This document shows positions 1 to 64,000 of a stretch of DNA of 64,000 nt, piece after piece. Source of the stretch: Phaeacidiphilus oryzae TH49 (lineage in GTDB: Bacteria > Actinomycetota > Actinomycetes > Streptomycetales > Streptomycetaceae). The notes under the pieces were generated by a model. The model had not been told where the DNA came from. It ran no database searches and saw only the letters and a program-made list of their open reading frames with translations. The stretch is taken from positions 3,728,055 through 3,792,054 of the forward strand of contig NZ_JQMQ01000005.1 in assembly GCF_000744815.1 (NCBI RefSeq). The letters run 5' to 3'. Position 1 is the stretch's first letter. The number at the start of each line of letters is the position of its first letter. The translations under genes were made by a program, and so were the position numbers.

Positions 1-476
1 GGACCGACCGCGGCACGGAGCTGCCCGTGGACGACGCTCCGGAACTCCAGCGGGAGATCGACACCGGGGCACTGCCGGAGATCCGCAGCGGCGAGATGGT
101 CGGCCAGCGGATCGGCGAACTGGAGGCGGCGGCTCCGGTCGAGGAGCTCCGCGGCCCGGTCTCCGGCGGCGGCGCGTACGGCGCCGGCGCGGCCAGGATT
201 CCCGGGGCGCGCAGCGCCTCCGGGGCGCGTACCAGGAACGGTCTGGTCAAGCGGCCGCGGCGGAGTGCCATCTCGGCGGCGGTCAACGAGACCTCCGGCC
301 GCTGGCAGGCCGGGGAGGAGCGCACGCCCGAGCGCTCCCCGGAGGAGGTCAAGGCGATGCTCTCCGCGCTGCGCTCGGCGCACGACCGGGGCGCGCGCAC
401 CACCAGCAGCACTGGCAGCAGCACTGGCAGCAACAGCAACAGCAGCAGCACCACCGGTGAGGGAGGTGTCTCGTGA
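1..476 (+). CDS. Conservon sensor kinase (CvnA-like), C-terminal fragment
   Basis: This is the 3' end of a gene that enters from outside the window; the reading frame is open from base 3. Only about 157 residues are visible, a disordered acidic and Ala/Gly-rich tail containing the motif NGLVKRPRR. Similar Gly-Leu-Val-Lys-Arg motifs are common in the tails of the large nitrate-sensor-like histidine kinases that head Streptomyces conservons. The extreme C-terminus is a Ser/Thr/Gly/Asn tract encoded by cag/agc-type repeats. The stop overlaps the GTG of the roadblock gene by 4 bp, so the two are translationally coupled. No kinase motif is visible here; the assignment rests on the tail and on the downstream order roadblock, DUF742, GTPase. 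Confidence 0.7.
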   Translation, partial: TDRGTELPVDDAPELQREIDTGALPEIRSGEMVGQRIGELEAAAPVEELRGPVSGGGAYGAGAARIPGARSASGARTRNGLVKRPRRSAISAAVNETSGRWQAGEERTPERSPEEVKAMLSALRSAHDRGARTTSSTGSSTGSNSNSSSTTGEGGVS

Positions 477-898
477 CCGTCGACATGCACGCGGACTCGC
501 AGACGTTCAACTGGTTGATCGGCAACTTCGTCAGAAGCACGGACGGAGTGCGGGACGCGGTCGCGGTCTCCTCGGACGGACTGCTGATCGCCGTCTCCGA
601 GGGGCTCGGCAGGACCGACGCGGACCATCTGGCCGCGGTCGTCTCCGGGCTCGCCTCGCTGGCCCGCAGCGCCTCCCGGCGGTACGACTTCGACGGGATG
701 AAGCTGCTGATGATCGAGATGCAGCGGGGCTTCCTGATGGTCTCGGCCATCCGGGACGGCAGCTGCATCGGCGTCCTCGCCGACTCCACCGCCGACCTCG
801 GCCTGGTGGGGTACGAGATGGCGGTGCTGGCCGAGCGGGCCGGCGATCTGCTCACCCCGCAGCTCATCTCCGACCTGAGGCAGGCGCTTCCGCGATGA
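473..898 (+). CDS. Roadblock/LC7 domain protein, conservon component CvnB
   Basis: A 141-residue protein that is almost entirely one roadblock/LC7 fold (about residues 10-130). The segment FNWLIGNFVRSTDGVRDAVA followed by SSDGLLIAVS is characteristic. In conservons this protein acts with the kinase-like CvnA, the DUF742 protein and the small GTPase as a membrane-associated complex, by analogy with eukaryotic GTPase systems and MglA/MglB. The GTG start overlaps the upstream stop and the stop overlaps the next ATG (ATGA), so stoichiometric expression is expected. The specific signal it serves cannot be told from sequence. Confidence 0.88.
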   Translation: MTVDMHADSQTFNWLIGNFVRSTDGVRDAVAVSSDGLLIAVSEGLGRTDADHLAAVVSGLASLARSASRRYDFDGMKLLMIEMQRGFLMVSAIRDGSCIGVLADSTADLGLVGYEMAVLAERAGDLLTPQLISDLRQALPR

Positions 899-1257
899 GC
901 CCGGTCGAGCGCGAGCAGGACGAGGGGGCGCCGGACGACTCGCTGTTCGTCCGGCCGTTCATCATGACCGGCGGCCGGGTCCGGCCCGTCCAGGACGGGC
1001 TGCGTCTCGAGACGCTGGTGACCGCGGCGCCCGGTTCACTCTTCGCGCCGCTGGAGTTCGAGAGGCGGCGGATCGTCACCTTCTGCCAGACGCCGCAGTC
1101 CGTGGCCGAGGTCGCCGGCGGCATCGGGGTGCCCCTCGGGGTGGCCAAGGTGCTCATCGCCGACCTGGTGGTGGCCGAGCTGCTGACCGTCCATCAGGCC
1201 GAGGAGCTGCCACTCCACGTGATCGAGAGGATCAGGGACCATGTCCGGTCGCTCTGA
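895..1257 (+). CDS. DUF742 protein, conservon component CvnC
   Basis: A 120-residue DUF742 protein. Residues 15-30 (LFVRPFIMTGGRV) and the winged-helix-like segment with VAEVAGGIGVPLGVAKVLI are family hallmarks. The ATG at 895 overlaps the roadblock stop, and the end overlaps the GTPase start by 17 bp. DUF742 proteins bridge the other conservon parts and are predicted to have a helix-turn-helix-like fold, but DNA binding is not established. A much longer in-frame extension upstream is a shadow of the neighbouring genes. Confidence 0.88.
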   Translation: MSPVEREQDEGAPDDSLFVRPFIMTGGRVRPVQDGLRLETLVTAAPGSLFAPLEFERRRIVTFCQTPQSVAEVAGGIGVPLGVAKVLIADLVVAELLTVHQAEELPLHVIERIRDHVRSL

Positions 1258-1879
1258 CCACAGGAACGGCGCGGGCGGCGCTTCCGCCGCCGGCCCGCAG
1301 GAAGTCCCACTGGCCGCGAAGATCGTGGTCAGCGGGGGGCTGGGGGTGGGCAAGACCACCTTCGTGGGCGCGATCTCCGAGATCGAGCCGCTGGATACGG
1401 AGGCCGCGATCACCGAGGTGTCGGTGGGCGTGGACTCGCTGGACGGGGTGGACGGCAAGACCACCACGACCGTGGCACTGGACTTCGGGCGGATCACCCT
1501 CGATCCGACGCTGGTGCTGTACCTGTTCGGGACGCCCGGGCAGGACCGCTTCTCCTTCCTCTGGGACGACCTGGTGGAAGGCGCGCTGGGCACGGTCGTG
1601 CTGGCGGACACCCGCCGGATCGAGGACTCCTTCCCGGCGGTGGACTACTTCGAGGAGCGGTCGGCGCCGTTCGTCCTGGCGGTCAACCACTTCGACGGCG
1701 CCCAGCAGTTCGACCTCGAGGAGGTGCGGGAGGCGCTGGGCCTCTCGGACGACGTTCCGGTGGTGTACTGCGACGCCCGGAACCGGTCCTCGGTGCGCGA
1801 TGTGCTGGTCGCGCTGATGGACCGGGTCATCCAGCGGCATGTCGAGACGCGGGGCGCGGCCGGCGCGATGGCGCGCTAG
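1241..1879 (+). CDS. Small GTP-binding protein, conservon component CvnD
   Basis: A 212-residue GTPase of the conservon ATP/GTP-binding family. The P-loop GGLGVGKTTFV lies near residues 33-43, a switch region has KTTTTVALDFGRI, and the G3-like FGTPGQDRF follows. The base-recognition motif is NHFD rather than the canonical NKxD, which is usual in this subfamily. It completes the four-gene conservon and starts inside the DUF742 gene, so all four genes form one transcription unit. It is expected to cycle between GTP and GDP at the membrane with the roadblock protein. Confidence 0.9.
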   Translation: MSGRSDHRNGAGGASAAGPQEVPLAAKIVVSGGLGVGKTTFVGAISEIEPLDTEAAITEVSVGVDSLDGVDGKTTTTVALDFGRITLDPTLVLYLFGTPGQDRFSFLWDDLVEGALGTVVLADTRRIEDSFPAVDYFEERSAPFVLAVNHFDGAQQFDLEEVREALGLSDDVPVVYCDARNRSSVRDVLVALMDRVIQRHVETRGAAGAMAR

Positions 1880-1908
1880 GCCCGGCCCGGTGGGAGGCCG
1901 GGGCGCTT

Positions 1909-1925
1909 CCGGGGTTCCGCCCCGG
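1909..1925 (+). terminator. Weak hairpin after the conservon operon
   Basis: CCGGGG and CCCCGG are separated by five bases, 30 nt after the GTPase stop. No U-tract follows. It may be an intrinsic terminator of the short GC type or chance. Confidence 0.3.
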
Positions 1926-2065
1926 AGGCGTCCCGGCCTCCTTTCCTCTGCCCTGCTCAGCCCCGTTCTCCCGAGGGGTTACCGTCGTCCGGGCGCCGCC
2001 GCGCCCGTACCGGCTGTTCGGCGGCCGTTTGACGGCACCGAGCGGGAAGGCGAGAAGAGGAACCC

Positions 2066-2809
2066 ATGGAGCTTCTGCTGCTGTCCAACTCCACCCAGCA
2101 CGGGCGCGGCTATCTGGAGCACGTGCTCGACACCGTGGCCGGCTTCGTCGGCGGATCCGGCAGCCGGCTGGCGTTCGTGCCGTACGCGCTGGCCGACCAC
2201 GACGGCTACACCGACCGGGTGCGGGCGGCGCTGGAGCCGGTCGGGATCAGTGTGCGCGGGGTGCACGAGGGGGCCGATCCGGTGGCCGAACTCGCGGCGG
2301 CGGACGCGGTGTTCGTGGGCGGCGGCAACTCCTTCCGGCTGCTCGGCGCGCTCTACCGGACGGGGCTGCGGGATGCGCTGCGCGCGGCGGTGCGGGACGG
2401 GCTGCGGTACATGGGCGCCAGCGCGGGGACCAACATGGCGGCGCCGACCCTGCGCACCACCAACGACATGCCGATCGTCCAGCCGCCCTCGTTCGAGGCG
2501 CTGGGCTTCGTGCCATTCCAGATCAACCCGCACTACCTGGACCCGGACCCGTCCTCCACCCACAAGGGGGAGACCAGGGAGGTGCGGCTGACCGAGTTCC
2601 TCGAGGAGAACGACGTCCCGGTGCTGGGGCTGCGCGAGGGCGCCTGGCTGCGGGTCTCGGACGGTCGCGCGGTCGTGGACGGCGTACCGGAGGGCGCCCG
2701 GCCCGGCCGGCTGTTCCGCCGGGGGGCGGAGCCGGCGGAGCTGGCCGCCGGCACGGACCTCTCCGAACTGCTCGCCGCCCAGCCGAGGTTCGACTGCCCC
2801 GGGTACTGA
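2066..2809 (+). CDS. pepE: Dipeptidase E (peptidase family S51)
   Basis: A 247-residue cytosolic serine peptidase that cleaves Asp-X dipeptides. The nucleophile is in the elbow GASAGTN (Ser119). Asp134 in TTNDMP and His156 in NPHYLD match the Ser120-Asp135-His157 triad known for the enterobacterial enzyme. The oxyanion-region motif FVGGGNSFRLL is at 83-93. Length equals the family norm. A purine-rich site (gcgagaagagg) precedes the ATG. It stands alone between the conservon and the acyl-CoA operon, so it is probably a separate unit. Confidence 0.92.
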   Translation: MELLLLSNSTQHGRGYLEHVLDTVAGFVGGSGSRLAFVPYALADHDGYTDRVRAALEPVGISVRGVHEGADPVAELAAADAVFVGGGNSFRLLGALYRTGLRDALRAAVRDGLRYMGASAGTNMAAPTLRTTNDMPIVQPPSFEALGFVPFQINPHYLDPDPSSTHKGETREVRLTEFLEENDVPVLGLREGAWLRVSDGRAVVDGVPEGARPGRLFRRGAEPAELAAGTDLSELLAAQPRFDCPGY

Positions 2810-2833
2810 GCGGTACCGGCCGCCTCCGGCCGG

Positions 2834-2888
2834 ATTGGATCCAAAACCTTGACAGTGCACCGGCGTCGGCCGTTGGATTGGATCCAAT
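2834..2888 (+). promoter_or_regulatory. Promoter with twin TTGGATCCAA operators
   Basis: ATTGGATCCAAA (2834-2845) and the perfect palindrome ATTGGATCCAAT (2877-2888) are 43 bp apart centre to centre, about four helical turns. Between them is a consensus -35 TTGACA (2849-2854); a -10 at the usual spacing would overlap the second palindrome (around 2872-2878). The palindrome has the length and symmetry typical of FadR/GntR-type operators. The gene at 7937-8581, at the end of the operon, encodes exactly such a regulator, so autogenous control with acyl-CoA or a related acid as inducer is inferred. Confidence 0.7.
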
Positions 2889-2939
2889 CGCCGGACGGCA
2901 CACCGCGCGGCACACCGCACTGCGAGGGGACACCACGAC

Positions 2940-3722
2940 GTGACGCTGATCGTTTCCAAGCAAGGCCACATCGGCTGGCTCACGCTCAACCGGCCGGAGC
3001 GCAAGAACTCCTTCACCTTCGACATGCTCGACGAATGGGCCGCCGCCTACCGCGAGTTCGAGCGGGACGAGGACATCAGGGCGGTGGTGCTCACCGGCGC
3101 GGGCGACGCCTTCTGCGCCGGCGCCGACCTCAGCGGCCTGGACGGCGGCGGGGAGCGCACCCCGCTGCAGAACCGCAAGCTGATGACGGATCAGGTACAC
3201 CAGGTGATCCGGGCCGTGGAGGACCTCAACAAGCCGCTGATCGCCGGGATCAACGGAGCCGCCGTCGGCGCCGGCCTGGACATGGCGCTGATGTGCGACT
3301 ACCGGATCGCCACCGACACCGTCCGGCTCTCCGAGGGCTACGTCCGGGTCGGCCTGGTGCCCGGGGACGGCGGGGCGTACTTCCTTCCCCGGATCGTGGG
3401 CCGCTCGCGTGCCCTGCGGCTGCTCTGGACCGGCGAGTTCGTCGAGGCCGGACGGGCGCTGGAGTGGGGCCTGGTGGACGAGGTGCTGCCGGTGGACGGG
3501 TTCCGGCCCCGGCTGGAGGAGTTCGCCGGGCAGCTCGCGGCGATGCCCCCGGTCTCCGTCCAGCTGATCAAGCGGGCGGTGCGGCACGGGGAGAACGGCG
3601 ACCTGCGGGCCTCCCTCGACCTGATCGCCTCCCATCAGGCGGTGGTGCAGTCCACCGCCGACTCCAAGGAGGCGCTGGCCGCCTTCCAGGAGCGCCGCAA
3701 GCCGACCTTCGAGGGACGGTGA
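2940..3722 (+). CDS. Enoyl-CoA hydratase/isomerase family protein
   Basis: A 260-residue crotonase-superfamily enzyme acting on an acyl-CoA in the cytosol. The CoA-binding and oxyanion segments are clear: GAGDAFCAGADLSGL near 59-73 and NGAAVGAGLDMALMCDYRIA near 103-122. The two glutamates of classical hydratases are not at their usual places: the first is Asp in GLDMALMCD, and the second position is not Glu, while an Asp appears in VPGDGG. The true reaction may therefore be isomerisation or another crotonase reaction. The GTG start is the first gene after the twin-operator promoter and overlaps the synthetase start. Confidence 0.85.
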   Translation: MTLIVSKQGHIGWLTLNRPERKNSFTFDMLDEWAAAYREFERDEDIRAVVLTGAGDAFCAGADLSGLDGGGERTPLQNRKLMTDQVHQVIRAVEDLNKPLIAGINGAAVGAGLDMALMCDYRIATDTVRLSEGYVRVGLVPGDGGAYFLPRIVGRSRALRLLWTGEFVEAGRALEWGLVDEVLPVDGFRPRLEEFAGQLAAMPPVSVQLIKRAVRHGENGDLRASLDLIASHQAVVQSTADSKEALAAFQERRKPTFEGR

Positions 3723-5919
3723 GCGGCGTGCCGGGCGCGCTGCTCGACCATGTCCTGCGGCCGCGGTCGGTGGCCGTGGTCGGCGCCTCGCCGCGGGCGC
3801 GGCTGACCGGGGCGCTGATCGCCAACCTCACCTCGGCCGGGGCCGAGGGGCCGGCCGTCCACCTGGTCAACCCGCGCTACGACCGGATCGGCGAACGGCC
3901 CTGCCACGCCACGGTCGCGGAGATCGGGGCGGCCGTCGACCTGGCGCTGGTGATGGTCCCGGCGCGGGGCGTCCCGGAGGTGCTGCGGGACTGCGCGGCC
4001 GCCGGCGTGCCGGCCGCCGTCGTCCTCTCCTCCGGATTCGCGGAGACCCGGCGGGAGGCGGGCGCCCTCCTCCAGCGGGAGGTGGACGAGCTGGCCGCGG
4101 CCACCGGGCTGCGGGTGATCGGCCCCAACTGCCAGGGCGTGATGTACACGCCGGCCGGACTCTACGGGGCCTTCAGCCGGTCGGTGACCGACCTGGCCGA
4201 GGCCGGCTCGGGCCGCAGGCAGGACGGTTCCGGCCTCGCCTACGTCGGGCAGAGCGGGGCGCTCGGTGGCTCGTTCCTCTCCCTGGCCTCCGGTCGGCAC
4301 ACCCCCCTGACCGCCTGGCTGTCCGTCGGCAACCAGTGCGACGTCACGGTCGCCGAGGTGGTCGAGGGCCTGGTCGAGGACGACCGGGTGCGGGTGATCG
4401 CGGCCTACCTGGAGCGGATACCCGAGGGGCGTACCTGGCGGCGGGCGGTGGCGGCCGCGGCGGCCGCCGGGAAGCGGGTCGTGGTGCTGCGGGCCGGGCG
4501 CTCCGAGGCGGGGAGGGCCGCGGCGGCGGCCCACACCGGCTCGATGATCGGCGGGGCCGGCGCCTTCGACGCGGTCAACCGGGCGGCCGGGGTGGTCGCC
4601 GTCGAGGACTTCGGCGAACTGGTCGAGCGGGCGGTGGCGCTGACCGCGCGGCGGACCGTGCCCGGGCCGCGGATCGGCGTGGTCACCACCTCCGGCGGGG
4701 CCGGCATCCTGACCGCCGACTGGATCGAGCGGCACGGTCTGCGGGCCGCCCGGCTCGCCGACCGGACGGTGGAGCGACTCTCGCAGCTGATCCCGGACTT
4801 CGGGCACGCCCGCAATCCGGTGGACGTCACCGCCGAGGTGCTCGGCAATCGGGAGCAGTTCGGCCGGACCTGCCGGGTGGTCGCCGACGACCCCGGGGTC
4901 GACCTCACCCTGGTGGTGGTCACCGGGATCCGCGGGGCCGACGCGGTGGACCTGGCCGAGCGGATGACCACGGAACTGGCCGGCCGTCCCGCGGCCGTCG
5001 TCTGGCTGTACGGGGCGGAGGAGACGGCGGAGGCCCGGGCGGCCCTGGTGCGGGCCGGCATCCCGGTCTTCGACTCGCCGTCGGCGGCGACGGGTTGGGC
5101 GGCCGCGGCGGTGACGGGCGCCGGCGCCGATGCCGGCCCCGGTCCCGCCCCGCCCCCGACGCCGACGGGCCGGCCCAGGAGGCCGGGACGGAGGCGGCGG
5201 TGGCCGCCGTGCTCCGCGCGGCCGGGCCGGACGGGACGATCGGTGAGGCGGAGGGGCGGGAGGTACTGGAGGCGCTGGGCATCGCCACCCCGCGCACCGT
5301 GGTCATCACGCGCCCCGAGGACGCGCCACGAGCCGTCGCGGAGGTCGGCGGGACCGCCGTGCTGAAGGGACGGGCGCCGGGCCTCACCCACAAGAGCGAT
5401 ATCGGCGCGGTCGCCCTCGGCGTCCGGCCGGCCGGCGCCGAGCGCGCGTTCCAGCGGATCGCCGAGCGGATCGCCGCCTGGGACGCGGACGCGGCCCGGG
5501 AGGCCGCGGTGCTGGCCCAGACCCAGGTCGCCGAGGGGCTGGAACTGCTGCTGTCCGTACGGCGGGCGGAGGACGGCTACCCGCCGCTGGTCAGCGTCGC
5601 CCTCGGCGGGACCCGCACCGAGATCTGGCAGGACATCCGCACGGCCGTCTGCCCGCTGGACCCCGCCGGGGCCCGGGCGCTGCTGGACGGTCTGCGGTTC
5701 CGCCGGCTGCTGCACGGATTCCGCGACGAGCCGGCGGTGGACGTGGACGCGGTGGTCGACGCCCTGGTGGGGGTCTCCCGGCTGGCCGTGGCCCTGGACG
5801 GCCGGCTCGACCTGGAGGTCAACCCGCTGATCGTCCACCCGGAGGGAAAGGGCGCGACCGCGGTCGACCTGGTCGCCGCGCTCGCCGGACCGCAGGCTGA
5901 GGGGAGCGGCTGTGAGTGA
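3719..5919 (+). CDS. ADP-forming acyl-CoA synthetase, fused subunits, apparent frameshift
   Basis: This encodes an acetate--CoA ligase (ADP-forming) family protein that activates an organic acid to its CoA thioester. Order: CoA-binding domain (LRPRSVAVVGASPRARLTGA), ligase-CoA domain with the phospho-histidine loop AAHTGSMIGGAGAF and SGGAGILTADW, then an ATP-grasp domain. The GTG at 3719 overlaps the upstream stop (GTGA). The reading frame changes at a C5 run (5153-5157): upstream sequence is in one frame, the ATP-grasp part (GTEAAVAAVLRAAGPDG onward) in the next. One extra C restores a continuous protein of about 733 residues. Alternatively the ATP-grasp part could start at GTG 5200, preceded by GGAGG, as a separate subunit. 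A sequence error is the simplest view. Confidence 0.82.
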
Positions 5920-6988
5920 GGAACTGCGGCACCGCGTACGGGAGTTGCTGGCGGAGTGGGACTTCGTCCCGCGGGCCGACTGCTGGGCGGGGCCGGCCGA
6001 CCCGGAGTTCAGCCGCGAGCTGGGCCGACGCGGGCTGCTCGCCGTCAACTGGCCCACGGAGGTCGGCGGAGGCGGTGGCTCGTACACCGACCGGCTCGCC
6101 GTCACCGAGGAGCTGCTGCGCGCCGGGGCGCCGGTCAGCGGGCACTGGATCGGCGAGCGGCAGATCGGCCCGGCGCTGATCGCCCACGGGACGCCCGAGC
6201 TCCAGCAGGAGTTCTGCCCCCGGCTGGCCCGCGCCGAGATCACCTTCGCGCTGGGGATGAGCGAGCCGGACGCCGGCTCGGACCTCGCCTCCGTCCGCAC
6301 CTTCGCCGCCCGTACCGCCGACGGCGACTGGCTGGTCAACGGCCGGAAGATCTGGACCTCCGGCGCCCACCGGGCCAGCCACCTCTACCTGCTGGCCCGC
6401 ACCGGCAGGGAGGAGGACCGGCACGAGGGGATCACCGAGTTCCTCCTCGACATGGACAGCCCCGGGATCACCGTCCACCCGATCCTGGACTTCGCCGGCG
6501 AGCACCACTTCAACGAGGTCGTGCTGGAGGACGTCCGGGTGCCGGCCGGCCGGGTGCTCGGCCGGGTCGGCGAGGGCTGGCGCCAGGTGGTCGGCCAGCT
6601 GTCCTACGAGCGCGGCGGCCCCGAGCGCTTCCTCTCCATGTACCCGCTGCTGGCCGCGGTCGTCCGGGCCGGGCTGCCGGACGACCAGGCCCGTCGCGAA
6701 CTGCGGGAGCTGATGGGCAGGTTGACCGCGCTCAGGGCACTGGCCCGGAGCAACGCCGAGGAGATGGACGCCGGCCGCGGACCGGTCTACCAGGCGGCGG
6801 TCAGCAAGTACCTGGGCAACCGCTTCGAGCTGGACGTGGTGGAGTGGGCGCGGCCGATGATGGCGCGGGCCGACGCGGCGGTCCGCGAGCTCTTCCGGCA
6901 GTGCGTGGTGGCCGCCCCGGCCTCCGGAATCCGCGGCGGAGCGGCGCAGATCCTGCTGTCCATCATCGCGAAGGGAGAGCGGCGATGA
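5912..6988 (+). CDS. Acyl-CoA dehydrogenase family protein (first of a pair)
   Basis: A 358-residue FAD-dependent acyl-CoA dehydrogenase. The flavin/substrate signature GMSEPDAGSDLASVRT and the following NGRKIWTSGAHRASHLYLLA are typical. The C-terminal four-helix domain contains SYERGGPERF. It overlaps the synthetase end by 8 bp at a GTG start and overlaps the second dehydrogenase gene by 4 bp. Paired genes like these are seen where two divergent chains make a heteromeric dehydrogenase. It would introduce the double bond in the acyl-CoA that the synthetase makes. Confidence 0.88.
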   Translation: MSEELRHRVRELLAEWDFVPRADCWAGPADPEFSRELGRRGLLAVNWPTEVGGGGGSYTDRLAVTEELLRAGAPVSGHWIGERQIGPALIAHGTPELQQEFCPRLARAEITFALGMSEPDAGSDLASVRTFAARTADGDWLVNGRKIWTSGAHRASHLYLLARTGREEDRHEGITEFLLDMDSPGITVHPILDFAGEHHFNEVVLEDVRVPAGRVLGRVGEGWRQVVGQLSYERGGPERFLSMYPLLAAVVRAGLPDDQARRELRELMGRLTALRALARSNAEEMDAGRGPVYQAAVSKYLGNRFELDVVEWARPMMARADAAVRELFRQCVVAAPASGIRGGAAQILLSIIAKGERR

Positions 6989-7911
6989 ACGACTTCGACC
7001 GGACCCTGTACGCAACGGTGCTGGAGGTGGTCGCGGACTGGCCGCCCCCGGCCCCCGGGACCGACGTCTCGGCCGCGCCGGACTTCCCCGGGCACTGGGC
7101 CACCGCCGTCCGGCTGGGCTGGACCGGCGTCCTGGACGGCGCCGATCTGGCCGCGGAGCCGGACCCCGACCTGATCGACTCGGCGGTGGGGGCCGTGGAG
7201 GCGCTGGGCCGCGCCGGGGTGCCGCTGCCGGTGCGGCAGACGCTGGTCGCCCGGTACGCGGCGGGCGACCGGGCGCCGGAGGAGAGCCGGGGCCCGGACG
7301 GCGTCCTGGTCCATCCGACGGCGTACGGGGTGTGGGCCCCCGGCGCGACCGGCCTGGACCTGGCCGGGCGGCCGTGCGCGGTCGGCGCGGGCGGCGCGGG
7401 CGGCGACCCGGCCGAGGACGACACCCCGCGCACCGGGGAGCTGGCCCGGCTGCTGCTCCTGGCGGAGCTCCTCGGGGCGGCCGACGGGGCGATCCGGGAG
7501 GCCCGGCGGTACGTCGAGGAGCGGGTGCAGTTCGGCCGTCCGCTGATCCGGATCCCGGCGGTGCGGACCAGCCTCGGCGAGGCGGCGGTCGCCCACCGCG
7601 GGATGGCCGCGGCGGTACGCGAGGCGCAGCGGAGGTTCCGGGTGCCCGCGGCGGTGGACGGAGCGGACCGGTCGCTGCGGTTCGCTCTGACCGGGGCCCG
7701 GGCGGTGGCCGCCGAGGCCGTCGGGCGGATCGCGGCCGTCGCCCACCAGCTGCACGGCGCCATGGGGATCACCGGCGAGGCCGGCCTCCACCGCAGGACC
7801 ACCCTGCTGTGGGCCGGGCGGGACGAGGGCCTGGTCGGCCGCGACTGGGGACTGGCCGAGCTGCCGGACGCGGAGGAGGAGCTCTGGGACCTCACCGCGC
7901 CGGTGGGGTGA
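6985..7911 (+). CDS. Acyl-CoA dehydrogenase family protein (second of a pair)
   Basis: A 308-residue divergent acyl-CoA dehydrogenase chain. The N-terminal half is short and weakly conserved, but the C-terminal helical domain is recognisable: REARRYVEERVQFGRPL and VAHQLHGAMGITGEAGL are the FAD-contacting motifs of the family. The ATG at 6985 follows aagggagag and overlaps the preceding stop. Its low N-terminal conservation suggests it works only with the adjacent chain as a heteromer. It is the last enzyme of the operon before the GntR regulator. Confidence 0.85.
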   Translation: MNDFDRTLYATVLEVVADWPPPAPGTDVSAAPDFPGHWATAVRLGWTGVLDGADLAAEPDPDLIDSAVGAVEALGRAGVPLPVRQTLVARYAAGDRAPEESRGPDGVLVHPTAYGVWAPGATGLDLAGRPCAVGAGGAGGDPAEDDTPRTGELARLLLLAELLGAADGAIREARRYVEERVQFGRPLIRIPAVRTSLGEAAVAHRGMAAAVREAQRRFRVPAAVDGADRSLRFALTGARAVAAEAVGRIAAVAHQLHGAMGITGEAGLHRRTTLLWAGRDEGLVGRDWGLAELPDAEEELWDLTAPVG

Positions 7912-7936
7912 GCGGCCTGAGTAGGCTCTGACCGCT

Positions 7937-8581
7937 ATGACGTCGGTGGACCTGGTGGTCGAGGAGGTCCGGGCGCTGCTCGCGGAAGGCGGGCTGCGGC
8001 CGGGCCAGCCGGTGCGCCAGGAACTGCTGGCGGACCGGCTGGGGCTGAGCCGGCAGCCGGTCCGCGAGGCGCTCCAGTCGCTGGCCTCGGACGGGCTGCT
8101 GGAGTACCGGCGGAACGCCGGCTACGCGATCCGCGAGCTGAGCTGGTCCGAGCTGAGCCAGGCGTACCGGCTGCGCGAGCTGATCGAGACCGAGGTGCTG
8201 GAGTCGCTGCCGCGGTTCGGGGACGCCGAGGTGGAGCGGCTGCGGGAGATCAACCGGCGGCTGGCGGCGGCGGACGCGGCGGGGGAGCTGCGCGCGGTGT
8301 CCACGCTGAACCACGAGTTCCACTTCCGGGTCTTCGCGGCGGCGGGCCTCGGCCTGCTGACTGCCGAGCTGGAGCGGGTGTGGTTCCTCACCCAGGCGTA
8401 CCGGGCGGTGTACGTGTCCGATCCGGACACGGTGCGGCGGATCGTGGCCGAGCACGACGCGATCGTGGACGCGCTGGCGTCCGGGGACCACGCGGCGCTG
8501 CCCGGCCTCCACGCCCGGCACCGCGCCGGCACGCTGGAGTGCGTCCGGGCGCGCCTGACCTTTCCGCCGGCGGACGCCTGA
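7937..8581 (+). CDS. GntR family regulator, FCD/FadR type
   Basis: A 214-residue regulator. The N-terminal winged helix has RQELLADRLGLSRQPVREAL (about 33-52). The C-terminal all-helical FCD domain contains the likely metal/ligand residues in NHEFHFRVF, AEHDAIVDAL and HARHRAG. It follows the acyl-CoA operon on the same strand after 25 bp. A TAGGCT at 7922-7927 ending 9 bp before the ATG may be its own -10 for leaderless or short-leader transcription. The twin TTGGATCCAA palindromes at 2834-2888 are the probable binding sites; this link is inferred from spacing, symmetry and gene order. Confidence 0.88.
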   Translation: MTSVDLVVEEVRALLAEGGLRPGQPVRQELLADRLGLSRQPVREALQSLASDGLLEYRRNAGYAIRELSWSELSQAYRLRELIETEVLESLPRFGDAEVERLREINRRLAAADAAGELRAVSTLNHEFHFRVFAAAGLGLLTAELERVWFLTQAYRAVYVSDPDTVRRIVAEHDAIVDALASGDHAALPGLHARHRAGTLECVRARLTFPPADA

Positions 8582-8617
8582 GGGCTCCGCCCCGGATGCG
8601 GCGCCGCCAGGCGCGAA

Positions 8618-8748
8618 TCGGGGGCGCGGGGAACTGCGCGCCCAGCGCGGAACGGCGGTTCGTCCGGCGGCGGACACCGGGTTGCAACCCGGTAGGCGTT
8701 GCCGAGTGCGCGCCGTGGACGGCCGGCCGCGCAGTTCCCCGCCCCCGA
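8618..8748. repeat. Dispersed GC-rich inverted repeat, copy 1
   Basis: The left arm (8618-8640) reads TCGGGGGCG then CGGGGAACTGCGCG; the right arm (8728-8748) is its reverse complement with two bases fewer. The same core recurs as an inverted pair at 12337-12451 and as a partial copy (gggcgcggggaac) near 19617. This is a widely scattered intergenic repeat type in Streptomyces. No protein is predicted in the 240-bp interval. Confidence 0.75.
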
Positions 8749-8823
8749 GGCGCGCCCGGCGGCGCTGCCTCCGGGGGGCGTGCTCGGGGTGCGCGGCGCG
8801 GCCCAGCCGCCTAGTTTGGGGAC

Positions 8824-8922
8824 ATGACCGCGTTGGAGACCATCGGGTTCTCGCTGCTGGTTCTCGCCTTCGTCGCCGGCATCGTCGCCTGCGTCGTCCT
8901 GCCGCCGTTCAAGAAGCGGTGA
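8824..8922 (+). CDS. Small single-pass membrane protein, 32 residues
   Basis: A 32-codon frame with one hydrophobic helix (residues 6-25, GFSLLVLAFVAGIVACVVLP) ending in PPFKKR, so the short basic tail is predicted cytoplasmic. TAGTTT at 8812-8817 ends 6 bp before the ATG, which fits a -10 box for leaderless transcription; GGGGA also lies 2-6 bp upstream. The last 14 bp overlap the convergent ArsR gene. I do not recognise a family. The link to the neighbouring metal genes is only positional. Confidence 0.5.
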   Translation: MTALETIGFSLLVLAFVAGIVACVVLPPFKKR

Positions 8923-9271
8923 GGTTGGCCAGCAGCATGTCCACCCGCGGGGAGCTGAGGGAGTAGCGGACGACCCGGCCCTCCTTCTCCGCGCGGACCG
9001 CGCCCGCCGCGCGGAGCAGCCGCAGCGCCTGCGAGACCGCCGTGTCGCTGATGCCGGTCGCGAGGGCGAGGTCGGAGACCGCGATCGGCCCCGCGCTCCG
9101 CACCGCGAGCAGCAGCGAGAGCCGGCCCGGATCGGCCAGCAGGCCGAACAGCTCGGACCAGGCGCGCACCCCGGCCGGGTCGCCGATCCCGGCGATTGCC
9201 TCGCACACCGTGTGCTCATCGATCGCGCGCCGGTGGGCGCGCTCGGCGGGAACCAGATGCATGGCCCCCAT
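8909..9271 (-). CDS. ArsR/SmtB family metalloregulator
   Basis: A 120-residue winged-helix repressor (start at 9271, or internal Met at 9262). The recognition region reads VSDLALATGISDTAVSQALR followed by the wing EKEGRVVRYSL. The ELCVCDL motif of classical ArsR is absent; His residues at both ends of RAHRRAIDEH, and the Cys just after, could ligate metal, as in some Ni/Co sensors. An inverted repeat 25 bp upstream of the start is the likely autoregulatory operator. It is divergent from a Ni/Co permease, suggesting nickel or cobalt as the signal. Confidence 0.8.
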   Translation of the reverse strand: MGAMHLVPAERAHRRAIDEHTVCEAIAGIGDPAGVRAWSELFGLLADPGRLSLLLAVRSAGPIAVSDLALATGISDTAVSQALRLLRAAGAVRAEKEGRVVRYSLSSPRVDMLLANLTAS

Positions 9272-9296
9272 CCTGCCCCGCCGGCCTCCCCCGCCT

Positions 9297-9320
9297 CTGC
9301 ACATCTGCACATCTGTGCAG
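9297..9320. promoter_or_regulatory. Probable ArsR operator
   Basis: CTGCACAT is directly repeated (9297-9304, 9305-9312), and the second copy forms an inverted repeat CTGCACA-TC-TGTGCAG (9305-9320). It lies just upstream of the ArsR start and before the riboswitch of the divergent permease, so it could serve both genes. Confidence 0.6.
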
Positions 9321-9360
9321 GCTTGTAGCTCATGCCCGGCCCCGGATACCGTGGGCGCGC

Positions 9361-9560
9361 CGTGGTGCTCGGGAAGACCGGTGGAAGACCGGAGCGGCCC
9401 TCGCCACTGTGATCGGGAAGTCGACGTGCCGTCAGCGAGTCCTCGTCGGAGGACGGTTGGGTCACGGGAGCCCGGGGGCATCACCCCCGGACACCTGGAA
9501 GGCCAGGCGCGAACGACGTCAGCACCCGTAAGCCAGGAGACCGGCCACGGCACGCGATAA
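9361..9560 (+). promoter_or_regulatory. Cobalamin riboswitch
   Basis: The leader of the permease gene contains the conserved B12-aptamer blocks in order: GGTGGAAGACCGGAGCGG and CGCCACTGTGA (about 9380-9412), and the closing GCCAGGAGACCGGCC (9532-9546). These match the class I/II cobalamin aptamer consensus. The permease ATG is 44 nt beyond the last block with a GGAGAGG ribosome site (9578-9584), so control may be at translation initiation. Cobalamin would be expected to repress uptake of cobalt, its metal. Confidence 0.85.
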
Positions 9561-9589
9561 CCCATCCACGAGGTGCTGGAGAGGCTGCC

Positions 9590-10729
9590 ATGGCTACCGG
9601 TATGCCTGCGTCGACGCAGGCGCAGAAGCAGCAGAAGAAGAGTTCGGCCGTCCCCCGCCGCACCCGCGCGGACTGGCTGCGGACCGGGGGGCTGCTGGCC
9701 GTCATCCTCGCCCTCCACCTGCTGGCCTTCGGCCTGCTGCTCCTGGTGGTGGCGCCACGCCGGCACACCGTGGGGAACCAGGTGTTCGGGGTCGGGCTCG
9801 GGATCACCGCGTACACCCTCGGCATGCGGCACGCCTTCGACGCGGACCACATCGCCGCCATCGACAACACCACCCGCAAGCTGATGGCGGACGGCAAGCG
9901 GCCGGTCTCGGTCGGCTTCTGGTTCGCCCTCGGCCACTCCAGCGTGGTCGTCCTGCTGGCGCTGCTGATCGCCACCGGCACCCGGGCCGTGGGCACCCTC
10001 ACCGGGACCGGCGCCGGCCAGGGCTCGGGCGCCCACCGGGTGCTGGAGCTCGTCGGCACCTGCGTCTCCGGCGGCTTCCTCTATCTCATCGCCGCACTCA
10101 ACCTGGTCTCGCTGGCCGGGATCGCCCGGGTCTTCCGGGCCATGCGCTCCGGCGTCTTCGACGAGCGGGAGCTGGAGCGGCGGCTGGACGGCCGCGGGCT
10201 CCTCAACCGGGTCCTCGGCCGGCTGACCCGCTCGATCACCCGGCCGGGCCAGATGTACCCGGTGGGCCTCCTCTTCGGGATCGGCTTCGACACCGCGACC
10301 GAGGTGACCCTGATGGTGATGGCGGGCAGCGGCGCCGCCGCCGGGCTGCCCTGGTACGGCATCGTCTGCCTGCCGCTGCTCTTCGCCGCCGGGATGTCAC
10401 TCTTCGACACTCTGGACGGCACCTTCATGAATTTCGCGTATGAATGGGCCTTCGCCAACCCGGTCCGCAAGGTCTACTACAACCTCACCATCACCGGGCT
10501 CTCGGTGGCGGTGGCGTTCCTGATCGGCACGGTGGAACTGGTGGGTGTGCTGCACCGGCAGCTGGGGCTCGCCGACCCGGTCAGCGGCTGGATCTCGGGC
10601 GTCGACCTGAACAACGTCGGCTTCGTGATCGCCGGCCTCTTCGTACTGGTGTGGGCGGGTGCGCTGGCCTACTGGAGGCTCGGCGGGGTGGAGCGCCGGT
10701 ACACCGCGGGGGCGGGCGAGAAGCTCTGA
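9590..10729 (+). CDS. HoxN/NixA (NiCoT) family nickel/cobalt permease
   Basis: A 379-residue polytopic membrane protein with about eight helices. The metal signature of helix II, GMRHAFDADHIAAIDNTTR, is complete, as are LGHSSVVV, GIGFDTATEV and LFDTLDGTFMNFAY. A 35-residue polar N-terminus precedes helix I. Length and motifs fit secondary Ni2+/Co2+ uptake transporters. The upstream cobalamin riboswitch argues that cobalt for B12 synthesis is its main physiological substrate; the divergent ArsR gene may add metal-dependent repression. The ATG at 9590 follows a good ribosome site. Confidence 0.92.
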   Translation: MATGMPASTQAQKQQKKSSAVPRRTRADWLRTGGLLAVILALHLLAFGLLLLVVAPRRHTVGNQVFGVGLGITAYTLGMRHAFDADHIAAIDNTTRKLMADGKRPVSVGFWFALGHSSVVVLLALLIATGTRAVGTLTGTGAGQGSGAHRVLELVGTCVSGGFLYLIAALNLVSLAGIARVFRAMRSGVFDERELERRLDGRGLLNRVLGRLTRSITRPGQMYPVGLLFGIGFDTATEVTLMVMAGSGAAAGLPWYGIVCLPLLFAAGMSLFDTLDGTFMNFAYEWAFANPVRKVYYNLTITGLSVAVAFLIGTVELVGVLHRQLGLADPVSGWISGVDLNNVGFVIAGLFVLVWAGALAYWRLGGVERRYTAGAGEKL

Positions 10730-10944
10730 GGAATCCGGCATAACGTGGAACTCGGCACACCGGAACCGGGTGCGCCGGGTGAACGTCACTCAAGAGTGGC
10801 ACCGGTGGGGACGACGTGAACGTCCGGTACGGCTGGGTCGACCGGAACGGGCAGGACGCCCGGAACGACCGGGACGACCCGCACGACCGGGTGAGCGGGC
10901 CCGCCGGCGGCCGACGGGTACGGCGGATTCAGGGGAGAGCACGG

Positions 10945-12243
10945 GTGGCACGGGCAGGGTCAGGGTCACAGACGGTGGCGGAGTCGGGCGGCGCGGCGGC
11001 GCCGGGCGGCGAGAAGGAGCGGCGGGACGGCGGCGCACGCGGGCGGAGGGTCGTCCGGCGGACGACCGGGATGGCCGCGGTCGCCGCGCTGGCGCTGGTG
11101 GGCGCGAGCGCCTGCTCCTCCGGCGGCAGCGGCGGCAGCGCCAGTCAGCAGATGAAGGTCTCCGACGCGAAGATCTCGGTGGCGTTCAGCAAGGCCTCGG
11201 ACGGCGGTGTGGCCACCGACAAGCCGGTGAAGCTGAACGTGACCGGCGGCACGCTGGCCTCCGTCACCGTCGCCGACTCCCAGGGCGACCCGGTGGCCGG
11301 CACGCTGAAGTCCGGGACCTGGACGCCGACCTCCCCGCTGGGCACGGGCGCCAAGTACGTGCTGCGGGCCAGTGCCACGTCCGGTTCCGGCACCAAGCCC
11401 AAGGTGGACCGGATCTCTTTCACCACCGAGTCCCCGGGCAGCGACAGCCAGATGCTGCTGGACTCGATCAGCCCCGCCAAGGACTCCGTGGTCGGCGTCG
11501 CGCAGCCGGTCTCGATCATCTTCTCCACCCCGGTCGCCGAGTCGGCCCGGGCCGCCATCGAGAAGCAGATCAAGATCACCACCTCGAACGGCACCACCGG
11601 GGCCTTCCACTGGTTCGGCGACAGCCGGGTGGACTGGCGGCCGCAGAACTACTGGCAGACCGGCACCAAGGTCACCGTGGCCGCCGACTTCAACGGCGTC
11701 TCGGACGGCAACGGGCGGCTGGGGATACACGACTACGTCCACCACTTCACCGTCGGCTCCGACGTGCGGGTGGTCGACGACATCAACTCCCACCAGATGA
11801 AGGTCTACAACGGCGGCAAGCTGGTGCGGACCATGGCCTCGGACGCCGGGCGGCCGGGGATGTCCACCTGGACCGGGACGATGGCGATCATCGACAAGCA
11901 GCCCACGGTGCACATGACCTCGTGCAGCGTCGGGATAGCGTGCTCGAAGAGCGACCCCAACTACTACGACCTGTCCCTGCCGTGGGACCTCCACCTGACG
12001 TACTCCGGTACGTACATCCACTACTCGACCGGCGACACCGACCCGGGCTCGGACAACAGCTCGCACGGCTGCATCCATCTCGCGCTGGCGGACGCCAAGT
12101 GGCTGTACGGCTACGTGAAGCCGGGGGATCCGGTCACGGTGAACGGGTCCGGTGACAAGGCGGCGGCGGACAACGGGTTCGCGGACTGGAACATGTCCTG
12201 GTCGCAGTGGAAGACGGGCTCGTCCGCGGCGTACAACGCGTAG
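10945..12243 (+). CDS. L,D-transpeptidase lipoprotein (YkuD family with Ig-like domains)
   Basis: About 432 residues from the GTG at 10945, preferred because AGGGGAGAG sits just upstream; a longer frame from 10816 lacks support. The N-terminus has a basic segment (GRRVVRRTTG), a hydrophobic stretch and the lipobox VGASAC with acylated Cys57. Two Ig-like domains follow (about 70-270), then the YkuD domain with the catalytic motif SSHGCIHL (Cys376, preceding His). This is the architecture of mycobacterial LdtMt2-type enzymes, which make 3-3 crosslinks in peptidoglycan outside the membrane. Confidence 0.92.
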   Translation: MARAGSGSQTVAESGGAAAPGGEKERRDGGARGRRVVRRTTGMAAVAALALVGASACSSGGSGGSASQQMKVSDAKISVAFSKASDGGVATDKPVKLNVTGGTLASVTVADSQGDPVAGTLKSGTWTPTSPLGTGAKYVLRASATSGSGTKPKVDRISFTTESPGSDSQMLLDSISPAKDSVVGVAQPVSIIFSTPVAESARAAIEKQIKITTSNGTTGAFHWFGDSRVDWRPQNYWQTGTKVTVAADFNGVSDGNGRLGIHDYVHHFTVGSDVRVVDDINSHQMKVYNGGKLVRTMASDAGRPGMSTWTGTMAIIDKQPTVHMTSCSVGIACSKSDPNYYDLSLPWDLHLTYSGTYIHYSTGDTDPGSDNSSHGCIHLALADAKWLYGYVKPGDPVTVNGSGDKAAADNGFADWNMSWSQWKTGSSAAYNA

Positions 12244-12336
12244 CGGTCGGCCTTTCCCCGTGGCCCTTCCCGCACCGGTCACCACGCGGGAGGGGCGGCG
12301 ACGCGGTCGTGCGTCGGCGGGTGCGGCTGCGTAGTC

Positions 12337-12451
12337 GGCGGGCCGCGCAGTTCCCCGCGCCCCTGATTCGCCTGGCCCTTCGGGCCGCGAATCCGGGGCG
12401 CCCCGCGATTTGCGAAGCAAATCAAGGGGCGCGGGAACTGCGCGGCCCGCC
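12337..12451. repeat. Dispersed GC-rich inverted repeat, copy 2, likely bidirectional terminator
   Basis: Arms of about 32 bp (12337-12368 and 12420-12451) share the core GGGGCGCGGGGAACTGCGCGG with the copy at 8618-8748. The inner part holds a second hairpin (ggcccttcgggcc). The repeat lies between the convergent L,D-transpeptidase and flotillin-like genes, where it could stop transcription from both sides. No gene is seen in 12244-12515. Confidence 0.7.
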
Positions 12452-12515
12452 GCGAACGGCGCCGCACCCGCCGACGCGCGAGCGCGTCGCCGCCCGCGCA
12501 GGGCGCAGCCGCGGG

Positions 12516-13658
12516 CTACTCGTCGATCGCGAGCCGCTCCTTCGGCGTCGAGCGCTGAGCGCCGGCGCCGCTGCCGTCGCCGTTGCGGAGGTTGTTGCGG
12601 ACCGAGTCCAGAATGGTCAGGCCCTGGCCGACCAGCCCGGCGGCGATCTCGCCGAGGCCGTCCGCCCCGTTCAGGACGTTGACGTTGGCTCCGGACAGAC
12701 CCGCCGCCGCCTCCTTGACGATCATCGGCAGCTGGTCGATCAGCTTCTGGTCCAGCGCCACCCGGTCGTTGGACGCCGCCGCCTCGGCCTGGATCCGCAT
12801 CCGCTCCGCGTCGGCCTTGGCCATCACCCGGATCCGCTCGGCCTCCGCCTCGGCCGGCTTGACCACCTCGGCGATCAGCTGCTGCTGACGCAGCAGCGCC
12901 TGCCGCTGGGCCAGTTCGGTCTGCGCGGCCAGCACCTCCTGCTGCGCGCTGGCCTGCGCCAGCGGGCCGGCCTGTGCGGCCCTGGCCTGCGCCTGGTCCA
13001 CCTCGGCCTGGTACTGCGCCTGGACCACCGAGGTCTCGCGGGTGTACTCGGCCTGCTTGCGGGCCGCCGCCTGCTGCGCCTCGGCCGCCGCCCGGGAGGC
13101 CTCGGCCTGGGCGATCTGCGCCTGCCGCTGGATCGCGGCCCGGTGCGGGGCGGACATCGCGTCGATGTAGCCGGTCTTGCCGTCGTCGATGGACTGGATC
13201 TGCAGAGAGTCCACGATCAGGCCGATCTTGGCCATCTCCGCCTTCGATGTGTCCAGCACCTCGGTGGCCAGCTTCTGGCGCTCCGTCACGATCTCCTCGA
13301 CCGTCATCGAGCCGATGATCGACCGCAGGTGGCCGGCGAAGATCCGGCCGGTCAGGATCGACATCTGGTCCTGGTCGGAGAGGAACCGCTGGCCGGCGTT
13401 GACGATGCTCTCGTCGTCGTTGCCCACCTTGAACGCGATCACCGCGCGGACGGTGAGCGCGATCCCCTGCCGGGTCACGCAGGTCTCGGCGACCTCTGCC
13501 TCGCACATCGCGAGGGTGAGGTAGCGGACCTTGCGGAAGACCGGCAGGACGAACTTGCCGTGCCCGGTGACCACCCGGAACGGTGCTCCCTGGAGCCCCC
13601 TCCGCCCCCCGGAGATCAGCATCGCCTGGTCGGGCGCGGGCACCCGGTAACCGAACAT
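12516..13658 (-). CDS. SPFH/flotillin-like protein
   Basis: A 380-residue SPFH (stomatin/prohibitin/flotillin) protein. The SPFH domain occupies about 1-190 (FRVVTGHGKFVLPVFRK; SMTVEEIVTERQKL), followed by a long Ala/Gln/Glu coiled coil (190-320, with AEAEAERIRVMAKADAERMR). There is no strong transmembrane helix, so membrane attachment is probably peripheral. Such proteins scaffold membrane microdomains. The ATG has AGGGGA upstream. The next upstream gene, 38 bp away on the same strand, is NfeD-like, the usual partner of bacterial flotillins, which supports the call. Confidence 0.88.
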   Translation of the reverse strand: MFGYRVPAPDQAMLISGGRRGLQGAPFRVVTGHGKFVLPVFRKVRYLTLAMCEAEVAETCVTRQGIALTVRAVIAFKVGNDDESIVNAGQRFLSDQDQMSILTGRIFAGHLRSIIGSMTVEEIVTERQKLATEVLDTSKAEMAKIGLIVDSLQIQSIDDGKTGYIDAMSAPHRAAIQRQAQIAQAEASRAAAEAQQAAARKQAEYTRETSVVQAQYQAEVDQAQARAAQAGPLAQASAQQEVLAAQTELAQRQALLRQQQLIAEVVKPAEAEAERIRVMAKADAERMRIQAEAAASNDRVALDQKLIDQLPMIVKEAAAGLSGANVNVLNGADGLGEIAAGLVGQGLTILDSVRNNLRNGDGSGAGAQRSTPKERLAIDE

Positions 13659-13696
13659 CTCGTCCCCTCATGTGACGTCGATGATGTGTGTCAGCC

Positions 13697-13939
13697 TCAG
13701 TTGAGCTGGTCCAGCGGGTCGGCCTCGGTGTCTGACCATGCGATGACGTCGACCTGTCGGGCCCCGCGCGAGTCGATGACCAGCACCTGGGCCCCTGGGG
13801 CCAGCGGTTCGGACGACCAGGCGATCAACGTCTCGGAGCCGCCCCGCACCCGGACCAGGACCTCGCCCGGACCGGCGTCGCCGCGGGTTCCCACGACCAG
13901 TACGCCGGTACAGCCGATGACGTCCTCGTCCCGTGCCAC
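13697..13939 (-). CDS. Small NfeD-like OB-fold protein
   Basis: An 80-residue beta-rich protein starting at GTG 13939, chosen because GGGGGAGAG lies six bases upstream; a longer frame to 13978 begins in an Arg-rich non-conserved stretch. The pattern GCTGVLVVGTRGDAGPGEVL then GGSETLIAWSSEPLAPGAQV resembles the soluble C-terminal OB-fold of NfeD without its membrane helices. It precedes the flotillin-like gene on the same strand, so the two probably form an operon acting on membrane domains. Confidence 0.65.
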   Translation of the reverse strand: MARDEDVIGCTGVLVVGTRGDAGPGEVLVRVRGGSETLIAWSSEPLAPGAQVLVIDSRGARQVDVIAWSDTEADPLDQLN

Positions 13940-14118
13940 GGGCGCTCTCCCCCTCGTCTCCCTCTGGCGCGTGTCCACCTCTGTCGGCGGTCGGATCCGG
14001 CCTCGTCCGGAACCTGCCGCCTATCTTCCCGCCGACCGGGTCGGATGACGCCTCACCGGCGCGAATTCAGCGGATCTTCAGTAGCGCGCGGGACGCGCGC
14101 GACCGCTGGGAAGCGCGA

Positions 14119-14163
14119 AGGGAGCGCCGCCCTCCCGTCGAGGACGGGTGGGCGGCGCTCCCT
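14119..14163 (-). terminator. Strong hairpin after the MFS gene
   Basis: Arms of 21 bp (14119-14139, 14143-14163) with one T-T mismatch and a 3-base loop lie about 60 bp beyond the MFS stop on the minus strand. The 13940-14224 interval holds no gene. Confidence 0.75.
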
Positions 14164-14224
14164 CGGGCGTTCTCGGGCCGGCGGCCGGTCGTCGGCCGGT
14201 CGCCCGCCGGCCGCCCGCCGGCCG

Positions 14225-16614
14225 TCAGTCGGCGCCGTGGGCCAGCGCCAGGTCGACGCCGTCCCGGCCGCCCCCCTGCAGCGAGACCGCCGTGCTGGCC
14301 GGCGGGTAGCCGGTGGCGACCAGGGTGAACTCGGAGCCGGCCAGGCCGTCGAAGGCGTACGCGCCGTCCTCGCCGGTGAGGTGGTTGCGGACCACCGATC
14401 CGCCGGCGTCGAGGAGGGAGACCTTGGCGTGCGCCAGCGGCCGGCCGGCCGGGTCGCGGACGACTCCGCGTATGGCGGCGGCCTGCGGCAGGGTGAGGTC
14501 CTGGCGGACCGGTCCGCCGGCGCCGGCGTCGACCGGGACGGCGACCGGCTGGTGCCCCTCGGCGGTGAACGCCAGGGTGTACCCGCCGGGCGCCAGCCGC
14601 TCGAAGCCGTACCCGCCCTCGGCGGAGGTCAGGCCGGAGGCGACCACCTCGCCGGCCTGGTCGGTGACCACCACCAGGGCTCCCGCCACGGGCAGGCCGC
14701 CGGAGCCGAGGACCGTGCCGTGGATGCCGGTCGATCCGCCGAGCAGGAGGTCGACGGCGGCCGGGCCGGCGCCGGGGCGCAGCGGGACGGTGGTGGCCTC
14801 CGGCTGGTGGCCGGGGGCGGAGGCGATCAGCACCAGGGCGTCCGCGCCGTCCGCGCCGAGCGCCCCGGCGGCGAACGGGCGGACGGCGTACCGGCCGTCG
14901 GCGCCGGAGCGGGCCAGGGCGAGCTGGCGGCCCGTCTGGTCGATCGCGGTCACGGTCGCGCCGGGGACCGGCCGGCCGTCCGAGGAGAGGACGCTGCCGT
15001 GGACGGCGGGGGCGGGCTCCCGGGCGGCGTCGGCCGCCTCGGCGGCGAGGGCGGCGACCGCCGCGTGCACGGGGGTGGGGCGGCCACGGCCTCGGCGGCG
15101 GAGCCGGCCCCGACCTCCGCGCCCTGGGCGTCCCGCAGGACCTGCTCGGCCTGCGGGGCCTGCGCGTCCTGTGCGTCCCGCGCGTCCTCCGCGGCCGACG
15201 CGCCCCGCGACGCCCTGTTCAGCGGGATGGCCAGCGCGACCGCCCCGGCGACCACGGCGACCCCGCAGCCGATCAGCAGCCCGGTCCTGAAGCCGGTACG
15301 CGAGGGCAGGGCGACGCCGCCCATCGTCACCGTCATATGGGCCAGGACGACGCCGATCACCGCCGAGGAGACGGTGGTGCCGATCGACCGCATCAGGGTG
15401 TTGAAGCTGTTGGCCGAGGCGGTCTCGGAGATCGGCACCCCGCCCATGATCAGGGCCGGCATGGCGCCGTACCCGAAGCCGACGCCGATGCTGGCGATCA
15501 GCGCGGCGATCATCAGGCCCCACGGGTGGCCCATCAGGCCGACCGCGGTGCCGTAGCCGGCGGCCAGGACGATCGCGCCGACGGTCAGGGTGATCTTGGC
15601 GTTGGTCCTGGCGGTGAGCTTGGCGCCGATCGGTGAGACCAGCATCATCCCCAGCCCGCCCGGCATCATCCACAGGCCGGTGGCCTGGATGGACTGGCCG
15701 AGGCCGTAGCCGGTGGCCCTGGGCAGCTCCATCAGCTGAGGCATGATCAGCTGCTGGGCGTACATGGCGAATCCGACGATCACCGAGGCCAGGTTGGTGA
15801 CCAGCACCTGGCCGCGGGCCGTGGTGCGGAGGTCCACCACCGGGTCCTTGCAGCGCAGCTCCCACCAGCCCCAGATCAGCAGCAGGGCCACCGCGCCGCC
15901 GAGCATCCCGAGGGTGGTGCCGCTGGTCCAGCCCCAGTCGGAGCCCTTGGAGATCGCCAGCAGCAGGCAGGCGAGGCCGGCCCCGAGGCCCACGGCCCCG
16001 GCGAAGTCGAAGCGGGAGCGCCCGGCCGCCGCCGCCCGGCGCGGGGTCTTCGGGACGAACAGCAGGATCAGCAGTCCGGAGACCAGGCCGAGGCCGGCCG
16101 ACACCCAGAACAGCACGTGCCAGTCGGAGTGCTGGGCGATGGCCGCGGCCAGCGGGAGGCCGAGGGCGCCGCCGATCCCCAGCGAGGAGCTGATCAGGGC
16201 GACCGAGGAGCCGAGCCGCTCGGGCGGCATCAGGTCGCGGAGCGCGCTGATGCCGAGAGCGATCAGGCCGGAGGCGAGTCCTTGGAGCGCCCGGCCGATC
16301 ACCATCGGCAGCAGCGAGTCCGAGAACGCGCACAGCACCGAGCCGCCGACCAGCGGAACGATGCTGATCAGCAGCATCGGGCGCTTGCCGTAGAGGTCGC
16401 CGAGCCTGCCGACGGTGGGGGTGGCGACCGCGGCCGCGAGGAGGGTGACGGTGATCGCCCAGGTGGCGTTGGAGGCGGAGGTGTTCAGGAGCTTCGGCAG
16501 ATCACCCACGATCGGGATGATCAGCGTCTGCATCAGGGCGACCACGATGCCGGCGAAGGCCAGCGTGAAGACGACGGCCCCTGGTCGCGCCGTCGTGGGT
16601 CTGGCGGTGGTCAT
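14225..16614 (-). CDS. MFS drug exporter fused to carboxypeptidase-regulatory-like repeats, apparent frameshift
   Basis: The N-terminal 500 residues are a 14-helix DHA2/EmrB-type proton-coupled exporter with VGRLGDLYGKRPMLL after helix 2. The C-terminal 280 residues hold about three beta-sandwich repeats of the carboxypeptidase regulatory-like type, each with a GxxVxGAxVxxxDxxG pattern, for example GTVLGSGGLPVAGALVVVTD. The frame changes at a G5-T-G4 tract (15071-15080 on the plus strand); one extra base joins both parts into a protein of about 797 residues. The ATG at 16614 has AGGAGGA upstream. The extra domain would face outside or cap the pore; its role is unknown. Regulated by the divergent MarR gene. 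Confidence 0.82.
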
Positions 16615-16689
16615 GGTGAGGGTTCCTCCTAGGTCCACCCCGGCGCTCGACCGGCCCGAGCGACAGCAATGTGCACCATACATAGAACG

Positions 16690-16702
16690 TGTGCACTGCA
16701 CA
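16690..16702. promoter_or_regulatory. Probable MarR operator
   Basis: TGTGCA-C-TGCACA is a perfect 13-bp palindrome in the 160-bp divergent region between the exporter and the MarR gene. A related half-site, ATGTGCACC, lies 20 bp to the left. Position and symmetry fit a MarR dimer site controlling both genes. Confidence 0.6.
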
Positions 16703-16776
16703 ACGTATGCTGACTACACATTCGCCTTCGCCGGTCCATACTGGCCTGGGGGCGAGACGAGGCGGCAGCGGAAGCA

Positions 16777-17241
16777 GTGGGAGTGGGCGTGAAGAAGCCG
16801 ACCGAGGCGGTGGAGTACGAGACGATGCTGCTGGGCCGGCACGTCTGGCTGAGCTCCCGTACCAAGCACACCGCGGGCAGTCTGGAGCGCAGCGCCTACA
16901 TCCTGCTCTCCAGGCTGGAGTTGGTCGGGATGATGTCCATCGGCGAGCTGAGCGAGGCCTTCGGCCTGGACGCGTCCACCCTCAACCGGCAGACCAAGGC
17001 GATGACCAGGGAAGGCCTGATCGAGCGGATCCCCGACCCGGAGGGCGGGATCGCCCGCAAGTTCCGGCTCACCGAGGACGGCTCGCGGCGGCTCGCCGAG
17101 GCGCGCAGCGAGATGGTCGGCGGCCTGGACAAGGTCCTCGCCGACTGGTCCCCGGAGGAGGTGCAGAACTTCGTGGACTGCCTCCGCCGCTTCAACGCCT
17201 CCATCGAGCAGATCGAGGGCCGCCCCTGGCCGCGGCCCTAG
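16777..17241 (+). CDS. MarR family transcriptional regulator
   Basis: About 150 residues. The winged helix contains MSIGELSEAFGLDASTLNRQ (recognition helix) and the wing RIPDPEGGIARKFRLTEDG. Three in-frame GTG codons (16777, 16783, 16789) compete as the start; GGGAG five bases before 16789 favours the last. It is divergent from the MFS exporter, the classic arrangement for a drug-responsive repressor of an efflux gene. Confidence 0.88.
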   Translation: MGVGVKKPTEAVEYETMLLGRHVWLSSRTKHTAGSLERSAYILLSRLELVGMMSIGELSEAFGLDASTLNRQTKAMTREGLIERIPDPEGGIARKFRLTEDGSRRLAEARSEMVGGLDKVLADWSPEEVQNFVDCLRRFNASIEQIEGRPWPRP

Positions 17242-17333
17242 CCCGGTGCCGGCCGGGGTTCGGTTCTTCCGAACCCCGGGAGCGGGGGGCCGCTCCATTC
17301 CGCGCTGACCTGGTGGTTCCTAGCGTTGACGGC

Positions 17334-18164
17334 ATGAACACCGTGCTTGAGCTGGATCATGTCAGCCGGTCCTACGGCCGCCGGTCGCGCGCCGTCCACG
17401 CCCTGTGCGAGATCGACGTCCGGGTGCCGGAGCACACGCTGACGGCCGTGACCGGGCCGTCCGGCTCGGGCAAGTCGACCTTTCTGCAGTGCGCCGCCGG
17501 GCTGGACCGGCCCACCTCCGGGGTGGTGCGGCTCGGCGGCCGGGAGATCAGCCGGATGCGGGAGCGCGAGCTGTCCCGGCTGCGGCGCACCCGGGTCGGG
17601 TTCGTCTTCCAGTCCTTCAACCTGCTGCCCGCGCTGACCGCGCAGCAGAACGTGCTGCTGCCGCTCCGGCTGGAGGGGCGGCGCCGCGACCCGGCCCGGG
17701 CGCGGGAGTGGCTGGCCCGGGTCGGCCTGGAGGGACGGGCCGACGCCCGTCCCGGCGAGCTGTCGGGCGGCCAGCAGCAGCGGGTGGCCATCGCGCGGGC
17801 GCTGATCACCGAGCCCGAGGTGGTCTTCGCGGACGAGCCGACCGGGGCCCTCGACCAGGAGACCGCGGCCGGGATCCTGGACCTGCTGCGCGAGGCGGTG
17901 GACCGGCAGGGCGCGACCGTCGTGCTGGTCACCCACGACCCGGCGGTGACGGCCCGGGCGGACCGGGTGCTGCGACTGGACCACGGCCGGCTGGTCCAGG
18001 ACACCGGAGCCGGAGCAGCGGCCGGGTTCGGGTCCGGGCCCGGAATCGGATCAGCGGCCGTTCCCGGGACCGGGCTCAAAACCGGGCTCGGGACCGGGCC
18101 CGGTGGCGGGGGCGACGGCTCTCCCGCCGTCGGGACCGCCGCGGCGGGAGGGCGGTTCCGATGA
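17334..18164 (+). CDS. ABC transporter ATP-binding protein (MacB/LolD type)
   Basis: A 276-residue nucleotide-binding subunit. Walker A is GPSGSGKSTF, the Q-loop is VFQSFNLLPALTAQQNVLLP, the signature is LSGGQQQRVAIARAL, Walker B is VVFADEPTGALD and the H-loop is VLVTHDPAV. A 50-residue Gly/Ala/Thr-rich tail follows, probably disordered. The ATG lies 7 bp after TAGCGT (17321-17326), a candidate -10 for leaderless transcription. Its stop overlaps the permease ATG. It energises the FtsX-like permease, probably for export or extraction of a lipid-like or antibiotic substrate. Confidence 0.92.
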   Translation: MNTVLELDHVSRSYGRRSRAVHALCEIDVRVPEHTLTAVTGPSGSGKSTFLQCAAGLDRPTSGVVRLGGREISRMRERELSRLRRTRVGFVFQSFNLLPALTAQQNVLLPLRLEGRRRDPARAREWLARVGLEGRADARPGELSGGQQQRVAIARALITEPEVVFADEPTGALDQETAAGILDLLREAVDRQGATVVLVTHDPAVTARADRVLRLDHGRLVQDTGAGAAAGFGSGPGIGSAAVPGTGLKTGLGTGPGGGGDGSPAVGTAAAGGRFR

Positions 18165-19510
18165 GCGTCCTCCGCCCCACCGGGCTGGCCACCGCCGCCG
18201 TCCGCTCCCGGCCCTCGGCCCTGGCGGGCACCTTCGCCGCGCTGGTGCTGGCCGCCACGGTGGTCACCGCGAGCGTCTCGATCGCCGTCTCGGCCTCGAC
18301 GGCGCCGCGCGGGGCGGATGCGACCGCCCGCGCGCAGCTCGCCGAACTCTCCGACACGGGCGTCGCCTTCTGTGTGCTGACGGTGTATCTGTCCGTCTTC
18401 GTGATCGGCCAGGTGATGTCACTGGCCGTGGCCCAGCTCAGGCGGGAGAGCGCGCTGCTGCGCGCGATCGGCGCCGAGCCCCGGCAGATCCGCCGGATGG
18501 TCGCCGTCGAGGCACTCGGCACCGCGCTCGCCGCGCTGCCCGTCGGATACGTACTGGGGACGCGGCTCGGGAGCTTCTGGCTGCACGGCCTGGCCGGGCA
18601 CGGGATGGCCCCGGCCGGTGTCCCCTTCCACTCCGGGTGGCCGCCGCTGGCCGCCGCGGGTGGGGTGCTGGTGGTCTGCTCACAGCTCGGCGGCCTGGTC
18701 GCGGGGCTGCGGGCGTCCCGTACCCGGCCGTCGGAGGCGCTCGCCGAGACCGCCGTCCAGGGCGGTGAACGGGTGGGCGCGGCACGGGGGTTGGTGTCGC
18801 TGCCGGTCCTGGGCGGTGCGGTGGTGCTGACCGGGGTCGCGGAGGCGGGGTCGGTCGAGAACGCGGCCCAGGTGATCCCGCTGGTGCTGCTCGCCTACCT
18901 GGTCGCGATCGGCTTCGCCGGGCCGTGGATCGGGCGGTGCGCGATCGTCCTCTGCGCCCCTCTGCTGCGGGCGTTCGGCGGGGCGCCCGGGGAGCTGGCG
19001 ATCGCCGGGACCCGGGCGAGGGCGCGCCGGCTGTCCGCCGCGATCACCCCGATCGCGCTGGTCACGGCGTTCGCGGTGGCCAAGTTCACCTCGCTGACCG
19101 GATCCGGGGCCGCATCCGACGACTGGGGGGAGGTCTTCGGCACCCTGCTCTACGTCGGCTTCGCCGGGCTGGTGGCCGCCAACACGCTGGTGATGCTGAC
19201 CCTTGAGCGGCTGCGGGAGTTCTCGCTGCTGCGGGCGGTCGGCGCGGAGCGGCGCCAGATCGTCCGGACGGTCGCGGCGGAGTGCCTGATCATCGCGGTG
19301 GCCGGGGTGGGCGCCGGGACGGCCGCGGGCTTCGCGGTGATGCTGCCGCTCGGCGCCCGTACCGGCACGCCGCTGAGCGGGGTGCCGGGGTGGGTCTGGC
19401 TCGCCGTCCTGCTGTTCGGAACGGTGCTGGTGGCGGCGTCCGCCGGGGCCCCGCTGCCGCGGATGCTGCGGGTGCGGCCGATGGACGGTCTGACCCGCCG
19501 CAGCGGTTGA
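18161..19510 (+). CDS. FtsX-like ABC transporter permease
   Basis: A 449-residue membrane protein with two FtsX-type permease domains (about 60-180 and 300-440), each containing the characteristic coupling segment, RRESALLRAIGAEPRQIRRM and LREFSLLRAVGAERRQIVRT. Predicted helices flank these. The large extracellular domain typical of MacB is missing. It overlaps the ATPase gene by 4 bp and is followed on the same strand by a two-component system, as in envelope-stress and antibiotic-detoxification modules. Confidence 0.9.
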   Translation: MSVLRPTGLATAAVRSRPSALAGTFAALVLAATVVTASVSIAVSASTAPRGADATARAQLAELSDTGVAFCVLTVYLSVFVIGQVMSLAVAQLRRESALLRAIGAEPRQIRRMVAVEALGTALAALPVGYVLGTRLGSFWLHGLAGHGMAPAGVPFHSGWPPLAAAGGVLVVCSQLGGLVAGLRASRTRPSEALAETAVQGGERVGAARGLVSLPVLGGAVVLTGVAEAGSVENAAQVIPLVLLAYLVAIGFAGPWIGRCAIVLCAPLLRAFGGAPGELAIAGTRARARRLSAAITPIALVTAFAVAKFTSLTGSGAASDDWGEVFGTLLYVGFAGLVAANTLVMLTLERLREFSLLRAVGAERRQIVRTVAAECLIIAVAGVGAGTAAGFAVMLPLGARTGTPLSGVPGWVWLAVLLFGTVLVAASAGAPLPRMLRVRPMDGLTRRSG

Positions 19511-19749
19511 CGGCCGGTCAGACGGCGGTCGGTGATAATGAGGGCCGCGCCGAGGGAGACCATCATGCTGGCAGCCGACGCCGCCTCGAACGCAGCGCCG
19601 CAGCCGCGGGCGACGGGCGCGGGGAACCGCCCGCCCGGCCCAGCACGGCGCCGCACCCGGCGACGGCCGACGGACGGCGGCGACCCGAACCCCGTGGCCG
19701 AGTACCGCGCGCGCCCGCCGGCCGGTGGCGCGAACTTGGGAACCCGCGG

Positions 19750-21081
19750 ATGACGCGCCGTCTGCTGCGTGCGCTCCTCGGCCGGCCGAGGGAGGCCGCC
19801 TACGGGCTGCTCGCCCCGGCCCCCGGGTTCGTCTGCGGGGTCGCGCTGCTGGTGCTCCTCGCCTTCGGGCTGGTCGCCTCGGTCACCCAGGTCGGTGTGG
19901 TGCTGCTGATCGGCGCGCTGTTCGCGGCCCGCGGCATCGGGGCCGTCCACCGCGGGCTGCTCCGCGGACTGCTCGGCGAGCGGATCCAGCCGCCGCCGCG
20001 CCGGGCCCGGTCGCCCCGCGGGCTGCTGGACCGCGTCCGGGCCTCGCTGACCGACGCCGACGGCTGGCGGGCCGCCGCCTTCGCGCTGGCCTTCCCCCCG
20101 ATCGGGGTGCTGCTGGTGGCGGTGGCCGTGGTGCCGCGCCTGTACGGGCTGGCCGCGCTGAGCTATCCGATCTGGTGGCGGCTGGTGCGGGGCGACGACG
20201 GCCACCGCGGCCTCGGGCTCGGCTTCGGCGGGGTCCACCTCGACAACTGGTGGGCCGCGCTGCTGGTCTGCCTGGCCGGGCTGCTGCCGATGGCGCTCTC
20301 CGCCTGGTTCACCCGGGGACTGCTCAGCCTGGTGATCCGGCCGATGGCCCGCGGACTGCTCGGGCCCGGCCGCCTGGACGTCCGCGTCCATGAGCTGGAG
20401 GAGACCCGCGCGCTGGCCGTCCAGGACTCGGCGGCGACCCTCCGCCGGATCGAGCGGGATCTCCACGACGGCGCCCAGGCGCGGCTGGTCGCGGTGGCGA
20501 TGACGCTGGCCCGGGCGCGTGAGCAGCTGGCCCGGATCCCGGGCGGGGAGCCGGAGTTGGCCCGCGGACGGGAGCTGGTGGACGCCGCGCTGGCGGACTC
20601 GCGCACCGCGATCACCGAGATCCGGGAGCTCGTCCGGGGCATCCATCCGCCCGCCCTCAACGAGGGCCTGGACGTGGCGCTCGAGACCCTGGCGGCGCGG
20701 GCCGGGCTGCCCGCCGAGGCGGTGGTGGAGCTGCCGGTCCGGCCGCCGGAGGCGATCGAGACCATCGCCTACTTCTGCGCGGCCGAACTGCTCGCCAACG
20801 CCTCGCGGCACTCGGGCGCGACAAGGGTCCGGATCTCCGCGCGGGAGGCGGACGGCCGGCTGCGGCTGACCGTCCGCGACGACGGACGCGGCGGCGCGCG
20901 GCTGCGGCCGGGCGGTGCGACACGGGGTTCCGGCGGCACCGGGCTGGCCGGGCTGGCGGAACGGGTCAGTACCGTGGACGGACGGCTGCTGATCGACAGC
21001 CCGGACGGCGGGCCCACCGCCGTCACCGTCGAACTGCCGCTGCCCGCAGGAGAGCTGACAGCGCGTCAGCCAGGCGGGTAG
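19750..21081 (+). CDS. Two-component sensor histidine kinase (NarL-partner type)
   Basis: A 443-residue membrane kinase. The N-terminal half contains four hydrophobic segments of the putative-sensor-domain kind with little extracellular sequence. The dimerisation/phosphoacceptor motif RRIERDLHDGAQARLVAVAM places the phosphorylated His at 239. The ATPase domain has ELLANASRHSGATRV (N box) and RDDGRGGARL (G1). Such kinases sense within the membrane, often cell-envelope damage. It likely controls the ABC transporter just upstream through the following response regulator. Confidence 0.9.
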   Translation: MTRRLLRALLGRPREAAYGLLAPAPGFVCGVALLVLLAFGLVASVTQVGVVLLIGALFAARGIGAVHRGLLRGLLGERIQPPPRRARSPRGLLDRVRASLTDADGWRAAAFALAFPPIGVLLVAVAVVPRLYGLAALSYPIWWRLVRGDDGHRGLGLGFGGVHLDNWWAALLVCLAGLLPMALSAWFTRGLLSLVIRPMARGLLGPGRLDVRVHELEETRALAVQDSAATLRRIERDLHDGAQARLVAVAMTLARAREQLARIPGGEPELARGRELVDAALADSRTAITEIRELVRGIHPPALNEGLDVALETLAARAGLPAEAVVELPVRPPEAIETIAYFCAAELLANASRHSGATRVRISAREADGRLRLTVRDDGRGGARLRPGGATRGSGGTGLAGLAERVSTVDGRLLIDSPDGGPTAVTVELPLPAGELTARQPGG

Positions 21082-21125
21082 CGGGACCGCCGCGCCGCCG
21101 ACCACGGGAGCCCTGGGACCGCCGC

Positions 21126-21905
21126 ATGCCGCAGACACCGCCTACGCCTACGCCGCCGCCGACCCCGACCCCGACCCCGTCCACCGGGCAACCGGCCCAA
21201 CCGGCCCAACCGGCCCAACCGGCCCAACCGACCGAGCCGGCCGAGCCGCTGCGGGTGGTCGTCGCCGAGGACGCGGCCGTGGTCCGCGAGGGCCTGGTGC
21301 AGATCCTCCGCGACCGCGACCTGGACGTGGTCGCCGCCGTCGGCGACGCAGACGCGCTGGTCGCCGCCGTCGAGGAGCTGCGCCCGGACGCGGTGGTGGC
21401 CGACATCCGGATGCCGCCGACCCACCGGGACGACGGCCTGCGGGCCGCGCTGGAACTCCGCGAGCGCCACCCCGAGCTCGGCGTCCTCCTCTTCTCCCAG
21501 TACGTCGAGACCCGGTACGCCGACCGGCTGGCAGGCGGGCCCAGCGGGCTGGCCGGGCTCGGCTACCTCCTCAAGGAACGCGTCGTGGACATCGACGAGT
21601 TCGTGGCCGCGCTGCGCCGGGTGGCGGCCGGCGGCACGGCGCTCGACCCGGAGGTGGTCGCCCAGCTGCTGGCCGCCCGCCGGGCCGCCGAGACCCTCTC
21701 CGCGCTCACCGGGCGGGAGCGCGAGGTCCTCTCCGCGATGGCCGAGGGCCGCACCAACGGCGGGATCGCGGAGTCCCTCGGCGTCTCCCGGCGGGCGGTG
21801 GAGAAGCACACGGCGGCGATCTTCGACAAGCTCGGCCTCCCCCGCACCGAGTCGCAGCACCGCCGGGTCCTGGCGGTGCTGCACTACCTCGACCGGCTCG
21901 GCTGA
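21126..21905 (+). CDS. LuxR/NarL family response regulator
   Basis: A 259-residue regulator. The receiver domain starts near residue 42 (LRVVVAEDAAVVREGL) with phospho-acceptor Asp93 in VVADIRMPP. The C-terminal LuxR helix-turn-helix has LTGREREVLSAMAEGRTNGG and VSRRAVEKHTAAIFDKLGL. The first 41 residues are an unusual Pro/Thr/Gln tail encoded by a 9-bp tandem repeat, and the ribosome site is weak, so the real start may be downstream. Paired with the preceding kinase. Confidence 0.88.
   Translation: MPQTPPTPTPPPTPTPTPSTGQPAQPAQPAQPAQPTEPAEPLRVVVAEDAAVVREGLVQILRDRDLDVVAAVGDADALVAAVEELRPDAVVADIRMPPTHRDDGLRAALELRERHPELGVLLFSQYVETRYADRLAGGPSGLAGLGYLLKERVVDIDEFVAALRRVAAGGTALDPEVVAQLLAARRAAETLSALTGREREVLSAMAEGRTNGGIAESLGVSRRAVEKHTAAIFDKLGLPRTESQHRRVLAVLHYLDRLG
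21189..21230. repeat. 9-bp tandem repeat in the response-regulator N-terminus
   Basis: CAACCGGCC is repeated about 4.6 times, encoding PAQ units in the tail before the receiver domain. Slippage could change the tail length without breaking the frame. Confidence 0.8.
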
Positions 21906-21965
21906 ACGGCCGCCTCAGCCGAAGACCCGCCTTGGCCGAAGGCACGCCTCAATCGAACTCCCGCC

Positions 21966-23093
21966 TCAGCTGAGGGTCTTGAGCGAGGCGGCGTCGTACG
22001 GCTGCAGCTCGTCGAGGCGGCCGGAGAGCACCTTCGCCGCCCACTCCGGGTCCTGCAGCAGCGCGCGGCCGACCGCGACCAGGTCGAACTCGTCGCGCTC
22101 CAGCCGGTCGAGGAGGTTCTCGATGCCCTTCAGCGGCGAGTCCTGGCCGGCGAAGGCGCTGAGGAAGTCGCCGTCCAGGCCGACCGAGCCCACCGTGATG
22201 GCCGGCTTGCCGGTGAGCTTCTTGGTCCAGCCGGCCAGGTTGAGGTCGGAACCCTCGAACTCGGGGATCCAGTAGCGGCGGGTGGAGGCGTGGAAGGCGT
22301 CCACGCCGGCCGCGGCGAGCGGCGTCAGCAGGGCCTCCAGCTGCTCCGGGGTGTCGGCCAGCCGGGCGTCGTACGCCTCCTGCTTCCACTGCGAGTACCG
22401 GAAGATCACCGGGAAGTCCGGGGAGACCGTCTCGCGGACCGCGGCCGCGATCTCGGCGGCGAACTTGGTCCGGGAGACCGGGTCGCCGCCGTAGGCGTCG
22501 GTCCGCCGGTTGGTCCGCTCCCAGAGGAACTGGTCGACCAGGTAGCCGTGCGCGCCGTGCAGCTCGACGCCGTCGAAGCCGATCCGCTCGGCCGCGGCGG
22601 CGGACTGCGCGAAGGCGCCGATCACGTCGTCCAGGTCGCGCTGGGTCATCGCCTTGCCGGCGTTCTCGGTGCCGTCCACCCGGATGCCGGAGGGACCGAC
22701 CACGGGGGCCTCCGGGAAGGGCGCGGAGCCGGGCTTGCGGGTCATGCCGATGTGCCACAGCTGCGGGACGATCGTGCCGCCGGCCGCGTGGACGTCCTCG
22801 GCCACCTTCGCCCAGCCGGCCAGCTGCTCCTCACCGTGGAAGCGCGGCACGCGGTCGCTCTCGCCGGCGGAGTCGTGGCCGACGTAGGTGCCCTCGGTGA
22901 TGATCAGCCCGACGCCGGCGCCGGCCCGCCGCGAGTAGTACGACCGCACGTCCTCGCCGGGGATGCCGCCGGGGGAGAACATCCGGGTCATGGGCGCCAT
23001 GGCGATCCGGTTGGGGATGGTCAGCCCGTTGAGGACGAACGGCCGGGAGAGGAGGTCGGCCGCGCGGGAGGCCGGGGACTCGGTGACGGTCAT
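21966..23093 (-). CDS. NADH:flavin oxidoreductase (old yellow enzyme family)
   Basis: A 375-residue FMN-dependent TIM-barrel enoate reductase. Recognisable parts: FVLNGLTIPNRIAMAPMTRM at the N-terminus, QLWHIGMTR, and the substrate-binding pair in GVELHGAHGYLVDQFL (His-x-x-His). The C-terminal phosphate-binding region is VGSVGLDGDF and LVAVGRALLQDPEW. It reduces activated C=C bonds using NAD(P)H. It is monocistronic with GAGGAAG before the ATG. A candidate operator lies just upstream. Confidence 0.92.
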   Translation of the reverse strand: MTVTESPASRAADLLSRPFVLNGLTIPNRIAMAPMTRMFSPGGIPGEDVRSYYSRRAGAGVGLIITEGTYVGHDSAGESDRVPRFHGEEQLAGWAKVAEDVHAAGGTIVPQLWHIGMTRKPGSAPFPEAPVVGPSGIRVDGTENAGKAMTQRDLDDVIGAFAQSAAAAERIGFDGVELHGAHGYLVDQFLWERTNRRTDAYGGDPVSRTKFAAEIAAAVRETVSPDFPVIFRYSQWKQEAYDARLADTPEQLEALLTPLAAAGVDAFHASTRRYWIPEFEGSDLNLAGWTKKLTGKPAITVGSVGLDGDFLSAFAGQDSPLKGIENLLDRLERDEFDLVAVGRALLQDPEWAAKVLSGRLDELQPYDAASLKTLS

Positions 23094-23112
23094 GGGTGAG
23101 CTTCCTCGCAGG

Positions 23113-23124
23113 TACCAGTCGGTA
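23113..23124. promoter_or_regulatory. Candidate operator upstream of the oxidoreductase
   Basis: TACC-AGTC-GGTA, 20 bp before the oxidoreductase start, has the ACCnnnnGGT-like form used by several TetR regulators; TGCATGTGCA overlaps it to the right. No TetR gene is adjacent in the window, so this stays tentative. Confidence 0.35.
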
Positions 23125-23327
23125 TGTGCATGTGCAAGCAGTATCCGTGGCTACAACCGCCGCGCGGGCCACGGCATTTCGTTCGCACCCGTCTCAGGCC
23201 TGTGATCCCGGCCACGGAGCACCGTCCGGACCATGACATCCGTCAGACCCCTCCGGTGATCCCCGCCCCTGCTGCCCGGGCCGCGGCTGCGACACCATGG
23301 TCCTCGACCGAAGGGGGACCACCCGGC

Positions 23328-23936
23328 ATGAACGACACCACCAGCGGCGGCGCGGGCAGCGGTAGCGGTACCGGTACCGGTAGGGGTAGGGGCACGGCCA
23401 CCGGCGCCGCCACCGGCCTCGGCACGGACCCGGGCGGCGGCGGTCGCCGCGGCTTCGCGACCTTCCTCCCCGGCGGCGGGGACGGCCTGGAGCCGGGACT
23501 GCCCGTCCCGCCGGCGGGGCCCTCCGCCCTCCAGCCGGTGCCCAACTGGTACTTCGCCTTCGAAGGCCTCTTCGGCGCCTCCTGGGACCTCTCGCAGAGC
23601 CTCCACCTCGGCAGCACCCTGGTCCTGGTGATGGTGGCCGCCAACCTGGCGGTCTCCTCGACCGTGGTCGGCAAGCGGATCAAGCTGATGCGGGCGATGT
23701 GGCGGAACGGCCGCACCCGGCTGATCGCCCTCGGCCTGGTGCTCCTCCGGGTCGGCCTCCACTTCGCCCTCGGCGCGCTCGGCATGCAGGTCACCGGCGT
23801 TCCCGGGCACCTGGCGATCGCCGCCGCGATGGGCGTACTGGCCGCCGGACTCCTCTGGTTCGACCAGCGGGTGATGCTCCGCGTCCTCACCACCACCGCC
23901 CGCACCGCCGACGCCCGTACCCCCACGGCGGCCTGA
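23328..23936 (+). CDS. Integral membrane protein of unknown function
   Basis: A 202-residue protein. The first 70 residues are Gly/Thr/Ser-rich and low complexity, from short ggtacc/ggtagg repeats. Three or four hydrophobic segments follow (about 90-110, 125-150, 155-175). The polar loop KRIKLMRAMWRNGRTRL is likely cytoplasmic. AAGGGGGA precedes the ATG by about 10 bases. I do not recognise a family, and neighbours give no functional hint. Confidence 0.65.
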   Translation: MNDTTSGGAGSGSGTGTGRGRGTATGAATGLGTDPGGGGRRGFATFLPGGGDGLEPGLPVPPAGPSALQPVPNWYFAFEGLFGASWDLSQSLHLGSTLVLVMVAANLAVSSTVVGKRIKLMRAMWRNGRTRLIALGLVLLRVGLHFALGALGMQVTGVPGHLAIAAAMGVLAAGLLWFDQRVMLRVLTTTARTADARTPTAA

Positions 23937-24042
23937 CCCCGCCGCGCCGCGGCCTGCCCCCCACCACTGCGGCCCGGCCCCCACCGCCGAGGCCCGACCC
24001 CGCCCGGAAAAGGACCTGATCGACGCGGTCCGGGCTTCTAGC

Positions 24043-25257
24043 ATGGCGCGCATGGTGATCGAGGTGCGGACGGCCCGGGACGGCGAGCGCGAGGAACTCA
24101 GGCGGCTGACCGATCTGGCGTTCGCGGTGCGCCCCAAGCCCTTCGACGAGGCGGAGGACCGCAGCCGCGGTCCCCTGGAGCGGCGGCTGGTCGCCGTCGA
24201 CCAGGAGGACGGCGGGCGCCCGGTCGGCCACTGGCTGATGCACGAGGCAGGGCAGTGGTTCGGCGGGCGCCGGGTGCCGATGGCCGCCGTCGCCGGGGTC
24301 GCCGTCCACCCCACCCGCCGCTCGGGGGGCATAGGCGGCCGGCTGGTCGGCGCCGCCCTGCCGGCGATGCGGGAGCGGGGAGAGGCCATCTCCTCGCTGT
24401 ATCCGATGAACCACACCTTCTACCGCCGGTTCGGCTGGGAGTCGGCCGGCGACCACCCGCTGCTGGAACTGCCGATGCGGGAGCTCCTCGACCTGCCGCG
24501 GCCAAGCCGGCGCCTGCTGGTGCGCGAGACCTCGGAGGCGGACCTCCCCGCGCTGCGCCGGCTCCACGACCGGATCGGCCGCACCGAGTCCGGCAACCTC
24601 GCCTACGGCCCCCACCTCGCCTTCCGCAGGTTGCTCGGCCACCCGGGCCTCAGCGAGGGCTACCTCGTCGAGTCCGACGGCGAGATCACCGGGCTGGTCG
24701 TCCTCCAGCACGAGGAGCCGCGCGGCGAGGCCGAATTCTACTCGCTGACCGTCAGCAACCTCCTCGCCACCGACCTGGACAGCGAGTTGACGCTGTGGCA
24801 GCTGGTGGCCGGCCACCACCCGGTGGCCCGGACCGTCCGCTTCGCCCTCGCCCCGCACGTCGCCCTCCCGGTGCTGCTCGGCGAGCGCGGAGCGCGTCCG
24901 GTGGGCCGCGGGTTCGGCTTCATGACCCGGCTGGTCGACGCGCCCGCGGCGGTGGCGGCCCGCGGCTACCGGCCGGAGGCCGACGCCGAGCTGTCGCTGG
25001 AGATCGCCGACCCCCACGCGCCGTGGAACGCGGGCCCGTACGTCCTGCGGGTCAAGGGCGGCGACGGCGTACTAGAGCCGGGCGGCCCGGGCCGGGTCCG
25101 GCTGACCATCGGCACCCTCGCCTCGCTCTACACCGGCTGGGCGGATCCCGTCACCACCGCCCGCCTGGGCCGCCTGCCCGGCGCCGACGAGGCCGACCTC
25201 GCCGCGCTGGGCGCGGTGTTCGGCGGCCGCACGCCCTGGTCCCGCGACTTCTTCTGA
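24043..25257 (+). CDS. Eis-like GNAT N-acetyltransferase
   Basis: A 404-residue protein with the three-part Eis architecture: an N-terminal GNAT domain with the acetyl-CoA loop VAVHPTRRSGGIGGRL, a second degenerate GNAT-like domain from about 150, and a C-terminal SCP2-like domain ending in WSRDFF. In Eis the terminal carboxylate acts as general acid; the Phe end is conserved here. The conserved RRFGWE and SLYPMNHTFY are present. Eis-type enzymes acetylate amines, including aminoglycosides, but the native substrate is unknown. The start may be the Met at 24052. Confidence 0.88.
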   Translation: MARMVIEVRTARDGEREELRRLTDLAFAVRPKPFDEAEDRSRGPLERRLVAVDQEDGGRPVGHWLMHEAGQWFGGRRVPMAAVAGVAVHPTRRSGGIGGRLVGAALPAMRERGEAISSLYPMNHTFYRRFGWESAGDHPLLELPMRELLDLPRPSRRLLVRETSEADLPALRRLHDRIGRTESGNLAYGPHLAFRRLLGHPGLSEGYLVESDGEITGLVVLQHEEPRGEAEFYSLTVSNLLATDLDSELTLWQLVAGHHPVARTVRFALAPHVALPVLLGERGARPVGRGFGFMTRLVDAPAAVAARGYRPEADAELSLEIADPHAPWNAGPYVLRVKGGDGVLEPGGPGRVRLTIGTLASLYTGWADPVTTARLGRLPGADEADLAALGAVFGGRTPWSRDFF

Positions 25258-25276
25258 GGCCGCCGGGATCCCGGGA

Positions 25277-25924
25277 TCAGCGCGATCGGGTGAAGGTCAG
25301 GTGGGTCACCCCGCCGGGCGTCGCCACCGACTCGACCTCGAAGCGCTCCTCCAGCCCTTCGAGCCCGTCCCACAGCCGCTCACCGCGACCCAGGACGATC
25401 GGCACCACGGCCACGTGGAGGTGGTCCACCAGGTCCTCGGCGAGGAACTCGCGGACCGTCGTCGGCCCGCCGCCGATCCTGACGTCCAGCCCGCCGGCCG
25501 CCTCACGGGCCCGGCGCAGCGCCTCCTTCGGCGTGGCGTCGATGAAGTGGAACGTGGTGCCGCCCTCCATCTCCAGCGAGGGGCGGGGATGGTGGGTCAG
25601 CACGAACACGGGGGTGTGGAACGGCGGGTTGGGCCCCCACCAGCCGCGCCACTCGTGGTCCTCCCACGGGCCGCGCTGCGGGCCGAACTTGTTGCGGCCC
25701 ATGATCTCGGCCCCGATGCCCGGGGTGAGGGCGGCGGCGAACACGTCGTCGACGCCCGCGGTCCCCTCCGCCTCGCCCTGCATCGCCCGGAAGGTGCGGG
25801 TGGGGAAGAACCACTCGTGGAGCCGCGTGCCGGCGTGCCCGAACGGCGCGTCCAGCCGCTGGCCCGCGCCGGTGGCGAAGCCGTCGAGGGAGACGGACAG
25901 GTTGTGGACTCTGACACGGGACAT
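25277..25924 (-). CDS. Dihydrofolate reductase family protein (RibD C-terminal type)
   Basis: A 215-residue reductase-like protein. It begins VRVHNLSVSLDGFATG, the typical start of YwjB/RibD_C-type proteins, and has EIMGRNKFGP, the NADPH-site DVRIGGGPTTVREFLAE and PIVLGRGERLWDG. The start is set at the Met at 25924; in-frame sequence upstream is Arg-rich and unlike the family. It probably reduces an unknown small substrate with NADPH. It is monocistronic and convergent with the acetyltransferase gene. Confidence 0.88.
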   Translation of the reverse strand: MSRVRVHNLSVSLDGFATGAGQRLDAPFGHAGTRLHEWFFPTRTFRAMQGEAEGTAGVDDVFAAALTPGIGAEIMGRNKFGPQRGPWEDHEWRGWWGPNPPFHTPVFVLTHHPRPSLEMEGGTTFHFIDATPKEALRRAREAAGGLDVRIGGGPTTVREFLAEDLVDHLHVAVVPIVLGRGERLWDGLEGLEERFEVESVATPGGVTHLTFTRSR

Positions 25925-26008
25925 GGCGCCGGCCCCCGGCTCTCGAAGCGAACTCCACCGATACATCCACGAACTCCTGGCTGCCGAGCATAGACGCCGC
26001 CGGGCGGT

Positions 26009-26704
26009 TCAGCGCGTGCCCAGCGCCTCGTGGCGGAGCCACCGCAGCAGCGTGGGGTTGTCTGCGGTGGTGACGACGCCGACCGTGCGGCGGACGTACC
26101 GGTCCCCGTCCAGCAGCGCCAGCAGGCTCGCCGCCAGGTCCGCGCGGGAGGTGAACCGGCCGTCCGGGTGGCCCTCCACGACGGTGTAGGCGGTCACCGC
26201 CGGCAGGTGGTAGAGCCCGCCCGGGCGCACGATCGTCCAGTCCAGGTCGCTGGCCCGGACCAGGGCCTCCATCCGCCGCATGTCCGCATAGAGGGTGCGG
26301 CCCGCCACCCGCGTCACATAGGGAAGGAGCAGCCGGTTGAAGAGGAACCCGGCGTCCGGGTACGGGTGGGGGTCCACGCCGCTCGAACTGACCACCCCGA
26401 GCCGGCGCACCCGATGGCGCGCCATCGCCTCGATGATGTGGGCGACGCCCTGCGAGTAGGTGCGGATCGGCTCTCTGCCCGGGGGCACCCCCAGAGTGGA
26501 CAGCACCGCGTCCCGCCCCTCGACGGCGGTGTCGACGGCCACCGGATCGAGGACGTCCGCCCCGACGACTTCGAGATGGTCGTGCCGGAGCGGGAAGGAC
26601 CCGGTCCGGCGGGTGACCGCGGCGACCCGGTGCCCGGCGGCGAGCGCCTGCTCGGTGAGCAGGCGTCCGGTGGGCCCGCTGGCCCCGAAGACGGTGATGC
26701 GCAT
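26009..26704 (-). CDS. NAD(P)-binding NmrA/atypical SDR family protein
   Basis: A 231-residue Rossmann protein. The dinucleotide-binding motif GASGPTGRLLTEQAL is at residues 8-22, VVGADVLDPVAV follows, and SSSGVDPHPYPD and WTIVRPGGLYHLP match the NAD(P)H-binding NmrA-like family. No YxxxK pair is visible, so it may be a redox sensor or a reductase with atypical chemistry. GAGGGG lies upstream of the ATG. Confidence 0.85.
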   Translation of the reverse strand: MRITVFGASGPTGRLLTEQALAAGHRVAAVTRRTGSFPLRHDHLEVVGADVLDPVAVDTAVEGRDAVLSTLGVPPGREPIRTYSQGVAHIIEAMARHRVRRLGVVSSSGVDPHPYPDAGFLFNRLLLPYVTRVAGRTLYADMRRMEALVRASDLDWTIVRPGGLYHLPAVTAYTVVEGHPDGRFTSRADLAASLLALLDGDRYVRRTVGVVTTADNPTLLRWLRHEALGTR

Positions 26705-26949
26705 GGGGTGTCCCCTCTCGTCTGGTCCCGCTCGGTCCCGTTCGGACCGCGTCTGCCGGACCGTTCCTCACCGATCAGGACAAGACAGCCCGGCCGGTTG
26801 TGACACCGCGCCGTGTGACCGGCGTTCGACCGACTCGTCACAGGGCTGTCCTGGTCTCCCCCGCGCCGGAACGCGGGCGGCGCCGGGCGTGTCCAGGGAG
26901 CAGAAAGGTTTGATCACCACGGAGCAACAGCACTGAAGGAGGAGCGACG

Positions 26950-27480
26950 ATGCACCCGCTCGCCTCGAAGGTCGCGGTCCTGGCCCTCGCCGCCTCGGCG
27001 GCGCTGCCGCTCACCGCCTGTGACGTGCTCGGCAGCGGCACCATGGCGGGCGGTGCCGGACAGGGGACGCGCCCGGTGCCGGCCGGAGCCTGCCGGACCT
27101 CGGACCTGGCCTTCAGCAAGTCGGCGGGTCAGTCCGCGGACACCCTGCGGATCGACCTGAAGAACACCGGCACCGGCGGCTGCTGGCTCCGCGGCACGCT
27201 CAAGGCCCTGCTGGAGGGCCCGGGCGACGAGGAGCAGGCGGCCAGCACACAGGTGGGCAGGCCGACGCGGCTGACCCTACGGCCCGGCGGAAGCACCGGC
27301 TTCCTCGTCCGCTTCAAGCAGAGCACCAGCGGCGACGCCTGGACCTTCACCAGCCTCCTCATCTACCCGCCCCACGAGACCACCCCCTCCCCGGCGCTCG
27401 CCGTCACCGTCCACGGCGACCCCAACGACCCCTCCACGATCACCATCACCCCGACGGGCCCGAACAGCAGCCGTCCGTGA
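26950..27480 (+). CDS. DUF4232 lipoprotein
   Basis: A 176-residue secreted lipoprotein. The signal peptide ends in the lipobox LPLTAC (Cys24). The mature part has the DUF4232 beta-sandwich pattern: CRTSDLAFSKSAG at the start, KNTGTGGCWLRG in the middle, and a conserved Cys pair. DUF4232 proteins are abundant and uncharacterised in actinomycetes. An ideal GGAGG site lies upstream. The 240-bp divergent region contains an interrupted inverted repeat (GGACA/ACAGCCC at 26778-26791 against GGGCTGTCC at 26843-26851). Confidence 0.85.
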   Translation: MHPLASKVAVLALAASAALPLTACDVLGSGTMAGGAGQGTRPVPAGACRTSDLAFSKSAGQSADTLRIDLKNTGTGGCWLRGTLKALLEGPGDEEQAASTQVGRPTRLTLRPGGSTGFLVRFKQSTSGDAWTFTSLLIYPPHETTPSPALAVTVHGDPNDPSTITITPTGPNSSRP

Positions 27481-28192
27481 CGGCCGAGCATGCCCGAGAG
27501 AGCTGACGAAATTCGCGAACTCGCGGGCGGCGAGGAGTAGTGCAGGCTCTCCACCCCCACCCGGTCCGCCTTGGGGTCTCTCTGCGGTCAGCCCTTGTGC
27601 AGCAGACGCAGAACCAGCTCAACCACGGCCCGAGCCGCCAGCTCGCCGCCGACGCTCAATGCGAAGCGGTTGACTGCCCGAAGCGCGCGACGGGCGCGCG
27701 TGGGTGGCTGCTCGGCAGGCACCATCTCGGTAGGCATGACTGCGGCTGTTGACTGCACCACGCACACGAGGACCACGATCATTTGTGTCTCCACAGGGAT
27801 GCGATTCGGCGCGGGGCGTCCCCCGCTTGCGCGAGCTCGCGGGCATCCTGGGAGACGGTCGGGCCTCACCCAACCCCTCCGGTGTCGCTGGGAGAGGGGA
27901 CGCCAGAGGCGTCAGAGGCGGAGCCAACTTTTCGCTGACCAGCGGAGACGCAAAGCAGTCAGAAAATTGCGTCGCAACGGGTAGTGGAAGGTCGGACCAG
28001 CCCGTGTCATTTCGTCTCTTGTTCGCTGGCCCGGACGGGCCCGCCGAGCTGGCGCTGCACGGATGCGGGTCCGGCATCTGCACGTGCCCCCATACTCAGG
28101 GAGCCACCCGGAAGATCGAGAAAGCCCTCTGGGGGAGCTCCAGAGCCGCCCCCCTGGACAAAGACCAAGACAACGAGGGCGGAGGCAACGAC
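27481..28192. other. Intergenic stretch, mostly non-coding
   Basis: Apart from one small minus-strand frame (27588-27782), nothing here has convincing coding character; long open frames on several strands have no ribosome site or familiar motif. Composition is less G+C-rich than flanking genes, with tracts such as caaagcagtcagaaaattgc near 27950, which suggests decayed foreign DNA beside the tRNA-Ser element. Confidence 0.5.
27588..27782 (-). CDS. Small hypothetical protein, 64 residues
   Basis: Starts at an ATG with GGAG seven bases upstream. The first 15 residues (MIVVLVCVVQSTAAV) are hydrophobic, followed by a Pro/Arg linker and a C-terminal helix (RFALSVGGELAARAVVELVL). Start signal, length and amphipathic C-terminus make it plausible, but no family is recognised and it lies in a decayed region. 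Confidence 0.35.
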   Translation of the reverse strand: MIVVLVCVVQSTAAVMPTEMVPAEQPPTRARRALRAVNRFALSVGGELAARAVVELVLRLLHKG

Positions 28193-28225
28193 GAAGGGCT
28201 CGACCGCGTGACGGTCGAGCCCTTC
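28193..28225 (-). terminator. Terminator hairpin beside the duplicated tRNA-Ser end
   Basis: GAAGGGCTCGACCG (28193-28206) pairs with CGGTCGAGCCCTTC (28212-28225). It has the same position relative to the tRNA 3' end as the terminator at 30786-30822, with a different but fully paired stem. Confidence 0.75.
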
Positions 28226-28236
28226 CTCTGCCCTGG

Positions 28237-28268
28237 TGGGCGGGTGCGGAGGATACGAGATTCGAACT
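28237..28268. repeat. Distal attachment site: duplicated tRNA-Ser 3' end
   Basis: A 32-bp exact copy of 30832-30863, containing the acceptor 3' strand and T-arm of tRNA-Ser on the minus strand. Downstream the match stops abruptly. This is the displaced tRNA end left by site-specific integration. Confidence 0.85.
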
Positions 28269-28517
28269 GCTAATTCTCCGTGGCGGGGCCCAGGCTGCGT
28301 CCACTGCCCTCCTGGTCTATGGCGAGATCGCTCGCAGAGCGCCTCTCGGCCACCGTTGAACGGAGGCGAACGCATCGGTGACTACCACCACAGTCGCCCC
28401 TGGCCTCACGGCGGCCGGTGATCTGCGCGCACGGGCCGTTGCGCCGGGCATGCAATCGCCGGGCGGGCTCCGTTGTCAGCGGACGTCCTCAGCCCGGCCT
28501 TCGATGAAGCAGGTCAG

Positions 28518-28856
28518 TCAGCAGGATGCAGCGTCGTACTGGCGGTCGCCGAAGTCCGCGATGATGCGCAGACGGCCGCCCAGCGCCTCTACGTAGCGGC
28601 GCAGGGTGTCGACCTCGGTACAGCCAAGCTCGCCGCGCTCCAGGCGGGAGACATTGTTCTGCCCCGTCCCCATGGCCGCGGCAACCTGAGTCTGGGTCAG
28701 GTGCTGCTCCTTGCGGATCTCGGCAAGGTGGTAGGCACGAACGACTGCCTGCAGATGCGCCTGGTCGGCAGCCTTCTGCTCCGGTGTCCGAAGGGTGCCG
28801 TTCGCCTCCATGACGGCCTCAGCCTGAGCCTTGACGTCGCTCCACTTCGCGGTCAT
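28518..28856 (-). CDS. XRE family antitoxin (HigA-like)
   Basis: A 112-residue protein. The helix-turn-helix is in the C-terminal half: LAEIRKEQHLTQTQVAAAMG followed by GQNNVSRLERGE. The ATG overlaps the toxin stop (ATGA), which is how toxin-first HigBA pairs are coupled. A palindrome just before the toxin start is the probable autoregulatory operator. The frame is intact. Confidence 0.85.
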   Translation of the reverse strand: MTAKWSDVKAQAEAVMEANGTLRTPEQKAADQAHLQAVVRAYHLAEIRKEQHLTQTQVAAAMGTGQNNVSRLERGELGCTEVDTLRRYVEALGGRLRIIADFGDRQYDAASC

Positions 28857-29217
28857 GCCTCTCCTTCCTTCTCTCTCAGGTAGTCCTCGTACCGTTCCTC
28901 GGCGAGGGGGATGCTCTTGCGGTACCACTTCTCCCACTGACCGGCCTTGTCTCCGGCAACGAGCAGGATTGCCTCTCGCTCCGGTCGAAGCAGAACAGGA
29001 TTCGGATTCGGCCCCTGACGGTGATGGGCCGCAACTCCTTCATGTTGTGGACCTTCGACCCCTTGACGGAGTCGACAAGCGGTCGACCGAGTGCGGGGCC
29101 GACCTTCTCCAGTTCCTCGATCGCGTCAAGGACCCCCTGGGCGATCTCGGGATCCTCGGAAACCAGACCGAGGTACCACGACTGCACCTCGTCGTGCAGA
29201 TTGATGTCCCATGCCAC
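28853..29217 (-). pseudogene. RelE/HigB-type toxin (Gp49-like), frameshifted
   Basis: The start reads MAWDINLHDEVQSWYLGL and continues through VGPALGRPLVDSVKGSKVHN and KELRP to RILFCFDR, which is the Gp49/HigB mRNA-interferase fold. The frame then breaks near 28979-28983. With one base added it continues REAILLVAGDKAGQWEKWYR and ends at 28853 in perfect ATGA overlap with the antitoxin. As written, the protein runs into an unrelated tail ending at 28876. A dead toxin with a live antitoxin is plausible in a decaying island; a sequencing error is the alternative. Confidence 0.75.
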
Positions 29218-29226
29218 GACCGGAGA

Positions 29227-29246
29227 ATATCACTTGTAAGTGATAT
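29227..29246. promoter_or_regulatory. Operator of the toxin-antitoxin operon
   Basis: ATATCACTT-GT-AAGTGATAT is a perfect 9+9 palindrome ending 10 bp before the toxin ATG. It is AT-rich in a GC-rich genome and overlaps the expected promoter. Binding by the XRE antitoxin is inferred. Confidence 0.75.
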
Positions 29247-29262
29247 CCGCTCGAGATGATTT

Positions 29263-29586
29263 TTACACGTCGTGGCGCTGCGGCGCCAGACGTGAACGCA
29301 GCACCCGTGCGGCAGTGCTTGGAAAGAGACTCCCGGGGCTCCACCTTCGGGGAACTGCAGCGCGGGCGATTGCCTGAGCGGTACACCGGGCTCGGCCAAG
29401 GTCGCTGGCGACGATGACCTCCGAGGCCGGTTGGCGCAGCGAGTTCGCCACCTGCTCAGCCTGGCACCATCCGTCGCGGGACAGGCAGATGTCGGCGTGG
29501 CTGGTGAACCGTCCGGCCTCGGTCCAGGCGGTGGCGCCGTTCCGGGCGATGGCGATCTCCCAGTCAGGTGCGGCCACCGGCACCAC
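29263..29586 (-). pseudogene. Histidine phosphatase (phosphoglycerate mutase-like) remnant
   Basis: About 80 residues align with the start of the histidine phosphatase superfamily: WEIAIARNGATAWTEAGRFT, then DGWCQAEQVANSL and VASDLGRARCTAQAIARAA. The catalytic RHG is RNG here, so the phospho-accepting His is lost. After about residue 80 similarity ends, so the second catalytic half is missing. The frame starts 23 bp inside the SDR 3' end, suggesting an original coupled pair. Confidence 0.55.
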
Positions 29587-30352
29587 CCGAGATATCCAGC
29601 GAGCTTCCCGTCACGTAGGAAGCCAGCGGTGACAGCAGGAGTGCGGCTGCTGGCGCCACCTCGTGAGCGTCCCCGAGTCGCCCCAAGGGCACTCCTCTGC
29701 GGAGGGCCTCCGCATCGCACCACTCGGCGTAGGTCTGCGAGGTTTCCGCGGCGGAGTAGCGGTCACGCTGGCGGTCGGTGACGATCGCGCCCAGGCTGAT
29801 CGCGTTGACGAGTACCCCCGATGGCGCGAGTTCGAGGGCCAGGGAACGGGTCAGACTCGCGACGGCGGCGCGAGTCGCGCTCACTGCTGCCATGTCCGCT
29901 TCGGGTGCGTGCGCGGTGATGCCGTTGATGACGAGGATGCGTGCGGCGTCGGACTGCGTCAGGAATTTCAGTGCGGGTCGGACGAGATTGAGGACCGAGC
30001 CCACCTTCACCTCGAACTGGTCGTTCCAGGTCGACTCGGGGGTGTCCAACGCGCTGCCGAAGGCGCCTGCTCCGGCGTTGGCCACCACCCCGTCCAGCCG
30101 GCCGAATCGCTGTTCGGCCAGGTCGACGGCGTGGCTGACGGCCACCGCGTCACGAACATCGGCCGACTGGACGAGGAGGCGCCCACGCTGGTCGCGCGGC
30201 AGCGAGGAGCGGACGCGCTCCAGCCTGGCGGCATCGCGGGCACAGGTGGCGACCAGGGCGCCTTCGGTCAGGAGCAACTCGACGATCCCTCGTCCGATGC
30301 CGCGGCTGCCTCCCGTCACGAAGAAGGCGCGTCCGGCGAGTTGAAGGTCCAC
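29564..30352 (-). CDS. SDR family protein with altered catalytic residues
   Basis: A 262-residue classical SDR fold. Cofactor motif FVTGGSRGIGRGI (12-24), ADVRDAVAV, and VANAGAGAFGSA (NAG) are intact, as is the C-terminal LASYVTGSSLDISGGAGG. The catalytic YxxxK appears as SATRA in AAVSATRAAVASLTRSLA: Tyr is replaced by Ser and Lys by Arg, and the catalytic Ser region reads VINGITAHA. It may be non-reducing, or bind a nucleotide for another purpose. The frame is full length, so it is not simply decayed. The GTG start at 30352 has a weak ribosome site. Confidence 0.8.
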   Translation of the reverse strand: MDLQLAGRAFFVTGGSRGIGRGIVELLLTEGALVATCARDAARLERVRSSLPRDQRGRLLVQSADVRDAVAVSHAVDLAEQRFGRLDGVVANAGAGAFGSALDTPESTWNDQFEVKVGSVLNLVRPALKFLTQSDAARILVINGITAHAPEADMAAVSATRAAVASLTRSLALELAPSGVLVNAISLGAIVTDRQRDRYSAAETSQTYAEWCDAEALRRGVPLGRLGDAHEVAPAAALLLSPLASYVTGSSLDISGGAGGRT

Positions 30353-30370
30353 GGGGGGTCAGTACCACCT

Positions 30371-30535
30371 TTACGAGACCGCCTGCGTTGCGCCCGGCCG
30401 TGCTCTGCCGCGGCCGCCCGGGATGTTGCGGCAGGTCATGTTCTCGCCCAGCCAGGAACGAACGGCATCGTAGACGCCTCGTAGCTCTTCGTGATCCGAA
30501 GCAGTCAGAACAGCGTCGACCACATAGTCCGACAC
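30371..30535 (-). CDS. Short hypothetical protein, 54 residues
   Basis: The frame from GTG 30535 encodes VSDYVVDAVLTASDHEELRG then VYDAVRSWLGENMTCRN, a balanced composition unlike a shadow frame, and ends 18 bp before the SDR start on the same strand. A GGGGGCG lies upstream. It may be a real small gene or the 3' end of a truncated one; no family is recognised. Confidence 0.35.
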   Translation of the reverse strand: MSDYVVDAVLTASDHEELRGVYDAVRSWLGENMTCRNIPGGRGRARPGATQAVS

Positions 30536-30583
30536 CTTCGGCGCCCCCTGCGGCAGGGCCCCGCCCGCTGATCCCGTTTGGGG

Positions 30584-30718
30584 TGTGGTTCGGGCGTCGA
30601 CGCGATCATGGGCTGGGGGCCGGAAATCCGGAAATCGGCTCGCATGTGCCGCCAGTACCAGTACCTCACCAACCGGGGGCTCACCGACACCGCCGACAAG
30701 ATCGTCGGCCTGCTCTGA
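30584..30718 (+). pseudogene. C-terminal remnant of a tyrosine recombinase (integrase)
   Basis: The last 45 codons read VDAIMGWGPEIRKSARM then RQYQYLTNRGLTDTADKIVG and LL. The MGW...RYQHLT...TADKxGxLL pattern is the end of phage/AICE integrases just after the active-site Tyr (RQYQYLT). No catalytic Arg or His region is found upstream, so only the tail survives. It ends 124 bp from the tRNA-Ser 3' end, the expected place for the integrase that made the duplication. Confidence 0.6.
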
Positions 30719-30785
30719 GCCACGCCCGAAGATCGTCCGGCCGCCTGATCTCGGCAACTGCAACGAGAAATGCAACTGCGTAACG

Positions 30786-30822
30786 ACGAAGGCCCAGACG
30801 GGGTGACCGTCCGGGCCTTCGT
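30786..30822 (-). terminator. Terminator of tRNA-Ser
   Basis: ACGAAGGCCC-A-GACGG pairs with CCGTC-C-GGGCCTTCGT around a GGTGA-like loop, starting 20 bp after the tRNA 3' end on the minus strand. The two strands have a single A/C mismatch. Confidence 0.75.
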
Positions 30823-30831
30823 CTGCCCAGA

Positions 30832-30863
30832 TGGGCGGGTGCGGAGGATACGAGATTCGAACT
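30832..30863. repeat. Proximal attachment site within tRNA-Ser
   Basis: The tRNA-side copy of the 32-bp repeat; it spans the 3' acceptor strand and T-stem/loop, so integration regenerates a functional tRNA. Confidence 0.85.
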
Positions 30864-30926
30864 CGTGAGGGGTTGCCCCCAACACGCTTTCCAAGCGTGC
30901 GCCCTAGGCCTCTAGGCGAATCCTCC
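30842..30926 (-). tRNA. tRNA-Ser (anticodon GGA)
   Basis: On the minus strand the 85-nt gene begins GGAGGATTCGCC and ends ATCCTCCG, giving a 7-bp acceptor stem (GGAGGAT/ATCCTCC) and discriminator G. The anticodon loop TTGGAAA is closed by CACGC/GCGTG, with anticodon GGA at 30890-30892. A long variable arm (TGGGGGCAACCCC) and the T-arm GAGTTCGAATCTC confirm serine. CCA is not encoded. It reads UCC and UCU codons. Confidence 0.95.
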
Positions 30927-31059
30927 GCCGAGAACTGTACTAGACGCCGAGGGGTGCTCGCGAACCGCTGCGACCTGGGGCTCGGGAGAGGTGGATCACG
31001 TTCGGGGGGCGGGGCGGGGGGTGGAGGCGAGCACCGGTCGGGATCCGCTACTCTTTGGG

Positions 31060-31150
31060 CAGCCCCTCGTGTGGCGCTATCTCGCTGAACCCCCCCAGGG
31101 CCGGAAGGCAGCAAGGGTAGGTGAGCTCTGGCGGGTGCGCGAGGGGTCCT
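31060..31150 (+). ncRNA. ffs: Small signal recognition particle RNA (4.5S type)
   Basis: A single hairpin RNA: CCCCTCG (31063-31069) pairs with CGAGGGG (31140-31146). The apical SRP54-binding motif CCAGGGCCGGAAGGCAGCAA and the symmetrical loop AGCAAGGGTAGGTGAGCTC are conserved. It works with Ffh in co-translational membrane targeting. A T-rich stretch (ttttctttccc) follows as terminator. It sits in its conserved place between tRNA-Ser and dnaX. Confidence 0.93.
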
Positions 31151-31223
31151 TTTCTTTCCCCGGGGGCCCGCGGGTTCCGGCGGTGGGCGCGGGTTGTCGG
31201 TGGGGACCGTTATCGTCGGTGGC

Positions 31224-33756
31224 GTGTCGCTCGCTCTCTATCGCCGCTACCGTCCTGAGACCTTCGCCGAGGTGATCGGGCAGGAGCACGTCACCGGTCC
31301 GCTCCAGCAGGCGCTGCGCAACAACCGGGTCAATCACGCGTACCTGTTCAGCGGGCCGCGGGGGTGTGGGAAGACGACGAGCGCCCGGATCCTGGCGCGG
31401 TGCCTCAACTGCGAGCAGGGGCCGACGCCCACGCCCTGCGGGGAGTGCCAGTCCTGCCGCGACCTGGCCCGCGGCGGCCCCGGGTCGATCGACGTGATCG
31501 AGATCGACGCCGCCTCGCACGGAAACGTCGACGACACGCGCGACTTGAGGGAGAAGGCCTTCTTCGGCCCCGCGTCCAGTCGCTACAAGATCTACATCAT
31601 CGACGAGGCCCACATGGTCTCGACGGCCGGCTTCAACGCCCTGCTGAAGGTCGTCGAGGAGCCGCCGGAGCATCTGAAGTTCATCTTCGCGACCACGGAG
31701 CCGGAGAAGGTGATCGGGACGATCCGGTCCCGGACCCACCACTACCCCTTCCGGCTGGTCCCGCCCGCGACCCTGCGCGAGTACCTCCAGGACGTCTGCG
31801 GGCGCGAGGAGATCGTGGTCGAGGACGGCGTCTTCCCGCTGGTGGTGCGGGCCGGCGCCGGTTCGGTCCGGGATTCGATGTCGGTGATGGACCAGCTGCT
31901 CGCGGGCGCCGGCGAGGAGGGCGTCACCTACGGGATGGCCACCGCCCTCCTCGGGTACACCGACGCCGCGCTGCTCGACGAGGTGGTGGAGGCGTTCGCC
32001 GCCCAGGACGGCGGCGCCGTCTTCCAGCTGGTCGAGCGGGTGGTGGACGGCGGGCACGACCCGCGCCGGTTCGTCGCCGACCTGCTGGAGCGGCTGCGCG
32101 ACCTGGTGGTGCTGTCCAGCGTGCCGGACGCCGGCGAGAAGGGGCTGATCGACGCCCCGGCCGACCGCATCGAGGTGATGGAGCGGCAGGCGCGGGCCTT
32201 CGGCCCGGCCGAGCTCAGCCGTGCCGCGGACCTCGTCAACACCGGGCTCGCGGAGATGCGCGGGGCGACCTCGCCCCGGCTGCAGCTGGAGCTGATCTGC
32301 GCGCGGGTGCTGCTGCCGGCGGCCTTCCAGGACGAGCAGTCGCTGCAGACGCGGCTGGAGAAGCTGGAACGGCGGATCGCGCTGGGCGGGGCCGTCGTGG
32401 GCGGCGGCGGGATGCCCGGCGGGGCCACGGCCGTCTCGGCGGTGGGGCCGGGGGCGCTGGAGACGGCGCCGGCGGCGGAGACGGCGCCGGTCGCGCAGTC
32501 CTCGTCGACCGCACCGGGGCCTGCGGCCTCGTCGTCCCCTTCTCCCTTCCCCTCCACGTCGTCGACGCCGGCGCCGGCCCCGGCGTCCCAGCCGGCCGCG
32601 CCGGGGAGCGGGGGCGGGCAGGGGGCCTCCGTGCCCGGGCCGGTCGCGCCTGAGGCGCCGGAGGGGGCGTCGGCCTCGGCCGGCCTCGGGGCGGCGCCGG
32701 GGCCCAGCGCGGGGCGTGGCCGGTGGCGCGGAGCTTCGGGGCCGGAGCCCCGGCGGCGCAGACCGCCCCGGCGGCGCCGGCCGGGTCGGCCGGGCCCCCT
32801 TCGCAGGCCGCGCAACCGCCGGCCCAGGCGGCGCCCGCGCCGCAGGAGCGGCAGCAGCCGTCGGCCCAGCAGCCGCCGGCCCAGGCGGCGCCCGCGCCGC
32901 AGGAGCGGCAGCAGCCGTCGGCCCAGCGGCCGGCGCCGCAGGCCTCCGCCGCCCCGGCCGGGAACGCGCAGGCCGGTGCGGCGCAGGTGCGGCAGATGTG
33001 GCCGCAGCTGCTGGAGGCGGTCAAGGGCCGCCGCCGGGTGACCTGGCTGCTGCTGCAGCAGGCCCAGGTGGCCGGGTTCGACGGGAACACCCTGCAGCTG
33101 TCCTTCGCCAACGGCGGTACCCGGGACGGGTTCGTCAACTCCGGGCACGACGAGGTACTCCGTCAGGCGGTTCAGGAGTCGGTCGGCGCCAACTGGCGGG
33201 TGGAGTGCATCATCGACCCGTCCGGCGGTGGCGGGAACGGCGGAGGCAACGGCGGCGGGCCCCCGCGTCCGCCGCAGGGCGGGGGCCCGGCGCGGGATCG
33301 CCGGGAGCTCCCGCGTTCCAGGCGCAAGCACAGGCGCAGGCGCCCGCGCAGCCGTCCGCGCCGGTGCAGGCTTCCGTGTCCGCGCCCGCATCCGCGCCGG
33401 CTGCGGCTTCAGCCCCGACCCCGGCGCCGTCGACGCAGTCGCAGGCGTCGCCGCAGCCGCCGAGCCCGGCGTCCCAGCAAGCCCGCCCGCCGCAGCAGCC
33501 CGGGCAGTCCTCCGCCGCGGCCCGTGCCCGCGCGGCGGCGGCCGCGGGAGCCCCCGTGGCCAGCGTCGAGGCCGGCTTCCCGCCCGAGCCGTCGGATCCC
33601 GACCCGGAGCCGGACCCGGGCTACGGGGCCGTCCCGCCGGACGAGGACATCCCCGACTACGACGATCCGGACATCGACGAAACGGCCCTCTCCGGCCGCG
33701 AGTTGATCGTCCGCGAGCTGGGCGCGACGGTGCTGGAGGAGATCCCGCACCAGTAG
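31224..33756 (+). CDS. dnaX: DNA polymerase III subunit gamma/tau, two apparent frameshifts
   Basis: The clamp-loader ATPase. The GTG at 31224 gives VSLALYRRYRPETFAEVIGQ. Walker A is SGPRGCGKTTSAR, the zinc site is CLNCEQ...CGECQSC, Walker B is YIIDEAHMVS, and sensor 1 is FIFATTEP. A Pro/Ala/Gln-rich linker and a C-terminal domain (WPQLLEAVKGRRRVTWLLLQ) follow, ending SGRELIVRELGATVLEE. The frame changes twice, at a G4 run (32711-32714) and a G5 run (33281-33285); each is restored by one G. The gene is essential, so sequence error is most likely. Frameshifting that yields a short gamma form is known for dnaX in other bacteria and is a weaker alternative. Confidence 0.88.
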
Positions 33757-33965
33757 GGCGCGCGTCCGGCAAACTGCCCCCCGCAGCCCCGCGTCGCCCT
33801 CGCGCCTCTCGCGCCCGCCCCCGCGTCGCCCGCGCCCCCGGTTGCGCGCGTACGTTCGGGGGAAGCGGTGTGCAGCGCGTAGGCTCGGTCGGGACCGACA
33901 CCTCGTGAGCTGCCCGTGCGGCAGCCGAGCGCAAGGCAACCACGTACCAAGGCAGGAGCGAAGCC

Positions 33966-34310
33966 GTGATCCCCGGTGGCCAGCCCAATATGCAGCAGAT
34001 CCTCCAGCAGGCGCAGCAGATGCAGCAGGACCTGGTCAAGGCGCAGCAGGAGCTCGCCGAGACCAAGGTCACCGGCTCGGCCGGCGGCGAGCTGGTCAAG
34101 GCGACCGTCACCGGCGGCGGCGACCTGGTCGGCCTGGTGATCGACCCGGCCGCGGTCGACCCGGAGGACACCGAGACCCTCGCCGACCTGGTGCTGGCCG
34201 CGGTGCGGGACGCCAACGCCCACGCGCAGAAGCTTCAGCAGGAGCGGCTCGGTCCGCTCACCCAGGCGCTGGGTGGCGGCGGCAGCGGGATCCCCGGGCT
34301 CCCGTTCTGA
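33966..34310 (+). CDS. YbaB/EbfC family nucleoid-associated protein
   Basis: A 114-residue DNA-binding protein. The N-terminal coiled coil ([20 protein letters not shown]) and the core [20 protein letters not shown] are the family pattern; the Gly-rich tail ends IPGLPF. It lies between dnaX and recR, the almost universal order, and is thought to organise the nucleoid and assist repair. The GTG start has AGGAG upstream. Confidence 0.93.
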
Positions 34311-34591
34311 GCCTCGGGCTCCAGCGCCCCGGATGTCGGCGCTTCAGGCCCTGGCATTTCAGGCCCTGGCGCTTCGAGACCGTTTCGGACCGTTGCGGCC
34401 CGCTCACCGGCTGCGGGTGGCGACTCGGAGGCGGCTCGATCTGAGCGATGGATGAATTCCGGGCGTCGGACGGTGTGTCCGGCGCCCGGGGCGTTGGATG
34501 ATGTCAGGATCGGGAGCCGATCCGTCGGCGCGGGCACGGGCACAACGCGGGCACGGGCACGGGTACACGGTGAGACGGATACACAGAAGGT

Positions 34592-35203
34592 GTGGGTAGG
34601 GCGTTGTACGAGGGCGTGGTCCAGGACCTCATCGACGAGTTGGGCAGGCTGCCCGGCGTCGGTCCCAAGAGCGCGCAGCGGATCGCCTTCCACATCCTGC
34701 AGGCCGATCCGGTGGACGTGCGCCGGCTGGCGCACGCGCTGACCGAGGTCAAGGAGAAGGTGCGGTTCTGCACGGTGTGCGGGAACGTCTCCGAGGCCGA
34801 GCTCTGCCGGGTCTGCCAGGATCCCCGCCGCGATCCGGCCGTGATCTGCGTGGTCGAGGAGCCGAAGGACGTGGTGGCGATCGAGCGGACCCGCGAGTTC
34901 CGCGGCCGCTACCACGTGCTGGGCGGGGCGATCAGCCCGATCGAGGGTGTGGGCCCGGACGACCTGCGGGTACGCGAGCTGATGACCCGGTTGGCGGACG
35001 GCGAGGTGAACGAGCTGATCCTGGCCACCGACCCCAACCTCGAGGGCGAGGCCACCGCCACCTACCTGGCGCGGCTGATCAAGCCGATGGGGTTGAAGGT
35101 GACCCGGCTGGCCAGCGGCCTGCCGGTCGGGGGAGATCTGGAGTACGCCGACGAGGTCACCCTCGGCCGGGCCTTCGAAGGGAGACGACTGCTCGATGTC
35201 TGA
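34592..35203 (+). CDS. recR: Recombination protein RecR
   Basis: About 200 residues. The N-terminal helix-hairpin-helix reads [20 protein letters not shown], the C4 zinc finger is [16 protein letters not shown], and the Toprim domain follows ([34 protein letters not shown]). It loads RecA on gaps with RecF and RecO. The start is uncertain: GTG 34592, or the TTG at 34604 that gives the [14 protein letters not shown] form usual in the genus. The stop lies inside the start of the next gene (8-bp overlap). Confidence 0.93.
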
Positions 35204-35924
35204 GCCGATGACTGGGACCAACACCGTCACGGAGACCGACGCCGCCACGGCCGAGGCGGCCACGGCGGGGGCGGTTCGCGGCGCGCCGGCGCTGCCGGAC
35301 GAGTTCGCGGTCCAGATCGCGGACTCGGTGAACAGCTTCGTGCTGTCCGTGAGCGAGATCGCCAAGGGCGACGAGCCGGGCAGCGCGATCTCGCTGCTTC
35401 TCCTGGAGGTGTCCCAACTGCTGCTCACCGGTGGCCGGTTGGGCGCGATCGAGGACGTCCTGCCGGACGACAGGTATGAGCCGGACACCGACCGCAGCGA
35501 GGCCGAGGGCGAGGACGAGCTGCGTGAGCGGCTGGCCGAGCTGCTCGCGCCGATCGACGTCTACCACGAGGTCTTCGACCCGTACGGTCCGGCGGAGGAG
35601 CGGCCCAACACCTTCCGGATCTCCGACGACCTCGCCGGAGTCGTCTCCGACCTGCGGCACGGGCTCGCCCACTACCAGGCGGGCCGGGTCCCCGAGGCGC
35701 TCTGGTGGTGGCAGTTCTCCTACCTCGCCAACTGGGGCTCGACCACCACGGCCGTGCTGCGCGCCCTCCACTCGCTGGTCGCCCATGTCCGCCTGGACAG
35801 CCCCATCCTGGCCGCCGCGGACGGCGCCGACATCGACGACGACGGCCTCACCGACGACCAGCTCGCCGAGCAGGCGGGCGCGGTGATGGCCGCCGAACTC
35901 GGCGCGGGCGACGCGGACAAGTAG
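35196..35924 (+). CDS. DUF5063 domain protein
   Basis: A 242-residue acidic protein. After a 30-residue Ala/Thr-rich tail the DUF5063 region runs to about 215: [40 protein letters not shown], and the Trp-rich [20 protein letters not shown]. Function is unknown. It overlaps recR and precedes lysC; this order is conserved in Streptomyces, suggesting co-expression with recR. Confidence 0.85.
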
Positions 35925-35969
35925 GCCGTCCGGTCCGGGCACGCCCAGGCCGGGGCCCGCTGCCGCAAC

Positions 35970-36106
35970 GGCGCTCACGCCGGTCGCACTGCGCCCACGC
36001 CAGTCGCACGGCGCTCACGCCGGTCGCACGGCGCTCACGCCGGTCGCACGGCGCTCGCGCCGCGCCCGCCGGAGCCGTCCGCCGGAGCCGTCCGCCGGAG
36101 CCCTCC
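35970..36106. repeat. Two adjacent tandem repeats before lysC
   Basis: A 20-bp unit (ggcgctcacgccggtcgcac) occurs about 4.6 times at 35970-36062, with the second unit diverged. It is followed by three copies of a 13-bp unit (gccggagccgtcc) at 36068-36106. No coding potential is apparent. The array sits between the DUF5063 stop and the lysC promoter. Confidence 0.85.
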
Positions 36107-36216
36107 GCTACGGAGACGCGGACGTGGCCTGCGTCTCAGCATGCGACGGATCGGATTGGGCTCGTACCCGCTGGTTAGACTTAGCGCGACCGCAATAATC
36201 GGAGGTAGGAGCGCAC

Positions 36217-37494
36217 GTGGGCCTTGTCGTGCAGAAGTACGGAGGCTCCTCCGTTGCCGATGCCGAGGGCATCAAGCGCGTCGCCAGGCGAATCGTCGAC
36301 ACCAAGAAGGCCGGCCATGAGGTCGTCGTCGTGGTGTCCGCGATGGGTGACACGACGGACGAGCTGATCGATCTCGCGGAGGAGGTATCGCCCATCCCGG
36401 GCGGCCGCGAGCTCGACATGCTGCTGACCGCCGGAGAGCGAATCTCCATGGCGCTGCTGGCGATGGCGATCAAATCACTGGGGCACGAGGCGCAGTCCTT
36501 CACCGGCAGCCAGGCCGGCGTGATCACGGATTCCGTGCACAACAAGGCGCGGATCATCGACGTGACCCCGGGGCGGATCCGCACCTCCCTGGACGAGGGC
36601 AACATCGCCATCGTCGCCGGCTTCCAGGGCGTCTCGCAGGACAGCAAGAACATCACCACCCTGGGCCGGGGCGGCTCCGACACCACCGCGGTCGCGCTGG
36701 CCGCCGCGCTGGACGCCGAGGTCTGCGAGATCTACACCGACGTGGACGGCGTCTTCACCGCCGACCCGCGGGTGGTCAAGAAGGCCCGGAAGATCGACGA
36801 GATCGCCTTCGAGGACATGCTCGAACTGGCCTCGTCCGGGTCGAAGGTGCTGCTGCACCGCTGCGTCGAGTACGCCCGGCGCTACAACATTCCCATCCAC
36901 GTGCGCTCCTCGTTCAGCGGGTTGCAGGGCACGTGGGTCCGCAACAAGGAAGAGAGCGAAGGGGCCGCCGAGATGGAGCAGGCGATCATCTCCGGAGTCG
37001 CCCACGACACTTCCGAGGCGAAGATCACCGTCGTGGGAGTGCCGGACAAGCCGGGCGAGGCCGCCCGGATCTTCCGTGCCATCGCCGATGCCGAGATCAA
37101 CATCGACATGGTGGTGCAGAACGTCTCGCAGGCGACCACCTCCCTGACCGACATCTCCTTCACCCTCCCCAAGACGGAGGGCCGGAAGGCGATCGAGGCG
37201 CTGGAGAAGGTGCAGGCCGGGATCGGTTACGACTCGCTCCGCTACGACGACCAGATCGGCAAGATCTCCCTGGTCGGCGCGGGGATGCGGTCCAACCCGG
37301 GGGTCACCGCGACCTTCTTCGAGGCGCTGTCCAACGCGGGCGTCAACATCGAGCTGATCTCCACCTCGGAGATCCGGATCTCGGTGGTCACCCGCGCCGA
37401 CGACGTCAACCAGGCGGTGCAGGCCGTGCACTCCGCCTTCGGCCTGGACAGCGACAGCGACGAGGCGGTCGTCTACGGCGGCACCGGGCGATGA
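36217..37494 (+). CDS. lysC: Aspartate kinase
   Basis: A 425-residue enzyme, first step of the aspartate pathway to Lys, Thr, Met and Ile. The kinase domain has [45 protein letters not shown] and [15 protein letters not shown]. Two ACT domains follow ([33 protein letters not shown]) that bind Lys/Thr for feedback. GGAGGTAGGAG precedes the GTG. An internal ATG at 36973 (codon 253, [10 protein letters not shown]) corresponds to the internal beta-subunit start known for related alpha2beta2 aspartate kinases. It overlaps the next gene by 4 bp. Confidence 0.95.
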
Positions 37495-38789
37495 CCCCGG
37501 ACGGGGCGGCGAGCGCACCCACGCCGGAGAGCCCCTCGGGGGGCGTCTCCGAGAGCGAGAGCTCTGGGCGCGCGCCCGAGAGGGCCGCCGCCGGCGGAGG
37601 CCGGCGGCGTCGCCGCCCCACCCTCGTCGTGGCCGGGGCCACCGGCCGGATCGGCTCCGTCCTCCTCGAGCTCCTCTCCACCAGGTCCGACGTCTGGGGC
37701 GAGATCCGGCTGGCCGCCGCCCCCGAGGAGCACGGACGCCGGCTGACCGTCCGCGGCGAGGAGACCGAGCTGCGGGCGCTGGACGAGGACTGCTTCGCGG
37801 GCGCGGACATCGCGCTGTTCGCGCTGCCCAAGCCGCTGGCCGCGCGGTGGGCGCCGATCGCGGTCGGCAACGGCTGCGTGGTGGTGGACAGTTCGGGCGC
37901 CTTCCGGATGCACCCGGAGGTGCCGCTGGTGGTGCCGGAGGTGAACGCCGCCACCGCGCGCCTGCGTCCGCGCGGTGTCGTCGCCGGCCCTCGCGGCACC
38001 ACCCCTCCGCTCGCGGTGGCACTCGGCGCCCTGCACGCCGAGTTCGGCCTCGCCGAACTCGTGCTGGCCACCTACCAGGCGGCCTCCGGGGCCGGCGAGT
38101 CCGGGGTGCGGCGGCTGCGCGCGCAGCTCTCCGCCGTCGCCGTCGGCCAGGCGGCCGGACAGGCGCCCGGCACCTATCCCGGAGACGTCCGGCGGGCGAT
38201 CGGCGATCTGGACGAGCACGGCGAGCCGCTGCGCCCCGAGGCGTCCGGCCCCGAGGCGGCTGGCGCGGAGGCAGCTGGCGCGGAGGCGCCCGGCGCGGAC
38301 CCGGACGACGCGCCGCTGGCGCTCAACGTCGTCCCCTGGTGCGGCCGTACGGAGGAGGACGGCTGGTCCTCTGAGGAGCTCGGGCTGCGCGAGGAGCTCC
38401 GCAAGATCCTCGGCCTCCCCGAGCTGAAGGCCACCGCGACCTGCGTGCGGGTCCCGGTGGTGACCGGCCACTCGATCGCGGTGCACGCGGTATTCGCCCG
38501 CGAGGTCACCGTCGAGCGGGCCCACCGGGTCCTCGCCGAGGCGCCCGGCGTCCTCGTCTACGACGACCCCGAGCAGCGGGAGTTCCCCACCCCGGTGGAC
38601 GTGGTCGGCACCGACCCGGCCTGGGTGGGCCGGGTGCGGCGGTCCCCGGACGACCCGCGGGCGCTGGACTTCTTCCTCTGCGCCGACAACCTGCGCAAGG
38701 GCGGCGCCCTCAACCTGGTGCAGATCGCGGAGGCGGTCTGCGCCGAGCCCGCCGCGGCCACCGAGCCGGCCGCGCCCGGCCGCCCGTAA
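37491..38789 (+). CDS. Aspartate-semialdehyde dehydrogenase-like protein lacking the catalytic cysteine
   Basis: A 432-residue protein clearly of the ASADH family: [68 protein letters not shown] and [20 protein letters not shown] are all in order. The active-site loop that should read NPNCTT is GPRGTT, so the catalytic Cys is Gly. The acid/base His and substrate Arg remain. A 45-residue disordered N-terminus and an Ala/Gly/Glu repeat insert (near 255-270) are also odd. It is coupled to lysC by ATGA. It may be a regulatory pseudoenzyme, or the true ASADH is elsewhere in the genome. Confidence 0.85.
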
Positions 38790-39008
38790 AACCACCGGTC
38801 GCACACGAGCGGTCCTGGCATGATTCTGACGCGCGCGGCAACCCGTCCCACCCGCCGGGAAGCGAACGGCCTGTCGGGGGCTCTGTCCTGGTTCGCCGGA
38901 ACGTGTGGAACTTCGGGAGTGGAGGGAACCGCTCCGAGTGCCGCATACGTCCTGCCGTTCGCGGTGAACCGTGTGCAACCCTTGGCGGGTTCGAGGTGTC
39001 CAACTGTC

Positions 39009-39743
39009 GTGGCGGAGATTGTGGGTGTGGAGCCGGTGGGCTTGGGACTGCCCGGTCGCAGACCGTCCCGCCGTGCCGTCGACGGCCCGGTTCTGGGCGG
39101 TCTGCAGGCCGGCGGTGCAGGTCAGGCGGTGGGCAAGTCCGGTCGCGGGTCCGGCCGTACGGGGCTCGGCGGGCCGACCCCGGGTGCTTCGCTGCCCGCG
39201 TCCACCTCTTCCGTGCCGACCGCCGAGCATGAGCGCGCCGACGCGGCGGAGGGCACGTCGGTGCACCATTTGACCGTGACCTATCAGGCGCACTACCGCT
39301 CGCTGCTGGGTCTCGCCGCGCTGCTCCTGGACGACACCGCCTCCTGCGAGGACGTGGTCCAGGAGGCCTTCATCCGGGTGCACGCGGCCCGCGCCCGGGT
39401 GCGCGACCCCGAGAAGACCCTCGCCTACCTCCGGCAGACGGTGGTCAACCTCTCCCGCTCCACCCTCCGTCGGCGAATACTCGGTCTGCGCCTGCTGCCC
39501 AAACCCATGCCGGACGCCGCCAGCGCGGAAGAGGGCGCGTACGACTCGCTGGAGCGCGATCAGCTGATCCACGCCCTCCGCGGGCTGCAGCGCCGCCAGC
39601 GCGAGGTGCTGGTGCTGCGCTACTTCTCCGACATGACGGAGTCCCAGGTGGCCGACGCGCTGGGGATCTCGGTCGGCTCCGTGAAGGCCTACGGCTCCCG
39701 CGGACTCACCGCGCTGCGGGCCCTGATGGAGGCCGAGTCATGA
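39009..39743 (+). CDS. ECF sigma factor, SigE-like family
   Basis: About 244 residues if GTG 39009 is the start (a later GTG at 39261 would give a form beginning at region 2). A 90-residue Gly/Pro-rich N-terminal extension is followed by sigma region 2 (LDDTASCEDVVQEAFIRVHA; PEKTLAYLRQTVVNLSRSTL) and region 4 (LQRRQREVLVLRYFSDMTES and ISVGSVKAYGSRGLTALR). Its stop overlaps the start of a long membrane protein, the usual position of a cognate anti-sigma factor. Target promoters are unknown. Confidence 0.88.
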   Translation: MAEIVGVEPVGLGLPGRRPSRRAVDGPVLGGLQAGGAGQAVGKSGRGSGRTGLGGPTPGASLPASTSSVPTAEHERADAAEGTSVHHLTVTYQAHYRSLLGLAALLLDDTASCEDVVQEAFIRVHAARARVRDPEKTLAYLRQTVVNLSRSTLRRRILGLRLLPKPMPDAASAEEGAYDSLERDQLIHALRGLQRRQREVLVLRYFSDMTESQVADALGISVGSVKAYGSRGLTALRALMEAES

Positions 39744-42106
39744 CGCGACGCCATGACCGGGGGGAGCCCGAGGAGTTCGGACGCAACGCGTCCGCAGGGG
39801 CCGCGCCCGGAGCCTCCGGATCGACCGGGGCTGCCGGATCGACCGGGGCTGCCGGTTCGGCCGGGGCTGCGGGATCGGCCGGCGCTGCGGGATCGACCGG
39901 TTCCACCGGACCGGTGAGGGGAGCTGGATCGGGCGGCTCGGCGGGGGCCGTCGGGTCGATTGGCGCTGCCGGGTCGACAGGGGCTGCCGGGGCCGCCGGC
40001 GTCGCCGGATCCGCACGGGATACGGGAACCATCGGGGCCGCAGGGCCTGCCGGTGGCCATGGGTCGTTCGGGGCGGCTGGGCCTGTCGGCGCGGCCGATG
40101 TGCCCGATGTGTCCGATGCGGGCGACGCGGCCGAGGCCGCTGAAGCTGCCGAGGCTGCCGCAGCTGTCGAAGCCGCTGGTGCTGCGGGGATCGGCGGGGA
40201 AGCCATGGACACCGCGCCCGCCGACGCCGGTCCGGCGAACCCGCAGGGACCGGGCTCCGGCGTGCCCGCCGACTCCGGGCTGCCCGCCGCGTCGAGCGTG
40301 CCCGTCGCTTCGGGCGTGCCTGGCGCTTCGAACGTGCCCGCCGCCTCGAGCGTGCCCGGCGTTCCGGGCGTGCCGGCCTCTTCGGGCGAGCCCTCTGCCG
40401 AGCTCGTCGAGGCTCTGCGTAGCGGGCTTCGCAGTTCGGTGTCCGGCGTGGCGCCCTCGGCCGATGCTCTCGACCGGCTGCGTCGTGCCGTGCCGCGTCG
40501 CCGCGCCCGTCGCCGGCAGGCGATCGGCGGGGCCATCGCGCTGGTCGTCCTGACCGGTGCGGCGATCCCGCTGATCCGGCTGACCGGCGGGGACGCCGTG
40601 CGGGTCGACCAGGCCGCGCGCCCGGCCCCGGGTGCCTCGTCCGGGAGCTCCTCGGCAGGCGCCTACCCGGGCCTCGGCACGCCCGGAGGAGGCGCCGGCG
40701 CCGGCAGCAGCGGCAGCCCGTCCGGCGGCGGCCAGAACGGGAGCTCGCCCGGCTATCCGGTGGCCACCCTGCTGCCGGGCGGCGGCTCCGGAATGCTCCA
40801 GCCCGTCCCCGGCAGCAGCGGAACCGGCGGCTCCGCCTCCGGTGGAAGCACGTCCGGGGGCGGGGGCGGGGGCGGCACCCTGCCGCCCGAATGCTCGCGC
40901 TCCCAACTCGGCCGCGGCGCGGCCTCGGTGGGTCAGGCGGCGTCCGACGGCGTGGTCTACGGCAGCTTCGACGTCACCAACGTGTCCGGCAGGGCCTGCA
41001 CGGTGAGCGGTGCGGGAACGGTGACCGTCGGATCCGTGCACGGGACCTCCGCCGGGCGGATCCAGGTCGTCGCCCACACCGCCTCCGACCCGGCCAGCCA
41101 GCTGCCGCCGCCGCAGCAGGCACCGGCCAACCTGGTGCTCCAGCCCGAGGCCTCGTACCGGGTCGAGTTCGGCTGGGTGCCGAACAGCGGGAACGGTACG
41201 GACTGCACCAGCACCACCCCCGCGGCCACCGCCGACAGCGGCACGCCCGGCGCGAACTCCCTGCGGCAGGCCGTGTACATCCAGCAGGCCGACCAGCCCG
41301 AGGTCTCCGGCGGCGAGATGGGACCCACCAACTCCACGCTGATGCTGCTGGCGACCGGGGCCGCGCTGGACCAACCCGGATACGCCGAGGCCACGTTCGC
41401 CCCGGCGCTCGCGGCGGACGCGTCGGGCACGGCGGGCTTGTCGGGCACGGCGTCGGACACGTCGGGCACGGCGTCGGACGCCTCGGCCCTGTCGCCCTCC
41501 TCCGCCACGCCGGCCGCGCCGACCGCCTCGGCGTCCGACCGGCCCTCGGGCACGTCGGCGTCCCCGTCCGGGGCTGCCGCCGGCGGCCCGGCCTCGGCCT
41601 CCGCGTCGCCCTCCGCCTCGGCGTCGCCCTCCGCATCGGCCTCGATCCCCTCGTCCTCCGGTCCGACCGCCTCGTCCACGGCCACCGTGGGACCGGTCGC
41701 GCCGTCCGCCACCTTCTCTCCCGCCCCCTCGCCGTCGCCGACGGCCTCGGGCCGGAGGTCGGTCGCGCCCACCTCGTTCTCCGGCTCCGGCTCGCCGTCG
41801 AGCGGCGGTTCGCAGGCGACCACCAACGGCCGGCGGGACGGCGGCGGCCCGTCGCCCACCGCCTCGGCCTCGCCCACCCCGTCCAAGAACGTCACGGTGA
41901 CGCTGGACCACACGCCAGGACCGGGCGGCGCGCCGGTTGCCAGCGCGCAGCTGAGGGGCGCGTGCTCGGGGACGGTCTACCGGACCGAACCGCTGCCCGC
42001 CTCCTCCACCAGCGCGTCCTCCGGTTCGACGACCGGGGCGTCCTCCTCGGCGGGAACCGGGTCCACCGCCTCCGAGGGCCCCTCCGGCACCGCCACCGGA
42101 AACTGA
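39740..42106 (+). CDS. Long single-pass, low-complexity membrane protein coupled to the sigma gene
   Basis: A 788-residue protein. Residues 15-135 are Gly-Ala-Ala/Ser triplet repeats from an 18-bp DNA repeat (near 39810-39910). A short conserved cytosolic segment (SADALDRLRRAVPRRRARRR) leads into one membrane helix (AIGGAIALVVLTGAAIPLI, about 258-278). Outside are Ser/Gly linkers, a folded domain (about 385-560) with paired Cys and GSFDVTNVSGRACTVSGAGT, then a Ser/Ala/Pro stalk and a short C-terminal domain. It overlaps the sigma stop (ATGA). Topology and position suggest an anti-sigma-like sensor, but no zinc HxxxCxxC motif is present. Confidence 0.75.
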   Translation: MTRRHDRGEPEEFGRNASAGAAPGASGSTGAAGSTGAAGSAGAAGSAGAAGSTGSTGPVRGAGSGGSAGAVGSIGAAGSTGAAGAAGVAGSARDTGTIGAAGPAGGHGSFGAAGPVGAADVPDVSDAGDAAEAAEAAEAAAAVEAAGAAGIGGEAMDTAPADAGPANPQGPGSGVPADSGLPAASSVPVASGVPGASNVPAASSVPGVPGVPASSGEPSAELVEALRSGLRSSVSGVAPSADALDRLRRAVPRRRARRRQAIGGAIALVVLTGAAIPLIRLTGGDAVRVDQAARPAPGASSGSSSAGAYPGLGTPGGGAGAGSSGSPSGGGQNGSSPGYPVATLLPGGGSGMLQPVPGSSGTGGSASGGSTSGGGGGGGTLPPECSRSQLGRGAASVGQAASDGVVYGSFDVTNVSGRACTVSGAGTVTVGSVHGTSAGRIQVVAHTASDPASQLPPPQQAPANLVLQPEASYRVEFGWVPNSGNGTDCTSTTPAATADSGTPGANSLRQAVYIQQADQPEVSGGEMGPTNSTLMLLATGAALDQPGYAEATFAPALAADASGTAGLSGTASDTSGTASDASALSPSSATPAAPTASASDRPSGTSASPSGAAAGGPASASASPSASASPSASASIPSSSGPTASSTATVGPVAPSATFSPAPSPSPTASGRRSVAPTSFSGSGSPSSGGSQATTNGRRDGGGPSPTASASPTPSKNVTVTLDHTPGPGGAPVASAQLRGACSGTVYRTEPLPASSTSASSGSTTGASSSAGTGSTASEGPSGTATGN

Positions 42107-42161
42107 CCCCGGGGACTCGCCGCCACCCCTCGGCCCCCCGGGGACATAAAGACCGCGTTCG

Positions 42162-43019
42162 GTGCGTACCGTGTGGAGCGTGTACCGGTTCCTGCTGACC
42201 CCACGCTGGCTGGGGCTCACCCTTTTCGCGATGGTCGCCGTTCCGACCTGCGTGTGGCTGGGACTCTGGCAGCTGAGCAGATTCGACGGCCAGGTACAGC
42301 ACAGCGAGGAGCAGAAGGCCCATCCGCCGAGCGTCAGCTCCGCGCAGCCCCTCGACGTCCTGATCACCGGCGCCGACCAGGCCGGCACCACGGCCGACGA
42401 CGTCGGCAAGGAGGTCAGCTTCGCGGGCGTCTACGACACCGCACACCAACTCCTGGTCCCGGAACGGCAGGTGGACCAGCGCACCGGCTTCTATCTGCTG
42501 ACCCCGCTGCGCCTAGCCAACGGCCAGTACGTGCCAGTGGTGCGCGGCTGGATGCCGGGCCGGGCGAGCGCGGCGGCGGCCGCCAAGGCGCCGGCGCCCG
42601 GCGGCCTGGTGGACGTCGTCGGACGGATGCAGGCGCCCGAGTCCTCCAGCACGCCCGGCGTGATCGGCAGCGGGGCGCTGCCGTCCGGCCAGACCGGCAT
42701 GATCAGCGCCGCGAATCTCCTCAACCAGCTGCCCTACCAGGTGTGGAACGGGTGGATCGCGCTGGACCGGGTGGGTCGCGGGCTCACCGCGGTGCCGACC
42801 TACCAGCCGAACGGCGGGGGCGGGGTGAGCATGCGGGCGGTGCAGAACCTCGGCTACACCTGCCAGTGGTTCGTCTTCGCCGGCTTCGCCGTCTTCATGT
42901 GGTTCCGGCTGGTCCGCAACGAGGCGGAGACGCAGCGCGACCGCGCGCTCGGCCTCCTCGACGGGGACGAGGAGTCGGCCGAGGAGGCGGCCCGCCGCCG
43001 CCTCGCCCAGCGGGCCTGA
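42162..43019 (+). CDS. SURF1 family cytochrome oxidase assembly protein
   Basis: A 285-residue membrane protein with two terminal helices, near 12-32 (WLGLTLFAMVAVPTCVWLGL) and 240-258 (WFVFAGFAVFMWFRLVRNEA), and an extracytoplasmic beta domain between. SURF1 motifs are GLWQLSRFD, GFYLLTPLRLANGQYVPVVR, GWMPG and YQVWNGWIALDR. It assists heme A insertion into cytochrome aa3. The start is GTG 42162. Confidence 0.92.
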   Translation: MRTVWSVYRFLLTPRWLGLTLFAMVAVPTCVWLGLWQLSRFDGQVQHSEEQKAHPPSVSSAQPLDVLITGADQAGTTADDVGKEVSFAGVYDTAHQLLVPERQVDQRTGFYLLTPLRLANGQYVPVVRGWMPGRASAAAAAKAPAPGGLVDVVGRMQAPESSSTPGVIGSGALPSGQTGMISAANLLNQLPYQVWNGWIALDRVGRGLTAVPTYQPNGGGGVSMRAVQNLGYTCQWFVFAGFAVFMWFRLVRNEAETQRDRALGLLDGDEESAEEAARRRLAQRA

Positions 43020-43047
43020 CCGAAGTCAGGCCCGTCGGCCCCCCGCG

Positions 43048-44919
43048 CTACTCGGCCCGCTTCAGGTTCCGCTCCGCGAAGTCCAGCTCCAGCCGCAGCT
43101 GCTTGATCCGCTCCTCCACGACCAGCGAGCCGTGGCCCGCCTCGTACCGGTACACCTCGTGCGGCTTCCCCAGCTCCGCCAGCCGGTCCACGTAGTTCTC
43201 GATCTGGCGGATCGGGCAGCGCGGGTCGTTGAGCCCGGCGCTGATGTACACCGGAGCCCGCACCTCCTCGACGTAGGTCAGCGGCGAGGAGGCCGCGTAC
43301 CGCTCGGGGACCTCCTCCGGGGTGCCGCCGATCAGCGTGCGGTCCATCGCCTTCAGCGCCTCCATCTCGTCCTGGTACGCCGTCACGTAGTCGGCGACCG
43401 GGACCGCGGCCAGGCCCAGCGACCACAGCCCCGGCTGCGAGCCGAGGCCGAGGAGGGTCAGGTAGCCGCCCCAGGAGCCGCCGCTGAGCACCAGCCGGTC
43501 GGGGTCGGCGAGGCCGGAGGAGACCGCCCACTCGCGGACCGCCGCGATGTCCTCCAGCTCGATCAGGCCGACCCGCTCGCGCAGCGCGTCCGTCCAGGCC
43601 TGCCCGTAGCCGGTCGAGCCGCGGTAGTTGACCCGGACGACGGCGTAGCCGTGGTCCAGCCAGGCGGCCGGCCCGGGGGCGAAGGCGTCGCTGTCGTGCC
43701 AGGTCGGGCCGCCGTGGATCTCGAAGATGGTGGGGTACGGGCCGTCGCCGGTCCCTGCCGGGCGCTGCACGAGCGCATGGACCCGGCCGCCGGGCCCGTC
43801 CACCCACACGTCCTCGACCGGCAGCGAGGGGGGCGCCTGCGGCCCCGGCGCGGCCAGTACCACCGAGCCGTCCCGGCTGCTGCGCACGGCCGGCGGCTCG
43901 GCGGCCGAGGACCACAGGTACTCGACGCTGCCGTCCGGCCGGGCGCCGGCGCCGGAGACCGTTCCGGCCGGGGTATCCACCCGGGTCAGCGCGCCGCTGC
44001 CCAACTCGTAGCGGTACAGCTCGCTGCGTGCCTGATAGGTGTGCTCGACCAGCAGGGCGGACGCGTCCGGGTACCACTCCGCGGAGACCTCGCCGGGCAG
44101 CTCCGTGCCGTCCGGCAGGCGGAGCGCCAGTTCCTCCTCGGTGCCCTCCACCGGGTTCCAGATCAGCAGCTCCCAGCGGCCCCGGCGCTGGTGGGCGACG
44201 AGCATCCGGGAGTCGCCGGCGATCGGGGCGAAGCCGAGGCAGGAGAGGCCGCGCGGCTCCTCGCGGCCGGTCGCGTCGTCCAGTTCGCCGACGGCGGCGT
44301 TCTCCGGGAGCCTGAGCACCCGCAGCGCCGAGTGCATGGCGTCTCCGTGCTCGGTGTGCTCGACGGCCAGCAGCTTCGCGTCGTGGGAGAGATCGGCGAC
44401 GCCGCCCGACTCGCGGTGCCGGTAGACCTCCACGGGCTCCTCGGCGCCCGGGCGGCGGACGTGGATCGTGGTCCCGTGCTCGTCCGTGGAGCGCCCGACG
44501 GCGACCGTGCCGTCCCGCCCGAGCGCCAGCCCGGCCGGGTACGAGGGCTCCAGGCCGGGCACGGCGGTCTCGTCGTCGCCGCCTGCGAAGGGCTGCCGGC
44601 GCCAGACCCCGAACTCGTCCCCGTCCTTGTCGTCGAACCACCAGATCCACTCGCCGTCCGGGCTGAGGACGGCGTCGGTGGTGCCGTTCGGGCGGTCGGT
44701 CACCTGCCGCTGCCCGCCCGTCGACCGGTCCCAGGCGTACACCTCGTAGGTGCCGGTGGCGTTGGAGACGAAGAGCGAGCGGTCGGGCGCGTCCTCGGCC
44801 CACTCGGGGAAGCCGACCCGGGCGGCCCGGAAGCGCTGCTCCCACTCGGCCGCGGGGGCCGTGGTGGCCTCCGGCGTGGGGGACGCGGGCTCGGGCGTCT
44901 GCTGCTGGTTCTCACTCAT
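43048..44919 (-). CDS. Prolyl oligopeptidase family (S9) peptidase
   Basis: A 623-residue cytosolic peptidase. An N-terminal beta-propeller (about 30-370, with repeats such as PDRSLFVSNATGTYEVYAWD) limits access to a C-terminal alpha/beta-hydrolase. The nucleophile is in LSGGSWGGYL, the Asp in AGLNDPRCP and the His in EAGHGSLV. HGGPTWHDSD forms the oxyanion region. It hydrolyses short peptides. It is divergent, 35 bp away, from the cupin gene. Confidence 0.92.
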   Translation of the reverse strand: MSENQQQTPEPASPTPEATTAPAAEWEQRFRAARVGFPEWAEDAPDRSLFVSNATGTYEVYAWDRSTGGQRQVTDRPNGTTDAVLSPDGEWIWWFDDKDGDEFGVWRRQPFAGGDDETAVPGLEPSYPAGLALGRDGTVAVGRSTDEHGTTIHVRRPGAEEPVEVYRHRESGGVADLSHDAKLLAVEHTEHGDAMHSALRVLRLPENAAVGELDDATGREEPRGLSCLGFAPIAGDSRMLVAHQRRGRWELLIWNPVEGTEEELALRLPDGTELPGEVSAEWYPDASALLVEHTYQARSELYRYELGSGALTRVDTPAGTVSGAGARPDGSVEYLWSSAAEPPAVRSSRDGSVVLAAPGPQAPPSLPVEDVWVDGPGGRVHALVQRPAGTGDGPYPTIFEIHGGPTWHDSDAFAPGPAAWLDHGYAVVRVNYRGSTGYGQAWTDALRERVGLIELEDIAAVREWAVSSGLADPDRLVLSGGSWGGYLTLLGLGSQPGLWSLGLAAVPVADYVTAYQDEMEALKAMDRTLIGGTPEEVPERYAASSPLTYVEEVRAPVYISAGLNDPRCPIRQIENYVDRLAELGKPHEVYRYEAGHGSLVVEERIKQLRLELDFAERNLKRAE

Positions 44920-44954
44920 GCCCCCATCAAACCCGATCAGGCAGACTGACCGAC

Positions 44955-45506
44955 ATGAGCGAGCAGCCGACCGATCCCGAGGAGCCGCGCCCCGCCCTCC
45001 TCGCCCGCTTCGACGACCTCCTGTCCGAGTCGGAGTCCGAGTCCGGGCCCGGCGCCGGTCGCGGCGCGCTGTGGCGGCTCTCCGAATCCGGCCGGCAGTT
45101 GGACGCCAACCTCCTCCGCCTCCCACCGGGAGCGGAGGTCCCCGCGCACGCCGAGCCCGACCTGGACGTCCTGCTGGTCGGCTTCGCCGGCTCCGGCGAA
45201 CTGCGGGACGCCGACGGCGGCGCCCTGGCCCTCCGCGCCGGCGCCGCCGTCTGGCTCCCGCACGGCTCCCGCCGCTCCCTCTCGGCTGGTCCCGACGGCC
45301 TCGCCTACCTCACCGTCCACCGCCGCCGCCCCGGGATGACCATCGCGTCCGAACCGCCGCCGTCCTTCCTCGCGGCTACGGCGCCCCAGGACCAGGGCGG
45401 CGAACCGGCCTGCGCCCTCAACCGCGTCTGCCCGGAGTGCGGCCACCTGGAAGACGGCCCCAGACCGCCCCGCTGCCCGCGCTGCGGCACGGCCTTCACG
45501 GACTGA
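44955..45506 (+). CDS. Cupin domain protein with C-terminal zinc ribbon
   Basis: A 183-residue protein. The single cupin barrel spans about 40-125 (ANLLRLPPGAEVPAHAEPDL; GAAVWLPHGSRRSL). The second His cluster is reduced, so metal binding may be partial. The last 25 residues form a zinc ribbon, CPECGHLEDGPRPPRCPRCG. This pairing suggests a small-molecule sensor or regulator. It shares a 35-bp intergenic region with the S9 peptidase gene. Nothing indicates the ligand. Confidence 0.8.
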   Translation: MSEQPTDPEEPRPALLARFDDLLSESESESGPGAGRGALWRLSESGRQLDANLLRLPPGAEVPAHAEPDLDVLLVGFAGSGELRDADGGALALRAGAAVWLPHGSRRSLSAGPDGLAYLTVHRRRPGMTIASEPPPSFLAATAPQDQGGEPACALNRVCPECGHLEDGPRPPRCPRCGTAFTD

Positions 45507-45519
45507 CGGAGGCGCGAGG

Positions 45520-46656
45520 TCACGGCGCGGTCGACCATGCTCCGGAGAGGGGCGGCGGTGGATCCCGCCGCCAGGCAGTGAGCACTCGAGGGACCTGGAG
45601 GTTCTGATCTCCACCGACCTCCACGGCCAGCCTCCGATGCGCTGCCCAGGCTTCGTCGATCCGGCTGTGCCACCACTCGAGTCGGTCCTCGCCCTCGCGG
45701 TGCTCAGCGAGACCGCAGTGCAGAGCACCTAGTACCCGGCAGTTATGACCAAGCGTGGCCCGCTCACCAGCAGCGCCATCGGGTATGTCGGTCAGCCTTC
45801 TTCCGTCGCATGCCGTGCAGTCGCAGGTCCAGGCGTCGCGACCGGCGGCGTACCAGTCCCGGATGGTGTTCTGCCGTACGAACCTCAGTAGGCGTTCGAC
45901 GATCAGTGCAGGGAAGAGCCGGCGACCGAAGCCCTTCCGCTCGGGCATCGGCCGCATCGCATGCCGGAGAGTCGCGTTGGTGCCGACCGCCCCGGCCAGC
46001 GCACCGTGAGCGATGGCATCCAGTGCGGCAAGGTCGGTCCGCCAGATGACCAGCCGATCGCAGGTCTGGCAGAGCCTTCGCATCTGTGCCGGAACACCGG
46101 AGTGGTCCAGCGGATCGGGCTTCGCATCACCGGCCAGTGCCAGGCCGACCGGGTAGCGGGAGCGTCCTGCGGCGCTGACGAGGGCGTGGATGTGCGGCTC
46201 CCGCAGCCAGTCGAATCCGCACGGCAGTACAACCAAGGTGTTCGCCACCTCTGCCTCGGCGGCGTGGTCTACCACGGCGTCAAGCGTCGGCACATCGCGG
46301 TCCGGTATAAACCCCGTCGGAGTCACCGCGAAACTCGCGCCGCTGGCCAGTTGGCTTTTCAGGACCTGCGTCAGCGTCGGGCCGGGAGTCAGTCGGCCGT
46401 CACCGTCGGCAAGCCCGAACGGATCCTCCGGGGTGGCCCACTGCCCGGTGTGCCGCTCGGGATCGATGGCGAGGACGTCAGCACCGGGGGAGCCACGCAA
46501 CGGCCTGAGCCGCTCCGATGCGCCTTTGCCCACCAGTACCAGCCCGCCCCGATCCGGATTGATGTTCTGTAGTACGTCAACTGCCGAACCCGCTCTGGTC
46601 ATGGTCAGCAGCCGATCCCGCAGCAGATCCACCAACTCACTCGGCTGTGCCCCCAC
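45520..46656 (-). CDS. Uncharacterised protein with a TGT-like zinc motif
   Basis: A 378-residue protein. Residues 100-235 look like alternating strands and helices of a barrel (TLVVLPCGFDWLREPHIHAL; GALAGAVGTNATLRHAMRP). A zinc-type motif C278-x-C280-x2-C283-x20-H304 (WTCDCTACDGRRLTD, then LGHN) has the spacing of tRNA-guanine transglycosylases. The catalytic DSGGFQ is not recognisable. It may be a divergent transglycosylase acting on nucleic acid, or a barrel that only shares the zinc site. It is the last gene before a region of integrase debris, so it may be cargo of an older element. Confidence 0.5.
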   Translation of the reverse strand: MGAQPSELVDLLRDRLLTMTRAGSAVDVLQNINPDRGGLVLVGKGASERLRPLRGSPGADVLAIDPERHTGQWATPEDPFGLADGDGRLTPGPTLTQVLKSQLASGASFAVTPTGFIPDRDVPTLDAVVDHAAEAEVANTLVVLPCGFDWLREPHIHALVSAAGRSRYPVGLALAGDAKPDPLDHSGVPAQMRRLCQTCDRLVIWRTDLAALDAIAHGALAGAVGTNATLRHAMRPMPERKGFGRRLFPALIVERLLRFVRQNTIRDWYAAGRDAWTCDCTACDGRRLTDIPDGAAGERATLGHNCRVLGALHCGLAEHREGEDRLEWWHSRIDEAWAAHRRLAVEVGGDQNLQVPRVLTAWRRDPPPPLSGAWSTAP

Positions 46657-47066
46657 GCCGCCCCCTCAGCCGTTCCGCCGACCGACGCGCAGCCGTGCCC
46701 CGCCCGGCGACCACTGTCACCAGCGTTGAACCAGCGTGAGAGCCTGACAAGACGGCTGTTTCGGCCAGCCCTTCCCCCGCGGGCGCTCCTGCCGTACCGG
46801 ATGGCTGGGGCTCGATTGGACCGTAGCTGAGCCACGAATCCCGGAGAAACCGTTCCCAGTGGGGGCATGGCCGAGCTCGCGCAGAGAAACCCGAATCTGG
46901 GGCAGGGCCCAGCCAGTCTCATCGGTGCGGGGGAGTCGGCCGGTCTCACCGAGTGCGAAGCCGCAGCGTGCATCCCGCGCGCTGAATTGCACTGCCGGAG
47001 GCGCCGCACCCCGCTACCGGTCCTTGCCGGGCGCCCCGGCCGGGCCTTCCGGCGCGCGGGCTGGGA
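46657..47066. other. Non-coding stretch left of the dead integrase
   Basis: No frame here has both a start signal and recognisable protein character. It contains the promoter region of the minus-strand gene ending at 46656 and probably decayed element DNA. Confidence 0.5.
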
Positions 47067-47440
47067 ACGTCTCGGCGTGCGGATGCCTCCTGGCTGCCGA
47101 TCGTGAAGGGGCTCACTCCGCATGGCCTACGTCACACCCACAAGACGCTCATGCGGGGACTGGGGACGCGCGAGCGGATGGGGCGCGAGGACGGTTCGGT
47201 GCAGGCCCGCTAGGGCCGCATCACCCGCGGAGGCGCCGCGCTCTCATGACGAAGCTCACAGATCTGTGGGAGGAGGCGCTGAACGCCCGGTCAGCCATGG
47301 GTCCGGGCTCTCCCATGGCCACTCTCGCTCGACGCTCTCCTGAAAGAGCGTCAGGGGCGACGGAGCGAGCCCTGATTCGGACGGTACGAAGCAAGATCGC
47401 TCCAAGTCCGCTCCAAAACGCGGGCGGAACAGCAGTCAGG
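47067..47440 (+). pseudogene. Tyrosine recombinase remnant of an older integrated element
   Basis: WLPIVKGLTPHGLRHTHKTL then MRGLGT, ERMGREDGSVQAR is the C-terminal catalytic part of AICE/phage integrases (HxxR in HGLRHTH, then normally DERMGHEDGSVQARY). The catalytic Tyr codon is now TAG (47211-47213). Beyond it, TKLTDLWEEALNARSAMGPG and SPMATLA continue the family's tail in a shifted frame. It ends about 50 bp before the attachment site at 47486, as a once-active integrase would. Confidence 0.75.
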
Positions 47441-47485
47441 CTCGGCCTTCCGTGTGGAAGACCGGGCCTGATCTGCTATTTCCTG

Positions 47486-47529
47486 GGTCGGGGCGGCGGG
47501 ATTTGAACCCACGGCCTCTTCGTCCCGAA
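47486..47529. repeat. Distal attachment site of the AICE (tRNA-Pro 3' end copy)
   Basis: A 44-bp match to 57315-57358 with one mismatch (c47494 against t57323); 47495-47529 is 35 bp identical. It covers the 3' acceptor, T-arm and anticodon stem of tRNA-Pro. Confidence 0.9.
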
Positions 47530-47821
47530 GCAATCCGAGCGGGCATCCGGCCTGGTGTCTCATACGCTCTGACCTGCCAGAACGTTCCCCGGACGTCCGT
47601 GGTTGTACGGCGTCGTCCGTTGCGGTTGTAGCGCAGTTAGACACTCAGCTACTACGGCAGCATGCCCCTGGATGCGAACTACCGGCAGCTCGTTTGCTGG
47701 GGTCTCCCAGCCCGGCCAACAAGGCTAGCGCGAGCGGCTGCGGTCACCTGCGATCGACACGGTTGCCGTACTTCGCTGCTGTACTCCTCCGCTAGGGATA
47801 CCGCAAGGCGAACGAAGGTGA

Positions 47822-48196
47822 TCACCCCTGGCCCCGGAGGACTTGGCTTGCGTCTCGGCAGGCTTTGAGCCACATGGCCTCCGGCCAGTTCAAGATGATT
47901 CCTGCCACGGTAGGGGTGTTGAGTAGACCACCGTCAGGGTTCACGCGCTCCAACACCGCCTTCTCGGCAGCATCGACCGTATCGCCCATGGTCTTGACCG
48001 GGCCATCGATGATCTTTGGCTCCCAATCAAGATCAGAGTGCAGAAGGGTCGCCGTCGACTCGCCACGCCTCTGGACGAAGATCAAACGCTCGCCGTACTC
48101 GTTGACGAAGTAGGACACATAGTCTGTGTCCTCGATTTGGTAGCCGCTCAGTTCAACGAACAGCTTCCTCAGGTCCGCGCCGAAGTCAGATGCCAT
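47822..48196 (-). CDS. Hypothetical AICE cargo protein, 124 residues
   Basis: Balanced composition with aromatic residues: KLFVELSGYQIEDTDYVSYF, then VNEYGERLIFVQRRGES. It appears to be a small soluble alpha/beta protein. Third-codon G+C is lower than in the core genes, fitting recent acquisition. No family is recognised. It lies at the end of the element away from the integrase, where accessory cargo often sits. The ribosome site is poor. Confidence 0.55.
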   Translation of the reverse strand: MASDFGADLRKLFVELSGYQIEDTDYVSYFVNEYGERLIFVQRRGESTATLLHSDLDWEPKIIDGPVKTMGDTVDAAEKAVLERVNPDGGLLNTPTVAGIILNWPEAMWLKACRDASQVLRGQG

Positions 48197-48548
48197 GCCT
48201 CAGCATGCTAAAGGCCATCTCCTTGCCGTGGGCACAAGATACGCACATTTGGTCAGCAGTCCGCACTTTGGCGGCCACGAATAGAGTTCCGCCGGAACGC
48301 CGCACCTTCCTCCGTCTGCCATCCCGTCTGCCGTCGGCCCACACGTAGTGGTATCGGGCGTGGCCGGCGGGGTCCAGATGGAGCGCGCCACTGTACGAAC
48401 GATCTGGACCCCGCCGGCCACGGCTGATACGGCTTCGCCTGGGTCGTCGGCAGGCGGGATGGCAGACACCCGCCCTTCCCCCTGATCGGCGGTCAGCCGC
48501 GTCACGATCTTGGCTATCCCGGAGCCGGAGCGCCCCCGCCGGAGGCAT
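48186..48548 (-). CDS. Doubtful hypothetical frame with a CxxC tail
   Basis: The C-terminal part (GGTLFVAAKVRTADQMCVSC, then AHGKEM) has protein-like composition and a Cys-x2-Cys pair, and its end overlaps the start of the next gene by 11 bp. The upstream half is Arg/Gly-rich and runs through a 21-bp perfect inverted repeat, so the true start, if any, is probably after 48359. A competing frame (48200-48559) is equally weak. Confidence 0.25.
   Translation of the reverse strand: MPPAGALRLRDSQDRDAADRRSGGRAGVCHPACRRPRRSRISRGRRGPDRSYSGALHLDPAGHARYHYVWADGRRDGRRRKVRRSGGTLFVAAKVRTADQMCVSCAHGKEMAFSMLRHGI
48359..48422. repeat. Perfect 21-bp inverted repeat, 22-bp loop
   Basis: The arms (48359-48379 and 48402-48422) are exact complements with core GGCCGGCGGGGTCCAGAT. 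It lies in the AICE between the cargo gene and the regulator. It could be a bidirectional terminator, or a single-strand origin, since rolling-circle actinomycete plasmids keep such a structure away from rep. Confidence 0.85.
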
Positions 48549-48681
48549 CCAATCGCCATGCCGCGCGAGTGGGCTCTACCTTCATGCCCTCGGGCCTATC
48601 CAGCGGGCCCGCGCTGCCCGTGGCGCGCGCCGCGCGGGCCGAAGGCATGAGCGCGAGTGCGCGCCGACGGGCGGGCGCGGG

Positions 48682-48706
48682 CCCGGCGGCGCTGTGCGCC
48701 GCCGGG
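48682..48706 (-). terminator. Hairpin after the regulator operon
   Basis: CCCGGCGGCGC-TGT-GCGCCGCCGGG is a perfect 11-bp hairpin about 70 bp beyond the XRE stop on the minus strand. Confidence 0.65.
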
Positions 48707-48778
48707 TGCCTTGATGAAGTAGAGAAACTTTAATCCACCGTCGCTGCGCGGGTGTTGATGTGCGTGAGTGTGCGGGAT

Positions 48779-50029
48779 TCAGGGCATCGCGTCGGCACGC
48801 TCGGCGAGTGCTTTCAGTTCGGGGGATGCGGAACGCCCGGCAACGAGGACGAGTTCGCGGATGGCGTTGCGTGCTGCCACGTGGGTGTGGATGACCTCGG
48901 GGGCGAGGTGTTCGGCTCGGATCAGGCAATCGAGGGCTTCGCCGCTCTGCCGGCGCTGGGCGTAGGCACGCCCGAGGTCCATCAGAAGGCGGGCCTGCCG
49001 CTCGACGGACAAGCCGGAGGCATCGACGTGTTGGCCGATCTCGATGGCTTCGCCGGCGTCGCCGAGATCTACGGCGATGGATACGGCCTGGATCTCGACG
49101 TTGGTCGGGCCGAACTCAAGGTTGAAGTCGTTGCGGTCCTCACCGAGTCGGCGGGCGACTGCTCGCGCGTTCTCGGTCTCGGTGCGGGCTCGGGTGCGGT
49201 CGCCGGCGCGGGCGTGGATCAGCGCGAGGACGAGATGGAGTGAACCGAGGACGGAGAGGACTTCCGGCTCGGTCTCGGCGGGCTTCGCGTGCTCGCGAAC
49301 GGCGTTGAGCGCGGTGGTCGCCGCGTGCTCGGCCTGGTCGAAGTGCTTGAGCCGGACGAAGGCTTGGGCGAGGCGGAACACACCGGCGAAGACGTGCAGG
49401 GGCTGACCGGATCGCTCGGCCGCACCGATTGCCCGGTCCGCGGCCAACCATGCCGCGTCCGCTTCGTCCTGGCGCACGAACGCTGCGGCGAGAGCCTGAT
49501 AGGTCCGCGCCAGCAAGAGCGAGAGTTCGGGCTGCTCGGCCGCGGGGGCGGTGCGGACGGCACGCTCCAGCCGGGGCACCAACTTGCCCAGCATCGCGCT
49601 CAGCTCAGCGAATTGGTCGGCGTGGGTGAGGTCCCAGACGTGTTCGACCCCGGCCCGCAGTTCCGGCAGGTTCGCCGGTGTGGGCTGGGCGTCCCCGTTG
49701 AGTAGAACGTCGGGCGCGGGGTGGCCGGAGATGACCAGTCGGGCTTGGTCGAGGTCGTTGCGCTGCTCGGCTGCGGCCGGCTCCGTGGTGGCGGGTGCTG
49801 CCTCGGTGGGTGCGTCGGGCTGCAAGGTTTGCAGGGACACGCCGAGGGCGTCAGCCAGAAGGCGCAATACGTCCAGCCGGTTCACGGGTTGGACGCCGCG
49901 CTCTACCTGGGACATCCAACTCGCGGTGCGGCCGACCTGGACGGCCAACTCGGGCTGCGTCAGCCCTCGTTCGCGCCGTAGATCGGCGATCCGGCTGCCC
50001 ATCGCCTTGGTCTCTTCGGGGGTGCTCAC
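48779..50029 (-). CDS. XRE regulator with TPR-like C-terminal domain
   Basis: A 416-residue regulator. The N-terminal helix-turn-helix has LRRERGLTQPELAVQVGRTA and SWMSQVERGVQPVNRLDVLR. From about 115 it is all-helical with repeated Ala-rich helix pairs (LARTYQALAAAFVRQDEADA; FRLAQAFVRLKHFDQAEHAA; ALIHARAGDRTRARTETENA), a TPR-type solenoid. HTH-plus-TPR is the layout of peptide-sensing RRNPP regulators, though no peptide gene is evident. The GTG overlaps the upstream stop (GTGA). It is divergent from the transfer operon, so it is the likely repressor of conjugation. Confidence 0.82.
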   Translation of the reverse strand: MSTPEETKAMGSRIADLRRERGLTQPELAVQVGRTASWMSQVERGVQPVNRLDVLRLLADALGVSLQTLQPDAPTEAAPATTEPAAAEQRNDLDQARLVISGHPAPDVLLNGDAQPTPANLPELRAGVEHVWDLTHADQFAELSAMLGKLVPRLERAVRTAPAAEQPELSLLLARTYQALAAAFVRQDEADAAWLAADRAIGAAERSGQPLHVFAGVFRLAQAFVRLKHFDQAEHAATTALNAVREHAKPAETEPEVLSVLGSLHLVLALIHARAGDRTRARTETENARAVARRLGEDRNDFNLEFGPTNVEIQAVSIAVDLGDAGEAIEIGQHVDASGLSVERQARLLMDLGRAYAQRRQSGEALDCLIRAEHLAPEVIHTHVAARNAIRELVLVAGRSASPELKALAERADAMP

Positions 50030-50346
50030 GCCGCGGCCGGTCCCTTCCCGGTCTGGCGCTCGATGAAAGTGACCTGCACGTCGGTGAGGTACTGCTCGCG
50101 CTGCGCCAGGAAGTGCTTGGTGTGTGGCTGCTGCTCGTGCGCGTCGAAGGCGGCGCGGTCGGCGTACAGCTCGTAGAAGACGCGGACCTTTGGGTCGTCG
50201 GGGGCGGTGTGCACCACGTACGCGAGAGTTCCCGGCTCTTGTGCCTCGATCTGCGGCACGGTGCGGGACACCAGCTCATCGAATCCTGTGGCTGACGCTT
50301 CGTCACGCAGCTCGAACCGGACGACGAGACCGAATCCGCTGGTCAT
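50026..50346 (-). CDS. Antibiotic biosynthesis monooxygenase (ABM) domain protein
   Basis: A 106-residue ferredoxin-like dimeric-barrel protein of the putative quinol monooxygenase family: GLVVRFELRDEASATGFDEL, then RVFYELYADRAAFDAHEQQP, HTKHFLAQ. AGGAGG precedes the ATG. It is the first gene of a two-gene operon, coupled to the XRE regulator. Enzymatic activity is uncertain; in this setting it may bind or modify the regulator's ligand. Confidence 0.82.
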   Translation of the reverse strand: MTSGFGLVVRFELRDEASATGFDELVSRTVPQIEAQEPGTLAYVVHTAPDDPKVRVFYELYADRAAFDAHEQQPHTKHFLAQREQYLTDVQVTFIERQTGKGPAAA

Positions 50347-50398
50347 GGAGCCTCCTTGGTAGTCACAGACCAGCTTCTCAGACGCACAGCGAAACTGC

Positions 50399-50442
50399 TA
50401 CTCGCAGATTTGCTTGACTCGCAGTTTTTCTGCGAGTACCTT
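50399..50442 (+). promoter_or_regulatory. Transfer-operon promoter with operator in the spacer
   Basis: -35 TTGACT (50414-50419) and -10 TACCTT (50437-50442) are 17 bp apart. The spacer and flanks contain ACTCGCAG-TTTTT-CTGCGAGT (50417-50437), a perfect palindrome with 8-bp arms, and a third copy of ACTCGCAG at 50400-50407. A bound dimer would block RNA polymerase. The XRE regulator divergent to it is the likely ligand. On the other strand the region also drives the regulator operon. Confidence 0.72.
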
Positions 50443-50497
50443 CGCAGAGAAGCTACTAGTTCGGGTGTGGTGCCCGACTGACACAAGGAGCGACGCA

Positions 50498-50845
50498 ATG
50501 CCGTCCTTCAAGATCGACACTCAGACCGCCGTCATCTTCGTGGCGGTTCCGCCCGCGCCGAAGGTCGCCAACCGCAAGACCGGCGAGATCGCCGAGGACC
50601 GCGAGACCGGCGCCAAGCTCCTCACGCTGGGCCTGACTGTGGCCGACGAGGGAGAGGCCAACCTGCTGACCGTCTCCGTGCCGGAGACCGGTATCTCGGA
50701 GGAGCTGACGGTCGGCATGCCGGTGCGGGTGACCGGGCTGCGGGCGCGGGACTGGGAGAACGAGTTCAACGGCCAGAAGAAGCACGGGATCGCCTTCCGC
50801 GCGGTCGCGATCACCTCCGCTGCCGCTGTGAACGGGAAGGGCTGA
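50498..50845 (+). CDS. Small AICE protein upstream of TraB, unknown function
   Basis: A 115-residue beta-rich protein: FKIDTQTAVIFVAVPPAPKV, then TGAKLLTLGLTVADEGEANL and VTGLRARDWENEFNGQKKHG. The beta pattern and the ending resemble OB-fold single-strand-binding-like proteins, but this is weak. AAGGAG precedes the ATG. It is the first gene of the transfer operon and 5 bp from the TraB start; AICEs commonly have a protein of this size here. Confidence 0.7.
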   Translation: MPSFKIDTQTAVIFVAVPPAPKVANRKTGEIAEDRETGAKLLTLGLTVADEGEANLLTVSVPETGISEELTVGMPVRVTGLRARDWENEFNGQKKHGIAFRAVAITSAAAVNGKG

Positions 50846-50850
50846 TTGCC

Positions 50851-52221
50851 GTGTCCGAACTGGCCTCGCTGCTGGAGATAGGCGCCCCGCTGGCCGTTGG
50901 CGGTGCGGGGGTCGCCTACACCCGGGCCCGGATGCCCCGGGCGTACTGGGCGACCATCGGCCTGCCGATGACGCTCGGTCGCATCGGCCACTCCTACGCC
51001 GAGGTGATGGAGGCGTGCGGGCTGGTCGTGGAACCCCCGATGTGGAAGGCCATGGCCGCGCGGGCTGCCGGCGTGGGCAAGCTGCGGCCCATCCCGCCCC
51101 GGATCACCCGGATCGCCCCGACCGCCACCGGCCTGCGGCTTCGGCTGCGACTGGCGAAGGGACAGGAGACCGCGAGCGTGCGGGACGTGTCCGAGCGACT
51201 GCGCCACGCCTGGGGCGTGCACGGCATCTACGTGCACGACGTACGCCCCGGAGTAGTCGAGATCCGGCTCACCGGCTTCGACATCCTGCGCCGCGTCGTG
51301 CTGCCGGCCCGCGCGGTCGCCAAGTCCACCGAGCTGCTGCGGATCCCGGTGGGGCTGCGGGAGGACGGCACGCTGTTCGTCCGTGACTTCCGCGCCACCC
51401 CGCACTCGCTGAGCCTGGGCGCCACCTCGTCCGGCAAGTCCATGTTCCAGCGCGGCACCTTCGTCGGGCTGGCCCGTCAGCCGGTCGCGCTGGTCAGCAT
51501 GGATCTCAAGGTCGTAGACACCGCCGCGCTCGCCCCGCGGCTGTCGGCGCAGGCATCCGAGGTGGATGCGGCCGTGGACCTGATCGAAGCGCTCAACGGC
51601 ATGGTCGCCGACCGCTTCGAGCTGATCCGCCAGCACCAGGGCCTGAGCGGACGCACGCCGGCGGAGGAGATCACCGCCGATGTGTGGGGACTGCCGGAGG
51701 AGCTGCGGCCGACCCCGGTCGTGGTGCAGATCGACGAGATCGCCGAACTGTTCCTCACCGGCAGCAAGCAGCGCCAAGAGCACCTTGCCGGCGAGATGAT
51801 CCGCTTCGCGCAGCTCGCCCGCGCGGCGGGGATGTACCTGGAGGTCTCCGGGCAGCGCTTCGGCTCGGAGCTGGGCAAGGGCGCGACCGCGCTGCGCGCT
51901 CAGCTCTCCGGGCGGATCTGCCACCGGGTCAACGACGAAGCCACGGCGAAGATGGCCCTCGGCGACATCTCCGAGACCGCGGTGGCCGCAGCCACCCGGA
52001 TCGCCGAGAACCGGCCCGGGACCGCGATCGCCGGAGCCACCTCGGGGGCCTGGTCCCGCATCCGCACCCCGGAAATCACCCTCGCGCAGGCCGTGACCGT
52101 CGCACACGAGACCGCTCATCTGACTCCGTACCTGCCGGAGCTGGTGGCGTTCCGGCCCGTCATCCCGGCCCCCGCCGTCTCGCTGGATGACGTGGCGGAC
52201 GCCCCGCCCGCCGCGGCCTGA
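50851..52221 (+). CDS. TraB-like FtsK/SpoIIIE DNA translocase
   Basis: A 456-residue conjugation ATPase. Walker A is LGATSSGKSMFQRG and Walker B is PVVVQIDEIAELF. The following ARAAGMYLEVSGQRFGSELG and the arginine-finger-like segment match FtsK-family pumps. In Streptomyces elements TraB alone moves double-stranded DNA between mycelial compartments, unlike type IV systems. A hydrophobic N-terminus (LEIGAPLAVGGAGVAYTRAR) may anchor it. The GTG starts 5 bp after the previous stop. Confidence 0.92.
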   Translation: MSELASLLEIGAPLAVGGAGVAYTRARMPRAYWATIGLPMTLGRIGHSYAEVMEACGLVVEPPMWKAMAARAAGVGKLRPIPPRITRIAPTATGLRLRLRLAKGQETASVRDVSERLRHAWGVHGIYVHDVRPGVVEIRLTGFDILRRVVLPARAVAKSTELLRIPVGLREDGTLFVRDFRATPHSLSLGATSSGKSMFQRGTFVGLARQPVALVSMDLKVVDTAALAPRLSAQASEVDAAVDLIEALNGMVADRFELIRQHQGLSGRTPAEEITADVWGLPEELRPTPVVVQIDEIAELFLTGSKQRQEHLAGEMIRFAQLARAAGMYLEVSGQRFGSELGKGATALRAQLSGRICHRVNDEATAKMALGDISETAVAAATRIAENRPGTAIAGATSGAWSRIRTPEITLAQAVTVAHETAHLTPYLPELVAFRPVIPAPAVSLDDVADAPPAAA

Positions 52222-52290
52222 GGAACAGCGCACTCCCAGCCTGCGTGACCGACTCACGCCGCATTACGAGAACCGGAGAGGAACCCGATC

Positions 52291-52569
52291 ATGGGCATGT
52301 TCAACCGCCAGAGCAGCAGCGCCAACGACCAAGCCACGTCCCGGGAGCTGGAGCAGCGCGCAAAGGAGGCCTACCGGCAGTACCGCACCGCGGCTAAGGC
52401 CCGCGATGCCGCCGCGGTCGCGCTGGACCAAGCGGAGACCTCCGGTGCACCGCACGGCGAGATCGCGGCCGCGCGATCGGCCTTCGCCACGTGCAGCACC
52501 CGGATGCGGGCGGCCATGGAGACAAGTCATGAGGCCGCGGTGCAGCGTCACGCACACCGCGGGCAGTGA
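52291..52569 (+). CDS. Small helical AICE protein, 92 residues
   Basis: A predicted alpha-helical, charged protein (SRELEQRAKEAYRQYRTAAK, then ARDAAAVALDQAE) with a His-rich end (HEAAVQRHAHRG). GGAGAGGA precedes the ATG. Its stop overlaps the next GTG. No known family; similar short helical proteins accompany tra/spd genes in other AICEs. Confidence 0.65.
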   Translation: MGMFNRQSSSANDQATSRELEQRAKEAYRQYRTAAKARDAAAVALDQAETSGAPHGEIAAARSAFATCSTRMRAAMETSHEAAVQRHAHRGQ

Positions 52570-52763
52570 CCGCCATGACCGCCCGCAAGCCCCCAGTGGT
52601 CTCGGTCGCCGAACTGCCGGCCTGCACCGTCTGCCATGGCTCCGGCACGGTCGCCAAAGCCGTCCGGGTCGGACGCCGACACCGCGTGGTCGGCCACCAG
52701 GAAGGCGCATGCCTGCACTGCTGGGGCACCGGCACCGAACCCGACATGGAAGGGGAACAGTGA
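52566..52763 (+). CDS. Zinc-knuckle protein with DnaJ-like CxxCxGxG repeats
   Basis: A 65-residue protein. CTVCHGSGTV and CLHCWGTGTE are two half-sites of the DnaJ-type CxxCxGxG zinc centre, separated by a basic stretch (RVGRRHRVVG). It overlaps its neighbours on both sides by 3-4 bp or a shared TGATG. Likely a nucleic-acid or protein-binding accessory of transfer or replication. Confidence 0.72.
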   Translation: MTAMTARKPPVVSVAELPACTVCHGSGTVAKAVRVGRRHRVVGHQEGACLHCWGTGTEPDMEGEQ

Positions 52764-53449
52764 TGCGCCGCGCGCTGCTGCCTCGCCTGGATCTGGTGCT
52801 GGTGCAGGCCGTGATCGCCGGTTCGCTGTCCTTCGCGCACCTGCACGACATCGCGGACGCGGCCGGCCAGCACGGCTGGAAGGGTTGGGCCTACCCGATC
52901 AGCGTGGATCTGCTGCTGGTCGCTGCGTGGCGCCGGCTGCGGACGCTGCGCCGCTCCGGTGCCCCGGCCCGCGCCGCGTGGGCGTGGTTCGCCGTGGCGC
53001 TGACCGCCTCGCTCGGGGCGAACGTGGCCACCGCCGGCCTGCTCGATCTGGAACACGTCCCGGCGCTGCTGCGGATCGTGGTGGCCGGCTGGCCCGCGGT
53101 CGCCTTCCTCGGCGGCACCCTGCTCGCGCACGCCACCCCGGCACCGGCCACGACCGAGCTGAGCGAACCCCGCACACCGACCCCGACAGAGGACGGCTCG
53201 GTCTACCTCGACCGCGCCACCGAGACCGCCACGGCACCGGAGGACGCCCGGGCCGAACTGCCCGCCCCCGCAGCCGAAGCGGTGGCTGCCGCACCGATGG
53301 CCGTGCCGCCGGCGCTGGTGGACCACGCCCGCAAGCTCACCGCCGCCCACCGGGCCCGGACCGGCACCGACCTGGAGCCCGAAGCCCTGCGCTCCGCCCT
53401 GGGCGTCCCGCCGGCCATGGCCGACGCGATCGCCGCCCAACTGACCTGA
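52763..53449 (+). CDS. DUF2637 membrane protein (Spd/spread-associated type)
   Basis: A 228-residue protein. Four hydrophobic segments fill residues 5-115 (VQAVIAGSLSFAHLHDIA; YPISVDLLLVAAWRRLRTL; FAVALTASLGANVATAGL; GWPAVAFLGGTLLAH), the DUF2637 pattern. A Pro/Ala/Thr linker leads to a C-terminal helical domain (LTAAHRARTGTDLEPEAL). DUF2637 proteins are regularly found in AICEs and plasmids between tra and rep and are linked to intramycelial spread. Confidence 0.8.
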   Translation: MRRALLPRLDLVLVQAVIAGSLSFAHLHDIADAAGQHGWKGWAYPISVDLLLVAAWRRLRTLRRSGAPARAAWAWFAVALTASLGANVATAGLLDLEHVPALLRIVVAGWPAVAFLGGTLLAHATPAPATTELSEPRTPTPTEDGSVYLDRATETATAPEDARAELPAPAAEAVAAAPMAVPPALVDHARKLTAAHRARTGTDLEPEALRSALGVPPAMADAIAAQLT

Positions 53450-53464
53450 AAGGACTGACCGACC

Positions 53465-53653
53465 GTGTCCGTGCACCTTCCGCTGATCCTCGTGCTTGGC
53501 CTGATCGCCTTCGCGTTCATCAAGTTCCACCGGGTGCGCTGGTGGGGCGTGATCGCCCTGGTCCTGTTCGGCTTCCTGCTCGCCCACACCTTCCTCGGCC
53601 CCGCCGTCGAAGACGGCACCAAGTCCGGCACCCAGATCGTCAACGGCCACTGA
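53465..53653 (+). CDS. Small two-helix membrane protein (Spd-like)
   Basis: A 62-residue protein with two hydrophobic helices (LPLILVLGLIAFAFIKF; VIALVLFGFLLAHTFL) and a short polar tail. It lies 15 bp after the DUF2637 gene. Size and position match small spread proteins of pSAM2-like elements. Confidence 0.75.
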   Translation: MSVHLPLILVLGLIAFAFIKFHRVRWWGVIALVLFGFLLAHTFLGPAVEDGTKSGTQIVNGH

Positions 53654-53673
53654 CCCCGAAGGGAGCACCACCG

Positions 53674-54006
53674 ATGATCCGCCCGAAGTACCCCGAACCC
53701 GTCTACGTCATCACCCACACCCCGCCGTCCCCGGCCCCGACCGCCCCCGGTGCGCCCTGCCCCTGCGGGCACTCCGCCCCGGCCACGCCCCCGTATCAGG
53801 CCCGGGGGCCCGTCCGGCCGCACACCGACCGCCCGATCGGGCTGTACCTCGCGGCCGGAACCGTGGCCGTCGCCGGCACGGTCGCCCTGGCCGTCGCGGT
53901 GACCGCGCTGTTCCTGGCCATCGCCGTGACCGCCATCTCGGTCACCGTGGCCGCGGTCGTCCTGCGCTCCATGCTCGCCGACCACCAGCGCGACCAGCGC
54001 CGCTGA
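53674..54006 (+). CDS. SpdD-like membrane protein
   Basis: A 110-residue protein. The Pro-rich N-terminus has a CPCGHSAPATPP segment, followed by a long hydrophobic region (about 55-95: LYLAAGTVAVAGTVALAVAV then TALFLAIAV) and a basic end (DHQRDQRR). Proteins like this are annotated SpdD or SpdB in AICEs. GGGAG lies upstream of the ATG. Confidence 0.7.
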   Translation: MIRPKYPEPVYVITHTPPSPAPTAPGAPCPCGHSAPATPPYQARGPVRPHTDRPIGLYLAAGTVAVAGTVALAVAVTALFLAIAVTAISVTVAAVVLRSMLADHQRDQRR

Positions 54007-54098
54007 CTGCGCCCCGGGGCGGCCGACATCCCGGCCAAGGAACACCCGACCGCCCCGGGCCCTCGATCCCGCATCAAACGACACCGAGAGGACCCATC

Positions 54099-54284
54099 AT
54101 GCCCGCTACCACCCCGGCCCGTGTCTGCGGACACTGCGACGGTCACCCGACCGTGGCCATCAGCACCGGCCCCCGCCGCCCGGACGGCACCCTGCCCACC
54201 CTGCGCGTGGACTGCCCGGCCTGCCACGGCACCGGAACCACCACCCCGCCCCGGCCGGCCGCGCTGGCCAGCGCCCGGAGGTGA
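54099..54284 (+). CDS. Small zinc-knuckle AICE protein, 61 residues
   Basis: Two Cys pairs, VCGHCDGHPTV and DCPACHGTGT, again form a DnaJ-like zinc site as in the gene at 52566. GAGAGG precedes the ATG. The next small gene starts 6 bp after its stop. Confidence 0.65.
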   Translation: MPATTPARVCGHCDGHPTVAISTGPRRPDGTLPTLRVDCPACHGTGTTTPPRPAALASARR

Positions 54285-54290
54285 CCCGCG

Positions 54291-54470
54291 GTGTCCCTCC
54301 TGAACTGGCGCGACCACTCCCACTGGAACGAGAGGGAAGCGGACTGCGTGCTGTGCGCGAACCCGACCCACCTGCGCTCCGACCGCGGCCGGCCCGTCCA
54401 CAAGGTCTGTGCCGAGCAATGGAACGACGCCCACACCCCGAGTGACGAGAAGAAGGGAGAGCGCCGGTGA
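54291..54470 (+). CDS. Small CxxC AICE protein, 59 residues
   Basis: A short gene starting at GTG 54291. SLLNWRDHSHWNEREADCVL, CANPTHLRSDRGRPVHKVC contains a C-x2-C...H...C set that could hold zinc. GGAGG lies at 54277-54281 and the stop overlaps the initiator start (GTGA). Compact coupling on both sides supports a real gene despite its length. Confidence 0.6.
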   Translation: MSLLNWRDHSHWNEREADCVLCANPTHLRSDRGRPVHKVCAEQWNDAHTPSDEKKGERR

Positions 54471-55846
54471 CCCTGCCGGCCCTGGATGAGGCCACCCTCG
54501 CCGACCTGGTGAAGGTGGCCTCCGCCCCCGACCATGAACGCTGGCTCCGGCAGATCCGCGCAACCGGCGGATGCTCTGCCCCGATCCGGCTGCGCGGCTG
54601 GTCCAAGATCCTCGACCGCACCACGCGACAGGTCCTGCACACCTACGCCACCGACACCGAACCCGGCGGCGTCCTCCGGCTGGCCTGCGGCAACCGCCGC
54701 GCCTCCCGCTGCCCCTCCTGTGCGGCGACGTACGCGGCGGACACCTACCACCTGGTGCGGGCCGGCCTGGTCGGCGACGACACCAAGGGCGTGCGAGCGG
54801 AAGTGCGGGAGCACCCGCGGGTGTTCGCCACCTTCACCGCCCCCAGCTTCGGCCCCGTCCACAACCGCCCCGACACCGGCCGGTGCCGCTGCGGACGCCG
54901 GCATGCCGAAGACGCCCCAGAGCTGGGCACGCCGCTCGATCCGGAGCGGTACGACTACGTGGGCGCGGTGCTGTGGAACAACCACGCCGGTGACCTGTGG
55001 AACCGCTTCACCATCCAGCTCGCGCGCACCCTCGCCGAACGCACGGGTATCCCGCGATCCCGGCTGCGCGAGGTGCTGCGTCTGTCCTACGCCAAGGTCG
55101 CGGAGTTCCAGCGCCGCGGGGCCGTGCACTTTCACGCCGTGATCCGCCTGGACGGCCCGGAGGGCGCGGAGGACGACCCGCCTGGCTGGGCCACGGTGGA
55201 ACTGCTGGACGACGCGATCCGCACCGCCGCAGCGCGGGCGCGGCTGGGCGTTCCGGCGTCGCTTGCGGGGCATCCGGCGATGGCCGTGCGCTGGGGCCGG
55301 CAGCTCGATGTGCGGCCGGTGCGGGCCTTCGGGGACGGCTCGGAGCTGACAGAGCAGGCGGTCGCCTCCTACGTCGCCAAGTACGCCACCAAGGCGGCGG
55401 AAAGCACCGGCACCGTGGATCGGCCGATCGGCAACCGCGAAGCGCTCGACCTGCTCAAGGTGCCCGCGCACGCCCGTCGCCTGATCGAAACCTGCCTCGA
55501 CCTGGATGCGTACTACCCGGGCCGCCGGCTGGCCGCGTGGGCGCACATGCTCGGCTTTCGCGGGCACTTCGCCTCCAAGTCCCGCCGCTACTCCGTCACT
55601 CTCACCTCGATCCGGGAGGAACGAGCTGCCTACCGCGCAGCGGAGCAGCGGGCCGCACTCGGCCTGCCCGACCCCGAAGAGGACGACACCACGCTGACCC
55701 TCGCGCACTGGATCTACGCCGGACAGGGCCTCACCCCCGGCGAGTCCATGTTCGCCGCGACCATCGCCAACGACCTACGCGAGTCCAGACGACTCGCACG
55801 CGAGAACGACGCCGGCTCGATCGGTACGGAAGGAGTAGCAGCGTGA
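54467..55846 (+). CDS. RepSA-like rolling-circle replication initiator
   Basis: A 459-residue protein. An N-terminal zinc region (RLACGNRRASRCPSCAATYA) is followed by FATFTAPSFGPVHNR, the HUH motif RRGAVHFHAVIRLDG, and the catalytic tyrosine helix VASYVAKYATKAAE, the three landmarks of pSAM2 RepSA. It nicks the element's origin to allow replication after excision. GTG 54467 overlaps the previous stop, and the stop overlaps xis (GTGA). Confidence 0.92.
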   Translation: MTLPALDEATLADLVKVASAPDHERWLRQIRATGGCSAPIRLRGWSKILDRTTRQVLHTYATDTEPGGVLRLACGNRRASRCPSCAATYAADTYHLVRAGLVGDDTKGVRAEVREHPRVFATFTAPSFGPVHNRPDTGRCRCGRRHAEDAPELGTPLDPERYDYVGAVLWNNHAGDLWNRFTIQLARTLAERTGIPRSRLREVLRLSYAKVAEFQRRGAVHFHAVIRLDGPEGAEDDPPGWATVELLDDAIRTAAARARLGVPASLAGHPAMAVRWGRQLDVRPVRAFGDGSELTEQAVASYVAKYATKAAESTGTVDRPIGNREALDLLKVPAHARRLIETCLDLDAYYPGRRLAAWAHMLGFRGHFASKSRRYSVTLTSIREERAAYRAAEQRAALGLPDPEEDDTTLTLAHWIYAGQGLTPGESMFAATIANDLRESRRLARENDAGSIGTEGVAA

Positions 55847-56070
55847 CAGTGACCATGGCCGTGGAATCGCCGGCGCTCCCGGCACCCGCCCTGTATCGGG
55901 TGAAGGATGCCGCGGTGGTGCTCAGCCTGAGCCGGACGGTCGTCTACGAGCTGATCCGCTCTGGTCGGCTCCGGACAGTGAAGGAAGGGCGGGCGCGTCT
56001 CGTGCCGGCGAGTGCGGTGCGAGAGTACGTGGCGCTGCTGGAACGAGAAGCGGGGCAGCGCTGTGCCTAA
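55843..56070 (+). CDS. xis: Excisionase / MerR-like helix-turn-helix protein
   Basis: A 75-residue DNA-binding protein: YRVKDAAVVLSLSRTVVYEL, IRSGRLRTVKEGRARLVPAS is the typical excisionase winged-helix. It directs Int toward excision. It overlaps repSA by 4 bp and int by 8 bp, the usual repSA-xis-int order. Confidence 0.9.
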   Translation: MTVTMAVESPALPAPALYRVKDAAVVLSLSRTVVYELIRSGRLRTVKEGRARLVPASAVREYVALLEREAGQRCA

Positions 56071-57259
56071 GCGGCGGAGCAGGGGGGACGGCGGTCTCCA
56101 CTGGGATGAGAAGCGCCAGCGTTGGATCGCCTCGGTGACCGTCGGCTATGACCCGAGCGGCAAGCGGATCGTGAAGCGCGGCAGCGGGCGGACCAAGACT
56201 GAGGCCAAGGCCAAGCTGAAAGAGGTCCTGCGCGACCACGAGGACGGGTTGGCCATCGCGCCGACCAACTACACCGTGGCCGATGCGGTGAACGACTGGT
56301 TGGCCTACGGGCTGGCCGGCCGGAGCCCGGAGACGGTGAAGGCGTGCACCACGCTGTGCCGGACTCATGTGATCCCGGCTCTCGGGGCCCGCAAGCTGCG
56401 GGAGTTGAGCGCGGACGACGTGGATCGGTGGCTCGCTGCGAAGGCGAAGACGCTGAGCACGCGCACCCTGGAGGGAATCCGCTCCTGCCTGAACCGCTCG
56501 GTGCGCCGGGCCATGGCGCGAGACAAGGTGAAGCGCAACGTAGTCGAGCTGTGCGCGGTGCCCACCGGCCAACCGGGGCGTCCGTCCAAGGCGCTGACGC
56601 TGGCTCAGGCAGAAGCCGTGTTGAAGGCCGCGGAGGAGAGCCCGATGCGGGCGTACGTCGTCGTCTCACTGCTGACGGGGGCGCGGACGGAGGAGCTTCG
56701 GGCGCTGACCTGGGATCACGTCTTCCTCAAGGGTGATCCCGACGCGAACCCGCCGATCCCGCCGTACATGGCCGTCTGGCGGTCGGTGCGGGCGACGGGG
56801 GACACCAAGACGCGAAAGTCTCGGCGGACGCTGGCGCTGCCGGCCCGGTGCGTTGAAGCCCTTCTGGATCACTGGGTGGATCAGGGATGGGACCGCTACG
56901 CGGCCGGCCACCGGTGGCAGGAAAACGATCTCGTGTTCCACTCGGACGTGGGGACCGCGCTGGACCCGTCCCACGTGCGGCGCGCCTTCCGCGCTGCCAT
57001 CGACCAGGCGGAGGGTGTGACCGCTGCCGAGTGGACTCCGCGAGAGCTTCGTCACAGCTTCGTGTCTCTGCTGTCGGACAGCGGGGTTCCGCTGGAAGAG
57101 ATCTCGCGGTTGGTCGGGCACTCCAGTACGGCGGTGACCGAGGAGGTCTACCGGAAGCAGATCCGGCCGGTGATCCAGACGGGAGCGGTCGTCATGGATC
57201 AGATCTTCAAGAGCGGGAGCGAGCGCGACGCCGGCTCGGGCGAAGGCCCCGAACGGTAG
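56063..57259 (+). CDS. int: Site-specific tyrosine integrase of the AICE
   Basis: A 398-residue recombinase from GTG 56063 (VPKRRSRGDGGLHWDEKRQR). The arm-binding and core-binding domains cover 1-170; the catalytic residues are visible in TGARTEELRALTW (Arg I), PRELRHSFVSLLSD (His-x-x-Arg region), RLVGHSSTAV (His) and EEVYRKQI (Tyr). It is complete and lies 58 bp from the tRNA-Pro 3' end, its attachment site. Confidence 0.95.
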   Translation: MPKRRSRGDGGLHWDEKRQRWIASVTVGYDPSGKRIVKRGSGRTKTEAKAKLKEVLRDHEDGLAIAPTNYTVADAVNDWLAYGLAGRSPETVKACTTLCRTHVIPALGARKLRELSADDVDRWLAAKAKTLSTRTLEGIRSCLNRSVRRAMARDKVKRNVVELCAVPTGQPGRPSKALTLAQAEAVLKAAEESPMRAYVVVSLLTGARTEELRALTWDHVFLKGDPDANPPIPPYMAVWRSVRATGDTKTRKSRRTLALPARCVEALLDHWVDQGWDRYAAGHRWQENDLVFHSDVGTALDPSHVRRAFRAAIDQAEGVTAAEWTPRELRHSFVSLLSDSGVPLEEISRLVGHSSTAVTEEVYRKQIRPVIQTGAVVMDQIFKSGSERDAGSGEGPER

Positions 57260-57276
57260 TCACTCAGTTAGATACG

Positions 57277-57310
57277 CAGAGGCCCTGCCGGATAACCGGC
57301 AGGGCCTCTG
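57277..57310. terminator. Bidirectional terminator between int and tRNA-Pro
   Basis: CAGAGGCCCTGCCGG-ATAA-CCGGCAGGGCCTCTG is a perfect 15-bp hairpin with a 4-base loop, between convergent transcripts. Confidence 0.85.
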
Positions 57311-57316
57311 AGCTGG

Positions 57317-57390
<74 letters not shown>

Positions 57391-57539
57391 GTGTTGCCGT
57401 CTGCGGCCTTGCGGCTGCTCGGTGCAACGGGGATAACTCTAGCGGACGGTTGGCCTGGGACGAAATCGCGTTCGCGGCGGCTGGGCCGGAGGGCGTGGCG
57501 GGAGTGCTGGTCATGCCGGTTTGGGCGGGCTTCTCCTCC

Positions 57540-57545
57540 TAGGAT
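57540..57545 (+). promoter_or_regulatory. Candidate -10 for leaderless lysR-type transcript
   Basis: TAGGAT ends 6 bp before the ATG at 57552 and no ribosome site other than GGGGG is present, which fits transcription starting at the A of the start codon. Confidence 0.45.
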
Positions 57546-57551
57546 GGGGGC

Positions 57552-58472
57552 ATGCCTGAGCTGCGCAGCCTGAGTTACTTCCTCGCCGTCGCCGAGGAGC
57601 GGAGCTTCGCCCGCGCCGCCGAGCGTCTGCACGTCGCCCAGCCCGTGGTCAGCCGACAGGTGCGCGAGCTCGAGCGCGAGCTCGGCGTCGAGCTGCTCCA
57701 CCGGAGTGTGGAGGACGTCGCGCCCACCGAGGCCGGTCGGCTGCTTCTGGAGCGCGGCCCGGTGGTCCTCTCGCTCGCCGACTCCCTCTGGCGGGACGTG
57801 CAGCAGTACGCGGACGGCCGGCTCGGCAACATCTCCTTCGGGTACGGGATGAGCGCCGGCTACGAGACCGCCCCCGCGCTGCTCCAGGCGATGAGCGAGG
57901 AGTGCCCCGGCATCGAGGTCTCGGCCCGGGTGCTGGCCTCCGGGGACATCGTCAACGGCGTCGCCCACGGTCTCCTCGACGTCGGCCTGGTGCGCTGCGC
58001 CCCCGAGGTGGAGGGGCTGCGCAACACGCTGATCCGGCTGGAGCGCCAGGGCGTGATCCTCGGCAGCGACCACCCGTTGGCCAAGGCCGCCGCCGACACC
58101 GGCTCGGTCGACCCCGCCGACCTGGACGGCGTGCGGCTGCTCCTCCACACCCGCGAGCAGAACCCCGGCCACTACGACGCCGTGATGGGCATCGCGGAGC
58201 GGGCCGGGGCCGCCCCGGAGGTGCTGGTGCGCGGTCAGGACTACGACGGCGCCTACCAGCCGGTGGTGGAGGGCTCGGCGGTGACCATCGTCGGCGCCTC
58301 CGGACAGGTGGGCCTCCCCGGCGGGCTGGTCTGGCTGCCGCTGGATCCGCCGGCCGCGATGGAGGTGCACCTGATCACGCGGGCGGACGAACGTTCCGCC
58401 TCGGTGGAGCGGATGCTGGAGGTGGCCAGGGCCACGGCGGCGCGCGACGGTTGGCTCACCCCGGTGAGGTGA
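57552..58472 (+). CDS. LysR family transcriptional regulator
   Basis: A 306-residue regulator. The helix-turn-helix is RSFARAAERLHVAQPVVSRQ followed by VRELERELGVELLHR. The substrate domain (90-300) has the two-lobed periplasmic-binding fold, with GNISFGYGMSAGYETAPALL at its start. It is not obviously divergent from an enzyme gene, since the tRNA lies upstream, so its target cannot be deduced. Confidence 0.92.
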   Translation: MPELRSLSYFLAVAEERSFARAAERLHVAQPVVSRQVRELERELGVELLHRSVEDVAPTEAGRLLLERGPVVLSLADSLWRDVQQYADGRLGNISFGYGMSAGYETAPALLQAMSEECPGIEVSARVLASGDIVNGVAHGLLDVGLVRCAPEVEGLRNTLIRLERQGVILGSDHPLAKAAADTGSVDPADLDGVRLLLHTREQNPGHYDAVMGIAERAGAAPEVLVRGQDYDGAYQPVVEGSAVTIVGASGQVGLPGGLVWLPLDPPAAMEVHLITRADERSASVERMLEVARATAARDGWLTPVR

Positions 58473-58496
58473 GCCGGCCGACGCCCGGCCGGTCGG

Positions 58497-59447
58497 TTAC
58501 TCCGCCGCCGTGAGGGTCAGCAGGGTCGCCTCCGGCGGGCAGGCGAAGCGGACCGGGGTGTACCGGTTGGTACCGCAGCCCGCCGACACATGGAGGTACG
58601 AGCGGTATCCGCCGGCCTTGTGGGTGGACAGTCCCTTGACCCGGCCGGGGTCGATGTCGCAGTTGGTGACCAGTGCCCCGTAGAAGGGGATGCAGAGCTG
58701 CCCGCCGTGGGTATGCCCGGCCAGGATCAGCGGGTACCGCTCGGCCGCGAAGGCGTCCAGCACCCGCAGGTAGGGGGCGTGGACCACGCCGATGGACAGG
58801 TCCGCGTCCCGGCTCGGCCCGCCGGCCACCTCCTGGTAGCGGTCGCGACGGATGTGCGGGTCGTCGAGACCGGTGAACTCCAGCTCCATGCCCTCGACTT
58901 GGAGCCGGCCGCGGGTGTTGGTCAGGTTCAGCCAGCCGGCCTGGTCGAAGCCGTCGCGCAGCTTCTGCCAGGGGTTGTGGACGGCCCCGGTGATCCCGCG
59001 GCGGGCGGTGCCGTCCGGGTTGTTCAGGCCGTGGGCGCCGGTGAGCCGGGCGGCGATGTAGCGGGCCGGGTTCTTGGCCACCGGCCCGTAGTAGTCGTTC
59101 GAGCCGAAGACGTACGCGCCCGGGAACTCCAGCAGCGGGCCGAGGGCGTCCAGGGTCTCCGGCACGCCCTCCGGGTCGGAGAGGTTGTCGCCGGTGTTGA
59201 CCACCAGGTCCGGGCGCAGCCCGGCGAGCGAGCGCAGCCAGCGCTGCTTCTTCCGCTGGCCGGAGACCATGTGGATGTCCGAGACGTGCAGTACGCGGAG
59301 CGGCTGCGCGCCCCGGGGCAGCACCGGTGCCTCGACCCGGCGCAGGCGGAAGGAACGGACCTCGTATCCGGCGGCGTAGGCGATGCCTGCGGCACCGGTA
59401 GCGGCGACGGCGAGCGGCACGGAGTAGAGCGGTCGCATGGGACCCAT
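58497..59447 (-). CDS. Membrane-anchored metallophosphoesterase
   Basis: A 316-residue protein with an N-terminal anchor (residues 9-27) and a calcineurin-like phosphoesterase domain. Metal motifs: HVSDIHMV, VNTGDNLSD, FGSNDYYGP (in place of GNHE) and AGHTHGGQL, with VVHAPY supplying another His. The YkuE/UDP-2,3-diacylglucosamine-type subgroup has this layout. It faces either the cytoplasm or outside depending on the helix orientation. Convergent with the LysR gene. Confidence 0.9.
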   Translation of the reverse strand: MGPMRPLYSVPLAVAATGAAGIAYAAGYEVRSFRLRRVEAPVLPRGAQPLRVLHVSDIHMVSGQRKKQRWLRSLAGLRPDLVVNTGDNLSDPEGVPETLDALGPLLEFPGAYVFGSNDYYGPVAKNPARYIAARLTGAHGLNNPDGTARRGITGAVHNPWQKLRDGFDQAGWLNLTNTRGRLQVEGMELEFTGLDDPHIRRDRYQEVAGGPSRDADLSIGVVHAPYLRVLDAFAAERYPLILAGHTHGGQLCIPFYGALVTNCDIDPGRVKGLSTHKAGGYRSYLHVSAGCGTNRYTPVRFACPPEATLLTLTAAE

Positions 59448-59611
59448 CGTTGCAGACCGGTCCCCGACGACGCGTCAGCCCCCTGGGCTGGCCGGGCTAC
59501 GACCGAGGGCTGATCTCGCGGGCCCCGGGGCCGACCGTTCAGGCGGACTGAACGTCAGCCCGCGGAAGTCTCGATGGACCGCGGAGGAAGCGGCGGGCGA
59601 GAGTTGTCGGC

Positions 59612-59660
59612 AGACGAGACGAGACGCGAGACGAGACACCGAACGAGACACGAGACGGGG
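59612..59660. repeat. GAGAC-rich microsatellite
   Basis: Seven or so cgagac/gagac units with small variations lie in the 260-bp gap between the divergent phosphoesterase and allantoicase genes. No gene is seen there. Confidence 0.75.
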
Positions 59661-59707
59661 CACGGCGCGACGAGCGCCGCCCCGACAGACCGCGGAGGTA
59701 CGCCCGG

Positions 59708-60961
59708 ATGAGCTCCAGGTCCGCCCAGACCGACCCCACCGCCACGCCCAGCCCGACGCCCAGCCCCACGCCCACCTCCACCCCCAGCGCCCCGAACGAC
59801 CCGCACGCCTTCGACGCCGCCCCCTACGGCGGCGGCGACCCGTACGCCGACTACCGGGACGAGGAGCACGCCTTCGCACAGCAGGTCGAGCTGACGGACC
59901 GCCGGCTCGGCGCCGGGGTCCTGGCGGCCAACGACGAGCTCTTCGCCCCCCGCGAGAACCTGCTGGTTCGCGAGCGCCCGGTGTTCCAGCCCGGCACTTT
60001 CGGCCACAAGGGCCAGATCATGGACGGCTGGGAGACCAGGCGCCGCCGGAACACCGCCGAGCGCCCGCACCCGGACGAGGACACCCACGACTGGGCGCTG
60101 ATCCGGCTCGGCGCGCCCGGCACGGTCCGCGGGGTGGTCGTGGACACCGCCCACTTCCGCGGCAACTACCCGCAGCAGATCTCCGTGGAGGGCGCCTGCG
60201 TGCCGGGCTCGCCGGGCGAGGAGGAGCTGCTGGCGCCCGAGGTGAAGTGGACCGAGCTGGTCCCGCGCAGCCAGGTGCGCGGCCATGCCGCCAACGGCTT
60301 CGAGGTGGACGTGCCGGGCCGCTGGACGCATCTGCGGCTGCGGCAGTACCCGGACGGCGGGATCGCCCGCTTCCGCGCGTACGGGGAGGTGCTGCCGGAC
60401 CCGGAGTGGCTGGCCGCCCTGGACGTGGTCGACCTGGCCGCGGTAGGCAACGGCGCGGTGGTCGAGGACGCCTCGGACCGCTTCTACTCCCCGCCGACCA
60501 ACCTCCTCCTGCCGGACCAGGCCCGGGCCATGGGCGACGGCTGGGAGAACCGCAGGCGCCGGGTGCGCGGCAGCAACGACTGGGTGCGCTTCCGGCTCGC
60601 GGGGGAGGGCACGATTCGCGCGATCGAGCTGGACACCTCGTACTTCAAGGGGAACGCGGCCGGATGGGCGGCGATCTCCGGCTGCTGCGCGGCCGCCGAC
60701 GGCGCGGGCGCCGGCCCGCAGGAGGCGGGGGAGGCCGGGGAGGCCGGGGACTGGTTCGAGCTGCTGCCGCGGACCCGGCTGCAGCCGGACACCGTCCACC
60801 GCTTCGTCCTCGCGGACCTTCCGGCCGGCGACCGGCCGGTGACCCACCTGCGGCTGGACGTCTTCCCGGACGGCGGGCTCGCCCGGTTCCGGGTGCACGG
60901 GCGGCTGACGGAGCGCGGACGGGCGCGGATAACGGCGCGATTCCGCGAGGCCGGGATGTAA
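59708..60961 (+). CDS. alc: Allantoicase
   Basis: A 417-residue purine-catabolic enzyme (allantoate to ureidoglycolate and urea). Two homologous beta-jelly-roll domains are visible: FGHKGQIMDGWETRRRR, HDWALIRLGAPGTVRGVVVD, HLRLRQYPDGGIARFRAYGE in the first, and MGDGWENRRRRVRGSNDW, IRAIELDTSYFKGN, HLRLDVFPDGGLARFRVHG in the second. A 30-residue Thr/Pro tail begins the protein. The gene is alone, with no other purine gene near it in the window. Confidence 0.94.
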   Translation: MSSRSAQTDPTATPSPTPSPTPTSTPSAPNDPHAFDAAPYGGGDPYADYRDEEHAFAQQVELTDRRLGAGVLAANDELFAPRENLLVRERPVFQPGTFGHKGQIMDGWETRRRRNTAERPHPDEDTHDWALIRLGAPGTVRGVVVDTAHFRGNYPQQISVEGACVPGSPGEEELLAPEVKWTELVPRSQVRGHAANGFEVDVPGRWTHLRLRQYPDGGIARFRAYGEVLPDPEWLAALDVVDLAAVGNGAVVEDASDRFYSPPTNLLLPDQARAMGDGWENRRRRVRGSNDWVRFRLAGEGTIRAIELDTSYFKGNAAGWAAISGCCAAADGAGAGPQEAGEAGEAGDWFELLPRTRLQPDTVHRFVLADLPAGDRPVTHLRLDVFPDGGLARFRVHGRLTERGRARITARFREAGM

Positions 60962-60972
60962 GACTAGGCGGC

Positions 60973-61437
60973 ATGACCGGCATGCCCACGCTCAAGCAGC
61001 GGCTCCAGGACGATCTGACCGCGGCCATCAAGTCCCGCGACGAACTGCGCTCGGCGACGCTGCGCCTGACCCTCTCCGCGATCACCAAGGAGGAGGTGGC
61101 GGGCACCAAGGCCCGTGAGCTCTCGGACGACGAGGTGCTCAAGGTCGTCACCCGTGAGGCGAAGAAGCGCCGGGAGGCCGCCGAGGCCTTCGACCAGGGC
61201 GGCCGGACGGAGTCGGCGGAGCGGGAGCGCGCGGAGGGCGAGGTGCTCGCCGAGTACCTGCCGAAGCAGCTGACCGACGCCGAGATCGACGAGCTGGTCG
61301 CGGCCGCGGTCGCGGAGTCCGGCGCGTCCGGGATGAAGGCCATGGGCGCGGTGATGAAGCTGGTGAACCCACAGGTGGCAGGGCGTGCGGAGGGCGGCCG
61401 GGTGGCCGCCGCCGTGAAGCGCGCGCTGGGCGCGTAG
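60973..61437 (+). CDS. GatB/YqeY domain protein
   Basis: A 154-residue protein: TLKQRLQDDLTAAIKSRDEL, RSATLRLTLSAI, then EVLAEYLPKQLTDAEIDEL and the Gly-rich end MGAVMKLVNPQVAGRAEGGR. This is the tRNA-binding tail domain of GatB found alone; function is unresolved, possibly interaction with tRNA or amidotransferase. It starts 11 bp after the allantoicase stop. Confidence 0.93.
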   Translation: MTGMPTLKQRLQDDLTAAIKSRDELRSATLRLTLSAITKEEVAGTKARELSDDEVLKVVTREAKKRREAAEAFDQGGRTESAERERAEGEVLAEYLPKQLTDAEIDELVAAAVAESGASGMKAMGAVMKLVNPQVAGRAEGGRVAAAVKRALGA

Positions 61438-61523
61438 CCACCGCAGCCACTACGCCGCACCCGCACCCGCACCGGGCCGCGGACCGTAGGCGGCTGCGTG
61501 CACCGCACACGAGACGGCGGACG

Positions 61524-61579
61524 GCAGACGGCGCCGCGCCCGGCAGGGAACTCCTCCTGCCGGGCGCGGCGCCGTCTGC
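61524..61579. terminator. Strong bidirectional terminator
   Basis: Perfect 24-bp arms (61524-61547, 61556-61579) with an 8-base loop (gaactcct), between the convergent yqeY-like and penicillin-binding-protein genes. Confidence 0.9.
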
Positions 61580-61634
61580 TGTGCACTGCCGTTGGCCGCG
61601 TTACCGCCGGACCGCATCACCGCCGGGCCGCCTT

Positions 61635-61749
61635 GCCGCAGCGGCGCAATCGCGCCCGCCGCCCGCCGCCGGCCCGCCCCGCCGCCGGCCCGCCCCGCCG
61701 CGCGCCCGCGTCGCCGCGCGCCCGCGTCGCCGCAGCGGCGCAATCGCGC
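61635..61749. repeat. Nested GC-rich repeats
   Basis: A 21-bp unit (gccgcagcggcgcaatcgcgc) occurs at 61635-61655 and 61729-61749. Between the copies are two doublets, ccgccggcccgcc and cgcgcccgcgtcgccg. The region is non-coding and lies just beyond the penicillin-binding-protein stop. Confidence 0.8.
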
Positions 61750-61764
61750 TCGCCGCCCGCCGCA

Positions 61765-63981
61765 TCAGTGCCCGTGCTTCTTGCCCCCGCCGTTGCCGAA
61801 TATCCCGCCGAGGATGCCGCCGATGGGGTTGCTCGTCGGGTTGGTCGGCGAGGTGGGCTGCTTGCCCTTCCCGTTCCCGTTCCCCTTGCCCTTGTCCCCG
61901 CCGGTGCCGGGCAGCTTCACGGTGGTGAAGGAGCCGGGCGGGACGCCGTCCAGGGCGCCCTGCATGGCGTCGTTCCAGACCGGTCCGGCGACCGTGCCGC
62001 CGAACGCCTGGGCGTAGTAGGTGCCGCCGATGGTCTGGCCGTTCATCGACTGGTTGGGGCTGGCCGGGTTGCCGACCCAGACCGCGGAGGAGATCTCCGG
62101 GGTGTAGCCGACGAACCAGACGTCGGCGCCGTTGTCCGTGGTACCGGTCTTGCCGGCGCTCTGCCGGTCGGCCAGCGCGGCCGGCTTGCCGGTGCCGTCC
62201 TGGACCACGCCGAGGAGCATGGTGGTGATGGTGTCCGCGGTCTTCTGCGACATCACCTGCTGGCAGTCGGCGGACGGCGGCTTGACGGTCTTGCCGTACG
62301 CGGTGCTCACCGAGTCGATGGCGATCGGGCTGCAGTACAGGCCGTGGGCGTCGAAGGTCGCGTAGACGTTCGCCATCTGCAGCGGCGTGTACGTGTTGGT
62401 GCCGAGCGTCATCGACGGGACGACCTGCATCGAGGTCTTGTCGTCGGCCTGGGTGCCCAGGCCCATCTTGTCCGCCATGTTCTTGACGTTGCAGAGGCCG
62501 GTCTGCGCCTCCAGCGAGGCGAAGTAGGTGTTGACCGACTTGGCCATGCCCTGCTGCATGTTGAACGGGCCGACCAGACTGGTCTCGTCGTTGTGCACCT
62601 GGAGCCCGGAGCCCTCGCCCTCCGGGAAGGTCTTCCCGGAGCAGGTGCTCATGGCCGGCCAGGCCATGGTGTACGGCGAGGCGTAGGACTGGCTGGGGCT
62701 GATGCCGTTCTCCAGCGCGGCGGCGGCGATCACCGGCTTGAAGGTCGAACCGGTCTGGAAGCCGTTGCCGCCGTCCAGCGAGGAGGTCGCGTTGTAGTTG
62801 AGCGTCGTCTGGTGCTGGTTGGCGTCCACCCCGTACGGGCGGCTCTGCGCCATGGCCAGGATCTTGCCGGTGCCCGGCTGGATCATGCTGATGCCGGTGG
62901 CCGCGGTGTCCGAGGCGTAGACGTGCTTGGCGACCGCCTTGGTGGCGGAGGCCTGCGCCTTGGGGTCGAGGGTGGTGCGGATCCGCAGACCGCCCTGGTG
63001 CCAGAGCTTGGCGCGGGCGGCGGCGGTGGCGCCGAAGGCCGGGTCGCTGAGCACGGTCTGCCGGACGTAGTCGCAGAAGAAGCCCTCGCCGGCCGCCGCG
63101 GCGGTGCAGCCGGTGCGCGGCGCCTGGTAGTTGAGCTTGATCGGGGTGGCCTTGGCCTCGGCGGCCTGCTGCGCGGTGATGTCGTGGTAGGTGGCCATGT
63201 CGGTGAGCACCCGGTCCCGGCGCTCCTTGGCCAGGGTGGGGTTGGTCACCGGGTCGTAGCCGGTCGGCGACTGCACCATGCCGGCCAGCAGCGCGGCCTG
63301 CGGGAGGGTCAGCTGGCTCGCGTGGACGGAGAAGTAGCGCTCGGCCGCGGCCTCGACCCCGTACGCCTGCTCACCGAAGAAGGTGATGTTCAGGTAGTTG
63401 GTGAGGATCTGGTCCTTGGTCAGGGTCTCCTCGACCTTGATCGCGTACTTCAGTTCCTTGATCTTGCGGCCTATGGTCTGCTGCTGGGCCTTGAGGACCG
63501 CCTGCTGGTTGTCCCCCGCCTCCTCCACGAAGACGTTCTTCACGTACTGCTGGGTGAGGGTGGAGGCGCCCTGGGAGACGCCGCCGGAGCCCGCGTTCTT
63601 GGTGACCGCGCGCAGCACGCCCTTCAGGTCGATCGCGCCGTGCTGGTAGAAGCGGTTGTCCTCGATGGCGACCAGGGCCTTCTTCATGATCGGCGCTATC
63701 TGGTCGCTCTTCACCACGGTGCGGTCGCGGTCGCCCGAGTAGACCTTGGCGATCAGGCCGCCGTCGGCGTCGTAGATGTAGGACGCCTGGGCGAGCGGGG
63801 GGGCCTTGAAGTCCGCGGGGAGGTTGTTGAAGTCGCCGACGGCGGACTTGGCTCCGATGCCGAGCGAGCCGATGGCGGGCAGGGCGATCCCCGCCGCCAC
63901 GGCGCCCGCGACAACGCTGACGCCGAGCAGGCGGACGCCGAGCGAGACTTTGTGGAGGGGCGTACCGGATCGTCTTGCCAT
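61765..63981 (-). CDS. Bifunctional penicillin-binding protein (class A)
   Basis: A 738-residue cell-wall synthase. One N-terminal helix (residues 18-40) is followed by the GT51 glycosyltransferase domain (VAIEDNRFYQHGAIDLKGVL; SQGASTLTQQYVKN) and the transpeptidase with STFK in GFQTGSTFKPV, SVN in MAKSVNTYF and KTG in SAGKTGTTDNG. The last 50 residues are Gly/Lys/Asn/Pro-rich. No good ribosome site precedes the ATG; a TATCCT (63991-63996 on the plus strand as AGGATA) nine bases before it may be a -10 of a leaderless transcript. Confidence 0.95.
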   Translation of the reverse strand: MARRSGTPLHKVSLGVRLLGVSVVAGAVAAGIALPAIGSLGIGAKSAVGDFNNLPADFKAPPLAQASYIYDADGGLIAKVYSGDRDRTVVKSDQIAPIMKKALVAIEDNRFYQHGAIDLKGVLRAVTKNAGSGGVSQGASTLTQQYVKNVFVEEAGDNQQAVLKAQQQTIGRKIKELKYAIKVEETLTKDQILTNYLNITFFGEQAYGVEAAAERYFSVHASQLTLPQAALLAGMVQSPTGYDPVTNPTLAKERRDRVLTDMATYHDITAQQAAEAKATPIKLNYQAPRTGCTAAAAGEGFFCDYVRQTVLSDPAFGATAAARAKLWHQGGLRIRTTLDPKAQASATKAVAKHVYASDTAATGISMIQPGTGKILAMAQSRPYGVDANQHQTTLNYNATSSLDGGNGFQTGSTFKPVIAAAALENGISPSQSYASPYTMAWPAMSTCSGKTFPEGEGSGLQVHNDETSLVGPFNMQQGMAKSVNTYFASLEAQTGLCNVKNMADKMGLGTQADDKTSMQVVPSMTLGTNTYTPLQMANVYATFDAHGLYCSPIAIDSVSTAYGKTVKPPSADCQQVMSQKTADTITTMLLGVVQDGTGKPAALADRQSAGKTGTTDNGADVWFVGYTPEISSAVWVGNPASPNQSMNGQTIGGTYYAQAFGGTVAGPVWNDAMQGALDGVPPGSFTTVKLPGTGGDKGKGNGNGKGKQPTSPTNPTSNPIGGILGGIFGNGGGKKHGH

Positions 63982-64000
63982 GGGGAGGAGGATACGTGCC

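Follow-up and report, generated by a model that had tools for sequence, protein, structure and literature searches.

An accessory TGT-fold protein of Phaeacidiphilus oryzae TH49 and the RmrA-like genes beside its relatives

Enzymes of the tRNA-guanine transglycosylase (TGT) fold are known for base exchange in tRNA or DNA. The window considered here, a stretch of 64,000 nucleotides from the genome of the soil actinomycete Phaeacidiphilus oryzae TH49 (contig NZ_JQMQ01000005.1), carries on its minus strand an open reading frame (45520..46656) whose product recalls this fold and which lies beside an integrative element. The locus raises the question of what such a protein does there, and whether it would still work in the manner of a transglycosylase.

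A predicted TGT fold in an uncalled reading frame

The frame extends from a GTG start at 46656 to 45520, encodes a predicted protein of 378 amino acids and is preceded, 4 nt before the start codon, by the Shine-Dalgarno-like GAGGGGG (46661..46667, minus strand), as read from the sequence. It was left uncalled in the window by a codon-model gene caller, which fits the unusual codon use of the gene. At third codon positions its G+C is 0.75, whereas 60 called genes of the window have a median of 0.94; this low value fits horizontal acquisition. The argument that the frame is a real gene rests on conservation, as seen in a 49-member family alignment. The protein is not named by the family models searched. 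Pfam returned no family, with one unrelated match (E 0.5), and TGT (PF01702) gave no match at E<=10. NCBIfam models left the window protein unrecognised, searches of the PDB by phmmer and by profile gave nothing useful, and none of the PADLOC models matched three members tested, the window protein included. A PHROGs search with 41 family members reached a best E of 0.078 and no recognised family.

The predicted fold is nonetheless that of TGT. The AlphaFold2 model, for which 41 family sequences served as input (the identical L048 and L060 and the truncated L050 were left out), has a pLDDT of 90.1 and a pTM of 0.90. In VIA-align 2, all 50 of the 50 matches listed are TGTs, with Z of 17.6-18.4 and rmsd of 3.7-4.4 over 283-317 aligned residues at 7-10% identity, and these alignments reach into the zinc subdomain. 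Foldseek gave five matches at E <0.001, three of them TGTs and two pyruvate carboxylases, and its TGT alignments are loose (TM ~0.5, rmsd 6.4-7.1). An earlier sequence-only reading had described a barrel-like middle recalling TGT, a description with which the confident model and the structure comparisons agree; the predicted fold, by AlphaFold2, Foldseek and VIA-align 2, is related to that of TGT. The top viral fold match in BFVD was A0A5J6TRS2 of Gordonia phage Powerball (E 1.2e-5), an uncharacterised protein of 379 amino acids that is absent among the sequence-search matches.

Profile comparison reaches the same family faintly. Against 24 canonical TGTs (24 of 25 loci, L098 being left out), hhalign found a local similarity that is weak (P 0.002, probability 13.8%), and a global comparison of the two families yielded no alignment, local pieces only. 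The zinc segment by itself matched at P 7e-5, a flattering figure, as the segment was chosen after the motif had been seen. A comparison with one phage DpdA, that of phage 9g, showed no link (P 0.2).

Zinc site and active-site face of the barrel

The cysteine and histidine pattern C-x-C-x2-C-x20-H that the sequence-only reading had picked out near the C-terminus corresponds to C278-x-C280-x2-C283-x20-H304 (45745..45825, minus strand), and is not a chance pattern, since none of its four ligands varies among the 49 members. Conservation counts given here refer to the 49-member family alignment; L011, L023 and L025-L029 were left out of alignment A1. Equally invariant are P182, R206, D208, G218, G225, R231, W329 and W362. 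The model places eight strands at residues 15-21, 37-42, 62-65, ~110, 140-147, 170-176, 202-205 and 221-225. The protein resembles the Zymomonas TGT, QTRT1 and archaeosine TGT in its eight-strand barrel, in its C-terminal zinc subdomain with CxCxxC..HN ligands, and apparently in an Asp that closes strand 3 and has an aromatic residue or His at +4.

According to the accessible text of one source (PMC6165067), TGT uses Asp280 as its nucleophile and Asp102 as general base, and according to that of another (PMC5395182), Tyr106 stacks on the base while Asp156 contacts it. D65, the last residue of strand 3 (46462..46464, minus strand), is the candidate equivalent of Asp102, and is Asp in 46 members and Glu in 2, with one gap (n=49). 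Position 69, at the spacing that separates Tyr106 from Asp102, is Tyr in 36 of the 49 members and His in 10. In the weak local hhalign match (P 0.002), D65 falls opposite the Asp of the DSGGFQ motif and position 69 opposite the Phe of that motif; Q102 meets a consensus Gln, and T114 is aligned to the Asp of the LDE motif, which we take to be Asp156 in TGT numbering. This last region is occupied in the family by T112-P113-T114 at the end of strand 4 (46315..46323, minus strand), unlike in TGT. Strand 8, which reads AGAVG, ends with the invariant G225 (45982..45984, minus strand) in the region of the nucleophile Asp280, an assignment that follows from the model, the alignment and the order of strands; no conserved acid occurs at positions 221-230 in the 49 members, where strand order would place Asp280. 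After strand 7 comes R206-x-D208 (46033..46041, minus strand), with both charged residues invariant in 49 of 49.

Because hhalign aligned only local pieces, the residue equivalences to TGT are drawn from the order of strands together with two local alignments. On these grounds, one catalytic element of TGT seems to have been kept and the nucleophile lost, with an R-x-D pair invariant one strand earlier, so that the active site of the family looks rewired. The residues of the barrel's active-site face (D65, T112, R206, D208, R231 and H232) are almost or fully invariant among the 49 members. The remark of the sequence-only reading that the substrate motif was missing is thereby given substance: strand 8 has no conserved acid, and DSGGF is replaced by D-x-x-x-Y/H.

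Distribution and gene neighbourhoods of the family

Within the Streptomycetaceae, a search with the window protein found carriers in 27 of 394 genomes at E<=0.001, of which 25 are firm. Not counted as firm were G343 (E 2e-4) and G307 (E 1e-3), whereas G075, with a copy split in two frames, and G140, with a truncated copy, were counted as carriers. A phylum-wide profile search matched 4 of 396 genomes, the window genome included and one match being marginal. A location in the core genome of relatives, which would have spoken against the sequence-only reading, was not what was found; the gene is accessory. In named genomes, scanning turned up 43 loci, most of them in Streptomyces and the others in Streptosporangium, Gordonia, Microlunatus, Nocardiopsis, Streptacidiphilus, Actinacidiphila and one genome labelled Saccharothrix. 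Sequence searches of phage, plasmid and viral collections found no relatives. Some copies (G102; G244 C1:7630915; G075 C1:1141-2207) lie within ~31 kb of the ends of near-chromosome-sized contigs, and the two of G102 (C1:30475 and 9704539) lie near opposite ends, an arrangement like that of terminal inverted repeats.

The host family has no recognisable TGT of its own. PF01702 matched 0 of 394 Streptomycetaceae genomes, all 14 of 14 control genomes and 68 of 119 genomes across the phylum; none was found in the 25 firm carriers, or in the window genome at E<=0.1. Matches to QueC, of the preQ0 pathway, occur in 26 of the 27 carriers and are full-length (E <1e-40) in 5. The other 21 are weak (E >1e-5), mostly covering ~67 residues inside frames of 424-784 amino acids, and one carrier has no match at all. 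The window genome has a single 67-residue match just over the cut-off, in a frame of 553 amino acids, and no full-length QueC. Salvage of the base is possible in carriers of this kind.

Of two recurrent neighbours, one lies upstream on the same strand, a gene for an HTH and Peptidase_M78 (ImmA/IrrE) protein, found by profile at 31 of the 43 named-genome loci (split by a frameshift in L057). A further HTH-Peptidase_M78 gene precedes the divergent L114, with a weak and partial RmrA match (E 2e-7), so that 32 of 49 relatives have an HTH-ImmA gene beside the TGT-fold gene (31 RmrA-like and L114). At L114, a DUF6932 gene (4919-5353) overlaps this upstream gene. The best PADLOC match of the protein is RmrA, at E 1e-66 for L037 and 2e-64 to 1e-56 for four others, and is near full length in all five members tested. 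Counted from the protease stop, the TGT-fold gene has its closest start at -4 to +11 nt at 29 of 30 measured loci, the choice of start being the analyst's. In three phages examined, the RmrA-like gene has other neighbours.

Downstream and convergent lies a gene of ~200 amino acids, here called c1, at 41 of the 43 named-genome loci as well as at L110, L111, L113 and L114; it is absent at L112. In all, c1 is present at 45 of 49 loci, and the window is among the four where it is missing. The tails of the two genes are separated by as much as a 54-nt gap or overlap by as much as 33 nt at 39 of 41 loci. By genome, c1 occurs in 23 of the 25 firm carriers as against 5 of the 369 others (one of the 5 marginal), and in one of these five non-carriers it adjoins a remnant of the TGT-fold gene. 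L177, L179, L180 and L181 have c1 without a TGT-fold gene, and G154 has three c1 copies of identical score and a fourth, partial copy. The predicted model of c1 has a pLDDT of 90. VIA-align matched it to the restriction enzyme PaqCI at Z 9.4, the sole row at Z >=8, and the further matches, at Z 7.6 and lower, are what we take to be several PD-(D/E)XK nucleases; Foldseek gave no match at E <0.001. In our own reading, the N-terminal half would have a winged-helix fold. The view of c1 as an active restriction enzyme is unsupported, as D..ExK is not conserved in its alignment (L033 and duplicates left out) and the fold is suggested by VIA-align alone.

Defence genes surround some members. BREX genes lie on both sides of the TGT-fold gene at L032, L033 (where genes are broken), L034, L036 and L112. 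At these five loci pglX flanks it to one side, while pglY, pglZ, brxD and a DEAD-box helicase (brxHI) stand to the other, a gene set of type 2 BREX. L113 is flanked by the type I restriction-modification genes hsdM, hsdS and hsdR and an integrase. An N6 methylase lies near L030, an NB-ARC-TPR gene near L111, a helicase matching PDC-S37 and Hhe before L052, a MkoC-like helicase before L065, and a DndB-like gene, with no PADLOC match, by L072. These neighbours were chosen by inspection, with no background count for comparison, and illustrate rather than prove enrichment; at many other loci, the genes inspected include no defence-type neighbour. In the window, pglX, pglY, pglZ, brxD and the helicase are absent. 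The presence of BREX in the window genome is likewise unsupported, a PglZ match there being only below the cut-off.

In the family tree, the window copy is sister to L111 inside a clade of 11 members (support 0.99). At the loci of this clade the HTH-ImmA gene is absent, and five of its 11 members are those between the type 2 BREX genes. The window locus has neither partner, RmrA-like gene nor c1, and c1 has no match anywhere in the window genome.

Candidate functions

The reading preferred here, to which slightly less than an even chance is given, is that a RosmerTA-like defence module has this TGT-fold protein as its effector, which would act on N-glycosidic bonds. A TGT-fold nucleic-acid enzyme would have evolved into the effector of a small module whose ancestral layout comprised a translationally coupled, RmrA-like HTH-ImmA protease upstream, restraining or repressing the effector, and a convergent nuclease-fold-like protein at the tail of the effector gene. 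Infection or DNA stress would release the effector. It might then attack a guanine-type base of tRNA or DNA, cleaving or exchanging its glycosidic bond by means of the kept base-pocket Asp and aromatic residue (D65, Y/H69) and of R206-x-D208, a pair now at another place, and so stop the phage or the cell. The window clade would subsequently have lost the protease gene, and the window copy the nuclease-fold-like gene as well. A more specific version is offered more tentatively: that this is an undescribed effector family that strips or exchanges bases, with Asp280 lost and catalysis carried by the strand 7 R-x-D pair, that it occupies an RmrT-like place in a three-gene module (HTH-ImmA protease, effector, and winged-helix, nuclease-fold-like partner), and that it is also cargo of type 2 BREX.

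The effector reading draws on the fold match, the conserved active-site face, the closely spaced RmrA-like gene, the convergent partner and the defence genes around some relatives, as well as on precedent. In RosmerTA, the HTH-ImmA antitoxin RmrA is paired with diverse RmrT toxins against phages, as the accessible text reports (PMC10440598); COG2856-Xre fusions have long been predicted to act with toxins, as stated in the accessible text of a further source (PMC2701414); and a TGT is reported in BREX-related capture (BRC) systems, whose components otherwise differ in the accessible text (PMC12839542). The coupled RmrA-like gene, in 31 of 49 relatives with a weaker one in one more, is the likeness to RosmerTA; the TGT fold of a partner that PADLOC does not match, the extra convergent gene and the lack of an adjacent RmrA-like gene in the window clade are the differences. 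As in BRC, a TGT homologue stands beside BREX-like genes, although BRC, as far as the same text describes it, has HerA/FtsK, GNAT and DUF4007, whereas the genes seen beside five relatives are pglX, pglY, pglZ, brxD and a helicase. Against the effector reading stand the convergent partner, which lies on the opposite strand and not in one operon, strand 8 without a conserved acid, the lack of PADLOC recognition, the looseness of Foldseek's TGT alignments, a window copy without partners and the absence of relatives by sequence from phage, plasmid and viral collections. The main difficulty for a toxin is the protease-less clade: the protein is evidently tolerated in 11 members without an RmrA-like gene beside it, which argues against a simple lethal toxin.

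The sequence-only reading had suggested defence or self-marking by modification of tRNA or DNA. Its defence half gains a link through the relatives, namely their RmrA-like partner, BREX at five loci and restriction-modification at one. Self-marking fares less well, given the apparently lost nucleophile position, the missing full-length QueC and a partner more like a toxin-antitoxin protease than part of a modification pathway, and an effector is at least as likely. In its fullest form, self-marking would resemble the 7-deazaguanine DNA modification of DpdA: the enzyme would exchange bases in host DNA (or tRNA), c1 would restrict unmarked DNA, and the HTH-ImmA gene would only regulate. The shared TGT fold in a defence setting, the stable pairing with c1 and its PaqCI-like best structural match, the BREX and restriction-modification genes around some relatives, and the one DndB-like neighbour, DpdB having a DndB domain in the accessible part of its description (PMC11888242), all speak for this. 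It is nevertheless considered unlikely, as full-length QueC is missing in 22 of 27 carriers (even if the base could be salvaged), strand 8 has no conserved acid, the D-ExK motif is not conserved in c1, c1 itself is missing at four loci, and the profile comparison with the phage 9g enzyme gave no link. The fold and zinc site, kept where the nucleophile position is apparently lost, could suit a non-catalytic protein serving as a tRNA- or DNA-binding sensor or as a scaffold for partner proteins. QTRT2 is a subunit of this kind, inactive but of TGT fold and with zinc, whose catalytic pair is changed: by the accessible text (PMC6165067), Cys replaces the equivalent of Asp102 and an acid (Glu) is kept at 280. 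The present family is apparently the reverse. The near-invariance of D65, T112, R206, D208, R231 and H232 is unlike a decayed pocket, and among 394 genomes no recognisable catalytic TGT is available to pair with, which leaves this proposal rather doubtful. A lineage-specific housekeeping TGT making queuosine in tRNA would explain the fold and the lack of any other PF01702 match in the window genome, but is very improbable for a gene that is accessory (25 of 394 genomes), differs in its active-site residues, sits in a module in its relatives and occurs here in a genome without full-length QueC.

Together, an apparently altered nucleophile site, an RmrA-like protease partner, a host family without a recognisable TGT and genomes that mostly lack full-length QueC point to new chemistry or a new immune use of the fold. 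In the literature searched, where subscription journals are thinly covered, no paper was found that joins 'Rosmer' and 'transglycosylase' or that describes this family. The module is small and offers clear candidate residues in D65, R206, D208 and the zinc ligands.

The window copy and its integrative element

In the window, the place of the relatives' nuclease-fold-like partner is occupied by a convergent gene on the plus strand (44955..45506), whose cupin match is weak (E 0.0026, below the cut-off) and whose product has zinc-ribbon-like cysteines at its C-terminus. It was considered as a conserved partner and rejected, as its homologues in 12 stretches from relatives share no other window neighbour. 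On the other side of the TGT-fold gene lies a 44-bp att repeat, a 3' fragment of tRNA-Pro (47486..47529), which is the near end of a pSAM2-type integrative element that extends over 47486-57358. The element carries an FtsK/SpoIIIE transfer protein (50851..52221), the pSAM2-type replication initiator RepSA (54467..55846) and a tyrosine integrase (56063..57259), all on the plus strand, and is inserted in tRNA-Pro (cgg) (57314..57390, minus strand), with the far att repeat at 57315-57358. An integration hotspot had been claimed for this region; the element and its repeat are there, and the TGT-fold gene lies just outside them, between the cupin-like gene and the att remnant. The insertion locus is a variable site: the interval from the S9 peptidase gene to tRNA-Pro is ~1.5 kb in G012 and ~13.3 kb in G001, and a search with the family profile found the TGT-fold gene in none of 11 relatives' fetched flanks, while the control L112 was found.

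These surroundings bear on a reading that concerns the window copy alone and is compatible with any of those at family level, namely that it is a decaying hitchhiker of a former module and now functionless. Both partners are missing, the codon model leaves the gene uncalled, its third-position G+C is low, and it adjoins the att remnant. A full-length open frame with the family-invariant residues and a Shine-Dalgarno-like site speak against decay, and the proposal is regarded as possible, though on balance doubtful; the orphan copy may still be active.

A 25-bp imperfect repeat (E 0.002) was also noted at 46860-46884 and 57545-57568, the latter including the start of a gene at 57552. It may mark an older insertion that duplicated the start of a gene, or be due to chance.
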